Source: Candidatus Woesearchaeota archaeon
GTDB lineage: Archaea > Nanobdellota > Nanobdellia > Woesearchaeales > GW2011-AR4
DNA: 35,079 nt
Assembly: GCA_016192985.1 (NCBI GenBank)
Contig: JACPTC010000015.1
Span: 1 to 35,079 of the forward strand
Direction of reading: 5' to 3'
The translations under genes were made by a program, and so were the position numbers. Positions 1 through 35,079 of this stretch are shown here, in pieces (position 1 is the first letter of the stretch; the number at the start of each line of letters is the position of its first letter). The notes beneath the pieces were generated by a model. The model saw nothing but the letters and a program-made list of their open reading frames with translations. It was not told where the DNA came from and did no database searches.

Positions 1-871
1 AGAAGCACCAACAGCACATTTACTGACCTCATTTGTTTCTATTGCCACTGTTGGTGTGGTATCACTCGTTACGCATGCATTCGCTTTGTCTGTAGTCCAA
101 TTAGTACAGCCAATTCCACCTCCTGAGGTTACGTTATAAGAAATTATTTCAGGTGGTGTTGATTCTGTGCCCTGATTTTGAGGTGCACCTCGTTGAGGGT
201 ATGCAAACACATCCCTGATAGAGTATCCTTCTCCTGCATTACATGAACCACCGCAAACCAGCACAAATGTAAGATTTGCTGTGACAGTTTCAGCTCCAGT
301 GCCTTGACTTGTACTTAAATCATTTGTGTTGTTAAAATAGACGACACCGTTAATAGACGTACTATTTTGACAAAATGTGACGTTTTGATATTCAGTTTTA
401 GGCATGGGCAAAGGGATATTTGTGCCATCGCAGCCATCGGCTAAATTAGCTCCAATATTCCAATATCTCTTGCCTGCACCACAATTAGTGTTATCTCCAT
501 AAAACAGTATTGGCGATGCAGCAGGGTCGGTACCTGGCATTACACCGTTGCTCCATACAATTTTAATAAAGCCTGTTGAACCACTTGTGCTTATATCTTT
601 CACTTGGTTGGTTAGCAACCAAAATAGTAATATTGAATTCGTGGTCACTTTTATAAATAGCAGTATTTCCTGCACTTGAAAAATTAAACCAGTTATTGCC
701 ATCTACAAATGAATTTGCTTGTGTCCCATCTATAAACCTCCCTCCTGTTGCATTATATGCTGAAATTATAATTGAAGGATTGCTTTGGCTGCCGAATGTA
801 GTGTTAATAATGGCAAATGAACTCGGAATTAAAAATAATAGTGCAGCAACCAAAATAATTGCCTTTCTCAT
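1..871 (-). pseudogene. Secreted protein, frameshifted and cut by window edge
   Basis: The ORF track shows only the first 102 residues, but the reverse strand stays open in another frame to the window edge and continues the same kind of protein (secreted, rich in Asn/Thr/Ser, with paired Cys). The N-terminus MRKAIILVAALLFLIPSSFA is a signal peptide. The break is at a tandem duplicated CCAA; removing one copy gives a smooth join (..VANQ-VKDISTSG..). The distal part contains a segment of the type TPPEIISYNVT..C..WTTD..ACVTSD, seen in Ig-like domains of large archaeal surface proteins. It overlaps the upstream secreted protein gene by 4 bp, so the two are probably cotranscribed. Function unknown. 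Whether the frameshift is real or a sequencing error cannot be told here. Confidence 0.7.
604..611. repeat. 4-bp tandem duplication (TTGG)2 causing a frameshift
   Basis: TTGGTTGG on the plus strand (CCAACCAA in the gene). Deleting one unit restores one continuous frame through to position 1 of the window. Confidence 0.6.
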
Positions 872-1476
872 TCTTCCACCTCCCTGATAGCCAACTGGCT
901 CAGGTAGAAGCTAGGATCATCCTCTGCGAACTCTGCTCTTGAATTCTTGTAATAAACTTTTATCCTGTAATTGCAGATCTCGAATCTCTGGCAGCTTTTG
1001 CCTCCTTTGCAGTCAGTGAACTTTCCTTGATGTGCACCGTCATATTTTGAAACGCAAGTGACTATCACGCAGCCATTCTCTTCTGAATGAATGCAAGGGC
1101 CCCAATTCGAGAAGTCAATTTCATAGTTTTTGGGCACACTATCCCTTTGTGCTCTTATTGAAAATGAATTACGGCTTATACAATCAGTTTTGTTCCTAAG
1201 CATAATCTGATTCCCTGTGATTTCATAGCTTTGGTAAGACTCTGTGCCATTGATGCAGATATAAGGAGTCAGGTTTACAGGGTCTATGCAAGTGGTATTG
1301 GTATTCCTTGTCCTTGTGACGTTTCCATAAACGCTTTCCGTTACATTATAGTAAGACACAGAGCAATCTTGCCTTTCTTCCAGACTAACCGTGCCTCCTT
1401 GAATCTGGCTTGTTACAGTTATCGCTAAAATACCGATTAAAAATAGAGTTAAAAATAATATCATTCTTTTCTTCAT
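868..1476 (-). CDS. Secreted cysteine-rich protein of unknown function
   Basis: A 202-residue protein with a clear N-terminal signal peptide (MKKRMILFLTLFLIGILAITVTSQ). The rest is hydrophilic, with about ten cysteines (for example in CVIVTC and the CKGGKSCQRFEIC region) and several N-x-S/T sequons, which fits an extracellular disulfide-bonded or glycosylated domain. No family recognised. It overlaps the next secreted gene by 4 bp (ATGA), so the pair probably forms a unit for the cell surface. No lipobox and no C-terminal membrane anchor are visible. Confidence 0.75.
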   Translation of the reverse strand: MKKRMILFLTLFLIGILAITVTSQIQGGTVSLEERQDCSVSYYNVTESVYGNVTRTRNTNTTCIDPVNLTPYICINGTESYQSYEITGNQIMLRNKTDCISRNSFSIRAQRDSVPKNYEIDFSNWGPCIHSEENGCVIVTCVSKYDGAHQGKFTDCKGGKSCQRFEICNYRIKVYYKNSRAEFAEDDPSFYLSQLAIREVEE

Positions 1477-1736
1477 TTAAACCACCCCAAGAATTTTTTT
1501 ATTGAATAGAAACGGTTTGTAAAATTTTAAAAACCAAGATAAGAGATTATTATAACTAAAATAACAAGACATGCTTTTATCTATCACTTCTTCTATGATA
1601 AACCACACCCTTTTATTTGGCATAAAGCTTAAGACGTATATAAACATTTCTATGTTACAATTTATTGACCATTATATGCATTTTAAAAAGAAAATTATAT
1701 TAATTAATGACGCAGATAGGTAAATTTTCAAAACAA

Positions 1737-1746
1737 ATATAAATAC
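1737..1746 (+). promoter_or_regulatory. TATA box of the Nudix gene
   Basis: ATATAAATAC lies 22 bp before the ATG at 1768, the spacing expected for a leaderless archaeal transcript. Confidence 0.55.
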
Positions 1747-1767
1747 AAGATTTCCCTCGCATTCGTA

Positions 1768-2222
1768 ATGAAAACATATTTTGTTGTTACGGCGGTTGTC
1801 AAAGTCAAAGACAAGGTTTTAATCCTAAAGAAATCAGCGAAGGACTATAACTATCCAAACAAATGGAGTTTCTGCTCCGGCTATGTCAAGGAATTTGAGT
1901 CTGCGGAAATCCAAACAAATGGAGTTTCTGCTCCGGCTATGTCAAGGAATTTGAGTCTGCGGAAGATACAGTTTTAAGGGAAATAAAGGAAGAAACAGGC
2001 TTGGATGCAAAAATTATCAGGAGAGGCACCCTTTTCGAGAAAACTGACAAAAACAAAAAAAGAAACTGGGTTATAATGCCCTTTCTTTGCATAGTAAAGT
2101 CAAGAAATGTAAATCTTGACCATGAGAATGTAGATTTTAGATGGATACATTCCAAAAATATAAAAAATTATCCAACGGTTCCGGGATTGGAGAAAGATTT
2201 AAAAGTCCTTGGGCTGATATAA
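1768..2222 (+). pseudogene. Nudix hydrolase interrupted by a 56-bp tandem duplication
   Basis: Two ORFs (1768-1977 and 2001-2222) are halves of one gene. Removing one copy of an exact 56-bp duplication fuses them into a 132-aa protein with a perfect Nudix box: G-x5-E-x7-REIKEETGL, starting at GYVKEFE. Nudix enzymes hydrolyse nucleoside diphosphates linked to another moiety; the substrate cannot be read from the sequence. As it stands the duplication splits the catalytic box and shifts the frame, so the product would be dead. The gene is followed by rpiB after 29 bp. Start chosen at 1768 because a TATA box sits 22 bp upstream. It could be intact in the organism if the duplication is an assembly artefact. 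Confidence 0.8.
1853..1964. repeat. Exact 56-bp tandem duplication
   Basis: Positions 1853-1908 and 1909-1964 are identical. 56 is not a multiple of 3, so the downstream frame is lost. The flanking bases differ, which defines the unit precisely. Confidence 0.95.
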
Positions 2223-2251
2223 AAATTATAATTGGCAATTAAAGAATAAAA

Positions 2252-2707
2252 ATGAAGACAAAAAAAATTTTCTTAGGGGCGGATCATGCAGGATTTGAGT
2301 TAAAAAGGCATGTTAAGGAATACCTACAAAACCTTGGAATTAAGGTTGAGGATAAAGGCGCATACTCATACAATAAGGATGATGACTACCCTGACTTCAT
2401 AGCTCCAGTAGCTAAAAAGGTTGCAGAAGACAACACAAATAATAAAGGAATCATTTTTGGCGCTTCTGGGCAGGGGGAGGCGATTGCCGCAAATAGGATT
2501 AAGGGGGTAAGGGCTGCCATCTACTATGGCGGCAACCTTAAGATTGTCAGACTTTCAAGAACCCACAATAACGCGAATATACTTTCCCTAGGTGCACGAT
2601 TTTTAAGCAAAGAAGAAGCAGTCGAAGCTGTAAAGGTTTGGCTAGATGCCGAGTTCAGCAATGAAATAAGACACGCTAGACGAATAAAGAAAATTGACAA
2701 GATATAA
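2252..2707 (+). CDS. rpiB: Ribose-5-phosphate isomerase B
   Basis: A 151-residue protein, the usual length for RpiB/LacA-type sugar-phosphate isomerases, which interconvert ribose-5-phosphate and ribulose-5-phosphate in the pentose phosphate pathway. Visible family signatures are the N-terminal GADHAGFELK, the middle GASGQGEAIAANRIKGVRAA phosphate-binding loop, and HNNANILSLGARF near residue 110. The C-terminus is basic. It follows the Nudix gene by 29 bp and is followed at once by a membrane protein gene (ATG 1 bp after its stop), so the three are probably cotranscribed. Identification is firm. Confidence 0.95.
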   Translation: MKTKKIFLGADHAGFELKRHVKEYLQNLGIKVEDKGAYSYNKDDDYPDFIAPVAKKVAEDNTNNKGIIFGASGQGEAIAANRIKGVRAAIYYGGNLKIVRLSRTHNNANILSLGARFLSKEEAVEAVKVWLDAEFSNEIRHARRIKKIDKI

Positions 2708-2708
2708 T

Positions 2709-3206
2709 ATGCAATTCCTAAATTATTTTTTAGCATCCATGGTTTCATTCTCCGGCTTATTCATCGGAATAATGCTTGTAAAAATAGCGCCTGAAGAGCA
2801 AAAGCCATTGCAAAGATACTTTATTTTTTTAATGAGGGCAATGCTATTGGCTGTCCTTTTTTTTTTAATCCTGCAGCATTTTAATGATGTTAAACGCTTT
2901 TTATTACTGATTCCACTTTTCGCATTCTTACTATTTGCGGAATTAAAAATCACCGATTTGTTGAAAAAATTTGCAATAAACTATGCGGTCTTTGGCGTCT
3001 TATTCTTTTTGAGCTCAAAAAACACAAACCTTTTTGCCATAGAATCTAGCTTAATGCTGCTTTATGGGCTGCCTGCTTCATCTTTGATGTATAAAAAAAG
3101 AGAAAAAACACATTATAAGATGCTTTTTTATAATATGCTCTTCATTGCAACTGCAAATCTTTTATATATGCTGGATTACCATTTCTCATTTCTTATATTC
3201 ATGTAG
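2709..3206 (+). CDS. Multi-pass membrane protein, unknown
   Basis: A 165-residue hydrophobic protein with about five predicted transmembrane segments. The track starts it at 2694, overlapping rpiB; I prefer the ATG at 2709, directly after the rpiB stop at 2707, because the hydrophobic segment then begins near the N-terminus (MQFLNYFLASMVSF). No family recognised. Its 3' end overlaps the convergent carS gene by about 30 bp. Confidence 0.65.
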   Translation: MQFLNYFLASMVSFSGLFIGIMLVKIAPEEQKPLQRYFIFLMRAMLLAVLFFLILQHFNDVKRFLLLIPLFAFLLFAELKITDLLKKFAINYAVFGVLFFLSSKNTNLFAIESSLMLLYGLPASSLMYKKREKTHYKMLFYNMLFIATANLLYMLDYHFSFLIFM

Positions 3207-3724
3207 AAAGCAGCATGGTTGATTAGAATATGCAATACAAAGCTCAGTAGCAATGAAACAACAAATATTTTTAATGTCAAGCCAAAAATGGGAATAACAA
3301 ATACCAAAGAGCCCACAACAAAATCTGTTTGGTCAAAAGGCACAAATTTATCGCCTGGCTTTATGCCAATTTTTCTTTTAAAAAAGCTCTTCACTAAATC
3401 GCCTGCCATAGCCCCAAGGCCCATCAAAAATCCGAACAAAAGCCAATTTTTGTAGTCGATGAATGAAATATTCCTAAAAGGCTCTACACCATACAATAAA
3501 AATTGTAAATATGCAGCTATAATGGCAAAAATAATCCCAAAAATCAATCCCCTAAAAGTCTTGTTTTTACCCAGAATTTGCTTGCTGTTTATTTTCCTGT
3601 TAAAGTCAATAGGATATGCAAGCAAATTGACTTTCTTAACAATCACAGGAGCCATATTTGCAAAGTATGCAGGTAGCATCAGGTAAAAGCATTTCAGAAT
3701 GAAAATTCCAAGCCACTCATCCAT
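3176..3724 (-). CDS. carS: CDP-archaeol synthase
   Basis: A 182-residue polytopic membrane protein of the CarS family (formerly DUF46), which transfers CMP from CTP onto 2,3-bis-geranylgeranylglyceryl phosphate to give the activated precursor of all archaeal polar lipids. Diagnostic stretches are LGKNKTFRG near residue 50 and GDLVKSFFKRKIGIKPGDKFVPFDQ near 105-130, which resemble the CdsA-like nucleotide-binding signature. Several hydrophobic helices surround them. It is divergent from the CDP-alcohol phosphotransferase gene that would use its product, only 88 bp away. This gene is the strongest single sign that the window is archaeal. Confidence 0.92.
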   Translation of the reverse strand: MDEWLGIFILKCFYLMLPAYFANMAPVIVKKVNLLAYPIDFNRKINSKQILGKNKTFRGLIFGIIFAIIAAYLQFLLYGVEPFRNISFIDYKNWLLFGFLMGLGAMAGDLVKSFFKRKIGIKPGDKFVPFDQTDFVVGSLVFVIPIFGLTLKIFVVSLLLSFVLHILINHAAFYMNIRNEKW

Positions 3725-3812
3725 TATAAGACTTGTTGGACATTGATTTAAATAGTTTTTGAAACATTAAACATTAGAAAGATTATTAAGCATATTTTAA
3801 TATTTCCAATTT

Positions 3813-4932
3813 ATGCAATTCAAATTCAATATCCCAAACAAGATAACCCTGATAAGAGTAAGCTTGATTCCCTTATTCGCAGTAATACTTTTGATTGACA
3901 TCCCCTACAAAAACATTTTAGCTGCTTTTATCTTCGGCATGCTTTCTGTTTCAGATTTTTTGGACGGGTACTTTGCCAGAAAGAAAAAACAAGTAACTCA
4001 GTTGGGAAAGCTTATTGATTTCTGTTTCAGATTTTTTGGACGGGTACTTTGCCAGAAAGAACAAACAAGTAACTCAGTTGGGAAAGCTTATTGATCCAAT
4101 TGCCGACAAACTGCTGATTTCAACAGCATTGGTTTTTTTGGTTGGAAAAGGCGTTCCATTATGGATGGCTGTTGCGATAATTGCAAGGGAAGTCATAATA
4201 ACCTCAATAAGGGCTTATTTACTGCCAAGCAAAATAGTTGTTCCTGCAAGCAGTTTTGGCAAGGCAAAAACCGTTGTGCAGAGCATAGCAATTGTTTTTG
4301 TGCTTTTAAATCTGCCCTTAAGTTGGCATATGATGTTTGCCGCTGTTCTGCTTACTGTCTTATCAGGCTTGGAGTACCTTATGAGAATAAGGCAAATGAC
4401 TGGAAACAAGATTGTCAACCTGCCTAATTTAATCACTTTGTTTAGGTTCCTTTTAATTATGCCGTTTGTTTATTACTTTTGGAGCTCCGAAATTCACATT
4501 GCATTATTGATTTTCGCCTTGATAAGTTTAAGCGACAAGCTTGATGGAATCTCTGCAAGGCTGATGAATCAAAAAACTGAAATTGGCTCTGGGTTTGACT
4601 CTTTTACAGACTGGACTTTGATAATAACCACATTCATACTCTTGGCTATAAAAAACTACATCAATCTGTTCTGGGTAGTGCTACTTGTGGTGCCTTCAAT
4701 AATAAGCGGAGCAATGAAAATTATATATATAAAGAGGCAAAAGACAGTGCCTGTTACAATTGTTGCAAGGCTGAGTGTCGGAATGACTTATACAACCATA
4801 ATCTCAATAGTCATAAATTTTAGATACACTATATATTTACTTTTGGTTACTGTGCTTCTTGTTTATTTTGCAATGATAGGATATATTTTCAAAACTTTAA
4901 CCTTGCCTAAGAAGCCACATAACAAGCAATAA
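3813..4932 (+). pseudogene. pgsA: Two-domain CDP-alcohol phosphotransferase (PgsA-like), broken by 76-bp duplication
   Basis: ORFs 3813-4094 and 4015-4932 are one gene; removing one copy of a 76-bp duplication gives a 347-aa protein. Residues about 1-190 match PgsA: DGYFAR-x8-G-x3-D-x3-D, and the REVIITSIR stretch typical of phosphatidylglycerophosphate synthases. A second complete copy of the motif (DGISAR-x8-G-x3-D-x3-D) follows in a second CDP-alcohol phosphotransferase domain, which begins around NLPNLITLFR. The fused enzyme would attach two different alcohols, or the same one, to CDP-archaeol; glycerol-phosphate is likely for domain 1. The duplication covers the first motif. The downstream ORF keeps an intact motif behind a TTG, but lacks the first membrane helix. 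Substrate of domain 2 unknown. Confidence 0.85.
3944..4095. repeat. 76-bp tandem duplication with one mismatch
   Basis: Copies 3944-4019 and 4020-4095 differ at one base (AAAAAACAAG against AACAAACAAG, Lys to Asn). 76 is not a multiple of 3, so the frame is lost. Collapsing it restores the full-length enzyme. Confidence 0.95.
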
Positions 4933-4935
4933 TTT

Positions 4936-6006
4936 TCAATGCAGTTTCTTTACCCTTAAGGAAGAAACCATTAAGATGCCAAGCACTAAGTATACATAAG
5001 GATAGAACTTTATTGGCATGTCCAAGAAGTATGCAAGTGGGATTATAATGCCGTTTAAGGTTATCGGCATCCCCTGAAAAGCTCCCTTTAGGTCCATTAT
5101 ATTGTAGCGGGCCAGCCTTAAAATGCCACAAAACAAGAATATGGTGAACGCTATTATTCCAAATGTGATTTGCAGCGGGTTAATGCCGGATGCAACTTGC
5201 ATCAAGCTAAATCCAAATATTGCAGGCGCAACTCCAAAAGACACTGTATCTGCTAGGCTATCAAGCTCTTTGCCAAAGGTATTTTGCTGCTTCATGGATT
5301 TTGCAACTTTTCCATCCAGATAATCAAAAAAAACCGCAATAAACAAGACAAAGGCGGCTTGCTTGAAGCTATTGCTGATTGAAAGCACTATGCTAATCAA
5401 GCCGAGCGCAACATTGAGAAGCGTTAATATGTCCGCAAATTTTAGGAGCTTGTAAATTCTGAATTCATCCAGGTCGCTCTTTCTCCTCATAAACCTAAAC
5501 TCTGATTTGACAAATGAATAAACCCCGGCAGAAATTGTAAGGATTAGCGCAGCCGACATCACATACCAGTCAACCTGCCTGTTTAGCATTGGAGGCATCA
5601 ACGCCATAAGCTGGAAAAAATAGCTGATTTTTCCAAGCACAGTGGGCTTAAATTCCCTTCTTAGATTCTTGTAAAGAAGAATTGTACCGCCTGTCACAAG
5701 CAGAGTGTCCCTTGAAAGAAAAATGATAGCAACCCAAACTGGAACTATCCCTTTTAATGCAAGCACTATTGACGCAATGTTCACAAGAAGCTTGTCAGCG
5801 AAAAAATCAATTATCATGCGCAGCTGAGAAGGGTAGTTTCTTGTGATGAAATTCTCAAAAAACCCAACTAATGCAGTAAGAATGAAGATAAACAATGCTA
5901 TATTCCTCCTGTTTAATAAAAGCGCTGTTCCAACTACAAAAGCCAGTATCCACCTTAGCCATGTTACTGTAAAAAATATTTTTTCTCTTTTAATCCTTAA
6001 TCTCAT
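4936..6006 (-). CDS. pssA: CDP-archaeol serine transferase (PssA-type) with a degenerate N-terminal PgsA-like domain
   Basis: A 356-residue membrane protein. The C-terminal half has the complete CDP-alcohol phosphotransferase motif in its PssA form, DYLDGKVAKSMKQQNTFGKELDSLAD, followed by TVSFGVAP, typical of phosphatidylserine/archaetidylserine synthases. The N-terminal half looks like a second, PgsA-like domain whose motif has decayed: FFENFITR replaces DGxxAR, while IIDFFAD keeps the last two aspartates. So one half should be catalytic and the other structural or regulatory. I chose the ATG at 6006 because it lies just after the stop of the upstream methyltransferase (6011); the track start at 6048 overlaps that gene. 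Likely cotranscribed with the methyltransferase and psd. Confidence 0.85.
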   Translation of the reverse strand: MRLRIKREKIFFTVTWLRWILAFVVGTALLLNRRNIALFIFILTALVGFFENFITRNYPSQLRMIIDFFADKLLVNIASIVLALKGIVPVWVAIIFLSRDTLLVTGGTILLYKNLRREFKPTVLGKISYFFQLMALMPPMLNRQVDWYVMSAALILTISAGVYSFVKSEFRFMRRKSDLDEFRIYKLLKFADILTLLNVALGLISIVLSISNSFKQAAFVLFIAVFFDYLDGKVAKSMKQQNTFGKELDSLADTVSFGVAPAIFGFSLMQVASGINPLQITFGIIAFTIFLFCGILRLARYNIMDLKGAFQGMPITLNGIIIPLAYFLDMPIKFYPYVYLVLGILMVSSLRVKKLH

Positions 6007-6010
6007 TTCA

Positions 6011-6568
6011 TTATTTCTCGCATATGTATACAAAAGAAGGCGGCACATTCACAGGAACGAACTTTCTGTTTACTTTGGCAAAGCACGACTTAAGCATATC
6101 GCTTAGCCCGTTCGTATATTGAAACAGAATAAATCTGCCTTGCTTATTCAGCGAATCCCTTGCCTCATTAAGGATCTTTCTTTTTTTTTTATCTGAAAAA
6201 TTAAAGAATGGCAGCCCGGAAACTATGCAGCCAACATTCTTTATTTTAAATTTTTGCAGAACGATGCCAAGCCTTTCAGCTCCTGAATTTACAACCGTCA
6301 ACCTCCTGTCTTTTATATTATTTGACAGGTATCTGCAGAATTTCTTGTTTACTTCAAAGCACAGGACTCTTGTATCAGGCTCAGCTTTTTCAAGAATAGC
6401 CCTTGTGAAAGTGCCTGTGCCGGGACCAAGCTCAACAATGGTATTTAATGATTTAAATTCTATGCTGCTTATAACTTCTTTTGTCAAAAACTTTGAGCTT
6501 GGCGCTACCGCCCCTACCTCCTTTGGATTTTTCAGGAAAGTTGACAAATGCAGTAAAGAGTCCTTCAT
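6011..6568 (-). CDS. Phospholipid N-methyltransferase-like SAM enzyme (PmtA-like)
   Basis: A 185-residue class I methyltransferase with SAM-binding motif I ELGPGTGTFTRAIL near residue 47. The N-terminus FLKNPKEVGAVAPSS matches the amphipathic start of PmtA-type phospholipid N-methyltransferases, which methylate phosphatidylethanolamine. KsgA-type rRNA methylases share motif I, but the expected NLPY catalytic motif is replaced by GLPFFNF, as in PmtA. It overlaps psd by 4 bp (ATGA) and is followed by pssA, so the operon order encodes serine-, ethanolamine- and methylated head groups. The substrate, probably archaetidylethanolamine, is inferred from context. Confidence 0.75.
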   Translation of the reverse strand: MKDSLLHLSTFLKNPKEVGAVAPSSKFLTKEVISSIEFKSLNTIVELGPGTGTFTRAILEKAEPDTRVLCFEVNKKFCRYLSNNIKDRRLTVVNSGAERLGIVLQKFKIKNVGCIVSGLPFFNFSDKKKRKILNEARDSLNKQGRFILFQYTNGLSDMLKSCFAKVNRKFVPVNVPPSFVYICEK

Positions 6569-7173
6569 TTTAAACCAGCTATTATTGTTGTGCCTGCCTT
6601 GATTTTATCATTAATCTTGGCTTTTAAATCCACCCCTATTGGAATCACAAGCGTTGTTTGGCTTCCCAAAGCTATCATGCCTATTTTTTGCCCTTTATCA
6701 ACTTTTTGATTTTTCTTAACATAGCATTTTATCCTCCTTGCAAGAAAGCCGGCAATTTGTATAACCTTGACCTTTATGTTTTTGTTTTGGATTATCATTT
6801 CATTTTTTTCATTCTTAAAGCTCTTTTCCAAATCATAAGCCTTGAAGAAAGCGCCTTTTGTGTGCTTTACCGATTTAACTGCGCCTCCTATGGGGGCCCT
6901 GTTGATATGAACGTCTAAAGGCGACATGAAGATTGAGATGACATAACAATTATGCGAAATGTCTCTTGTCATTGCTCTTATTTTTCCGACTAATCCTTTC
7001 TTTATTTTTATGCTGTTTTTTGATGTATCAATTATACTGATAATCTTCCCATCTGCCGGAGACACAATATTGCTGCCCTTTGGTATTCGCCTTTTTGGGT
7101 CCCTATAGAAGTTTAATAAGAATAAGACTAAGAGAAGCAGTATAGCCGCAATGATTTTTAATAGCCACCCCAT
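6565..7173 (-). CDS. psd: Archaetidylserine decarboxylase (Psd family)
   Basis: A 202-residue pyruvoyl-type decarboxylase of the short, archaeal/Psd-type-II length. It starts with a membrane helix, then FYRDPKRRIP and SPADGKIISI, both hallmarks of the family. The self-cleavage site that makes the pyruvoyl group is visible as LGSQT near residue 169, with the Gly-Ser pair kept. It would convert archaetidylserine, the product of the neighbouring PssA-type enzyme, into archaetidylethanolamine. It overlaps the methyltransferase by 4 bp and sits 24 bp behind a small membrane protein gene in a minus-strand operon. Confidence 0.9.
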   Translation of the reverse strand: MGWLLKIIAAILLLLVLFLLNFYRDPKRRIPKGSNIVSPADGKIISIIDTSKNSIKIKKGLVGKIRAMTRDISHNCYVISIFMSPLDVHINRAPIGGAVKSVKHTKGAFFKAYDLEKSFKNEKNEMIIQNKNIKVKVIQIAGFLARRIKCYVKKNQKVDKGQKIGMIALGSQTTLVIPIGVDLKAKINDKIKAGTTIIAGLK

Positions 7174-7197
7174 AAAATATGATTAAACTCACTTAAT

Positions 7198-7422
7198 TTA
7201 AACTTTTTTATAGCTTATTCTGTATTTCAACGAGTTGTTGTTATATACAAGAATTGACAGAGCAATAAGCACCAAAGCGATTCCTATCACCATATGCTTT
7301 ATGTGCAGGGTCTTCTCATCAAGACCAAGTTTGGCATGCATTGCGTGAGGCAAAAAGGCAAGAGAAAATCCGATGAATAGCAATATTGTGCCTGCAATAT
7401 CAATTATTTTCCTGCTTTTCAT
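7198..7422 (-). CDS. Small two-helix membrane protein
   Basis: 74 residues with two hydrophobic segments (IAGTILLFIGFSLAFLP and MVIGIALVLIALSILVY) separated by a short polar loop with several His (HAMHAKLG..HIKH). No family recognised. It lies in line between the DUF4383-like gene and psd, with gaps of about 24 bp on both sides, so it is probably part of the lipid operon. Confidence rests on the clean spacing and the strongly membrane-like composition. Confidence 0.55.
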   Translation of the reverse strand: MKSRKIIDIAGTILLFIGFSLAFLPHAMHAKLGLDEKTLHIKHMVIGIALVLIALSILVYNNNSLKYRISYKKV

Positions 7423-7446
7423 AAAAAAGAAAAAAATGAAGAAGCC

Positions 7447-7812
7447 TTATGCTCCTTCTTTTACGCCGTAAGCAACTCCCAAGGAGACAACAGCAACTGC
7501 AAGGTGAAGCCATGTAATTGCCATGTTGATAGCAAACAAGCTTGCCAATAATTCCTTGACTACAGGCACCAAGCCGAGCACGCCAACAACAGCTGCTACA
7601 ACGCCCAGCACCATATTAGCTGTTTTTCCGCTTCCTTTGTATCCAAACCATAACATAACTGCCCCACCTACAAGGTGCAGCACGTTCTGTGCAGGATTAA
7701 CTCCAAATATGCCCAGTATAGGCGCTTGCACAAAGCCAACTAGGCCGAGCAGCACTAAAACTGCACCAATAACCATTGCATATAATTTTTGCACCTCAGC
7801 GATATAGACCAC
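7447..7812 (-). CDS. DUF4383-like four-helix membrane protein
   Basis: 121 residues with four hydrophobic helices. The repeated pattern N-x3-HL (NPAQNVLHLVGGAVMLWFGY and NMAITWLHLAVAVVSLGVAY) is the signature of DUF4383 membrane proteins, whose function is not known. The track start at 7812 is a GTG overlapping a GGAGGTG motif; a second GTG at 7794 (VQKLYAMVIG) is equally possible, since the motif could serve as its ribosome binding site. First gene of the minus-strand run leading into psd. Confidence 0.65.
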   Translation of the reverse strand: MVYIAEVQKLYAMVIGAVLVLLGLVGFVQAPILGIFGVNPAQNVLHLVGGAVMLWFGYKGSGKTANMVLGVVAAVVGVLGLVPVVKELLASLFAINMAITWLHLAVAVVSLGVAYGVKEGA

Positions 7813-7920
7813 CTCCGCACAAGGTTTTAGATAACCACTTTTCTTATCGCTTATTTAAGCTTTTCGTGAAAATATTTAGCTTATAATATATTTCCTAAAA
7901 CATATATCAGTTTATAACTA

Positions 7921-7966
7921 TCGTAAATTGCGGTAATTAGTTGAAATAAATAGCCGCAATTTACGA
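7921..7966. repeat. Inverted repeat, 13-bp perfect arms
   Basis: Arms 7921-7933 (TCGTAAATTGCGG) and 7954-7966 are perfect reverse complements around a 20-nt AT-rich loop. It lies in the 211-bp gap downstream of the minus-strand gene 8024-8443 and touches a second inverted repeat. Confidence 0.85.
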
Positions 7967-7967
7967 G

Positions 7968-8012
7968 ATAGACAATTGCGTGCAAATATAATAAATCAAC
8001 GCAATTGTCTAT
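7968..8012. repeat. Inverted repeat, 14-bp perfect arms
   Basis: Arms 7968-7981 (ATAGACAATTGCGT) and 7999-8012 pair perfectly around a 17-nt loop. One base separates it from the previous hairpin, and both left arms carry the core AATTGCG, so the two hairpins look related. Confidence 0.85.
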
Positions 8013-8023
8013 ATCATAATTTA

Positions 8024-8443
8024 TTACCTACTATGTCCAAATGTCAAAATAGAAAACTCTATTACTCGTGCAAATCGTAAATTCCATTGATAAGGTGGAC
8101 CATAATTACGCCCATTTTTTTGCCCGACATATTCTGCTTCTGGATAATTAGTTGTTATTTTTATATCTAAACTAGTCAAAAATTTATTTAATTTTTCTTC
8201 ATCAGGGTAAGAATTTCCTTGCAAAGAAAGGGTGTTAATGTCAATTCGTGAATAACCAATGCTTAATCTGTCATTAAAACCTTCTAACAAAAAATCAACA
8301 CCAATAAAAGTTGCATTGTATGAGGGCCTAATATCAGATACAGACCTTATTCGTTTCAATAACTCTTCTAATCCTCTTGCAGCTATGAGCTCTGTCGAGA
8401 TTGGTATTGATTTAGGTGCAGCTTTAATTTGTCCATCTACCAT
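8024..8443 (-). CDS. Hypothetical protein
   Basis: A 139-residue soluble protein with no signal peptide and no recognised family. Visible features are a mixed alpha/beta composition, an aromatic and Gly-rich stretch near the C-terminus (GQKNGRNYGPPYQWNLRF) and no Cys. It stands alone: two adjacent hairpins follow its stop and an inverted repeat precedes it. The isolated setting between inverted repeats suggests it may have been acquired, but base composition does not differ obviously from its neighbours. Confidence 0.5.
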   Translation of the reverse strand: MVDGQIKAAPKSIPISTELIAARGLEELLKRIRSVSDIRPSYNATFIGVDFLLEGFNDRLSIGYSRIDINTLSLQGNSYPDEEKLNKFLTSLDIKITTNYPEAEYVGQKNGRNYGPPYQWNLRFARVIEFSILTFGHSR

Positions 8444-8495
8444 TTGATTTGCATTAGGAATTCACCACCCAATTTAAAGTTTTTTATATGAAATT

Positions 8496-8536
8496 AGAAC
8501 GAATTAAGCAATTATTATGAATATTTGATTCGTTCT
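8496..8536. repeat. Inverted repeat between divergent genes
   Basis: AGAACGAAT (8496-8504) and ATTCGTTCT (8528-8536) are 9-bp perfect arms with a 23-nt spacer, placed between the starts of the 8024-8443 gene and the radical SAM gene. It could be an operator for either. Confidence 0.6.
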
Positions 8537-8557
8537 CTATAATTTAACCTGCAAACC

Positions 8558-8566
8558 TTTTTAATA
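8558..8566 (+). promoter_or_regulatory. TATA-like box of the radical SAM gene
   Basis: TTTTTAATA ends 21 bp before the ATG at 8588, consistent with a leaderless transcript. Confidence 0.4.
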
Positions 8567-8587
8567 TGCTAAATAATACTTCTGATT

Positions 8588-10075
8588 ATGGAATGCACAG
8601 TCTTGGACTGCTATACAGACGAGCCAGCCGGCTTAGGAGTTCCACAGTATCTCGGCACATATCCTAGGTACATAGCAGGCTATTTGAATCAGGATGCGGC
8701 TTATTTGACTGTTGATGATTTAAGGCTTTGGAAAAAACATGATTCAATAATTCGCAACATCAAGCCATCCCAAAAAACAGATATCACAACTTACAATTTG
8801 ACAATAAATTATAAAAATACAAAAAAAATTTTGGAAGAAACAGATACTTTGATTGTTGTTCTTGGAGTCCATGTGCCTGGGAAATATCTATCTGCTGTTC
8901 CAGGAACCTTGCGCGAGATAATCCCGATGATTAAAGATTTGAATTGCAAAAAAATACTGACAGGCCCTGCTGTTTTCGGCACTCAGCTTTTTGGAGGAAG
9001 GTTTTATGAGAAAGCTGATTTAAGTGTTTTTGACAAAGTTGATTATGGAATGTTCAATTTTAAGTATTCTGATGTAAAGGAATATGCTGTGAAAGGAGCA
9101 TCTATACTAAAACAGATTCCTGATTTGAGAATGATTGAGATTGAGACAGGGCATGGCTGCGATATAGGAAAATGCTCATTTTGCACAGAGCCGATAAAAA
9201 ACAGAGTTGAATTCAGAGAGAAAGAAGATGTTTTAAGAGAGATTATTGAATTCTATAAGCTAGGTGCAAGATATTTCAGATTAGGAAAGCAAACTTGCTT
9301 TTACACATTGCCATATGCTGTTGAATTGTTGAAAGAAATAAATGAAAATTGCCCTGACATAAAGGTATTGCATATTGACAATGTCAATCCTGTCAAGGTT
9401 GTGATGGACAAGCAGAATGATTTTGAAATCACGAAAGCGATTGTAAAATATTGCACTTCGGGGAATATAGCTGCTTTTGGAGTTGAGAGCTTTGACATCG
9501 AAGTTGTAAAGGCCAATACTTTGAACACTCCTCCGCAGATTGCTTATGAAGCGATAAAGATATTGAATAAGTATGGTGCAGAAAGGGGAGAAGATGGAAT
9601 GCCTCGATTTTTGCCTGGGATTAATATTATATTTGGGTTGAGGAATGAAAGCAAGAAAACACATGAAGAAAATATGAAATGGCTTTCAAGGATTTACGAA
9701 GAGGGCTTGATGCTGAGAAGAATCAATATAAGGCAAGTTGCACTCTTTGAAGGCACTTCTTTGTATAATGAAGGAAAAGACAAATTTTTGAAGAAAAATA
9801 AAAAAATGTACTGGAAATGGCGCAATGAAATAAGACAGAAGATAGACTGGCCAATGCTGCAAAGAGTTATCCCTTCAGGAACTATCTTAACAAATTGCTA
9901 CGCTGAAATCTACGACGGTAAAACAACTTTTTGTCGTCAGTTTGGAACGTATCCGATAATTGTTGGGGTGAAAGGACGCATTGAATTGAAAAAATTCTAT
10001 GATATTGAAGTAACGGGGCAGATGTTACGCTCGGTTACTGGGAAAGTTGTGGTGGAGAAAAAGATTGAAGTTTGA
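8588..10075 (+). CDS. Radical SAM protein, COG1031-like
   Basis: A 495-residue protein with a central radical SAM domain. The cluster-binding cysteines are in HGCDIGKCSFCTEP near residue 195-208, spaced C-x4-C-x2-C rather than the usual C-x3-C-x2-C. Following it are GARYFRLGKQT and the FGVESFD strand motif typical of the TIM-barrel core. The region before the cluster (about 190 residues) is of the kind found in archaeal COG1031 Fe-S oxidoreductases, whose substrate is unknown. The C-terminal helix-hairpin-helix described for that group is not obvious here. It stands alone, with its own TATA-like box. Confidence 0.8.
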   Translation: MECTVLDCYTDEPAGLGVPQYLGTYPRYIAGYLNQDAAYLTVDDLRLWKKHDSIIRNIKPSQKTDITTYNLTINYKNTKKILEETDTLIVVLGVHVPGKYLSAVPGTLREIIPMIKDLNCKKILTGPAVFGTQLFGGRFYEKADLSVFDKVDYGMFNFKYSDVKEYAVKGASILKQIPDLRMIEIETGHGCDIGKCSFCTEPIKNRVEFREKEDVLREIIEFYKLGARYFRLGKQTCFYTLPYAVELLKEINENCPDIKVLHIDNVNPVKVVMDKQNDFEITKAIVKYCTSGNIAAFGVESFDIEVVKANTLNTPPQIAYEAIKILNKYGAERGEDGMPRFLPGINIIFGLRNESKKTHEENMKWLSRIYEEGLMLRRINIRQVALFEGTSLYNEGKDKFLKKNKKMYWKWRNEIRQKIDWPMLQRVIPSGTILTNCYAEIYDGKTTFCRQFGTYPIIVGVKGRIELKKFYDIEVTGQMLRSVTGKVVVEKKIEV

Positions 10076-10122
10076 AATATTCTACGTCAATAAATTTAAA
10101 TACTAGTTTCTAAAGAGTATTG

Positions 10123-10155
10123 ATGGGAGTGGTTAATAAACTATTTATTAAATAA
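10123..10155 (+). other. Possible 10-codon upstream ORF
   Basis: An ATG at 10123 opens a 10-codon frame (MGVVNKLFIK) that stops one base before the ATG of the next gene. A TATA-like TTTAAATA at 10095-10102 would place transcription start close to this ATG. It could be a translated leader or chance. Confidence 0.25.
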
Positions 10156-10156
10156 C

Positions 10157-10978
10157 ATGAGATTAGGGAATAATGAATGGGTTGAAGACATTCAACAAAT
10201 AATACGGAAAAATTCCGTACGAGAATTTATATTTTTCATCGCTTTAGTTGTAACTTACATATTTTTTGCTTTTCTTGTATTAAATGGTTATTACATAATT
10301 GGAATTAGCGTATTCATTATTGGTATTATAGTCATTTTCCTTCTGCCTAAGTCTATTAGAATAGCTTTTGCAGATTTAATAGCATTTAATCTTTTTAGGT
10401 TATCTATAAATATTGAAAGATATAATGGTAGAAATCCGCATTATAAAGAAGAAGCTAAAAAGGCTTTAGTTGATTTGGATATAGATATTGAAGATTATAT
10501 AAGAAAAAAGAAAAAATCAAAATTAATAGACTTTGAAGATCCTAAAATTAGAGAATACATAATTAGATTACATGATAATACTAAAAAGATTCTACCTTTT
10601 TTTGAAGAGTATAACACATATAAAAATGAACAGGATAAAATTAGTAATATAGTAAAAAGATTAGCATTTTCATTTCGCCAATATGAAAATTTTCCTAATG
10701 AAGCGTATAATTTAATTGACGAATTAGATAGAATTCAAATACCAAAAAAACCAATTAGAATAGAATTAAAACCTTTGGTCAAGAAATATATTTTAGATAA
10801 TATGTTAGTTCGAGGATTATTGTTTATAACCATCTTTACTTTTGCAGTTTGGTATCTACCTAATTATACTCCATGGACATTGTCAACAGAAAATAAGTTA
10901 ATTATAATTATACCAGTTTTAGCTTTAGCAATTATTCAAATGATTTTTCCATCACCTGCCAGTTCTAAAAAATCTTAA
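10157..10978 (+). CDS. Membrane protein with cytoplasmic helical domain, unknown
   Basis: 273 residues: two transmembrane helices at about 24-75, a long charged, mainly helical middle (about 90-215, rich in Lys, Glu, Tyr, Asn), and two more hydrophobic helices near the C-terminus (GLLFITIFTFAVWYLP and LIIIIPVLALAIIQMIF). No family recognised. The gene is more AT-rich than its neighbours, which suggests recent acquisition or weak constraint. It is followed 48 bp later by the AbrB-RelE module, which has its own promoter. Confidence 0.7.
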   Translation: MRLGNNEWVEDIQQIIRKNSVREFIFFIALVVTYIFFAFLVLNGYYIIGISVFIIGIIVIFLLPKSIRIAFADLIAFNLFRLSINIERYNGRNPHYKEEAKKALVDLDIDIEDYIRKKKKSKLIDFEDPKIREYIIRLHDNTKKILPFFEEYNTYKNEQDKISNIVKRLAFSFRQYENFPNEAYNLIDELDRIQIPKKPIRIELKPLVKKYILDNMLVRGLLFITIFTFAVWYLPNYTPWTLSTENKLIIIIPVLALAIIQMIFPSPASSKKS

Positions 10979-10985
10979 TCAAAAC

Positions 10986-11016
10986 CTTTATATACAAGTA
11001 AGACTAATCTTACTTG
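10986..11016 (+). promoter_or_regulatory. TATA box and palindromic operator of the AbrB-RelE module
   Basis: The TATA box TTTATATA (10986-10993) is followed at once by 9-bp perfect inverted arms, CAAGTAAGA (10995-11003) and TCTTACTTG (11008-11016), at the expected transcription start. This fits repression by the AbrB-type antitoxin. A GGTGA motif then precedes the ATG at 11027. Confidence 0.7.
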
Positions 11017-11026
11017 GTGATTAAAA

Positions 11027-11293
11027 ATGGACATAAGCATAACTAAAATGAGTTCAAAAGGCCAGATTGTAATCCCGCTTGAAATGAGAAGCAACATAAA
11101 GGAAGGCGATAAGCTCGTCCTGATAAAAAACAAAAACCAGATTATAATGAAAAAGGCTTCAGAGATGGATAAAAGCCTTGCTGAAGACTTGGAGTTTGCC
11201 AGAAGAACTGAAGAGGCATACAAAAGATACGAAAAAGGCGAATTTATTTCTATGCCTGCTGATAAGTTTCTTGAAGAACTTAAAAAATGGTGA
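11027..11293 (+). CDS. AbrB/MazE-type antitoxin
   Basis: 88 residues. The N-terminal 45 residues form a SpoVT/AbrB swapped-hairpin DNA-binding domain (KMSSKGQIVIPLEMRSNIKEGDKLVLI). The C-terminal part is a charged helix (EDLEFARRTEEAYKRYEKGEFISMPADKFLEEL) of the sort that wraps RelE-type toxins. It overlaps the toxin gene by 7 bp and has its own palindromic operator, so it should repress the operon. The pairing of an AbrB antitoxin with a RelE toxin is common in archaea. Confidence 0.88.
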   Translation: MDISITKMSSKGQIVIPLEMRSNIKEGDKLVLIKNKNQIIMKKASEMDKSLAEDLEFARRTEEAYKRYEKGEFISMPADKFLEELKKW

Positions 11294-11535
11294 ATGTTGA
11301 CCGCCATCCGCAATTTTCCAATATATTTAAAAAAATAAAAGACAATGTTCTAAGGGAAAAAATCAAAAAGCAAATTGAGAAAATAATCATGAATCCAGAG
11401 ATTGGAAAGCCAATGATGTACAATCGCAAAGGAACAAGGGAAGTTTATGTTTCGCCTTATAGGCTTTCCTACATGTATTCAAAAGAAGAAGATAAAATAA
11501 TCCTTCTTGACTTATATCACAAAGATGAGCAATGA
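11287..11535 (+). CDS. RelE/ParE-family toxin
   Basis: 82 residues with the RelE fold pattern: N-terminal helices (FSNIFKKIKDNVLREKIKKQIEKI), NPEIGKPM, then strands REVYVSPYRLSYMYSKEEDKIILLDLYHKDEQ. In the family this fold cleaves mRNA on the ribosome or poisons gyrase. The usual C-terminal basic/His residues are present as YHKDEQ. The start overlaps the antitoxin by 7 bp, which fits translational coupling. Identification as toxin rests on fold pattern and neighbour. Confidence 0.85.
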   Translation: MVNVDRHPQFSNIFKKIKDNVLREKIKKQIEKIIMNPEIGKPMMYNRKGTREVYVSPYRLSYMYSKEEDKIILLDLYHKDEQ

Positions 11536-11585
11536 CTTAAAATTCCCAACCCTCAAAAATAATCAAATTCGGAAAACTCCGAAAG

Positions 11586-11611
11586 GTATATAAATAGGGC
11601 AATCTATTGCC
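11586..11611 (+). promoter_or_regulatory. TATA box and short palindrome before the 49-aa gene
   Basis: GTATATAAAT (11586-11595) is followed by GGCAAT (11598-11603) and ATTGCC (11606-11611), a 6-bp inverted repeat with a 2-nt spacer at the predicted start site. The ATG follows at 11618. Confidence 0.6.
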
Positions 11612-11617
11612 AAGCCA

Positions 11618-11767
11618 ATGAAGCAGGGCATGATTCTTATATCAAGGAAAGAGTACGAAGGGATGAAGGAAACGATAGAAGTATTGCAAAATCCGGAAAT
11701 AATGAAGCAAATTCTGGAAAGCGAAAAAAATATTTCAAGAGGAAAGCTAAAGAAACTAAACATTTAA
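11618..11767 (+). CDS. Small candidate antitoxin (49 aa)
   Basis: Not in the ORF track because it is short. It encodes MKQGMILISRKEYEGMKETI followed by EVLQNPEIMKQILESEKNIS and a basic tail. This matches the short Phd/RelB-like antitoxins that begin with ISRKEYE and carry an LxNPE-x2-KxI helix. A strong TATA box and a palindrome lie directly upstream. Its 3' end overlaps by 4 bp, in convergent orientation, with the RelE-like toxin gene on the other strand. Convergent arrangement is unusual for a toxin-antitoxin pair, so the pairing is inferred from proximity and family resemblance only. Confidence 0.7.
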   Translation: MKQGMILISRKEYEGMKETIEVLQNPEIMKQILESEKNISRGKLKKLNI

Positions 11768-12021
11768 TATATTTCATGAGTTCCGACTGCTTCTACAATA
11801 ATCCTTTTGTTGAAGTCATCAATGCTGTAAATCATTCTTATGTTTGAGCCCAGCCAGCAGCTCCATTTGCCTGCTAATCTTCCATGCAAAGGATGAGCGC
11901 CAATTTCGGTTCTAGGCGATTGTTTTAATCTTTGAAGCTTGGCGGCGATAGCCTGCCGTTCCTTAACGTAATGCTGAAGCAGCTTTTCTGTCTTATTGTT
12001 TGCTGTATAAATTTCATACAT
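11764..12021 (-). CDS. RelE/YafQ-like toxin
   Basis: 85 residues with the RelE-toxin pattern HPLHGRLAGKWSCWLGSNIRMIYSI followed by IIVEAVGTHEIY; the terminal GTHEIY includes the His typical of YafQ/RelE ribonucleases. The N-terminal helices contain HYVKERQAIAAKLQRLKQSP. A TATA-like AAATTTAAAT lies about 25-34 bp upstream on the minus strand, so it appears to be transcribed on its own and not from an antitoxin promoter. Its end overlaps the convergent 49-aa gene by 4 bp. Confidence 0.85.
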   Translation of the reverse strand: MYEIYTANNKTEKLLQHYVKERQAIAAKLQRLKQSPRTEIGAHPLHGRLAGKWSCWLGSNIRMIYSIDDFNKRIIVEAVGTHEIY

Positions 12022-12151
12022 AATAAAGTATTAAGCATGGTACTATTTAAATTTTAGTTTTGAATTATATAATTAATTTTTGCAAATCTGAATAAAAATT
12101 CAAGCTTAACCCACAACCCTTAAATAATATCACTTCTTTCATGCATATTCG

Positions 12152-12223
12152 GTGATTGACTTGAACCATCCATTGGCGGGAAAGGAATTGAATTTTAAGG
12201 TAAAGGTTGTGGCTGTAAAATAA
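12152..12223 (+). pseudogene. C-terminal remnant of an FKBP/SlyD-type prolyl isomerase
   Basis: A short plus-strand frame reads VIDLNHPLAGKELNFKVKVVAVK and stop. DxNHPLAGKxLxFxVxV is the highly conserved C-terminal strand region of SlyD-like FKBP isomerases. The rest of the domain is absent upstream. The fragment overlaps the 3' end of the unknown minus-strand gene, which suggests an insertion or deletion removed most of an slyD gene here. Confidence 0.75.
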
Positions 12224-12869
12224 GCGGCATTATATTTGTTCTTGCTATTGATGTTTGCGGTCTTAGGATGTAAACAGAATAATTGTAAAGCCTTACAGCT
12301 AAATCTTCATGCCCCTCTGCAATGAAATTTAGAATTAAATCAGCGACATTTAGTGAACGGCTATATCGAGGACTTCGCGGATTTCTTCTAACTGTAACAT
12401 ATCCTATTATAAAAGTAGCCACTTTTTCAACGCTAATCCCAGTTTCCCGGGCAACACATTCAGGTGTAAGATACAAGTATCGCGGCAATGCCATTGTGTC
12501 TATCTCCTTAACACTATCCACAAAATCCATGCTTCCCATTTGGTAGGCGGGTGGATTTCCATGGGCAAGCTGTTCAAGGTACTCTGTCACACCAGGAATT
12601 TCCCTCATACGGCTTATTGCGCCCATAATTGTTTGTTTTCTTCCTGAATTACTCCTTCTATTTGACGCCCATCCAATCAATTCAGCCAGAGTCATATCAG
12701 GATAGCTGTTAAAGGCTCTTGGGTTGTCTTTGGCAATGCGGATTAATTGCTCTAATGTAACGTCGCTTCCTTTCCCGTCTAGTAAAGCAAAAACGTCTTC
12801 AACTTTCCTGTAACTGTGTACCGCTTCCTCGCCAGTAAGAATTTGAAATCTCTCTCTGCCATCAGCCAT
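12195..12869 (-). CDS. Hypothetical protein, possibly helix-turn-helix
   Basis: A 224-residue soluble protein without recognised family. It is mostly helical in composition. The stretch LTPECVARETGISVEKVATFIIGY (about 135-158) resembles a helix-turn-helix, which is only a suggestion. The C-terminus is Pro/Gln-rich (ILQPQPLP). Its last 29 bp overlap an FKBP remnant on the opposite strand. It stands alone between the toxin gene and tRNA-Asn. Confidence 0.55.
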   Translation of the reverse strand: MADGRERFQILTGEEAVHSYRKVEDVFALLDGKGSDVTLEQLIRIAKDNPRAFNSYPDMTLAELIGWASNRRSNSGRKQTIMGAISRMREIPGVTEYLEQLAHGNPPAYQMGSMDFVDSVKEIDTMALPRYLYLTPECVARETGISVEKVATFIIGYVTVRRNPRSPRYSRSLNVADLILNFIAEGHEDLAVRLYNYSVYILRPQTSIARTNIMPLILQPQPLP

Positions 12870-13020
12870 ATATCAGGTAAGCCCAAACGCCTTTTAAAAT
12901 TATCCTTTTATGGTAAGAACAACGTAGATTTTCTGCGCAAAAATATTCATAGAAACCTATTTAAACAAAACTTTTAATCCAGAACATGATGCCTTCGTAG
13001 CTCAGTAGGTGGAGCGTACG

Positions 13021-13036
13021 AATCAAAAATTACGAA
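13021..13036 (+). other. tRNA-Asn intron 1 (non-canonical, 30/31)
   Basis: 16 nt. Its removal joins TACG to G and completes the 5-bp anticodon stem. The ends cannot be shifted without changing the mature sequence. Confidence 0.75.
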
Positions 13037-13043
13037 GCTGTTA

Positions 13044-13059
13044 TCCTACAGGGTTAGAC
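13044..13059 (+). other. tRNA-Asn intron 2 (canonical, 37/38)
   Basis: 16 nt. Removal gives loop CTGTTAA. A shift by one base (mature loop CTGTTAT) is also possible. Confidence 0.75.
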
Positions 13060-13065
13060 ACCGTA

Positions 13066-13092
13066 AGATAAGCTAAAAAACTTATCCGTTAA
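13066..13092 (+). other. tRNA-Asn intron 3 (anticodon stem/variable loop junction)
   Basis: 27 nt, containing the hairpin GATAAG-N8-CTTATC. Borders are ambiguous over about three bases because CCGTAA and CCGTTAA flank it. Confidence 0.7.
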
Positions 13093-13174
13093 AGGTCCGC
13101 AGTTCAAGTCTGCGCGAAGGCGTTTTATTTCTCCCAGCATAACTATTAAATATGGTATATTATATTCTCAGCTT

Positions 13175-13474
13175 GTGCAACAAATTAATTATAAGCCATT
13201 GAAGCACATCCTAGTCTGCACCAATGAAAGGGAGCGAGGAAAAGATTGCTGCTCTCACGTCAAGGGCTATGAAATATTTAGAGAATTAAAAGACTGGACA
13301 AAGGCAAATGGATTAGCATCTTCTGTCTGGGTCACGCGAACTGGCTGCTTGGGATTCTGCAACAATGTTGGCGCAACTGTTGTGATTTACCCCGACCAGA
13401 TTTGGTTCAAGGAAGTTAAGAAGGAAGAAGTGCAAAAGATAAAGGATTTTATTTTGAGTTCTTTAAATAAATAA
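13175..13474 (+). CDS. Thioredoxin-like [2Fe-2S] ferredoxin
   Basis: 99 residues with the cysteine pattern of the thioredoxin-like 2Fe-2S ferredoxins (COG3411/NuoE-like): VCTNERERGKDCC near the N-terminus and TGCLGFCNNVGATVVIYPDQIWF in the second half. These small electron carriers have no single known partner. The start is the GTG at 13175: a TATA-like ATTAAATAT at 13145-13153 lies about 22 bp upstream, consistent with a leaderless GTG start. It sits between two tRNA genes and has no obvious operon partner. Confidence 0.88.
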   Translation: MQQINYKPLKHILVCTNERERGKDCCSHVKGYEIFRELKDWTKANGLASSVWVTRTGCLGFCNNVGATVVIYPDQIWFKEVKKEEVQKIKDFILSSLNK

Positions 13475-13532
13475 AACTTTATAAACCAGCCAAGATTTCA
13501 AACTCCAGTTTCGGGCCTGTAGTTCAGTCTGG

Positions 13533-13608
13533 CAGCTGCCAATCAGTGAGATGCGAGTGAGCATGGTTCTTTGCGAACTCGCTCACAACTGACTGGCTCG
13601 CTGGACAA
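13533..13608 (+). other. tRNA-Ile D-loop intron
   Basis: About 76 nt. It contains pairing segments CCAATCAG/CTGACTGG (one mismatch) and CGAG/CTCG. The exact ends are uncertain by a few bases because the D-loop length is variable. Confidence 0.7.
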
Positions 13609-13627
13609 TTAGAATGCTCGACTGATA

Positions 13628-13647
13628 AACATTCATCAAATGATCGA
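13628..13647 (+). other. tRNA-Ile anticodon-loop intron (37/38)
   Basis: 20 nt. Removal restores a 7-nt loop closed by CTCGA/TCGAG. The position may be shifted by one base. Confidence 0.8.
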
Positions 13648-13856
13648 TTCGAGTGGTCACCAGTTCAAATCTGGTCAGGCCCATTTCTTTTCGATATACT
13701 CTTTGATAAAAACTCACATTTTGCATTCGGCAACTCATCGAAAAAATAAAAAATCTTTTAACTACCGCAAAGTTTAAATATAAGTTATTATTTTAAAATA
13801 GCAACACTTTTTAATAGCTTGAAATGTTCACTAAAATAAAAAAATTGGAGGGGTGC

Positions 13857-15554
13857 ATGATGAATTTTAAAACACAATTTTTGGTTTTGTTGACTATTTC
13901 TGTTTTCTTGCTAAGCGGTTGCGAGGTTTACCAAACTCTTTATGGAACTACTCCTCAAACTGCGCCAGTAGCGGCACAAGTTGTTAGGGTGGAGGGCGAG
14001 CAGGCAAAAGATGTTGCTAATCTTGCAAAGCAGGTTTATGGTGCAGCAGCGCCAACTCAGCATGACCCTTTCAAAGTCGGACAAAATCCATTGGGCCCGT
14101 TCGAAAAGGGAAAGGGGCTTGGATTTACTTTACAGCAATGGCTGGCTGCAAGCGGCATAGGGATATACAGTGTCGATGGTCAAAATGCAGAGCTTGAGCT
14201 TTCATTGAAAAATCTTGTTCCAAATGGAATTTACACAGTTTGGTGTTCAAGCAGTTCGTTCCCTCCAAATTTCAGTGTTGTGGACAAGCCATGCGGCGCT
14301 GAAGACGGCTCGGAAAATTCCCTGAAAGCAGATGAGAAGGGCAATGGGCAATTCTCCTTGAAGGTTAAGGCTCTTGAGCAGAGCACCAAGGAAAAAGCAA
14401 CCATAATCGCGCTTGCATATCATAGCGACGGCAAAACTTACGGCTCAAGCCCAGGCGACTTTGGCACAAACACGCATGTCCAGATATTCTTCTTGCTTCC
14501 TATTCAGACGGAAGAGCAGGCAAAATACCAGATTCCTATAAAATTCGTTAATCATATAGATGCGGGATTGCCAGAGCAAGATGTATTTATTGAGCACATA
14601 GCACCTCAAGAAGAAGCGCCAAAAGAAGAAATGAAAGCTGAAGAGCCTGCGATGGAAAAGCCAGAAGAGCAGGCCAAGGGCGAAAAGGAAGAAACGGTGA
14701 AGGTGGAAGAGCGCCCTAAAGAGAAAGAGCTAGTTGAAGAAAAGCCAAGAGAAAAGCCAATTGTTGTTGTTGTTCAGGAAACTGATTTGGTAAGCTTGAC
14801 ACCAAAAGCCGAGGACCCGGACAAGGAAACCAACTTAGTTTTCACATTCACATCCCCATTGAATGAAAAAGGGGAATGGCAGACAAATTACGGCGATGCT
14901 GGCGAGTACACTATAACTGTGACAGCATCGGACAGCGAAACAACCACATCAAGGGATGTTTTGATAATTGTCAATAAGAAAGAAGAGTCACCTGCAATTG
15001 ACAGCGCAAAGCCGATTGAAAGCGGCTTAACCATAGACGAGACGCAGTCAATTGAGTTCAGTGCTGTAGCAAGCGACCTAAACAAGGATATTCTGGCATA
15101 CAGCTGGAAGCTTGACGGGGTTGATGTCGGCACAGACAGCAAGTACAGCTACCAGTCCACTTATGATGATGCAGGAACACACACTGTCAAGGTTGAGGTA
15201 TCTGATGGATTATCAAGCGCAAGCAAAATATGGTCTGTGGATGTTGGGAATGTAAACAGGAAGCCTGCTTTGGAGAAAATGGAAGACATAAACATCAAGG
15301 AAACTGACAAGATTGTGGTAACAGCATTGGCAACAGATGACGATAAGGATAAAATAACCTACTCAGTAAGCGACAAGAAATTTGCCCAGGAAGACAATGT
15401 TTTCACATGGCAAACAGATTACGAGAGCGCGGGCACTTATCAAATTACCGTAAGCGCAAGCGACGGCCAAGACACAACATCGCAGGAATTCACAGTAACT
15501 GTCGCAAATGTAAATAGGGCACCATTGATAACAGACATAGTGCAGAAGAGTTAG
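13857..15554 (+). CDS. Surface lipoprotein with Ig/cadherin-like repeats
   Basis: I start at the ATG at 13857 (MMNFKTQF), 4 bp after the strong ribosome binding motif GGAGGGG, giving 565 residues. A signal peptide ends in the lipobox LLSGC, so it should be membrane-anchored by lipid. Residues about 60-230 form a beta-rich domain (..YTVWCSSS..GDFGTNTHVQIFF), followed by a Glu/Lys/Pro-rich linker (EEAPKEEMKAEEP..) and at least three Ig/cadherin-like domains with motifs such as EDPDKE, YGDAGEYTITVTASD and DDAGTHTVKVEVSDG. The next gene encodes more of the same domains. Likely an adhesin or cell-wall protein; ligand unknown. Confidence 0.8.
   Translation: MMNFKTQFLVLLTISVFLLSGCEVYQTLYGTTPQTAPVAAQVVRVEGEQAKDVANLAKQVYGAAAPTQHDPFKVGQNPLGPFEKGKGLGFTLQQWLAASGIGIYSVDGQNAELELSLKNLVPNGIYTVWCSSSSFPPNFSVVDKPCGAEDGSENSLKADEKGNGQFSLKVKALEQSTKEKATIIALAYHSDGKTYGSSPGDFGTNTHVQIFFLLPIQTEEQAKYQIPIKFVNHIDAGLPEQDVFIEHIAPQEEAPKEEMKAEEPAMEKPEEQAKGEKEETVKVEERPKEKELVEEKPREKPIVVVVQETDLVSLTPKAEDPDKETNLVFTFTSPLNEKGEWQTNYGDAGEYTITVTASDSETTTSRDVLIIVNKKEESPAIDSAKPIESGLTIDETQSIEFSAVASDLNKDILAYSWKLDGVDVGTDSKYSYQSTYDDAGTHTVKVEVSDGLSSASKIWSVDVGNVNRKPALEKMEDINIKETDKIVVTALATDDDKDKITYSVSDKKFAQEDNVFTWQTDYESAGTYQITVSASDGQDTTSQEFTVTVANVNRAPLITDIVQKS
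14862..14910. repeat. 49-bp repeat shared with the next gene (copy 1)
   Basis: Almost identical to 15761-15809 (one mismatch), encoding NEKGEWQTNYGDAGEY in both surface proteins. Confidence 0.9.
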
Positions 15555-15560
15555 CTTTTT

Positions 15561-15581
15561 ACATTTTATTTTTCTTTTTTT
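15561..15581 (+). terminator. T-rich tract, possible archaeal terminator
   Basis: Runs of T (TTTTATTTTTCTTTTTTT) directly after the lipoprotein gene, the usual form of archaeal termination. It lies only a few bases before the ribosome binding site of the next gene, so it may attenuate rather than stop transcription. Confidence 0.4.
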
Positions 15582-15595
15582 AATGGGGGAAATAA

Positions 15596-17488
15596 ATGAG
15601 TAAAAACATCACATTACTATTGATTATGTTTTTAATGTCCCCTTATATTGTGTATTCAGCCTCTACTTTTATTGTGCAGGAAACCGAGAAAATAAGCCTG
15701 CAGCCAAGCGCATCAGACCCTGATTCCGACCAGCTTGCTACAATATACAGCGCCCCTCTCAATGAAAAAGGGGAATGGCAGACAAATTACGGTGATGCTG
15801 GCGAGTACAAGGCAACAATCACTGTTTCTGACGGCTTTGCAAATGTTTCTGAGGAAGTCCTAATCATAGTGAAAAAGAAGGAAGAGCCGCCAAAGATTGA
15901 GTCGTTTCTGCCGGATCAGGATGCCATAAGTGTTAAGGAAACTGATTCAATAGATTTTAGGGTTTTAGCAAGTGATATCAATAAAGATGAGCTAAGCTAT
16001 GAATGGTTATTGGATGATAAGGCAGTAAAAGATGGCCAAGAATTTTTTTATAGCACAACATACAAAGATTCAGGCAACCATAAGCTATCTGTTACAATAT
16101 CAGATGGGACAAATAGGGTAAGCAAGTCATGGGACATCCATGTAGAAAATGTCGATGTTGAAGGCTTGCTTAATGAGATAAAGGAGGTTATTGCATATGA
16201 AAATGAAATTGTCAAGTTAACTCTCCCAGATTTTGAAAAATACGGGCTTATTTATTCAATTTCAGGGCCTGTAGGCAGCAGAAATGAATGGAAAACCACA
16301 TATAACGACTCCGGAAACTATGAAGTCAATGTGCATGCAGAGGGAAAGGGATTTACAGGAGATAAAATCGTCAAGGTAACTGTCGCTGATATAGACAGGC
16401 CGCCTGTTTTTGAAAAAATAGGAAACAAATTTTTGAATGAGAATGAAGAAATCAGGATTGCGCTTAACGCCTATGACCCAGACGGAGATGAGATAACCTA
16501 TTCTGCTGGCAACTTGCCTGAAGGCGCAAGTTTTGATGGAAATGTGCTTGCATGGAAGCCAAGCTACGACACAGTAAAAAAACAGGGCTTTGTTAATCTA
16601 GTCATGCACAAGTTCAGGGTGCTCAGCAAGAGCTTCTATGTTCAGTTTACAGCATTGTCCAAGGGCAAGAAAATTGTACAGAACGTCATTATAACCGTCA
16701 GGGATGCCAACAGGGCGCCAGTTATTGACGACTTGCAGCCTATTGCAATAAGTGAGGGCGAGACTGTGAAAATAACTCCTTCAGCGTATGACATGGATGG
16801 CGACAAGATAAAATTGAGATATTCAGGATTTATGGAAAGTGATTCCTACAAATCAGGATTTGACGATGCAGGCACATACTATGTAAAAGTGACTGCAAGC
16901 GACGGCTTGCTCGAAGCATCTAAGTTTATGCAGGTCAATATAACAGAAAGCAACAGGGCACCTTCCTTTGAAAATATAAAAAATGTCAAGACAGGCGAAG
17001 GCGACAGCATAGCAATCTTGCTTAATGCAAACGATCCTGACGGGGATGATGTTACTTTTTCAATTGACAATCCCCCACCTAATTCCTCCTTGAAAGGCAA
17101 TGCTTTTCTTTGGACGCCTGACTTTGGGACGGCAGACAGAGCTAAAACAAAAATATTCGACTTTGTTTTTGTTGCAAGTGACAAAAAGCTTGAGTCAAGG
17201 CAAATAGCCAAAATTGAAGTTACAGACAAAAACAGAGCACCTAGAATAACTGATGCAACCAGAGGCATTGTGGCAAAGCCGAATGAGCAGGTTCTTATGT
17301 TTGTAAAGGCAGCCGATGACGATGGTGACGAGTTGACATACACATGGGAGTTCAGCATACTGGAAAAATACAAAGCAACTTCAATACACCAAAGAATATT
17401 CAAGACAAAAGGAACCAAGGCTGTCAATGTCATTGTAAGCGACGGCATCGATGAGGCAAAGCAGGTTATCAATGTGAATGTGGTTTGA
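15596..17488 (+). CDS. Secreted multidomain Ig/cadherin-like surface protein
   Basis: 630 residues behind GGGGGA 5 bp before the ATG. A signal peptide (ITLLLIMFLMSPYIVYSA) is followed by about six repeated beta-sandwich domains of some 90 residues. Each begins near NRAPxI or NRxPxF and carries acidic calcium-type motifs (YDPDGDEI, YDMDGDKI, NDPDGDDV, ADDDGDEL). Two longer domains with W(K/T)P..D resemble the putative-Ig cadherin-like type. No C-terminal anchor is visible, so it may be held by the lipoprotein encoded upstream. It shares a nearly identical 49-bp segment with that gene. Confidence 0.8.
   Translation: MSKNITLLLIMFLMSPYIVYSASTFIVQETEKISLQPSASDPDSDQLATIYSAPLNEKGEWQTNYGDAGEYKATITVSDGFANVSEEVLIIVKKKEEPPKIESFLPDQDAISVKETDSIDFRVLASDINKDELSYEWLLDDKAVKDGQEFFYSTTYKDSGNHKLSVTISDGTNRVSKSWDIHVENVDVEGLLNEIKEVIAYENEIVKLTLPDFEKYGLIYSISGPVGSRNEWKTTYNDSGNYEVNVHAEGKGFTGDKIVKVTVADIDRPPVFEKIGNKFLNENEEIRIALNAYDPDGDEITYSAGNLPEGASFDGNVLAWKPSYDTVKKQGFVNLVMHKFRVLSKSFYVQFTALSKGKKIVQNVIITVRDANRAPVIDDLQPIAISEGETVKITPSAYDMDGDKIKLRYSGFMESDSYKSGFDDAGTYYVKVTASDGLLEASKFMQVNITESNRAPSFENIKNVKTGEGDSIAILLNANDPDGDDVTFSIDNPPPNSSLKGNAFLWTPDFGTADRAKTKIFDFVFVASDKKLESRQIAKIEVTDKNRAPRITDATRGIVAKPNEQVLMFVKAADDDGDELTYTWEFSILEKYKATSIHQRIFKTKGTKAVNVIVSDGIDEAKQVINVNVV
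15761..15809. repeat. 49-bp repeat shared with the previous gene (copy 2)
   Basis: One mismatch (C/T, silent) against 14862-14910. This is a sign of recent duplication or gene conversion. Confidence 0.9.
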
Positions 17489-17492
17489 AAAG

Positions 17493-17502
17493 ATTTATAT
17501 AC
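17493..17502 (+). promoter_or_regulatory. TATA box of the membrane-anchored regulator gene
   Basis: ATTTATATAC ends 25 bp before the ATG at 17527. Confidence 0.6.
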
Positions 17503-17526
17503 TACAATTCAATATAATGATTTTAG

Positions 17527-18030
17527 ATGGAAAACAAGAAGCTGGGATTTGTTATAATTTCATTCAGCATAGTAGCCAGCGTTATAGCCTTTGGCTTTAT
17601 GAATGTGCTTGGCAGGCAAACAAGCGCCCTGCAATGTTATCCCACAAGCGAATGCCAAAGGGTTGAAAGCTTGATTGGGCTTAGCCATATCTCAGTTGGA
17701 TTAATCTCTTTTATTGCAGCTCTTGGAATTTATTTGCTATTCTTCAGCACAAGCGAGGAAGCTATACTCAAAAGGCTTGAGGAAGAGAAGCAGATGAAGA
17801 TTGACGAGGACAAATTCGAGCTGGTGCTGAAAGCGTTGGACGAGAATGAGAAGAAAGTGCTCAAAGCTGTCAAAGAGCAGAATGGGATAACTCAATCAAC
17901 ACTAAGGTTCAGGACAGACTTGTCAAAAGCGAAAATCAGCCAGATACTCACTGACTTTGAGAGAAAGCACTTGGTTAAAAGAGAAGAGAGAGGAAAAACT
18001 TATGCAGTTTATTTGGCTGAGACTTTTTGA
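17527..18030 (+). CDS. Membrane-anchored winged-helix regulator
   Basis: 167 residues: two transmembrane helices (about 8-30 and 55-75) separated by a short external loop with two Cys (LQCYPTSECQRV), a charged helical linker (EEAILKRLEEEKQMKI), then a C-terminal winged helix-turn-helix (EKKVLKAVKEQNGITQSTLRFRTDLSKAKISQILTDFERKHLVKREERGKTYAVYL). This architecture is common in archaea and suggests a sensor that binds DNA near the membrane. It has its own TATA box and stands between the surface-protein genes and folE; the genes it controls are unknown. Confidence 0.82.
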   Translation: MENKKLGFVIISFSIVASVIAFGFMNVLGRQTSALQCYPTSECQRVESLIGLSHISVGLISFIAALGIYLLFFSTSEEAILKRLEEEKQMKIDEDKFELVLKALDENEKKVLKAVKEQNGITQSTLRFRTDLSKAKISQILTDFERKHLVKREERGKTYAVYLAETF

Positions 18031-18041
18031 ATCCAAATATT

Positions 18042-18051
18042 ATTAAATATA
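18042..18051 (+). promoter_or_regulatory. TATA box of the folate operon
   Basis: ATTAAATATA ends 24 bp before the folE ATG at 18076. No other promoter of similar strength is visible before folK, because the genes overlap. Confidence 0.55.
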
Positions 18052-18075
18052 CATCAATTCTAGTCTTTGGTTTAG

Positions 18076-18630
18076 ATGGATAAGAAAAGGGTAAGGAATG
18101 CTGTTACAGAGCTGCTAAAGGCGATTGGCGAGAACCCAGACAGGCAAGGCTTAAGAGAAACGCCAAGCAGAATAGCTGAGCTTCTTCAAGAGATACTTTC
18201 AGGAAACGGGAAAGACCCAAAAGACATCCTAAAGGTTTCCCATAGCCTTGAGCATGACGAGATGGTTATTGTCAAAAATATCCCTTTTTACTCGATGTGC
18301 GAGCACCACTTTCTTCCTTTTTTTGGAAAATGCCATGTTGCTTATATTCCTGAAGGTAATAAGGTGGTGGGAATAGGAAAATTAACAGAAATAGTGGATG
18401 TGATGAGCAAAAAACTGCAGCTGCAGGAAAGACTTACAACAGAAATAGCAAATATAATAATGCAGTGCCTAAAGCCAAAGGGTGTTGCTGTTGTTATCGA
18501 AGCAAGGCATCTTTGCATTGAGATGAGGGGGATTAAAGATTCAAGGACAGAGGCAGTTACATCAGCTGTTAGGGGCATATTCAGGAAAGATATAAAGACA
18601 AGAGAAGAGTTTCTGAAGTTGATTAAATGA
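18076..18630 (+). CDS. folE: GTP cyclohydrolase I
   Basis: 184 residues, the full length of bacterial-type GTP cyclohydrolase IA, which makes 7,8-dihydroneopterin triphosphate from GTP. Zinc ligands are visible in SMCEHHFLPFFGK (Cys, His) and RHLCIEMRG (Cys). GIGKLTEIVDVMSKKLQLQERLT is the conserved core, and DSRTEAVTSAVRGIF closes the domain. Most archaea use the unrelated MptA or ArfA instead, so the gene has a bacterial character. Its stop overlaps the pabB start by 4 bp. Confidence 0.96.
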   Translation: MDKKRVRNAVTELLKAIGENPDRQGLRETPSRIAELLQEILSGNGKDPKDILKVSHSLEHDEMVIVKNIPFYSMCEHHFLPFFGKCHVAYIPEGNKVVGIGKLTEIVDVMSKKLQLQERLTTEIANIIMQCLKPKGVAVVIEARHLCIEMRGIKDSRTEAVTSAVRGIFRKDIKTREEFLKLIK

Positions 18631-20078
18631 TAAGTGAGTATCCATCAAAATCAGCTTTTAATAAGCTGAAAGGCAAATTTAACATGGTGCCACTTTTTAC
18701 AAAGCTCAAAATAAAAGAAGATATAATCTCCGTCTATAAACGGTTTAGGGGAAATAATTCTTTTATTCTCCACAGCTCCAGGACAGATAAGTCCCTAGGC
18801 AGATATTCTTTTATTGGTTTTGAGCCATTCCTTAGAATAAAATCCAAAGGCAATGATGTCTTTATCAATGACAAGCTTGTCAAAGGCAATCCAGTTGAAA
18901 TCCTTAAAAGAGAGCTCGATTTTTTTAAAAGTCCAAAGTACAATGACCTGCCTATTTGCTTTGGCGGCGCGTTTGGTTATTTTGCCTATGGGATAGCAAA
19001 TCTTTTTGAAAAATTGCCCAAAACAACAACAGATGATATAAAAGCTCCAGACCTTTACTTCTTATTCCTAGATAAGTCAATAGTCTATGACCATATAAGC
19101 AATGAGCTTTACATTATCGTCTTAGGAAATGACTACTACAGGCTGCTCAACCGCCTATATAAAATTAAAGAATGCATAACCAATGGACAAGGCAACAAGC
19201 AGGATTCGGGTTTATTGAACAGAAAAATAAAATGCGGGGCATTGCAATCAAATTTCAAAAAATCAGATTATATCAAAGCTATTCACAGGGTAAAAGAATA
19301 TATAAGGGCAGGAGACACATTTCAGGTGAACTTATCTCAGAGGCTGGAGGCATTTACTTATTGTGATGCTCTTGCCATATACGAAAACTTGATTGAAATA
19401 AACCCTGCACCTTTTTCAGCATTATTAGAGTTTGAAGAGCTTAAGATTATAAGCAGCTCTCCTGAGAGGCTTGTCAGGCTTGAAAATGGAATTGTAAGCA
19501 CAAGACCAATTGCCGGAACAAGGCCAAGAGGAAAAACAAAAGAAGAGGACTTAAGGCTTGAAAGGGAGCTGCTAAACAGCAATAAAGAGCTTGCTGAGCA
19601 CACAATGCTCGTCGACTTGGAAAGAAATGATTTGGGCAGAGTATGCGATTACGGCTCTGTAAAGCTAACAGAAACAATGGTTGTGGAGCGCTACAGCCAT
19701 GTGATGCACCTTGTTTCAAACATTACAGGGAAACTCCACAAAAGCAAAGGCAGGTTTGATCTGATTAAGGCAGTTTTTCCAGGCGGAACAGTAACCGGAT
19801 GCCCAAAGATACGCACTATGGAGATAATTGACGAGCTTGAGCCGACTGCAAGAGGCCCTTACACAGGCTCTTTGGGCTATTTTAATTTTTCAGGCGATAT
19901 GGATTTTAATATCATAATCCGAACGCTAATAATGAAGAGCAATAAAATTTATTTTCAGGTGGGCGGCGGCATAGTGGCTGATTCTGTGCCAGAGCAGGAA
20001 TATAAGGAAACTTTGTATAAAGCGGAGGCTATGATTGAGGCCATCAAAGGTGGAGCCCATGATACTGGTTATAGATAA
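18627..20078 (+). CDS. pabB: Aminodeoxychorismate synthase component I (anthranilate-synthase-like)
   Basis: 483 residues of the chorismate-binding family. The C-terminal catalytic half shows GDTFQVNLSQR, SSSPERLVRL, PIAGTRPRG, LVDLERNDLGRV, FPGGTVTGCPKIRTMEIIDELEPTARGPYTGSLGYF and GGGIVADSVPEQEY. With PabA it would turn chorismate plus glutamine into aminodeoxychorismate. The operon (all other genes fol/pab) favours PabB, but the motif PIAGT has the Ala that is usual for TrpE, where many PabB enzymes have Lys (PIKGT). Anthranilate synthesis is therefore not excluded. Confidence 0.88.
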   Translation: MISEYPSKSAFNKLKGKFNMVPLFTKLKIKEDIISVYKRFRGNNSFILHSSRTDKSLGRYSFIGFEPFLRIKSKGNDVFINDKLVKGNPVEILKRELDFFKSPKYNDLPICFGGAFGYFAYGIANLFEKLPKTTTDDIKAPDLYFLFLDKSIVYDHISNELYIIVLGNDYYRLLNRLYKIKECITNGQGNKQDSGLLNRKIKCGALQSNFKKSDYIKAIHRVKEYIRAGDTFQVNLSQRLEAFTYCDALAIYENLIEINPAPFSALLEFEELKIISSSPERLVRLENGIVSTRPIAGTRPRGKTKEEDLRLERELLNSNKELAEHTMLVDLERNDLGRVCDYGSVKLTETMVVERYSHVMHLVSNITGKLHKSKGRFDLIKAVFPGGTVTGCPKIRTMEIIDELEPTARGPYTGSLGYFNFSGDMDFNIIIRTLIMKSNKIYFQVGGGIVADSVPEQEYKETLYKAEAMIEAIKGGAHDTGYR

Positions 20079-20619
20079 TTATGACTCATTCACGTACAAC
20101 CTTGTGCAGACTATCGGGCTATTTAACAAGAATATCAAGGTTGTGAGGAACAACAAAATAACTTTAAAAGGAATAAGGCTTTTAAATCCAAGCCGCATTG
20201 CTATATCTCCAGGTCCATGCACCCCAAATGAAGCCGGAATTAGCGTAGAATTGGTAAAGAGTTTTGCAGGCAAGATTCCAATATTGGGAGTTTGTTTGGG
20301 GCACCAGTGCATAGGAAAGGCATTTGGCGGCAGGATAATAAAGGCTCCAATTCCCGTGCATGGCAAAACATCAAGCATACATCATGACGGCAAAACAATA
20401 TTCCGCAGAATAAAAAATCCATTCATAGCCACAAGGTACCATTCTTTGATAATAGAAAAATCCACACTGCCTGACTCGTTGGAAGTATCTGCAGAGACAA
20501 ACGGACTTATAATGGGAGTAAGGCATAAAAAGTATGATGTTGAAGGCGTTCAATTTCATCCAGAAAGTTTTTTGACTTCAGAAGGAAAAAAGCTGATAAA
20601 AAATTTTATTTTGGAATGA
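20059..20619 (+). CDS. pabA: Aminodeoxychorismate synthase, glutamine amidotransferase
   Basis: A 186-residue class I glutamine amidotransferase that supplies ammonia to PabB. The start is the ATG at 20059 (MILVIDNYDSFTYNLVQ), which matches the conserved N-terminus and follows an AAGGTGGA ribosome binding site; the track start at 20035 is too early. Catalytic Cys lies in GVCLGHQCIG and the His/Glu pair in VEGVQFHPESFLT. The oxyanion-hole motif SPGPCTPNEAG is present. It overlaps pabB by 20 bp, so the two subunits are translationally coupled. Confidence 0.94.
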   Translation: MILVIDNYDSFTYNLVQTIGLFNKNIKVVRNNKITLKGIRLLNPSRIAISPGPCTPNEAGISVELVKSFAGKIPILGVCLGHQCIGKAFGGRIIKAPIPVHGKTSSIHHDGKTIFRRIKNPFIATRYHSLIIEKSTLPDSLEVSAETNGLIMGVRHKKYDVEGVQFHPESFLTSEGKKLIKNFILE

Positions 20620-20625
20620 GCAAAA

Positions 20626-21465
20626 ATGCACGTATTCATCAACAACAAATTTTACACTGAGGAGAATGCAAAGGTTTCAGTTTTTGACCATGGCTTGCTT
20701 TATGGGGATGGCGTTTTTGAAACATTGAGGGCTTATAAAGGCAGTGTTTTTAAAATCAGCGAGCACATTGACAGGCTCTTTCATTCTGCTTTGCGCATTA
20801 AATTAAAAATCCCGTTAAAAAAATCAGAATTGAAAGAGGCAGTTTATTCAACCATAAATAAAAACAGGCTAAATGAAGCTTATATAAGAATAACAGCGAC
20901 TAGGGGCACAGGCGATATTGGATATACTTCAAAATGCAGTCCAAATGTCATAATAATGGCTAAAGAATTTGTACCCTATCCAAGCCGAATATATGAAAAT
21001 GGAGTTTCAGTAATAACCCATGATGCAGAACGCTTTTTTCCTGATGTAAAGTCAGTCAGCTGCCTGCCACTTGTATTGGCAAAAATTAAAGCTGAAAAAA
21101 TGAACTGCTTTGAGGCGCTTTTGGTTGACGAAAATGGATTCATAAGGGAAGGCACTCTAAGCAACGTATTTTTTATCAAGAAAAATGAATTGCATACCCC
21201 TAAAGCAGATATACTGCACGGCGTCACAAGAAACACACTCATAAAAATAGCAAAGCCAATTGTAAAAATAAGGGAAACGAATATCAAGAAGGAAAGCATA
21301 CCTAATTTTAATGAGTGCTTTTTGACAAACACCTCTGCTGAAATAGTGCCTGTTGTTGCAATAGACTATAAAAAAATAAGCGCTAGTCCGGGACCAATCA
21401 CAGAAAAGATGATGTATGAATTTAAGAGGCATATCATAAGGGAAACAAATGCTGAAAGACATTAA
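20626..21465 (+). CDS. pabC: Aminodeoxychorismate lyase (class IV aminotransferase fold)
   Basis: A 279-residue PLP enzyme of fold type IV. Family signatures are SVFDHGLLYGDGVFETLRAY, the active-site Lys region around VSCLPLVLAKIKAEKMNCFEALLVDENGFIREGTLSNVFF, and GVTRNTLIKIA. In the family, branched-chain aminotransferases and D-amino-acid transaminases look alike; position between pabA and folP makes 4-amino-4-deoxychorismate lyase, giving p-aminobenzoate, the likely activity. It starts 7 bp after the pabA stop and overlaps folP by 17 bp. Confidence 0.88.
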   Translation: MHVFINNKFYTEENAKVSVFDHGLLYGDGVFETLRAYKGSVFKISEHIDRLFHSALRIKLKIPLKKSELKEAVYSTINKNRLNEAYIRITATRGTGDIGYTSKCSPNVIIMAKEFVPYPSRIYENGVSVITHDAERFFPDVKSVSCLPLVLAKIKAEKMNCFEALLVDENGFIREGTLSNVFFIKKNELHTPKADILHGVTRNTLIKIAKPIVKIRETNIKKESIPNFNECFLTNTSAEIVPVVAIDYKKISASPGPITEKMMYEFKRHIIRETNAERH

Positions 21466-22276
21466 ATGCGGAAAATTTAACCTGAAATTCCATAAAACAT
21501 TGCTTATGGGAATAATTAATGTGACTCCAGACTCTTTTTCTGATGGCGGCTTGTTTATAAATGCCGATAAGGCTGTTGAGCATGCCAAACAAATGGTGAT
21601 TGACGGCGCTGAAATAATTGATGTCGGAGGAGAAAGCACAAGACCGGGCTCAAATTTTGTTTCTGAAAAAGAAGAGCTGAAAAGATTGAAGCCAGTGATA
21701 AAGAGACTGGCAAGCGAAGTTGAGGTTCCTATTTCTATAGACACTTACAAGCCGGAAGTTGCCAAAGAGTGCCTTAATCTGGGAGCGCACTTGGTTAATG
21801 ATATAACGGCATTGGCTAATACGGAAATGATTAATGTGGTAAAAAAATACAGTGCGCCGGTTGTGATCATGCACATGAAAGGAACACCCAAAAGCATGCA
21901 GCAAAATCCAGTTTATGCAGATGTTGTTAAGGAAATTAAAGAATTTTTAAATTATCGTGTTGCAGAGGCTCGAAAAGCCGGGATAAAAGATATCATTATA
22001 GACCCTGGCATAGGCTTTGGAAAGACGACAGAGCACAATCTGCAGATATTAAAAAGATTGAGCGAGTTTAAAGACATGCAATGCCCTGTTCTGGTAGGGG
22101 TGTCAAGGAAATCCTTTATCGGCAATATAAGCGGAATGGCTGTTGGCGAAAGGCTGGAGGGCACTATCGCCTCTATATCGATTGCAATAATGAATGGCGC
22201 AAACATAGTGAGGGTGCATGACATAAAAGAATGCAAGAGGGCAGTTCAAATAGCTGATGCAATAAGGTGTGCCTGA
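21449..22276 (+). CDS. folP: Dihydropteroate synthase
   Basis: A 275-residue TIM-barrel enzyme that joins p-aminobenzoate to hydroxymethyl-dihydropterin diphosphate. All main motifs are visible: MGIINVTPDSFSDGG, IDVGGESTRPGS, SIDTYKPEVA, LVNDITAL, VIMHMKGTPKSMQ, IIDPGIGFGKTTEHN, VGVSRKSFIG and the terminal IVRVHDI. The length is that of a bacterial FolP. It overlaps pabC by 17 bp and its stop overlaps the folB ATG. Confidence 0.96.
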   Translation: MLKDIKCGKFNLKFHKTLLMGIINVTPDSFSDGGLFINADKAVEHAKQMVIDGAEIIDVGGESTRPGSNFVSEKEELKRLKPVIKRLASEVEVPISIDTYKPEVAKECLNLGAHLVNDITALANTEMINVVKKYSAPVVIMHMKGTPKSMQQNPVYADVVKEIKEFLNYRVAEARKAGIKDIIIDPGIGFGKTTEHNLQILKRLSEFKDMQCPVLVGVSRKSFIGNISGMAVGERLEGTIASISIAIMNGANIVRVHDIKECKRAVQIADAIRCA

Positions 22277-22638
22277 TGGACAAAATAACAATAAAAGGCG
22301 CATTATTCCTGTGCAATATCGGTATATCAGAAAGAGAGAGAAGAAAAAAGCAGAAAATTTTTATTGATGTCGAATTATTTTTAGATGCAAAAAAGGCAGG
22401 GCAAACAGATGATTTAAAGCATACTGTAGACTATTCAGAAGTTTATGATTCTATAAGGAGAACAATCAAAAGAAAAAAGTACAGGTTGATTGAGTCAATT
22501 GCAGGAAATATTGCTAAGAATGTATTAAATAGTTTTAATGTCAATAAAGTTAGTGTAACAATCAAAAAGCCCGGCGCATTAGCTCGCAAAAATGTGGAAT
22601 TTGTCGCTTTAGAAATAATGCGGGGAAAAAATGGCTGA
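22276..22638 (+). CDS. folB: Dihydroneopterin aldolase
   Basis: 120 residues from the ATG at 22276, which shares its A with the folP stop (TGATG); the track start at 22267 is earlier than needed. It matches FolB throughout: MDKITIKGALFLCNIGISERERRKKQKIFIDVEL, the HTVDYSEVYDSIR helix, LIESIAGNIA and KPGALARKNVEFVALEI with the catalytic Lys. It cleaves dihydroneopterin to hydroxymethyl-dihydropterin. It overlaps folK by 8 bp. Confidence 0.94.
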   Translation: MDKITIKGALFLCNIGISERERRKKQKIFIDVELFLDAKKAGQTDDLKHTVDYSEVYDSIRRTIKRKKYRLIESIAGNIAKNVLNSFNVNKVSVTIKKPGALARKNVEFVALEIMRGKNG

Positions 22639-23128
22639 TGCGTTTATTGGAGTTGGCTCTAATTTGGGAAACAAGCTGGAAAATATAAGAAAGGCAATGA
22701 GTTTGATAAAAGAAAGGTGTAAAATTCTGAAGATTTCGCATTTATACAAAACAGAGCCCGTTGGCTTCAAAAGCCAGCAATGGTTCTTGAACTGCGCTGC
22801 AAAGGCGCAAACCAGCTTAAAGCCAAAAGAATTGCTTGAATTTTTGCTTTCTATAGAAAAGAAATTGGGCAGGGTTAGGACAATCAGGTACGGGCCAAGA
22901 ACGATTGACTTGGATATTCTCTTCTACGATGACATGATAATAAGGGAGGACAACCTTGTGGTGCCGCATCCTAGGCTGCATGAAAGGCTGTTTGTTTTAG
23001 TGCCATTAAAAGACATCTGCCCTGATTTTATCCATCCTGCACTGAATAAGACAATCAGCGAGCTTTGCTCATCCGCCAGCAATTCAAAGGTTTCAAAGCT
23101 TCAAACTGAAGAAAACTATTTAAATTAA
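22631..23128 (+). CDS. folK: Hydroxymethyl-dihydropterin pyrophosphokinase
   Basis: 165 residues of the HPPK family: GVGSNLGNKLENI at the N-terminus, LYKTEPVGFKSQQWFLNCAA in the pterin site, and the ATP/metal site GPRTIDLDILFYDD followed by VPHPRLHERLFVLVPL. It activates the pterin for FolP. It is the last gene of the folate operon; a T-poor 20-bp gap separates it from the following truncated lrp gene. No dihydrofolate synthase (folC) or reductase gene is seen in the window. Confidence 0.96.
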   Translation: MADAFIGVGSNLGNKLENIRKAMSLIKERCKILKISHLYKTEPVGFKSQQWFLNCAAKAQTSLKPKELLEFLLSIEKKLGRVRTIRYGPRTIDLDILFYDDMIIREDNLVVPHPRLHERLFVLVPLKDICPDFIHPALNKTISELCSSASNSKVSKLQTEENYLN

Positions 23129-23148
23129 AGATTATTTGACATTAAATT

Positions 23149-23475
23149 ATGGACAAATTAGACATTGGCATTATAGAAATCCTGTTAAAAAACTCAAGGA
23201 CGCCATTCATGGAAATAGCGAGAAGACTAAAGGTTTCTGAATCCACAATAAGAAAAAGAGTTTTGAATCTTGAGAAAAAAAGCATTATTAAAAAATATTC
23301 TCTGGTGGTGGACACAAGCAAAATAGGCTTCAGCCACATGGCTTTAGTCGGGGTTGATGTAGTGCCTGAAAGGTATCTGGATGTGGCAAAAAAGCTTACA
23401 GAGTTTGATGGTATCAAATATGTTGCTTCTTCAACAGGCGACCATATGTTTATGCTTGAAGTTAGGATACTTTAA
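23149..23475 (+). pseudogene. Truncated Lrp/AsnC-family regulator
   Basis: 108 residues closely similar to the intact paralogue at 24500 (for example SESTIRKRV, VDTSKIGFSHMALVGVDV, VAKKLTEFDGIKYVASSTGDHMFM). The winged helix is complete, but the ligand-sensing RAM domain stops after LEVRIL, about 35 residues short. Just past the stop another frame reads YFKRDFVDNNELV, which resembles the missing SSDLRNFISAKIES part of the paralogue, so an indel near 23463-23472 probably broke it. It may still make a DNA-binding fragment, but is more likely decaying. Confidence 0.75.
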
Positions 23476-23505
23476 AAGGGACTTTGTAGATAATAATGAG
23501 CTAGT

Positions 23506-24087
23506 TTAGACTTCTTTACTTGCTTTAATAATTTCTACCAAATCTTTTTTAACATTGTCATGGCTACCTTTTAAATTCTCATCAATAGACAAATTTTCTC
23601 TTTCATTATTATTTGTTCCTTCATTTTTATCGTTGGAATTGGTAGGTTCTTCTTCTAATGCTGTATTAATAGTAGCTGCTTCCACGTCTTCAGTATCTTC
23701 CTTCTCTAATTTTGTACCTGTACCATAAATAAATTCTTCATGCATATAATTGTAATCAAAATTTATTTCATTAGGCTTAATTTCATCCTCATCTTTTCCT
23801 ATTTTAGGAACATAGTTAGCATAATGAAGTATATCATCTGCCGCTCTAGCTGCCCTTAGCACATGCTTTGTATCATATCTCTGCTCAATTCTATGTAAAG
23901 CGTCACGATGATGAAGCCAAACACCCCAAGGTGAATGCAATGTTTCTGGCGGGTCTTCTACCTCAGCAGGCTGCATTCCCAATAAGCTGGAAGTTGGAAA
24001 ACTCAATATTCCTTCGATACCTCCTGTATTGGCTTTTGCTACATTACTGTCCTGCAAAAATCCACTATAAAATACCCCTTTTTCCAT
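23506..24087 (-). CDS. Acidic protein of unknown function
   Basis: 193 residues from the ATG at 24085-24087 (MEKGVFYSGFLQD); the track start at 24135 would overlap the upstream gene by 26 bp. The N-terminal half is a compact domain with PPETLHSPWGVWLHHRDALHRIEQRYDTKHVLRAARAADDILHYANYVPKIG, rich in His and aromatic residues; the C-terminal 90 residues are very acidic and low in complexity (EKEDTEDVEAATIN.., NSNDKNEGTNNNERE). No family recognised. It lies behind the small membrane protein gene, whose control region has the same palindrome as ftr1, so a link to metal uptake is possible but unproven. Confidence 0.55.
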   Translation of the reverse strand: MEKGVFYSGFLQDSNVAKANTGGIEGILSFPTSSLLGMQPAEVEDPPETLHSPWGVWLHHRDALHRIEQRYDTKHVLRAARAADDILHYANYVPKIGKDEDEIKPNEINFDYNYMHEEFIYGTGTKLEKEDTEDVEAATINTALEEEPTNSNDKNEGTNNNERENLSIDENLKGSHDNVKKDLVEIIKASKEV

Positions 24088-24109
24088 AACTATTCCACAA
24101 AAATTTACT

Positions 24110-24313
24110 TCAATCCTGAACTGATTTGGCCACATAGTAGCCGGTAATTCCGCTAATCAATGGCAAAAGTGCAGGAGCAAAAGGGCCAAGCAAAGGTATT
24201 GAAAGGTATGCGGCTGGTGCCAGCAAATAGCCCATGTAACCGATTGTTGCTCCTGCACCTGCAAGCATAATGTGATGTGGGTCTGCACCCTTAACAACAT
24301 CATCTATAGCCAT
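24110..24313 (-). CDS. Small glycine-rich membrane protein
   Basis: 67 residues with two hydrophobic stretches (IMLAGAGATIGYMGYLLAPAAYLSIPLLG and APALLPLISGITGYYVAKS) and an N-terminal DPHH motif. A GAGGTGA ribosome binding site lies a few bases before the ATG. A TATA-like TTTATTTAAAT (24336-24346) and the palindrome TTAACAATTGTTAA lie upstream. No family recognised. It is the first gene of a two-gene minus-strand unit, divergent from the intact lrp gene. Confidence 0.65.
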   Translation of the reverse strand: MAIDDVVKGADPHHIMLAGAGATIGYMGYLLAPAAYLSIPLLGPFAPALLPLISGITGYYVAKSVQD

Positions 24314-24349
24314 AAACTCACCTCAAATATCAAAACATTTAAATAAAAG

Positions 24350-24363
24350 TTAACAATTGTTAA
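24350..24363. promoter_or_regulatory. 14-bp palindromic operator, copy 1
   Basis: TTAACAATTGTTAA, perfectly self-complementary, between the small membrane protein gene (minus) and lrp (plus), just upstream of the minus-strand TATA-like box. An identical copy lies before ftr1. AT-rich palindromes of this length suit Lrp-family dimers. Confidence 0.7.
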
Positions 24364-24499
24364 GTTAAAAGTTAATTTATAAGCTTTATTGATGTATTTT
24401 CAAAATAATAACGAGAAATTTTGGTTTAATTATTAAGAAGCGTTACAAAAACTATGTTTTTCACCAAAAAATTAAAACCAATAATAAAGGCAAACAAAA

Positions 24500-24931
24500 A
24501 TGCTTGATGAAACTGATATAGGAATTTTAAGAATTTTAAGGCAGAATGCAAGAACACCATTTTTAGATATAGCAAAAAAATTGCGAATTTCAGAATCGAC
24601 AATAAGGAAAAGAGTAAAAGATTTGGAACAAAAAGGAGTTATAAAAAAATATTCTGCAATAGTTGAACCATCAAAATTAGGCTACGGAAGCGTTGCCCTG
24701 GTTGGAATTGATGTTAAGCCAGAAAAATTCTTGGAAGTTGCTAAAAAGCTTACTGAGTTAGACAACATTAAATTTGTTGCAACAAGCACAGGAGACCATA
24801 TGATAATGACAGAGATTTGGATGGAAAATTCTAGTGACTTAAGAAATTTTATTTCTGCAAAGATTGAAAGTATAGAAGGAGTTACAAGAACTTGCCCAGC
24901 GATATTGATGGAAAGATTAAAAGAAGTATAA
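24500..24931 (+). CDS. Lrp/AsnC-family transcriptional regulator
   Basis: A full-length, 143-residue Lrp/AsnC protein: N-terminal winged helix (DIGILRILRQNARTPFLDIAKKLRISESTIRKRVKDLEQKGVIKKYSAIV) and C-terminal RAM ligand-binding domain (SVALVGIDVKPEKFLEVAKKLTELDNIKFVATSTGDHMIMTEIW..). Such proteins form dimers and octamers and sense amino acids or other small molecules. It has two palindromes nearby, one in its own divergent control region and one before the next gene, ftr1, which makes it the best candidate for binding both. Effector unknown. Confidence 0.9.
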   Translation: MLDETDIGILRILRQNARTPFLDIAKKLRISESTIRKRVKDLEQKGVIKKYSAIVEPSKLGYGSVALVGIDVKPEKFLEVAKKLTELDNIKFVATSTGDHMIMTEIWMENSSDLRNFISAKIESIEGVTRTCPAILMERLKEV

Positions 24932-25020
24932 GCTTGATTTTTAGTTAAAATACATATTTTAGTAAAATAATAACGAATTCCGCACTTTTTTAAGCTATAT
25001 TCGCAAAGCCTTCAGAAAGC

Positions 25021-25059
25021 TTTAAATATATACACAAATTCTGAATTAACAATTGTTAA
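25021..25059 (+). promoter_or_regulatory. ftr1 promoter with palindromic operator, copy 2
   Basis: TATA box TTTAAATATA (25021-25030), then TTAACAATTGTTAA at 25046-25059. The palindrome covers the expected transcription start, so binding there should repress. It is identical to the copy at 24350-24363; the following base is G in both. Confidence 0.75.
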
Positions 25060-25074
25060 GTTTTTGGTTGACTA

Positions 25075-25896
25075 ATGCTAGAATCATTTTTGGTGACATC
25101 AAGGGAAACATTGGAAGCAAGCTTAGTTGTGGGAATTGTCCTTGCCTATCTGAACAAAACAAACAACCAAAGCTACAGGAAGACAGTCTATTATGGCATT
25201 GGATTTGGAATTCTTGCAAGCGTAATTGCAGCCTTGATTTTTACACTTTTTGCAGGTGGCTTTGAAGGCAAAACAGAGCAAATCTTTGAAGGCATGACAA
25301 TGCTTATTGGAGCATTTTTGCTTACAACCATGATACTATGGATGATGCAGCAAAGGCATATTGCAAAAGAGATTGAGGGAAAGGTTGAAAAGCATTTAAT
25401 GAGCGCGCAGCCATTGCTGAGCCATTTGGGAATTTTCATGCTTATATTCATTGCAATCATAAGGGAAGGCGTTGAGACAGTTATTTTTTTGAATGCAATA
25501 AATTATGCAAGCGGCATCAATTTCATTGGAGGTACGCTTGGAATTCTGGCAGCCATAGTTGTAGGATACATTTTCTTTGCAAGCACCAGAAGGATTAACC
25601 TGAAAAGGCTGTTCAATGTCAGCAGCATTTTGTTGATTTTATTTGCTGCTGGACTTGTAGCTCACGGAATCCACGAGTTCGAGGAAGCCGGCATTGTAAG
25701 CGGAATTGTAAGCCCTTTATTCGACATAAACCCTATTCTTAATGAAAAAGGAATTGTTGGAAGCTTTTTGAAAGGCTTGTTTGGCTACAACGGAAACCCA
25801 AGCCTGCTGGAAGTTATGGCTTATGCTGCTTATTTGGGAATTATATTTTATTTGTACAAGAGGATTGAGATTTCTATGGTTAAGGTAAACGGTTAA
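25075..25896 (+). CDS. FTR1-family iron permease
   Basis: A 273-residue protein with about seven transmembrane helices. It has two R-E-x2-E iron motifs of the FTR1/EfeU family: SRETLEASLVVG near residue 10 and IIREGVETVIFL near residue 123, plus HGIHEFEEAGIV in the last third. Family members move Fe3+ or Fe2+ across the membrane with an oxidase or periplasmic partner; none is present here. Its promoter carries a palindrome shared with the lrp intergenic region, which suggests metal- or effector-dependent repression. The next gene is convergent. Confidence 0.9.
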   Translation: MLESFLVTSRETLEASLVVGIVLAYLNKTNNQSYRKTVYYGIGFGILASVIAALIFTLFAGGFEGKTEQIFEGMTMLIGAFLLTTMILWMMQQRHIAKEIEGKVEKHLMSAQPLLSHLGIFMLIFIAIIREGVETVIFLNAINYASGINFIGGTLGILAAIVVGYIFFASTRRINLKRLFNVSSILLILFAAGLVAHGIHEFEEAGIVSGIVSPLFDINPILNEKGIVGSFLKGLFGYNGNPSLLEVMAYAAYLGIIFYLYKRIEISMVKVNG

Positions 25897-25929
25897 TTAC
25901 AGATTTGTTATGAACGAATAGGTTAAATT

Positions 25930-26718
25930 TTATCCAAAAGAAAATGTAGTCAATGGCATATAAATTATATTATTGTCTTTTCTTATTTTTTCTGTATTCG
26001 AAATAATTATTCCATAGCCTGAATCATATCTTTTAATTGCTGTTTTGACTTGCTCTTGATTTTTGTCACCGATACTAACTTCTATAGGAATTATACTATT
26101 TTTCGCATTGTGGATTAAAAAATCTACGCCTCCTTCCTCAGAATCATAAAAAATTCCTGTTGGCATGTTAACAGTCTCCATCATTCTGAATAGGTATGAA
26201 GCTACAAGATTTTCTGCAAGCACCCCCAACATTTCCCTATTCCTAATATCATAGACACCTAGTTTAAATCTGATAGCGGCATTTATTGATGGAGAAAGAA
26301 AATAATACTTCCATGGCTTTCTTATAACCTTGCCTGCACCTCCATAAGGTTTGATGCTAAAAATAAGATGAGTTTTCTCTAAAATATCCAAAATTGTTCT
26401 TACTAAAGTTGGCGATATTTTAATTCTTTCTGCCAGTTTCGCGTCTGATGTTCCGCCAGGTGTTTGCAAAGCCAAAAAGGTAAGTATCCTTGTTATGTCA
26501 TTTCTAGTGTCGGTATTAAATGATTGCAGCGCAAAGACATCTTTTTCTATAACCCTGTCAACCATGCTAAAAATCCTTTGATGGACTTCTATTTGGCTCA
26601 TATTTAATCCAAAAGGAAAGCCGCCATAACATAAGAAGTCTTCCCATATCATATCCATCCTCTTATTTAAACTCAATGTTTTTCTCATTAATTGATTTTC
26701 ATTTGCAGATACTGCCAT
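25930..26718 (-). CDS. DUF4143 protein lacking its AAA ATPase half
   Basis: 262 residues that match the C-terminal two-thirds of COG1373-type ATPases: FLCYGGFPFGL near residue 30, a winged-helix segment (TFLALQTPGGTSDAKLAERIKISPTLVRTILDILEKTHLIFSIKPY), then the DUF4143 nuclease-like fold (GVLAENLVASYLFR..DSEEGGVDFLI..IPIEVSIGDKN). The N-terminal P-loop ATPase, about 200 residues, is absent; only about 100 bp of non-coding DNA lie upstream. The D..E-x-S pattern of the C-terminal domain resembles PD-(D/E)xK enzymes. It may be a remnant or a standalone variant. Confidence 0.75.
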   Translation of the reverse strand: MAVSANENQLMRKTLSLNKRMDMIWEDFLCYGGFPFGLNMSQIEVHQRIFSMVDRVIEKDVFALQSFNTDTRNDITRILTFLALQTPGGTSDAKLAERIKISPTLVRTILDILEKTHLIFSIKPYGGAGKVIRKPWKYYFLSPSINAAIRFKLGVYDIRNREMLGVLAENLVASYLFRMMETVNMPTGIFYDSEEGGVDFLIHNAKNSIIPIEVSIGDKNQEQVKTAIKRYDSGYGIIISNTEKIRKDNNIIYMPLTTFSFG

Positions 26719-26833
26719 TGAATTAAGGGGTTACCTTAAACCTTTTTATTTTCCATATTGTAAATAACTATTTGTTGAGGAAAACTTTATATAGATTAAT
26801 TTATATTATTATCAAAGGTAAAAGGTGTTCAAA

Positions 26834-27034
26834 ATGAAAGACAAAAACTTCGAAAAATTAAGAAAGATGAATAAAAACAGATACGAGGGTAAATGTATCG
26901 GCTTGGCAGATGGAAAAGTAGTTTTTTCGGATAAAGACCCAATTAAAGTTATGGATAAATTAATGAAAAATTACTCGAATAAAGAGATAATGGTAACCAG
27001 CATACCAAAAAAGAATGTAAATTTTGTTCTATGA
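26834..27034 (+). CDS. DUF5678-like small protein
   Basis: 66 residues from the ATG at 26834; the motif AAAGGTG 6 bp upstream and the TATA box CTTTATATAG near 26785 support this start over the GTG at 26825. The sequence YEGKCIGLADGKVVFSDKDPIKVMDKL follows the pattern of DUF5678 (GKWVAIxxGKVVAxGKDxxEV), a small beta-rich domain frequent in archaea. It overlaps the next, retropepsin-like gene by 4 bp (ATGA), a pairing that suggests a two-component module. Confidence 0.75.
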   Translation: MKDKNFEKLRKMNKNRYEGKCIGLADGKVVFSDKDPIKVMDKLMKNYSNKEIMVTSIPKKNVNFVL

Positions 27035-27468
27035 TTATACAAATACCTAAAAAAGATTCTATTATCTTTGAGTATATTCCACACAATAATAAACTTAAGC
27101 CTATGGCTAATATAAAATTCCAGTATGCTGGAAATAAAGAAATATATTTTCCCGCGCTTATAGACTCTGGCGCTGATAAAAGTTGTTCATTTGTGTCAAT
27201 TGGCAAAAAATTGGGCATTGATTTCACCGATTATGATAGGCAAAAAGACATAGCATTTGGGCTGAATGGAAAAGGCGTGCCAGGTTATATTGCTCCTCTA
27301 TCCTTCTGGATAGGGAATAATTGTGTTACAGCTGAGATTGCATGGCTAAACATAAAATTTGATCCACAAAGACACTACTTTTTCTTGTTGGGTAGGGAGA
27401 TTATCTTTGAGCAGTTTGATATAGTGTTTCAGGAGCATCAAAAAAGAATTATATTCAGAAAAGTATAA
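27031..27468 (+). CDS. Retropepsin-like aspartic protease
   Basis: 145 residues with the single-domain retroviral-type protease pattern: the catalytic loop FPALIDSGADKSCSF near residue 45 and the second hydrophobic signature FFLLGREIIFEQFDIVFQEHQKRIIF near the end. The classical D-T/S-G triad is present as DSGA. It is cotranscribed with the DUF5678-like gene (4-bp overlap). In the family the active enzyme is a homodimer; the substrate is unknown, the neighbour being an obvious candidate. Confidence 0.8.
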   Translation: MIIQIPKKDSIIFEYIPHNNKLKPMANIKFQYAGNKEIYFPALIDSGADKSCSFVSIGKKLGIDFTDYDRQKDIAFGLNGKGVPGYIAPLSFWIGNNCVTAEIAWLNIKFDPQRHYFFLLGREIIFEQFDIVFQEHQKRIIFRKV

Positions 27469-27501
27469 AAGCGTTTACATTTCATCAATCTAGCCGACAA
27501 A

Positions 27502-27672
27502 ATGCTCTCTCTCAACAAAAAGCTCCAAGAAATCGGAGACAAAAACACTTTGGAAAAGCAAAAAATAGAGCAGGAAATCAGAAAAACAGACAATGAAATA
27601 GACGAATTAGTCTATCAACTTTACGGAATAACCGAAGAGGAAAAGAAAATAATTGAAGAGAGCTTGAAGTAA
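27502..27672 (+). pseudogene. Restriction-modification C-terminal tail fragment 1
   Basis: A 56-residue frame, MLSLNKKLQEIGDKNTLEKQ..TDNEIDELVYQLYGITEEEKKIIEESLK. The end IDxLVYxLYGITEEE is the hallmark of the C-terminus of Type IIG/Eco57I-like methylase-specificity proteins. The preceding in-frame codons (FINLADK) suggest loss of the rest of the gene. It ends one base before the convergent wHTH gene. Related pieces occur at 28592 and 29743. Confidence 0.75.
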
Positions 27673-28035
27673 TTATGCATTTTTAGCAGACACTGCTAGC
27701 CCTTTCATTGACGATGAAGATTTAAAATCTTGTTTAATATCTTCTTTGTCTCTAATTTCGTTCTCAATAACTTCCCAATAAAACTCTATGAATTTTTTTA
27801 CCTCTGGATTTTTTACATTCAGCTTATACAATTTAATCTTTGAGATTTTTCTTGTAGGAATTACCCATTTATCTTTTACTAATTTTTTAATTAAAATCTT
27901 TACAGTTGAATATCCCGCTTCAGAATGTTTTGCTATTTCTTTTAGGGAGTAATCCAATTCGGAGTATGTTATTAAAAAATCCAGTACTTTGTTTTTTGGA
28001 GTGCCTCCTTGTTTTTTCAAAAATAGCGATTTCAT
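27673..28035 (-). CDS. Winged-helix transcriptional regulator
   Basis: 120 residues with a winged helix in the first 70: VLDFLITYSELDYSLKEIAKHSEAGYSTVKILIKKLVKDKWVIPTRKISKIKLYKLN. The rest (NPEVKKFIEFYWEVIENEIRD..) is a helical tail common in small archaeal regulators that flank nucleotidyltransferase or defence genes. Its stop abuts the restriction-tail fragment 1 on the other strand. Target genes unknown. Confidence 0.75.
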   Translation of the reverse strand: MKSLFLKKQGGTPKNKVLDFLITYSELDYSLKEIAKHSEAGYSTVKILIKKLVKDKWVIPTRKISKIKLYKLNVKNPEVKKFIEFYWEVIENEIRDKEDIKQDFKSSSSMKGLAVSAKNA

Positions 28036-28264
28036 TTCAACACCTCTTTTTATTTAATGCCCAATCTCACTCTCTTTTTTAGGAGTTATTAAAGGTAAGG
28101 TACATTAGTTATATTATCAATATTACTTAGGTTATTTTAATTATATTTAAATGTTTTCATTTTTAGCCATATAAGTTTATAAAATTAGCCTTATAAAGCT
28201 TAAAAAATACCACAAGATTTATAAATTGTTGCATTATACACAATAGATTTTGTTTGCATTAAAC

Positions 28265-28591
28265 ATGGTAAAAGTTAAAAGAAGTGAATATATTATTATA
28301 AGCAGAGCAGTATGCAGAACTCTCTTCAAAGCAGGTTGTTTTGGTAAAGGCTCACTTTATCTTGATAATTTGGCGAAAGGTGCTACAGATAGAGAATTCT
28401 CAAAATTGCAAATTACTAAGGACAAAGTAGAAATTGTAGTTGAAGCATTAGTCAAACAGAAAATCTGCGGCAAAAAGAAAAAAAAGCATGGTTGGAAATA
28501 TTATTTAAACATGGATCGTCTTGACAAAATAAATGAGATAATTAAAGAAATTGGCAGTAATTCAACAATTCCAATATTGTTAATGTTATAA
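28265..28591 (+). CDS. Small basic protein, possible DNA-binding
   Basis: 108 residues from the ATG at 28265; the track start at 28250 is a TTG and a TATA-like ATTTATAAAT near 28216 fits either. It is Lys-rich (MVKVKRSEY.., CGKKKKKHGWKYYLN) with a helix-turn-helix-like stretch (LAKGATDREFSKLQITKDKVEIVVEALVKQKI). No family recognised. Its stop is directly followed by restriction-tail fragment 2, so its own end may have been created by recombination into that gene. Confidence 0.55.
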   Translation: MVKVKRSEYIIISRAVCRTLFKAGCFGKGSLYLDNLAKGATDREFSKLQITKDKVEIVVEALVKQKICGKKKKKHGWKYYLNMDRLDKINEIIKEIGSNSTIPILLML

Positions 28592-28678
28592 ACAGACAAC
28601 GAAATAGACGAATTGGTCTATCAATTATACGGAATAACAGAAGAGGAAAAAGGAATTATTGAGGAGAGTTTGAAATGA
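28592..28678 (+). pseudogene. Restriction-modification C-terminal tail fragment 2
   Basis: Without a start codon: TDNEIDELVYQLYGITEEEK then GIIEESLK and stop. It is almost the same as the end of fragment 1 in protein and clearly similar in DNA, with scattered silent differences, so it derives from a diverged relative and is not a fresh copy. Confidence 0.75.
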
Positions 28679-28703
28679 AAAATGGGTTTTAAAATCGAAA
28701 CAT

Positions 28704-28735
28704 TTAAATAGTTCTAAGATGTAACATACGTTACA
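28704..28735 (+). promoter_or_regulatory. TATA box and palindrome of the MNT-HEPN operon
   Basis: TTTAAATA (28704-28711), then TGTAAC-ATAC-GTTACA (28720-28735) just before the ATG at 28738. Additional GTTAC half-sites occur inside the first codons (near 28748 and 28758). It fits autoregulation by the winged helix of the first gene. Confidence 0.65.
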
Positions 28736-28737
28736 AA

Positions 28738-29319
28738 ATGAAACCGATTGTTACAAAAAAGTTACTTACGTTCTATATAGAAACCGCTAGGCAGAGAACG
28801 TGGAGCGTGTTTCTGAGATATCCTGAAAAAGAGTTCAGCCTTTCTGATATTGCAAAAGAAGCTGGTGTGGCAAAAGCCCATATAGGAGAGATTCTAAATG
28901 AATTTTACTCTCTAGGGTTAATAAATATTGTTAAATTGAGCAAAATATGGAGAATAAAAGCTAACCAACAAAGCCCAGAATTTATAAAGAGCAAGATAAT
29001 CTACAATCTCAATTTTGTTTATCAAAGCAGCTTGGTGGAATTTCTTAACGAGCGCTTCAACAATCCTAAAACAATAATCCTATTCGGAAGCTTTAGAAAA
29101 GGAGATGATATCTCAACTTCAGATATAGACATTGCAATAGAAACTGACGAAGTTTATGAATATAAAACAGTAACCACAAAAGAATTAATTGAATTTGAGA
29201 AATTAATCAATAGAAAAATCCAAATACACATATTCAATAGAAAAAATGTAGATATCAATGTGTTTAATAATATAGCAAATGGGATTATTCTACAAGGATT
29301 TTTAGAGGTAAAACCATGA
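28738..29319 (+). CDS. MNT nucleotidyltransferase antitoxin with winged helix
   Basis: 193 residues: an N-terminal winged helix (FSLSDIAKEAGVAKAHIGEILNEFYSLGLINIV) and a C-terminal minimal nucleotidyltransferase domain with ILFGSFRKGDDISTSDIDIAIE, the GSxxxG...SDIDI motif of MNT/MntA enzymes. In studied systems MntA adds AMP to the HEPN toxin and silences it. The HEPN gene follows with a 4-bp overlap (ATGA). A palindrome at the start site suggests that this protein also represses the operon. Confidence 0.88.
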   Translation: MKPIVTKKLLTFYIETARQRTWSVFLRYPEKEFSLSDIAKEAGVAKAHIGEILNEFYSLGLINIVKLSKIWRIKANQQSPEFIKSKIIYNLNFVYQSSLVEFLNERFNNPKTIILFGSFRKGDDISTSDIDIAIETDEVYEYKTVTTKELIEFEKLINRKIQIHIFNRKNVDINVFNNIANGIILQGFLEVKP

Positions 29320-29741
29320 GGAAAGAAGCAATTGAAATGTATGTTAATACCGACCAAATTAGGATAAGACATCCAGACAAAGAGAGGGTTAAATCTATAT
29401 TAGAATCAGCTAAGATAAATGCAAAGATTGCAAAAAATGTTCCTTTAGATAATGATAGCGCCACACTTGTATTCAGAGAAATTTATGAATCAATAAGGCA
29501 ATTAGGGGATGCTAAATTGTGGATGTTGGGTTATGAGCCAAGAAACCATGAGGTTTGCATGGAAATCCTTAAAGAGTCCAGCATCAAAGAAAAATTAATG
29601 CTAAACTATCTTTCAAGATTTAAAAGGATAAGAAACGATGCAAACTATAGGGGTTTTAAGGTTACTATTTGTCAAGCAAAAGAAGTAATTGATTTTTGGG
29701 ATAAGTGCTCAAATGATATCATTAAAGAAATTTTAATATAG
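29316..29741 (+). CDS. HEPN-domain protein, partner of MNT
   Basis: A 141-residue helical protein that follows the MNT gene with a 4-bp overlap. The active-site helix reads YLSRFKRIRNDANYRGFKV: Arg-Asn are kept but the His of the usual HEPN Rx4-6H ribonuclease motif is missing, with N-Y in its place. The family includes HepT toxins and other RNases; this variant could be a weak or inactive nuclease. Function is inferred from the operon. Confidence 0.8.
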   Translation: MRKEAIEMYVNTDQIRIRHPDKERVKSILESAKINAKIAKNVPLDNDSATLVFREIYESIRQLGDAKLWMLGYEPRNHEVCMEILKESSIKEKLMLNYLSRFKRIRNDANYRGFKVTICQAKEVIDFWDKCSNDIIKEILI

Positions 29742-29742
29742 C

Positions 29743-29838
29743 ATGACCAATCTATCCGACAAGCTCCCATCCCTAAACAAAAAACTCCAAGATTTGAGCT
29801 TCTGCGAAAATAATTTAATTCACTTTCAAAAACTATAA
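29743..29838 (+). pseudogene. Restriction-modification tail fragment 3
   Basis: A 31-codon frame starting MTNLSDKLPSLNKKLQDL, then diverging. It is homologous to the upstream part of fragment 1 (NLADKMLSLNKKLQE). It starts one base after the HEPN stop, so, like fragments 1 and 2, it lies directly at the end of another gene. Confidence 0.6.
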
Positions 29839-29865
29839 AAACTATTAAAAAACTCATTTATTAAC

Positions 29866-30150
29866 ATGAAAAACCTGTTGTGGTATCTCGTAGCAGGCAC
29901 CAGAGGAGGAGAAACAAGAGGGAAAATCATCGATTTGTTAAGGAAAAAACCATCTAATTCCAATAAGATCGCAGAGATTCTGAAATTTGATTACAAAACA
30001 GTAAAGCATCATATCAAGGTGCTTGAGAAAAACAACATAATCACTGCTATAAACAAGGGGAAATATGGCGCTGTTTATTTCCTGTCAGAGTTCATGGAGC
30101 AAAATATCAAAACCTTTGATGAAATCTGGGTGCAATTTGGGAAAAAGTAG
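29866..30150 (+). CDS. ArsR-like winged-helix regulator
   Basis: 94 residues with a complete ArsR-type winged helix: GETRGKIIDLLRKKPSNSNKIAEILKFDYKTVKHHIKVLEKNNIITAINKGKYGAVYFLS. No metal-binding Cys cluster is present. It begins a plus-strand run with a membrane protein (4 bp later) and a thioredoxin lipoprotein, so it may control these redox genes. Confidence 0.85.
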   Translation: MKNLLWYLVAGTRGGETRGKIIDLLRKKPSNSNKIAEILKFDYKTVKHHIKVLEKNNIITAINKGKYGAVYFLSEFMEQNIKTFDEIWVQFGKK

Positions 30151-30154
30151 ATAA

Positions 30155-30463
30155 ATGACACCATTTCCAAGCTTAATTATGGCAATCTTAATGGGCATCA
30201 CCACAGCTTTGACTTTTATATCTGCATTATTTCTTGCAGCGTTGATACATATCTATACAAAGAATCTAAAAAAAATTAAGTCAAAATTTACAATTGGCTT
30301 ATTCGTGTTTGCTGCGCTATTTTTATTGCAAAACACGGTTTCATTATATTTTTATTTTACAATGATGGATTATTACGCGCCACAAGTTGGGCTGCATGTT
30401 TTTATTTTTACACTATTGCAGACCATAGCATTTTTTGTGTTGCTAAAGCTTACATGGGAATAA
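30155..30463 (+). CDS. Three-helix membrane protein
   Basis: 102 residues with three to four hydrophobic segments (IMAILMGITTALTFISALFLAALIHIY, TIGLFVFAALFLLQNTVSLYFYF, HVFIFTLLQTIAFFVLLKL). No family recognised. It starts 4 bp after the ArsR-like gene and ends 12 bp before the thioredoxin lipoprotein, a spacing that argues for one operon. Confidence 0.7.
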   Translation: MTPFPSLIMAILMGITTALTFISALFLAALIHIYTKNLKKIKSKFTIGLFVFAALFLLQNTVSLYFYFTMMDYYAPQVGLHVFIFTLLQTIAFFVLLKLTWE

Positions 30464-30475
30464 AAAGGTGAGAAA

Positions 30476-31162
30476 ATGAGGAATAATTTTTTTGCTGTTT
30501 TACCAATTATTTTGATTTTAGTTGCTGTTGGATGCGCAAAACCAGCTGAAAAAAGCATGATTGGGAAAGAAGGGGTAAGCGTCAAAGACGAATCTGCAAC
30601 AAAACAACCAACGGAAGAATCTGCAAATGAGGCAGAGCCTGTGGCAAATCCTGAAAGCATGGAGAAAGAGGATTTGACCGAAAGAGCTGTCATGCCGAAC
30701 GAAGACGCAACTGAGAGCAGTCAAGCGCAGAATGCTGAAGAAAGCGCTACAGAAGCCACTTTCGAGCAAAGCACTGTGCCATCACAACAGGCTTACACAG
30801 GAAAAGTTTTGGCAGGCAGTGAATCCACAAAATACCTAGATTTCAACAAGCCTGATTACCAAAAAGCGTTAAAGGAAAAGAAAAAAATATTGCTCTATTT
30901 TTATGCAAACTGGTGCCCTATATGCAAGCGTGAGCAGCCTGACACATTTGCTGCATTTAGCCAAGTAAAAGATCCGGATTTAATAGGCTTCAGGGTGAAT
31001 TACCGTGATTCAGACACAGATGCCGATGAAGAGGCGCTGGCAAAAGAATTTGGGGTTAGCTACCAGCATACAAAAGTGATTTTGAAAAATGGTCAAAGAG
31101 CCGGCAAATTTCCAGATTCATGGGACAAGCAAAGGTATTTGGAGGAGCTTGCAAAGATTTGA
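30476..31162 (+). CDS. Thioredoxin-fold lipoprotein
   Basis: 228 residues. The N-terminus ends in a lipobox (LVAVGC), so it should sit on the outer face of the membrane. A low-complexity Glu/Ala/Ser-rich linker (about 25-105) leads to a thioredoxin domain with active site FYANWCPICKREQPDTF near residue 145. It would act in extracytoplasmic thiol-disulfide exchange, receiving electrons from CcdA encoded about 400 bp downstream. The cis-Pro loop is not clearly visible, and YQHTKVILKNGQ is the likely last strand pair. Confidence 0.85.
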   Translation: MRNNFFAVLPIILILVAVGCAKPAEKSMIGKEGVSVKDESATKQPTEESANEAEPVANPESMEKEDLTERAVMPNEDATESSQAQNAEESATEATFEQSTVPSQQAYTGKVLAGSESTKYLDFNKPDYQKALKEKKKILLYFYANWCPICKREQPDTFAAFSQVKDPDLIGFRVNYRDSDTDADEEALAKEFGVSYQHTKVILKNGQRAGKFPDSWDKQRYLEELAKI

Positions 31163-31187
31163 TTATATTTGTTTTTTTATAATTAAA

Positions 31188-31544
31188 ATGGAAATACTAA
31201 CAAAACCAGAGCCATCAAATGTTGATACCATTTTTACATCTATCGTGCAAAAAATGCTGAAGGAACGAGGGGTTACTGAAGCGAAAATGTTTGGTGCTTC
31301 AGGCCTAAAAATTGACAGAAAGATGTTTCTCATGTCGGTGAAAGGTGAACTTATCATAAAGCTTCCAAAAGAGCGAGTAAATATCCTCATTGCCTCAAAG
31401 CAAGGGAAATATTTTTATCATCTATTTGACAAGAGTCGTCTTATGAAAGAGTGGGTTTCAATAGGACATAAATATAAAAGTAATTGGCTCAAACTTGCTC
31501 AAGAGGCAAAAGATTTCGTAGCATCAACACAAAAAACTCATTAA
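31188..31544 (+). CDS. TfoX/Sxy N-terminal-domain-like protein
   Basis: 118 residues from the ATG at 31188 (MEILTKPEP); the track start at 31089 lies inside the thioredoxin gene. The stretch VTEAKMFGASGLKIDRKMFLMSVKGELIIKLPKERV resembles the TfoX N-terminal domain (xxxMFGGxGxxxDGKMFAxVxxDxLxLK), and the C-terminus VSIGHKYKSNWLKLAQEAKDFVAS fits the family. Archaeal and actinobacterial members have no known role; competence regulation is known only for the longer proteobacterial Sxy. It interrupts the redox gene group. Confidence 0.75.
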   Translation: MEILTKPEPSNVDTIFTSIVQKMLKERGVTEAKMFGASGLKIDRKMFLMSVKGELIIKLPKERVNILIASKQGKYFYHLFDKSRLMKEWVSIGHKYKSNWLKLAQEAKDFVASTQKTH

Positions 31545-31566
31545 AAAATAAATCAAAAAATAAAAA

Positions 31567-32268
31567 ATGGTAGAAACAAGCATAGTAGTTGCCTTTATTG
31601 CAGGCATTGTATCTTTTGTCAGCCCTTGTGTTTTGCCATTGATTCCTGGATTTTTAGCCTATCTTTCTGGGACATCAACAGGGCAGCAAGGCGCAAGATT
31701 AAAAGTTTTTTTGAATAGTGTAGCTTTTGTTTTAGGCTTTTCAGTTATTTTTGCTTTGCTTGGAGTTTTGCTGAATACAATACTTGAAAGAGTTTCTTAT
31801 AATGTGCAGACATGGCTTTCAAGAATAGGCGGAATTATAATTATTTTATTTGCTTTGTATATTTTGGGATTAATAAAAATAAGCTTTCTGGAAAGAGAGC
31901 ACAAGTTGGCTGTGAAGAAAAAGTTCAGCATAACTTATGTTACATCATTTGTCTTTGGAGCAGCTTTTGCAGTTGGCTGGACCCCATGCGTCAGCGCTAT
32001 CCTTGGCAGCATATTTGCTTTGGCGGTTACAAATCCAGGCTCTGCGTTCATCTTGCTTATGTCTTATGCGCTTGGATTAGGCATACCCTTCCTGATTGTA
32101 GGCTTGTTTACAACACAGGCAACTAACTTGATAAACAAATCTGCTACGGTTTTGAAATATTTCAACATTATTGTTGGTATTTTATTGCTGATATTGGGAA
32201 TACTTGTATTTACAAATAAATTGAATGTAGTGGCAAATTTGTTTTTTGCATCTTGGCTTCTTCAATAA
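31567..32268 (+). CDS. ccdA: CcdA-type thiol-disulfide transporter
   Basis: A 233-residue protein with six to seven transmembrane helices. The two conserved redox cysteines are visible in SFVSPCVLPLIPG near residue 20 and VGWTPCVSAILGS near residue 143. CcdA carries electrons from cytoplasmic thioredoxin to extracytoplasmic acceptors. It is followed after 24 bp by a TlpA/DipZ-like thioredoxin gene; in some organisms these two are fused as DipZ, so they should work together. Confidence 0.93.
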   Translation: MVETSIVVAFIAGIVSFVSPCVLPLIPGFLAYLSGTSTGQQGARLKVFLNSVAFVLGFSVIFALLGVLLNTILERVSYNVQTWLSRIGGIIIILFALYILGLIKISFLEREHKLAVKKKFSITYVTSFVFGAAFAVGWTPCVSAILGSIFALAVTNPGSAFILLMSYALGLGIPFLIVGLFTTQATNLINKSATVLKYFNIIVGILLLILGILVFTNKLNVVANLFFASWLLQ

Positions 32269-32292
32269 AATTAATAAACTAAGCATGAAAAT

Positions 32293-33411
32293 ATGAAAAA
32301 GCCCAATTTTATTGAAAGGTTCATTAAAAAGCCGTTTTTGACAGTTTTTGTTGTGATTTTGGTAGCGGCAGCCATCCTTTACATTGAATATCAAAAGCCG
32401 GATATAAGCAATGCCAAGCCTGAAAAAACTGATGCTCAAAAAGATTTGAAGTACCCAATAGCGCCTGATTTTGTTGGCATTGGAAGATGGATTAACTCAG
32501 AGCCTCTGAAGATTGAGCAGTTAAGGGGCAAGGTTGTTCTTGTTGATTTCTGGACTTACACATGCATCAACTGCATAAGGACGCTGCCTTACTTAAAGGA
32601 ATGGGATAAGAAATACCGTGATAAAGGGCTTGTAATTGTTGGAGTCCATACTCCAGAGTTTGAGTTTGAGAAAAAATATGAAAATGTGCTGAAAGCAGTC
32701 AATGACTACCAATTGAAATATGCTGTTGCCCAAGACAACAACTATGCAACATGGAGCGTTTACCAAAACAGGTACTGGCCGCACAAGTTTTTGATTGATG
32801 TGGATGGCTATATAAGATATGACCATATTGGGGAAGGGGCATATGACGAAACTGAGAAGATGATACAACTGCTGCTGAAGGAAAGAATGGAAAGATTAAA
32901 CAAAAAAAACGGGATTAATGTAAACATAACTAAACCATCGGATATGCCAGAATTTCAGAAGATAGGCACGCCTGAAATATATTTTGGATACCAGTTTGAC
33001 AGGGGCAACCTTGGCTACCAAGGATTGAAGCCGGACAGCACAACGGATTTTAAAATTTCCCCCTCTCCTTATAAAAACTATGTTTACCTATCCGGAAAAT
33101 GGAAATATAGTATAGACAACATGGAGCTTGTAAGCGACGAAGGCGAGATTCTATTGATTTTTGAGGCCAAAAAGGTCAATATAGTGGCAGGCTCTGAAAA
33201 TGGCTCTGACGCCTATGTTTATCTTGACAACAACCCATTGAACGAAAAAAACAAGGGCAATGATGTTCAGCTGAATGCAAATTTCAGCGTTTCAAAAATA
33301 AATGAGTTCAAGCTCTACAATCTCGTGTCCGCTGGAAATTATGGGACACATGCCCTTGACATAGCTGCAGTAGGCAAAGGTTTCAAGATTTATACATTTA
33401 CTTTTGGGTGA
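32293..33411 (+). CDS. Membrane-anchored TlpA/DipZ-like thioredoxin with C-terminal beta domain
   Basis: 372 residues: an N-terminal membrane anchor (LTVFVVILVAAAILYIEY), a TlpA-like redoxin domain with active site DFWTYTCINCIRTLPYLKEW near residue 100 and the cis-Pro strand YWPHKFLIDVDGYIR, then a C-terminal beta-rich domain (FGYQFDRGNLGYQG..LIFEAKKVNIVAG..HALDIAAVGKGFKIYTFTFG) like that at the end of DipZ proteins. Exported face expected. It follows CcdA by 24 bp and completes a split DipZ system. Confidence 0.9.
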   Translation: MKKPNFIERFIKKPFLTVFVVILVAAAILYIEYQKPDISNAKPEKTDAQKDLKYPIAPDFVGIGRWINSEPLKIEQLRGKVVLVDFWTYTCINCIRTLPYLKEWDKKYRDKGLVIVGVHTPEFEFEKKYENVLKAVNDYQLKYAVAQDNNYATWSVYQNRYWPHKFLIDVDGYIRYDHIGEGAYDETEKMIQLLLKERMERLNKKNGINVNITKPSDMPEFQKIGTPEIYFGYQFDRGNLGYQGLKPDSTTDFKISPSPYKNYVYLSGKWKYSIDNMELVSDEGEILLIFEAKKVNIVAGSENGSDAYVYLDNNPLNEKNKGNDVQLNANFSVSKINEFKLYNLVSAGNYGTHALDIAAVGKGFKIYTFTFG

Positions 33412-33730
33412 AAATATTTTTTAGGATTTAATAAAATACAGTAATTTTAAAATGGTTAAGCTACTGTACACTTAATTATTGTTTTCCTGTTTTCTGCCTT
33501 TCCTCCTCGAATCTTCGAAGACCAGCAAGATAATTCCTTAAAAATTGCCATGAAAGATTTTTTTGATAGGCATCCAGAACTGAAAGAAAAAGAGTATATC
33601 ACCATAAAGATAATAAAGCCGTTTGAAGAATATAGATTAGTGTATTAATAAGATGGCAGTTATAAATTTGGAAAATAAGCAAAATATTGTTTCATGCTAT
33701 TCAAAATAATATGATAAGAACTGCGGTTAG
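33412..33730 (+). other. 319-bp gap with a short gene-fragment-like frame
   Basis: The plus strand holds a frame open from about 33460 to 33648, reading ..FPPRIFEDQQDNSLKIAMKDFFDRHPELKEKEYITIKIIKPFEEYRLVY, with the first ATG at 33550 (32 codons). It looks protein-like but has no good start, so it may be the 3' remnant of a lost gene. I do not recognise the family. The rest is AT-rich without clear promoters. Confidence 0.35.
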
Positions 33731-34561
33731 TCACAATCTCTCATAAACCTTCTTCATCAACAAAGCATCTCCCTCAATACTCGGGCTTTCAGAAATCACA
33801 ACCCCTTTGACTTTAAAATCTTTCAATGCCTTGAGCAATTCTTGGTATTTTAAATCTGATTCTTTTAGATTCAAATGCCTTTTCTCGCCTTTTGGGCCGT
33901 ATGCAATTCCTGTGATGTGCATATGCATATTGTCCAATCCCCTTCTGCCAAGCTTTTTTTCAATTGCCTCCAGAATGCTCGCAAATTCCTCATAAGTGTT
34001 GTATTTTCCATTTGTTCTTGCATGGAAATGCGCAAAATCAACGCATGGCATGACATTGTCAAGCTCTTGGCTTAACTGTAAAATCTCGTCAACATTCCCA
34101 AATTGAGTTTCTTTTCCAGTTGTCTCTGGTCTTATCCAAATGTTGTTATTTTCTTTTTTCAGAGTTAAAACAATCTCTTTTAAATTTTGCTTTATTGTAT
34201 CATATACTTTCTTTGGCTCTTGCTCCATGTAAAATCCAGCATGGAAGCATACACTATATCCACTACATAAATTAGCTATTCTTGCAGAATTCAAAATCCT
34301 GCCAATGCTTGCCTTAATCTTTGCCTTTTCCAGAGAATTCAAGTTTATAAAATAAGGCGCGTGACACGTCAAAACAACGTTGCTTTCTTCTGCTGCTTTT
34401 TTGACTTCAGGAGATTTTTCTTTGGTTATGTTTACGCTTCTCACAAATTCCAGCTCCATTGCGCCTAAGCCAAGATTTCTAACATGCTTTATCCCGTCTA
34501 TAGTTGTGCGGGGGTTTGCGCTTAATGGTATACCAGCTGTGCCGAATAACAAATCTTTCAT
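33731..34561 (-). CDS. nfo: Endonuclease IV (AP endonuclease)
   Basis: A 276-residue TIM-barrel enzyme. The metal ligands of endonuclease IV can be followed along the sequence: LTCHAPYFINL, VCFHAGF, IRPETTGK, CVDFAHFHARTNG, MHMHITGIAYGPKGEKRHLNLKESD and ISESPSIEGDALLMKK. It cuts DNA 5' to abasic sites in base excision repair. The length is typical for archaeal members. It stands alone on the minus strand, with the ABM-like gene about 36 bp upstream, which may be in the same unit. Confidence 0.92.
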   Translation of the reverse strand: MKDLLFGTAGIPLSANPRTTIDGIKHVRNLGLGAMELEFVRSVNITKEKSPEVKKAAEESNVVLTCHAPYFINLNSLEKAKIKASIGRILNSARIANLCSGYSVCFHAGFYMEQEPKKVYDTIKQNLKEIVLTLKKENNNIWIRPETTGKETQFGNVDEILQLSQELDNVMPCVDFAHFHARTNGKYNTYEEFASILEAIEKKLGRRGLDNMHMHITGIAYGPKGEKRHLNLKESDLKYQELLKALKDFKVKGVVISESPSIEGDALLMKKVYERL

Positions 34562-34596
34562 TGAGAAAAGGTAGATTTTGTTGTTTTTAAAGTTTT

Positions 34597-34884
34597 TTAG
34601 TGCATATTGGATTTAATCAATTTTAACTCTGTAAATACTGGTTTTTCTACACAGTTTGGATAAAGAATACTAACAAACTTTTTGACATAAGAAGTATTTT
34701 CATGAATTTTTTTGGATTTTTCATCTCTAAATTCCATAAAATGAACAAAAGAAACATTGTCGTTAAGCTGATATGCTCCATAATAATGTGTTCCAGGCTC
34801 GTTTTTCAGTACAGAATTAATAAACTCTCTAATTGCTTTTTTTGCTTCATTTATTTCTTCTTTTTTAATCTTATACTTTACCAT
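34597..34884 (-). CDS. ABM/antibiotic-monooxygenase-like dimeric alpha-beta barrel protein
   Basis: 95 residues from the ATG at 34884 (MVKYKIKKEEINEAKKAIREFI); the longer track start at 34929 would overlap the next gene upstream. The pattern of a first strand, a helix, then GTHYYGAYQLNDNVSFVHFMEFRDEKSKKIHENTSYVKKFVSILYP matches ABM-type domains (..FxxFExWxDxxAxxxHxxSxHxxxF). Members are often small oxygenases or quinone-handling proteins, but many are uncharacterised. Confidence 0.7.
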   Translation of the reverse strand: MVKYKIKKEEINEAKKAIREFINSVLKNEPGTHYYGAYQLNDNVSFVHFMEFRDEKSKKIHENTSYVKKFVSILYPNCVEKPVFTELKLIKSNMH

Positions 34885-34919
34885 TATACCTATCATTGTA
34901 TTAAAAAATAAAATTTCTA

Positions 34920-35079
34920 TTAAACCCAAACAGCCAAAATAGCACTCATAACTGCAAGCACCACCAAGTAATGCAATGTATTGATTATGTATAGCTTAAT
35001 CGGCTTGCCTTCCCACAAAACCATTCCAATTTGGGTGGTTGCCAAAAATCCTATCCAAACCCAAAATCCAAGAACAACG
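34920..35079 (-). CDS. DUF1761-like membrane protein, partial
   Basis: The 3' end of a minus-strand gene that runs off the window. The visible 52 residues read VVLGFWVWIGFLATTQIGMV then LWEGKPIKLYIINTLHYLVV and LAVMSAILAVWV. WIGFxATTQ..VLxEGKPxKLYxIN is the C-terminal pattern of DUF1761 membrane proteins, whose function is unknown. The track does not list it because the start is outside. Confidence 0.75.
   Translation of the reverse strand, partial: VVLGFWVWIGFLATTQIGMVLWEGKPIKLYIINTLHYLVVLAVMSAILAVWV

Follow-up and report, generated by a model that had tools for sequence, protein, structure and literature searches.

A tRNA-Asn(GUU) gene with three short introns in a woesearchaeote genome with a single alpha-type splicing endonuclease

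Introduction

Multi-intron tRNAs have so far been found in a few archaeal lineages, where they have been tied to endonucleases with extra loops. In Thermoproteales and other Crenarchaeota, a tRNA gene may contain two or three short introns, which lie at non-canonical sites and have bulge-helix-bulge (BHB) or relaxed BHB motifs; the endonucleases of these archaea are (alpha-beta)2 enzymes with a crenarchaea-specific loop. In the Asgard lineages Atabeyarchaeia and Freyarchaeia, 92-95% of the tRNA genes are interrupted, over half of the tRNA genes contain more than one intron and many of the introns are non-canonical (PMC11291895). Relaxed tRNA introns are also present in the small archaeon ARMAN-2 (Ca. 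Micrarchaeum; PMC12397907). Its splicing endonuclease (EndA) of the epsilon-2 type is a fusion of three units with ~390 aa. The alpha4 EndA of M. jannaschii (1A79), in turn, has been described as narrow in specificity (PMC6379350).

The tRNA-Asn(GUU) gene reported here is located in a window of 35,079 nt, the whole stretch of DNA that was analysed, from a woesearchaeote genome. Multi-intron tRNAs are known in Thermoproteales and Atabeyarchaeia, and the gene therefore belongs to a known kind. Like the crenarchaeal lineages, the host has tRNA genes that contain two or three short introns, non-canonical sites and BHB or relaxed BHB motifs, but its EndA is a lone alpha-type enzyme without the crenarchaea-specific loop. 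It resembles the Atabeyarchaeia and Freyarchaeia in the interruption of nearly all detectable tRNA genes (>90%) and in its non-canonical intron sites, whereas these represent an unrelated phylum and the host is a DPANN archaeon with a small genome and BHB-like candidate introns in the rtcB genes of its sister species. ARMAN-2 is likewise a small archaeon with relaxed tRNA introns, yet the EndA of the host is one 198-aa unit that lacks the ARMAN-specific loop. The M. jannaschii enzyme is similar to the latter in its single unit, its length, the short loop at the specificity site and the acidic L10 loop, but the genome that it serves carries no comparable load of introns. What stands out is that multi-intron tRNAs occur together with a lone alpha-type EndA, perhaps also with introns in rtcB.

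Results

The gene was missed by ARAGORN and by a whole-window Rfam run with fast filters, and it was recovered by a local, more permissive Rfam search (cmscan, region 12900-13750). The tRNA model RF00005 matches exactly at 12991-13122 of the forward strand with 38.8 bits (E 1.6e-6), thus exceeding the gathering score of 29, and the alignment runs from end to end, leaving 74 nt of the anticodon region unaligned. An intron-aware parser, which allows introns and scores cloverleaf pairing as well as BHB geometry, ranked a three-intron solution first, in which all four stems are paired and the anticodon is GTT (Table 1). Excision of the three introns restores a canonical tRNA-Asn with the sequence GCCTTCG TA GCTC AGTAGGTG GAGC G TACGG CTGTTAA CCGTA AGGTC CGCAG TTCAAGT CTGCG CGAAGGC G. 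The earlier note on this DNA had proposed a tRNA-Asn with introns of 16, 16 and about 27 nt, two of them outside 37/38, in a DPANN-like host, and this reading is borne out: the covariance match falls at the exact coordinates, the top-ranked parse contains the same three introns and places two of them at 30/31 and 43/44, and all stems of the spliced 73-nt tRNA pair. The host is a woesearchaeote, and the closest relatives of its EndA (up to 87% identity) stem from genomes labelled Candidatus Woesearchaeota. A second intact tRNA-Asn(GTT), named in the same note as potential counter-evidence, did not appear, since a search of the host's own 77% complete assembly with the spliced tRNA-Asn returned the locus itself as the sole match.

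Table 1. Coordinates of the interrupted tRNA genes and the associated promoter-like box in the window
Feature	Position	Strand	Size and site	Evidence
pre-tRNA-Asn(GUU)	12991..13122	+	132 nt; 73 nt once spliced	RF00005, parser, orthologues
Exon 1: acceptor 5' strand and D-arm, positions 1-30	12991..13020	+		parser; 30/30 match to spliced query
Intron 1 (AATCAAAAATTACGAA)	13021..13036	+	16 nt, position 30/31	
Exon 2: G31 and CTGTTA (anticodon GTT)	13037..13043	+		parser
Intron 2 (TCCTACAGGGTTAGAC)	13044..13059	+	16 nt, canonical 37/38	
Exon 3: A38 and CCGTA (39-43)	13060..13065	+		parser
Intron 3 (AGATAAGCTAAAAAACTTATCCGTTAA)	13066..13092	+	27 nt, position 43/44	
Exon 4: variable loop, T-arm, acceptor 3' strand, discriminator G	13093..13122	+		parser
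BRE/TATA-like box GAAACCTATTTAAACA	12952..12967	+	24-39 nt upstream of tRNA-Asn	
tRNA-Ile(GAU), second interrupted tRNA in the window	13513..13683	+		cloverleaf and BHB parse
tRNA-Ile(GAU), D-loop intron	13533-13608	+	76 nt	central helix 4/4
tRNA-Ile(GAU), anticodon-loop intron	13629-13648	+	20 nt	central helix 4/4

Introns 1 and 2 each allow a single placement, and intron 3 has four shift-equivalent ones, of which only that at 43/44 shows BHB geometry. Parses with one or two introns obtained lower parser scores than the three-intron solution. A different splicing of the same transcript is very unlikely. If introns 1 and 2 were parts of one longer intron, the lower-scoring two-intron parse would leave an AGA anticodon loop that is seen in no relative. 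Intron 2 might alternatively be cut two bases earlier, thereby generating the loop CUGUACA with the anticodon GUA of a tRNA-Tyr, and the central helix of this shifted cut indeed pairs better, both in the window and in the related genome G022. However, uninterrupted relatives contain CTGTTAA, and the gene exhibits G1:C72 and G73, in contrast to C1:G72 and A73 in the host's own tRNA-Tyr(GTA); the tRNA-Tyr reading was rejected on the intact relatives and these positions.

The spliced tRNA-Asn was also searched in 20 genomes of the genus, and the relatives differ conspicuously in their intron sets. G024 harbors introns of 16, 15 and 15 nt at all three sites of the window, with different sequences. 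The syntenic locus of G022, which has its downstream gene in common with the window, contains introns at 37/38 and 43/44 and lacks the one at 30/31; the 43/44 introns of G022 and G024 both have 15 nt. A D-loop intron is accompanied by one at 37/38 in G006 and is the only intron in G010 and G007, whereas G025 and G005 have an anticodon-loop intron and G020 has none. Introns of 14-17 nt in the anticodon loop, where intron 2 lies, are present in G006, G022, G024 and G025. The anticodon arm predicted for the window after splicing (positions 26-48) recurs without any difference in G010, G006, G022 and G024, and it is uninterrupted in the DNA of G010. The BRE/TATA-like box recurs letter for letter upstream of the tRNA-Asn genes of G010, G024 and G007.

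The host genome is a fragmented draft (1.26 Mb, 65 contigs, 77% complete), which might suggest a decayed pseudogene or an assembly artefact whose insertions are errors or signs of degeneration instead of introns. This explanation is extremely improbable. Differing intron sets around an identical exon arm in the relatives are explained neither by an assembly error nor by a decayed gene, and another species possesses diverged introns at the same three sites. The pairing of all stems, the conserved promoter-like box, the lack of another tRNA-Asn in the host's own genome and the similar interruption of 18 further tRNA genes also argue against it. The comparison with the relatives instead indicates that the introns of this tRNA-Asn gene belong to a turnover of tRNA introns, by gain and loss, across the lineage.

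The BHB motif was defined as a 4-bp helix with flanking 3-nt bulges at both splice sites, and it was assessed by pairing the exon 4-mer at -6 to -3 with the intron 4-mer at -6 to -3, with shuffled introns as the null. Intron 1 has a perfect central helix (CGTA/TACG, 4/4; P 0.00015), and intron 3 combines a central helix of 3/4 pairs (ACCG/CGTT) with a 6-bp inner helix (P 0.00035); the corresponding helix at 43/44 in G022 is perfect (ACCG/CGGT, 4/4). Intron 2 shows a relaxed motif with a central helix of 3/4 pairs (CTGT/TTAG) and an inner helix of 3 bp, which is not significant alone (P 0.07). The motif that had been anticipated at each junction is thus clear for introns 1 and 3 and weak for intron 2. 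The same kind of shuffle test resulted in a combined P of 4e-7 for 12 single-intron tRNAs of the host genome. The BHB pairing of introns 1 and 2 is not favoured when the unspliced transcript is folded (ViennaRNA), whether freely or with the cloverleaf constrained. In the free fold, the D-arm adopts a different structure, and intron 2 preferentially pairs with the D-arm, both in the window and in G024; with the cloverleaf constrained, intron 2 still folds otherwise than the BHB. The inner hairpin of intron 3 is the only robust BHB element in free folding.

Interrupted tRNA genes are the rule in the host. In the 77% complete genome, 19 of the 20 parsed tRNA genes contain introns, tRNA-Val(CAC) being the sole exception, and two of them (tRNA-Asn and tRNA-Phe) have three introns each. 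The intron counts of tRNA-Ile(TAT) and tRNA-Glu on contig C10, which were parsed partly by eye, are less certain. The sites comprise the D-loop, 30/31, 37/38, 43/44 and the T-arm, and the host's own tRNA-Lys carries a 30/31 intron and its tRNA-Phe a 43/44-type intron with the same geometry as in tRNA-Asn. The long D-loop intron of tRNA-Ile(GAU) in the window is able to form a long hairpin. The T-loop introns of tRNA-Arg(CCT) and of its neighbour, read as Ile(TAT) (loci L014 and L015), begin with the same sequence AAAACAACCTTTTCTTTGCTCGC, which suggests that one intron may have spread between tRNA genes. A genome from another family of the order (G012) yielded 40 tRNA matches, mostly of intact length; 12 and 18 matches were obtained for the genus members G025 (93% complete) and G009 (99%). 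This suggests that introns are the reason why automatic annotation of such genomes seems to miss many tRNAs. Elsewhere in the window, a 76-bp tandem duplication with one mismatch (3943-4095) breaks a CDP-alcohol phosphatidyltransferase-like frame (ORFs 3813-4094 and 4015-4932); a genuine disruption, an intron and an error of the assembly are all conceivable.

The host genome harbors one EndA gene, whose alpha-type product of 198 aa consists of a single unit with the conserved Tyr, His and Lys motifs and an acidic L10 loop. Its nearest solved structures are the alpha subunit of N. equitans and the alpha4 enzyme of M. jannaschii. The specificity-loop segment (GSLLDDGRVQL) has no insertion and is similarly short in 36 relatives. 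The crenarchaea-specific loop of A. pernix and the ARMAN-specific loop of ARMAN-2 are located in this segment (PMC12397907). EndA contains neither of these loops with their conserved Lys. These results do not support the broad-specificity, ARMAN-like epsilon-2 enzyme that the earlier note had expected: that type consists of three fused units of ~390 aa, and the EndA of the host is a short, loop-less alpha-type protein. A weak PF02778 match on contig C56 was rejected as an EndA subunit, as it matches HTH regulator families. The draft genome G022 contains two strong EndA genes (contigs C16 and C44; loci L023 and L030) and is possibly a mixture of strains.

Judged from its sequence, EndA probably acts as an alpha4 homotetramer. 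PF01974 and the NCBIfam beta model NF007085, which have a limited sensitivity to divergent beta subunits, detect the alpha gene alone in the genus. As in M. jannaschii, EndA has retained an acidic loop (DDEGD) at the L10 site, where the alpha subunit of N. equitans is two residues shorter; such a loop is in keeping with a single chain that takes on both roles. An (alpha-beta)2-like enzyme might cut the same introns, with a beta subunit that has diverged beyond detection or is missing from the assemblies; these results make this alternative rather unlikely, if worth keeping in mind. In its favour, EndA comes nearest to the N. equitans alpha subunit, the catalytic chain of an (alpha-beta)2 enzyme, and its C-terminal sequence RWLRP is similar to the Trp-bearing terminus of alpha chains with broad specificity; the phmmer matches include no crenarchaeal beta chains, and a divergent beta subunit could thus have escaped detection. 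With EndA as a lone alpha-type enzyme, the lineage is an apparent exception to the proposed rule that links specificity loops and intron diversity, unless a diverged beta subunit exists.

The gene for the ligase RtcB was not found in the 77% complete assembly of the host, and it is present in 15 of the 19 other genomes of the genus that were searched. Its frame is intact in G002, G005 and G027. In G022, G003, G010, G006, G001, G032, G039, G025, G011 and G023 (loci L111-L119 and L130) it is broken by insertions of 12-33 nt at four sites in the region PDGHWGYGFPIGG...SPGGIGFDI, which represents the active site. All of these insertions add stop codons or shift the frame, types A and D match BHB geometry (P <= 0.0004), and the stem pairs are kept despite sequence changes. 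The insertions in the sister species are possibly BHB-like introns. Long insertions near the same region in the rtcB genes of G020 (L121) and G033 (L122) maintain an open frame of ~1000 aa and are probably inteins. Neither tRNA introns in Woesearchaeota nor introns in rtcB were found reported in the open-licence papers searched.

Discussion

The locus very probably represents a functional woesearchaeote tRNA-Asn(GUU) gene with three BHB-type introns, at 30/31, 37/38 and 43/44, which would be cut by EndA and whose exons would be joined by RtcB. The gene is predicted to be transcribed, and the lone alpha-type EndA would cleave each intron at a bulge-helix-bulge or its relaxed form. RtcB, which we infer from the sister genomes, would ligate the four exons, and the product would be a normal tRNA of 73 nt. 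Since introns 1 and 3 build their central helices with bases of the anticodon stem, these helices cannot coexist with it, and the outer helix of intron 2 is the anticodon stem in its complete form; introns 1 and 3 would thus be removed first and intron 2 last.

The chances are about even that the lone, loop-less alpha-type EndA handles non-canonical and relaxed introns throughout the genome, with up to three per tRNA, and that the sister species also splice their rtcB mRNA. If true, this would run counter to the proposed rule by which intron diversity follows the acquisition of an ARMAN- or crenarchaea-specific loop, and the splicing of rtcB mRNA could make the supply of the ligase self-regulating. 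The near-universal interruption of the detectable tRNA genes together with a loop-less sole EndA makes the idea of an enzyme-intron co-evolution testable with one recombinant protein, and the tRNA-Asn genes of the genus, with zero to three introns, represent a natural series for studying the gain and loss of introns.
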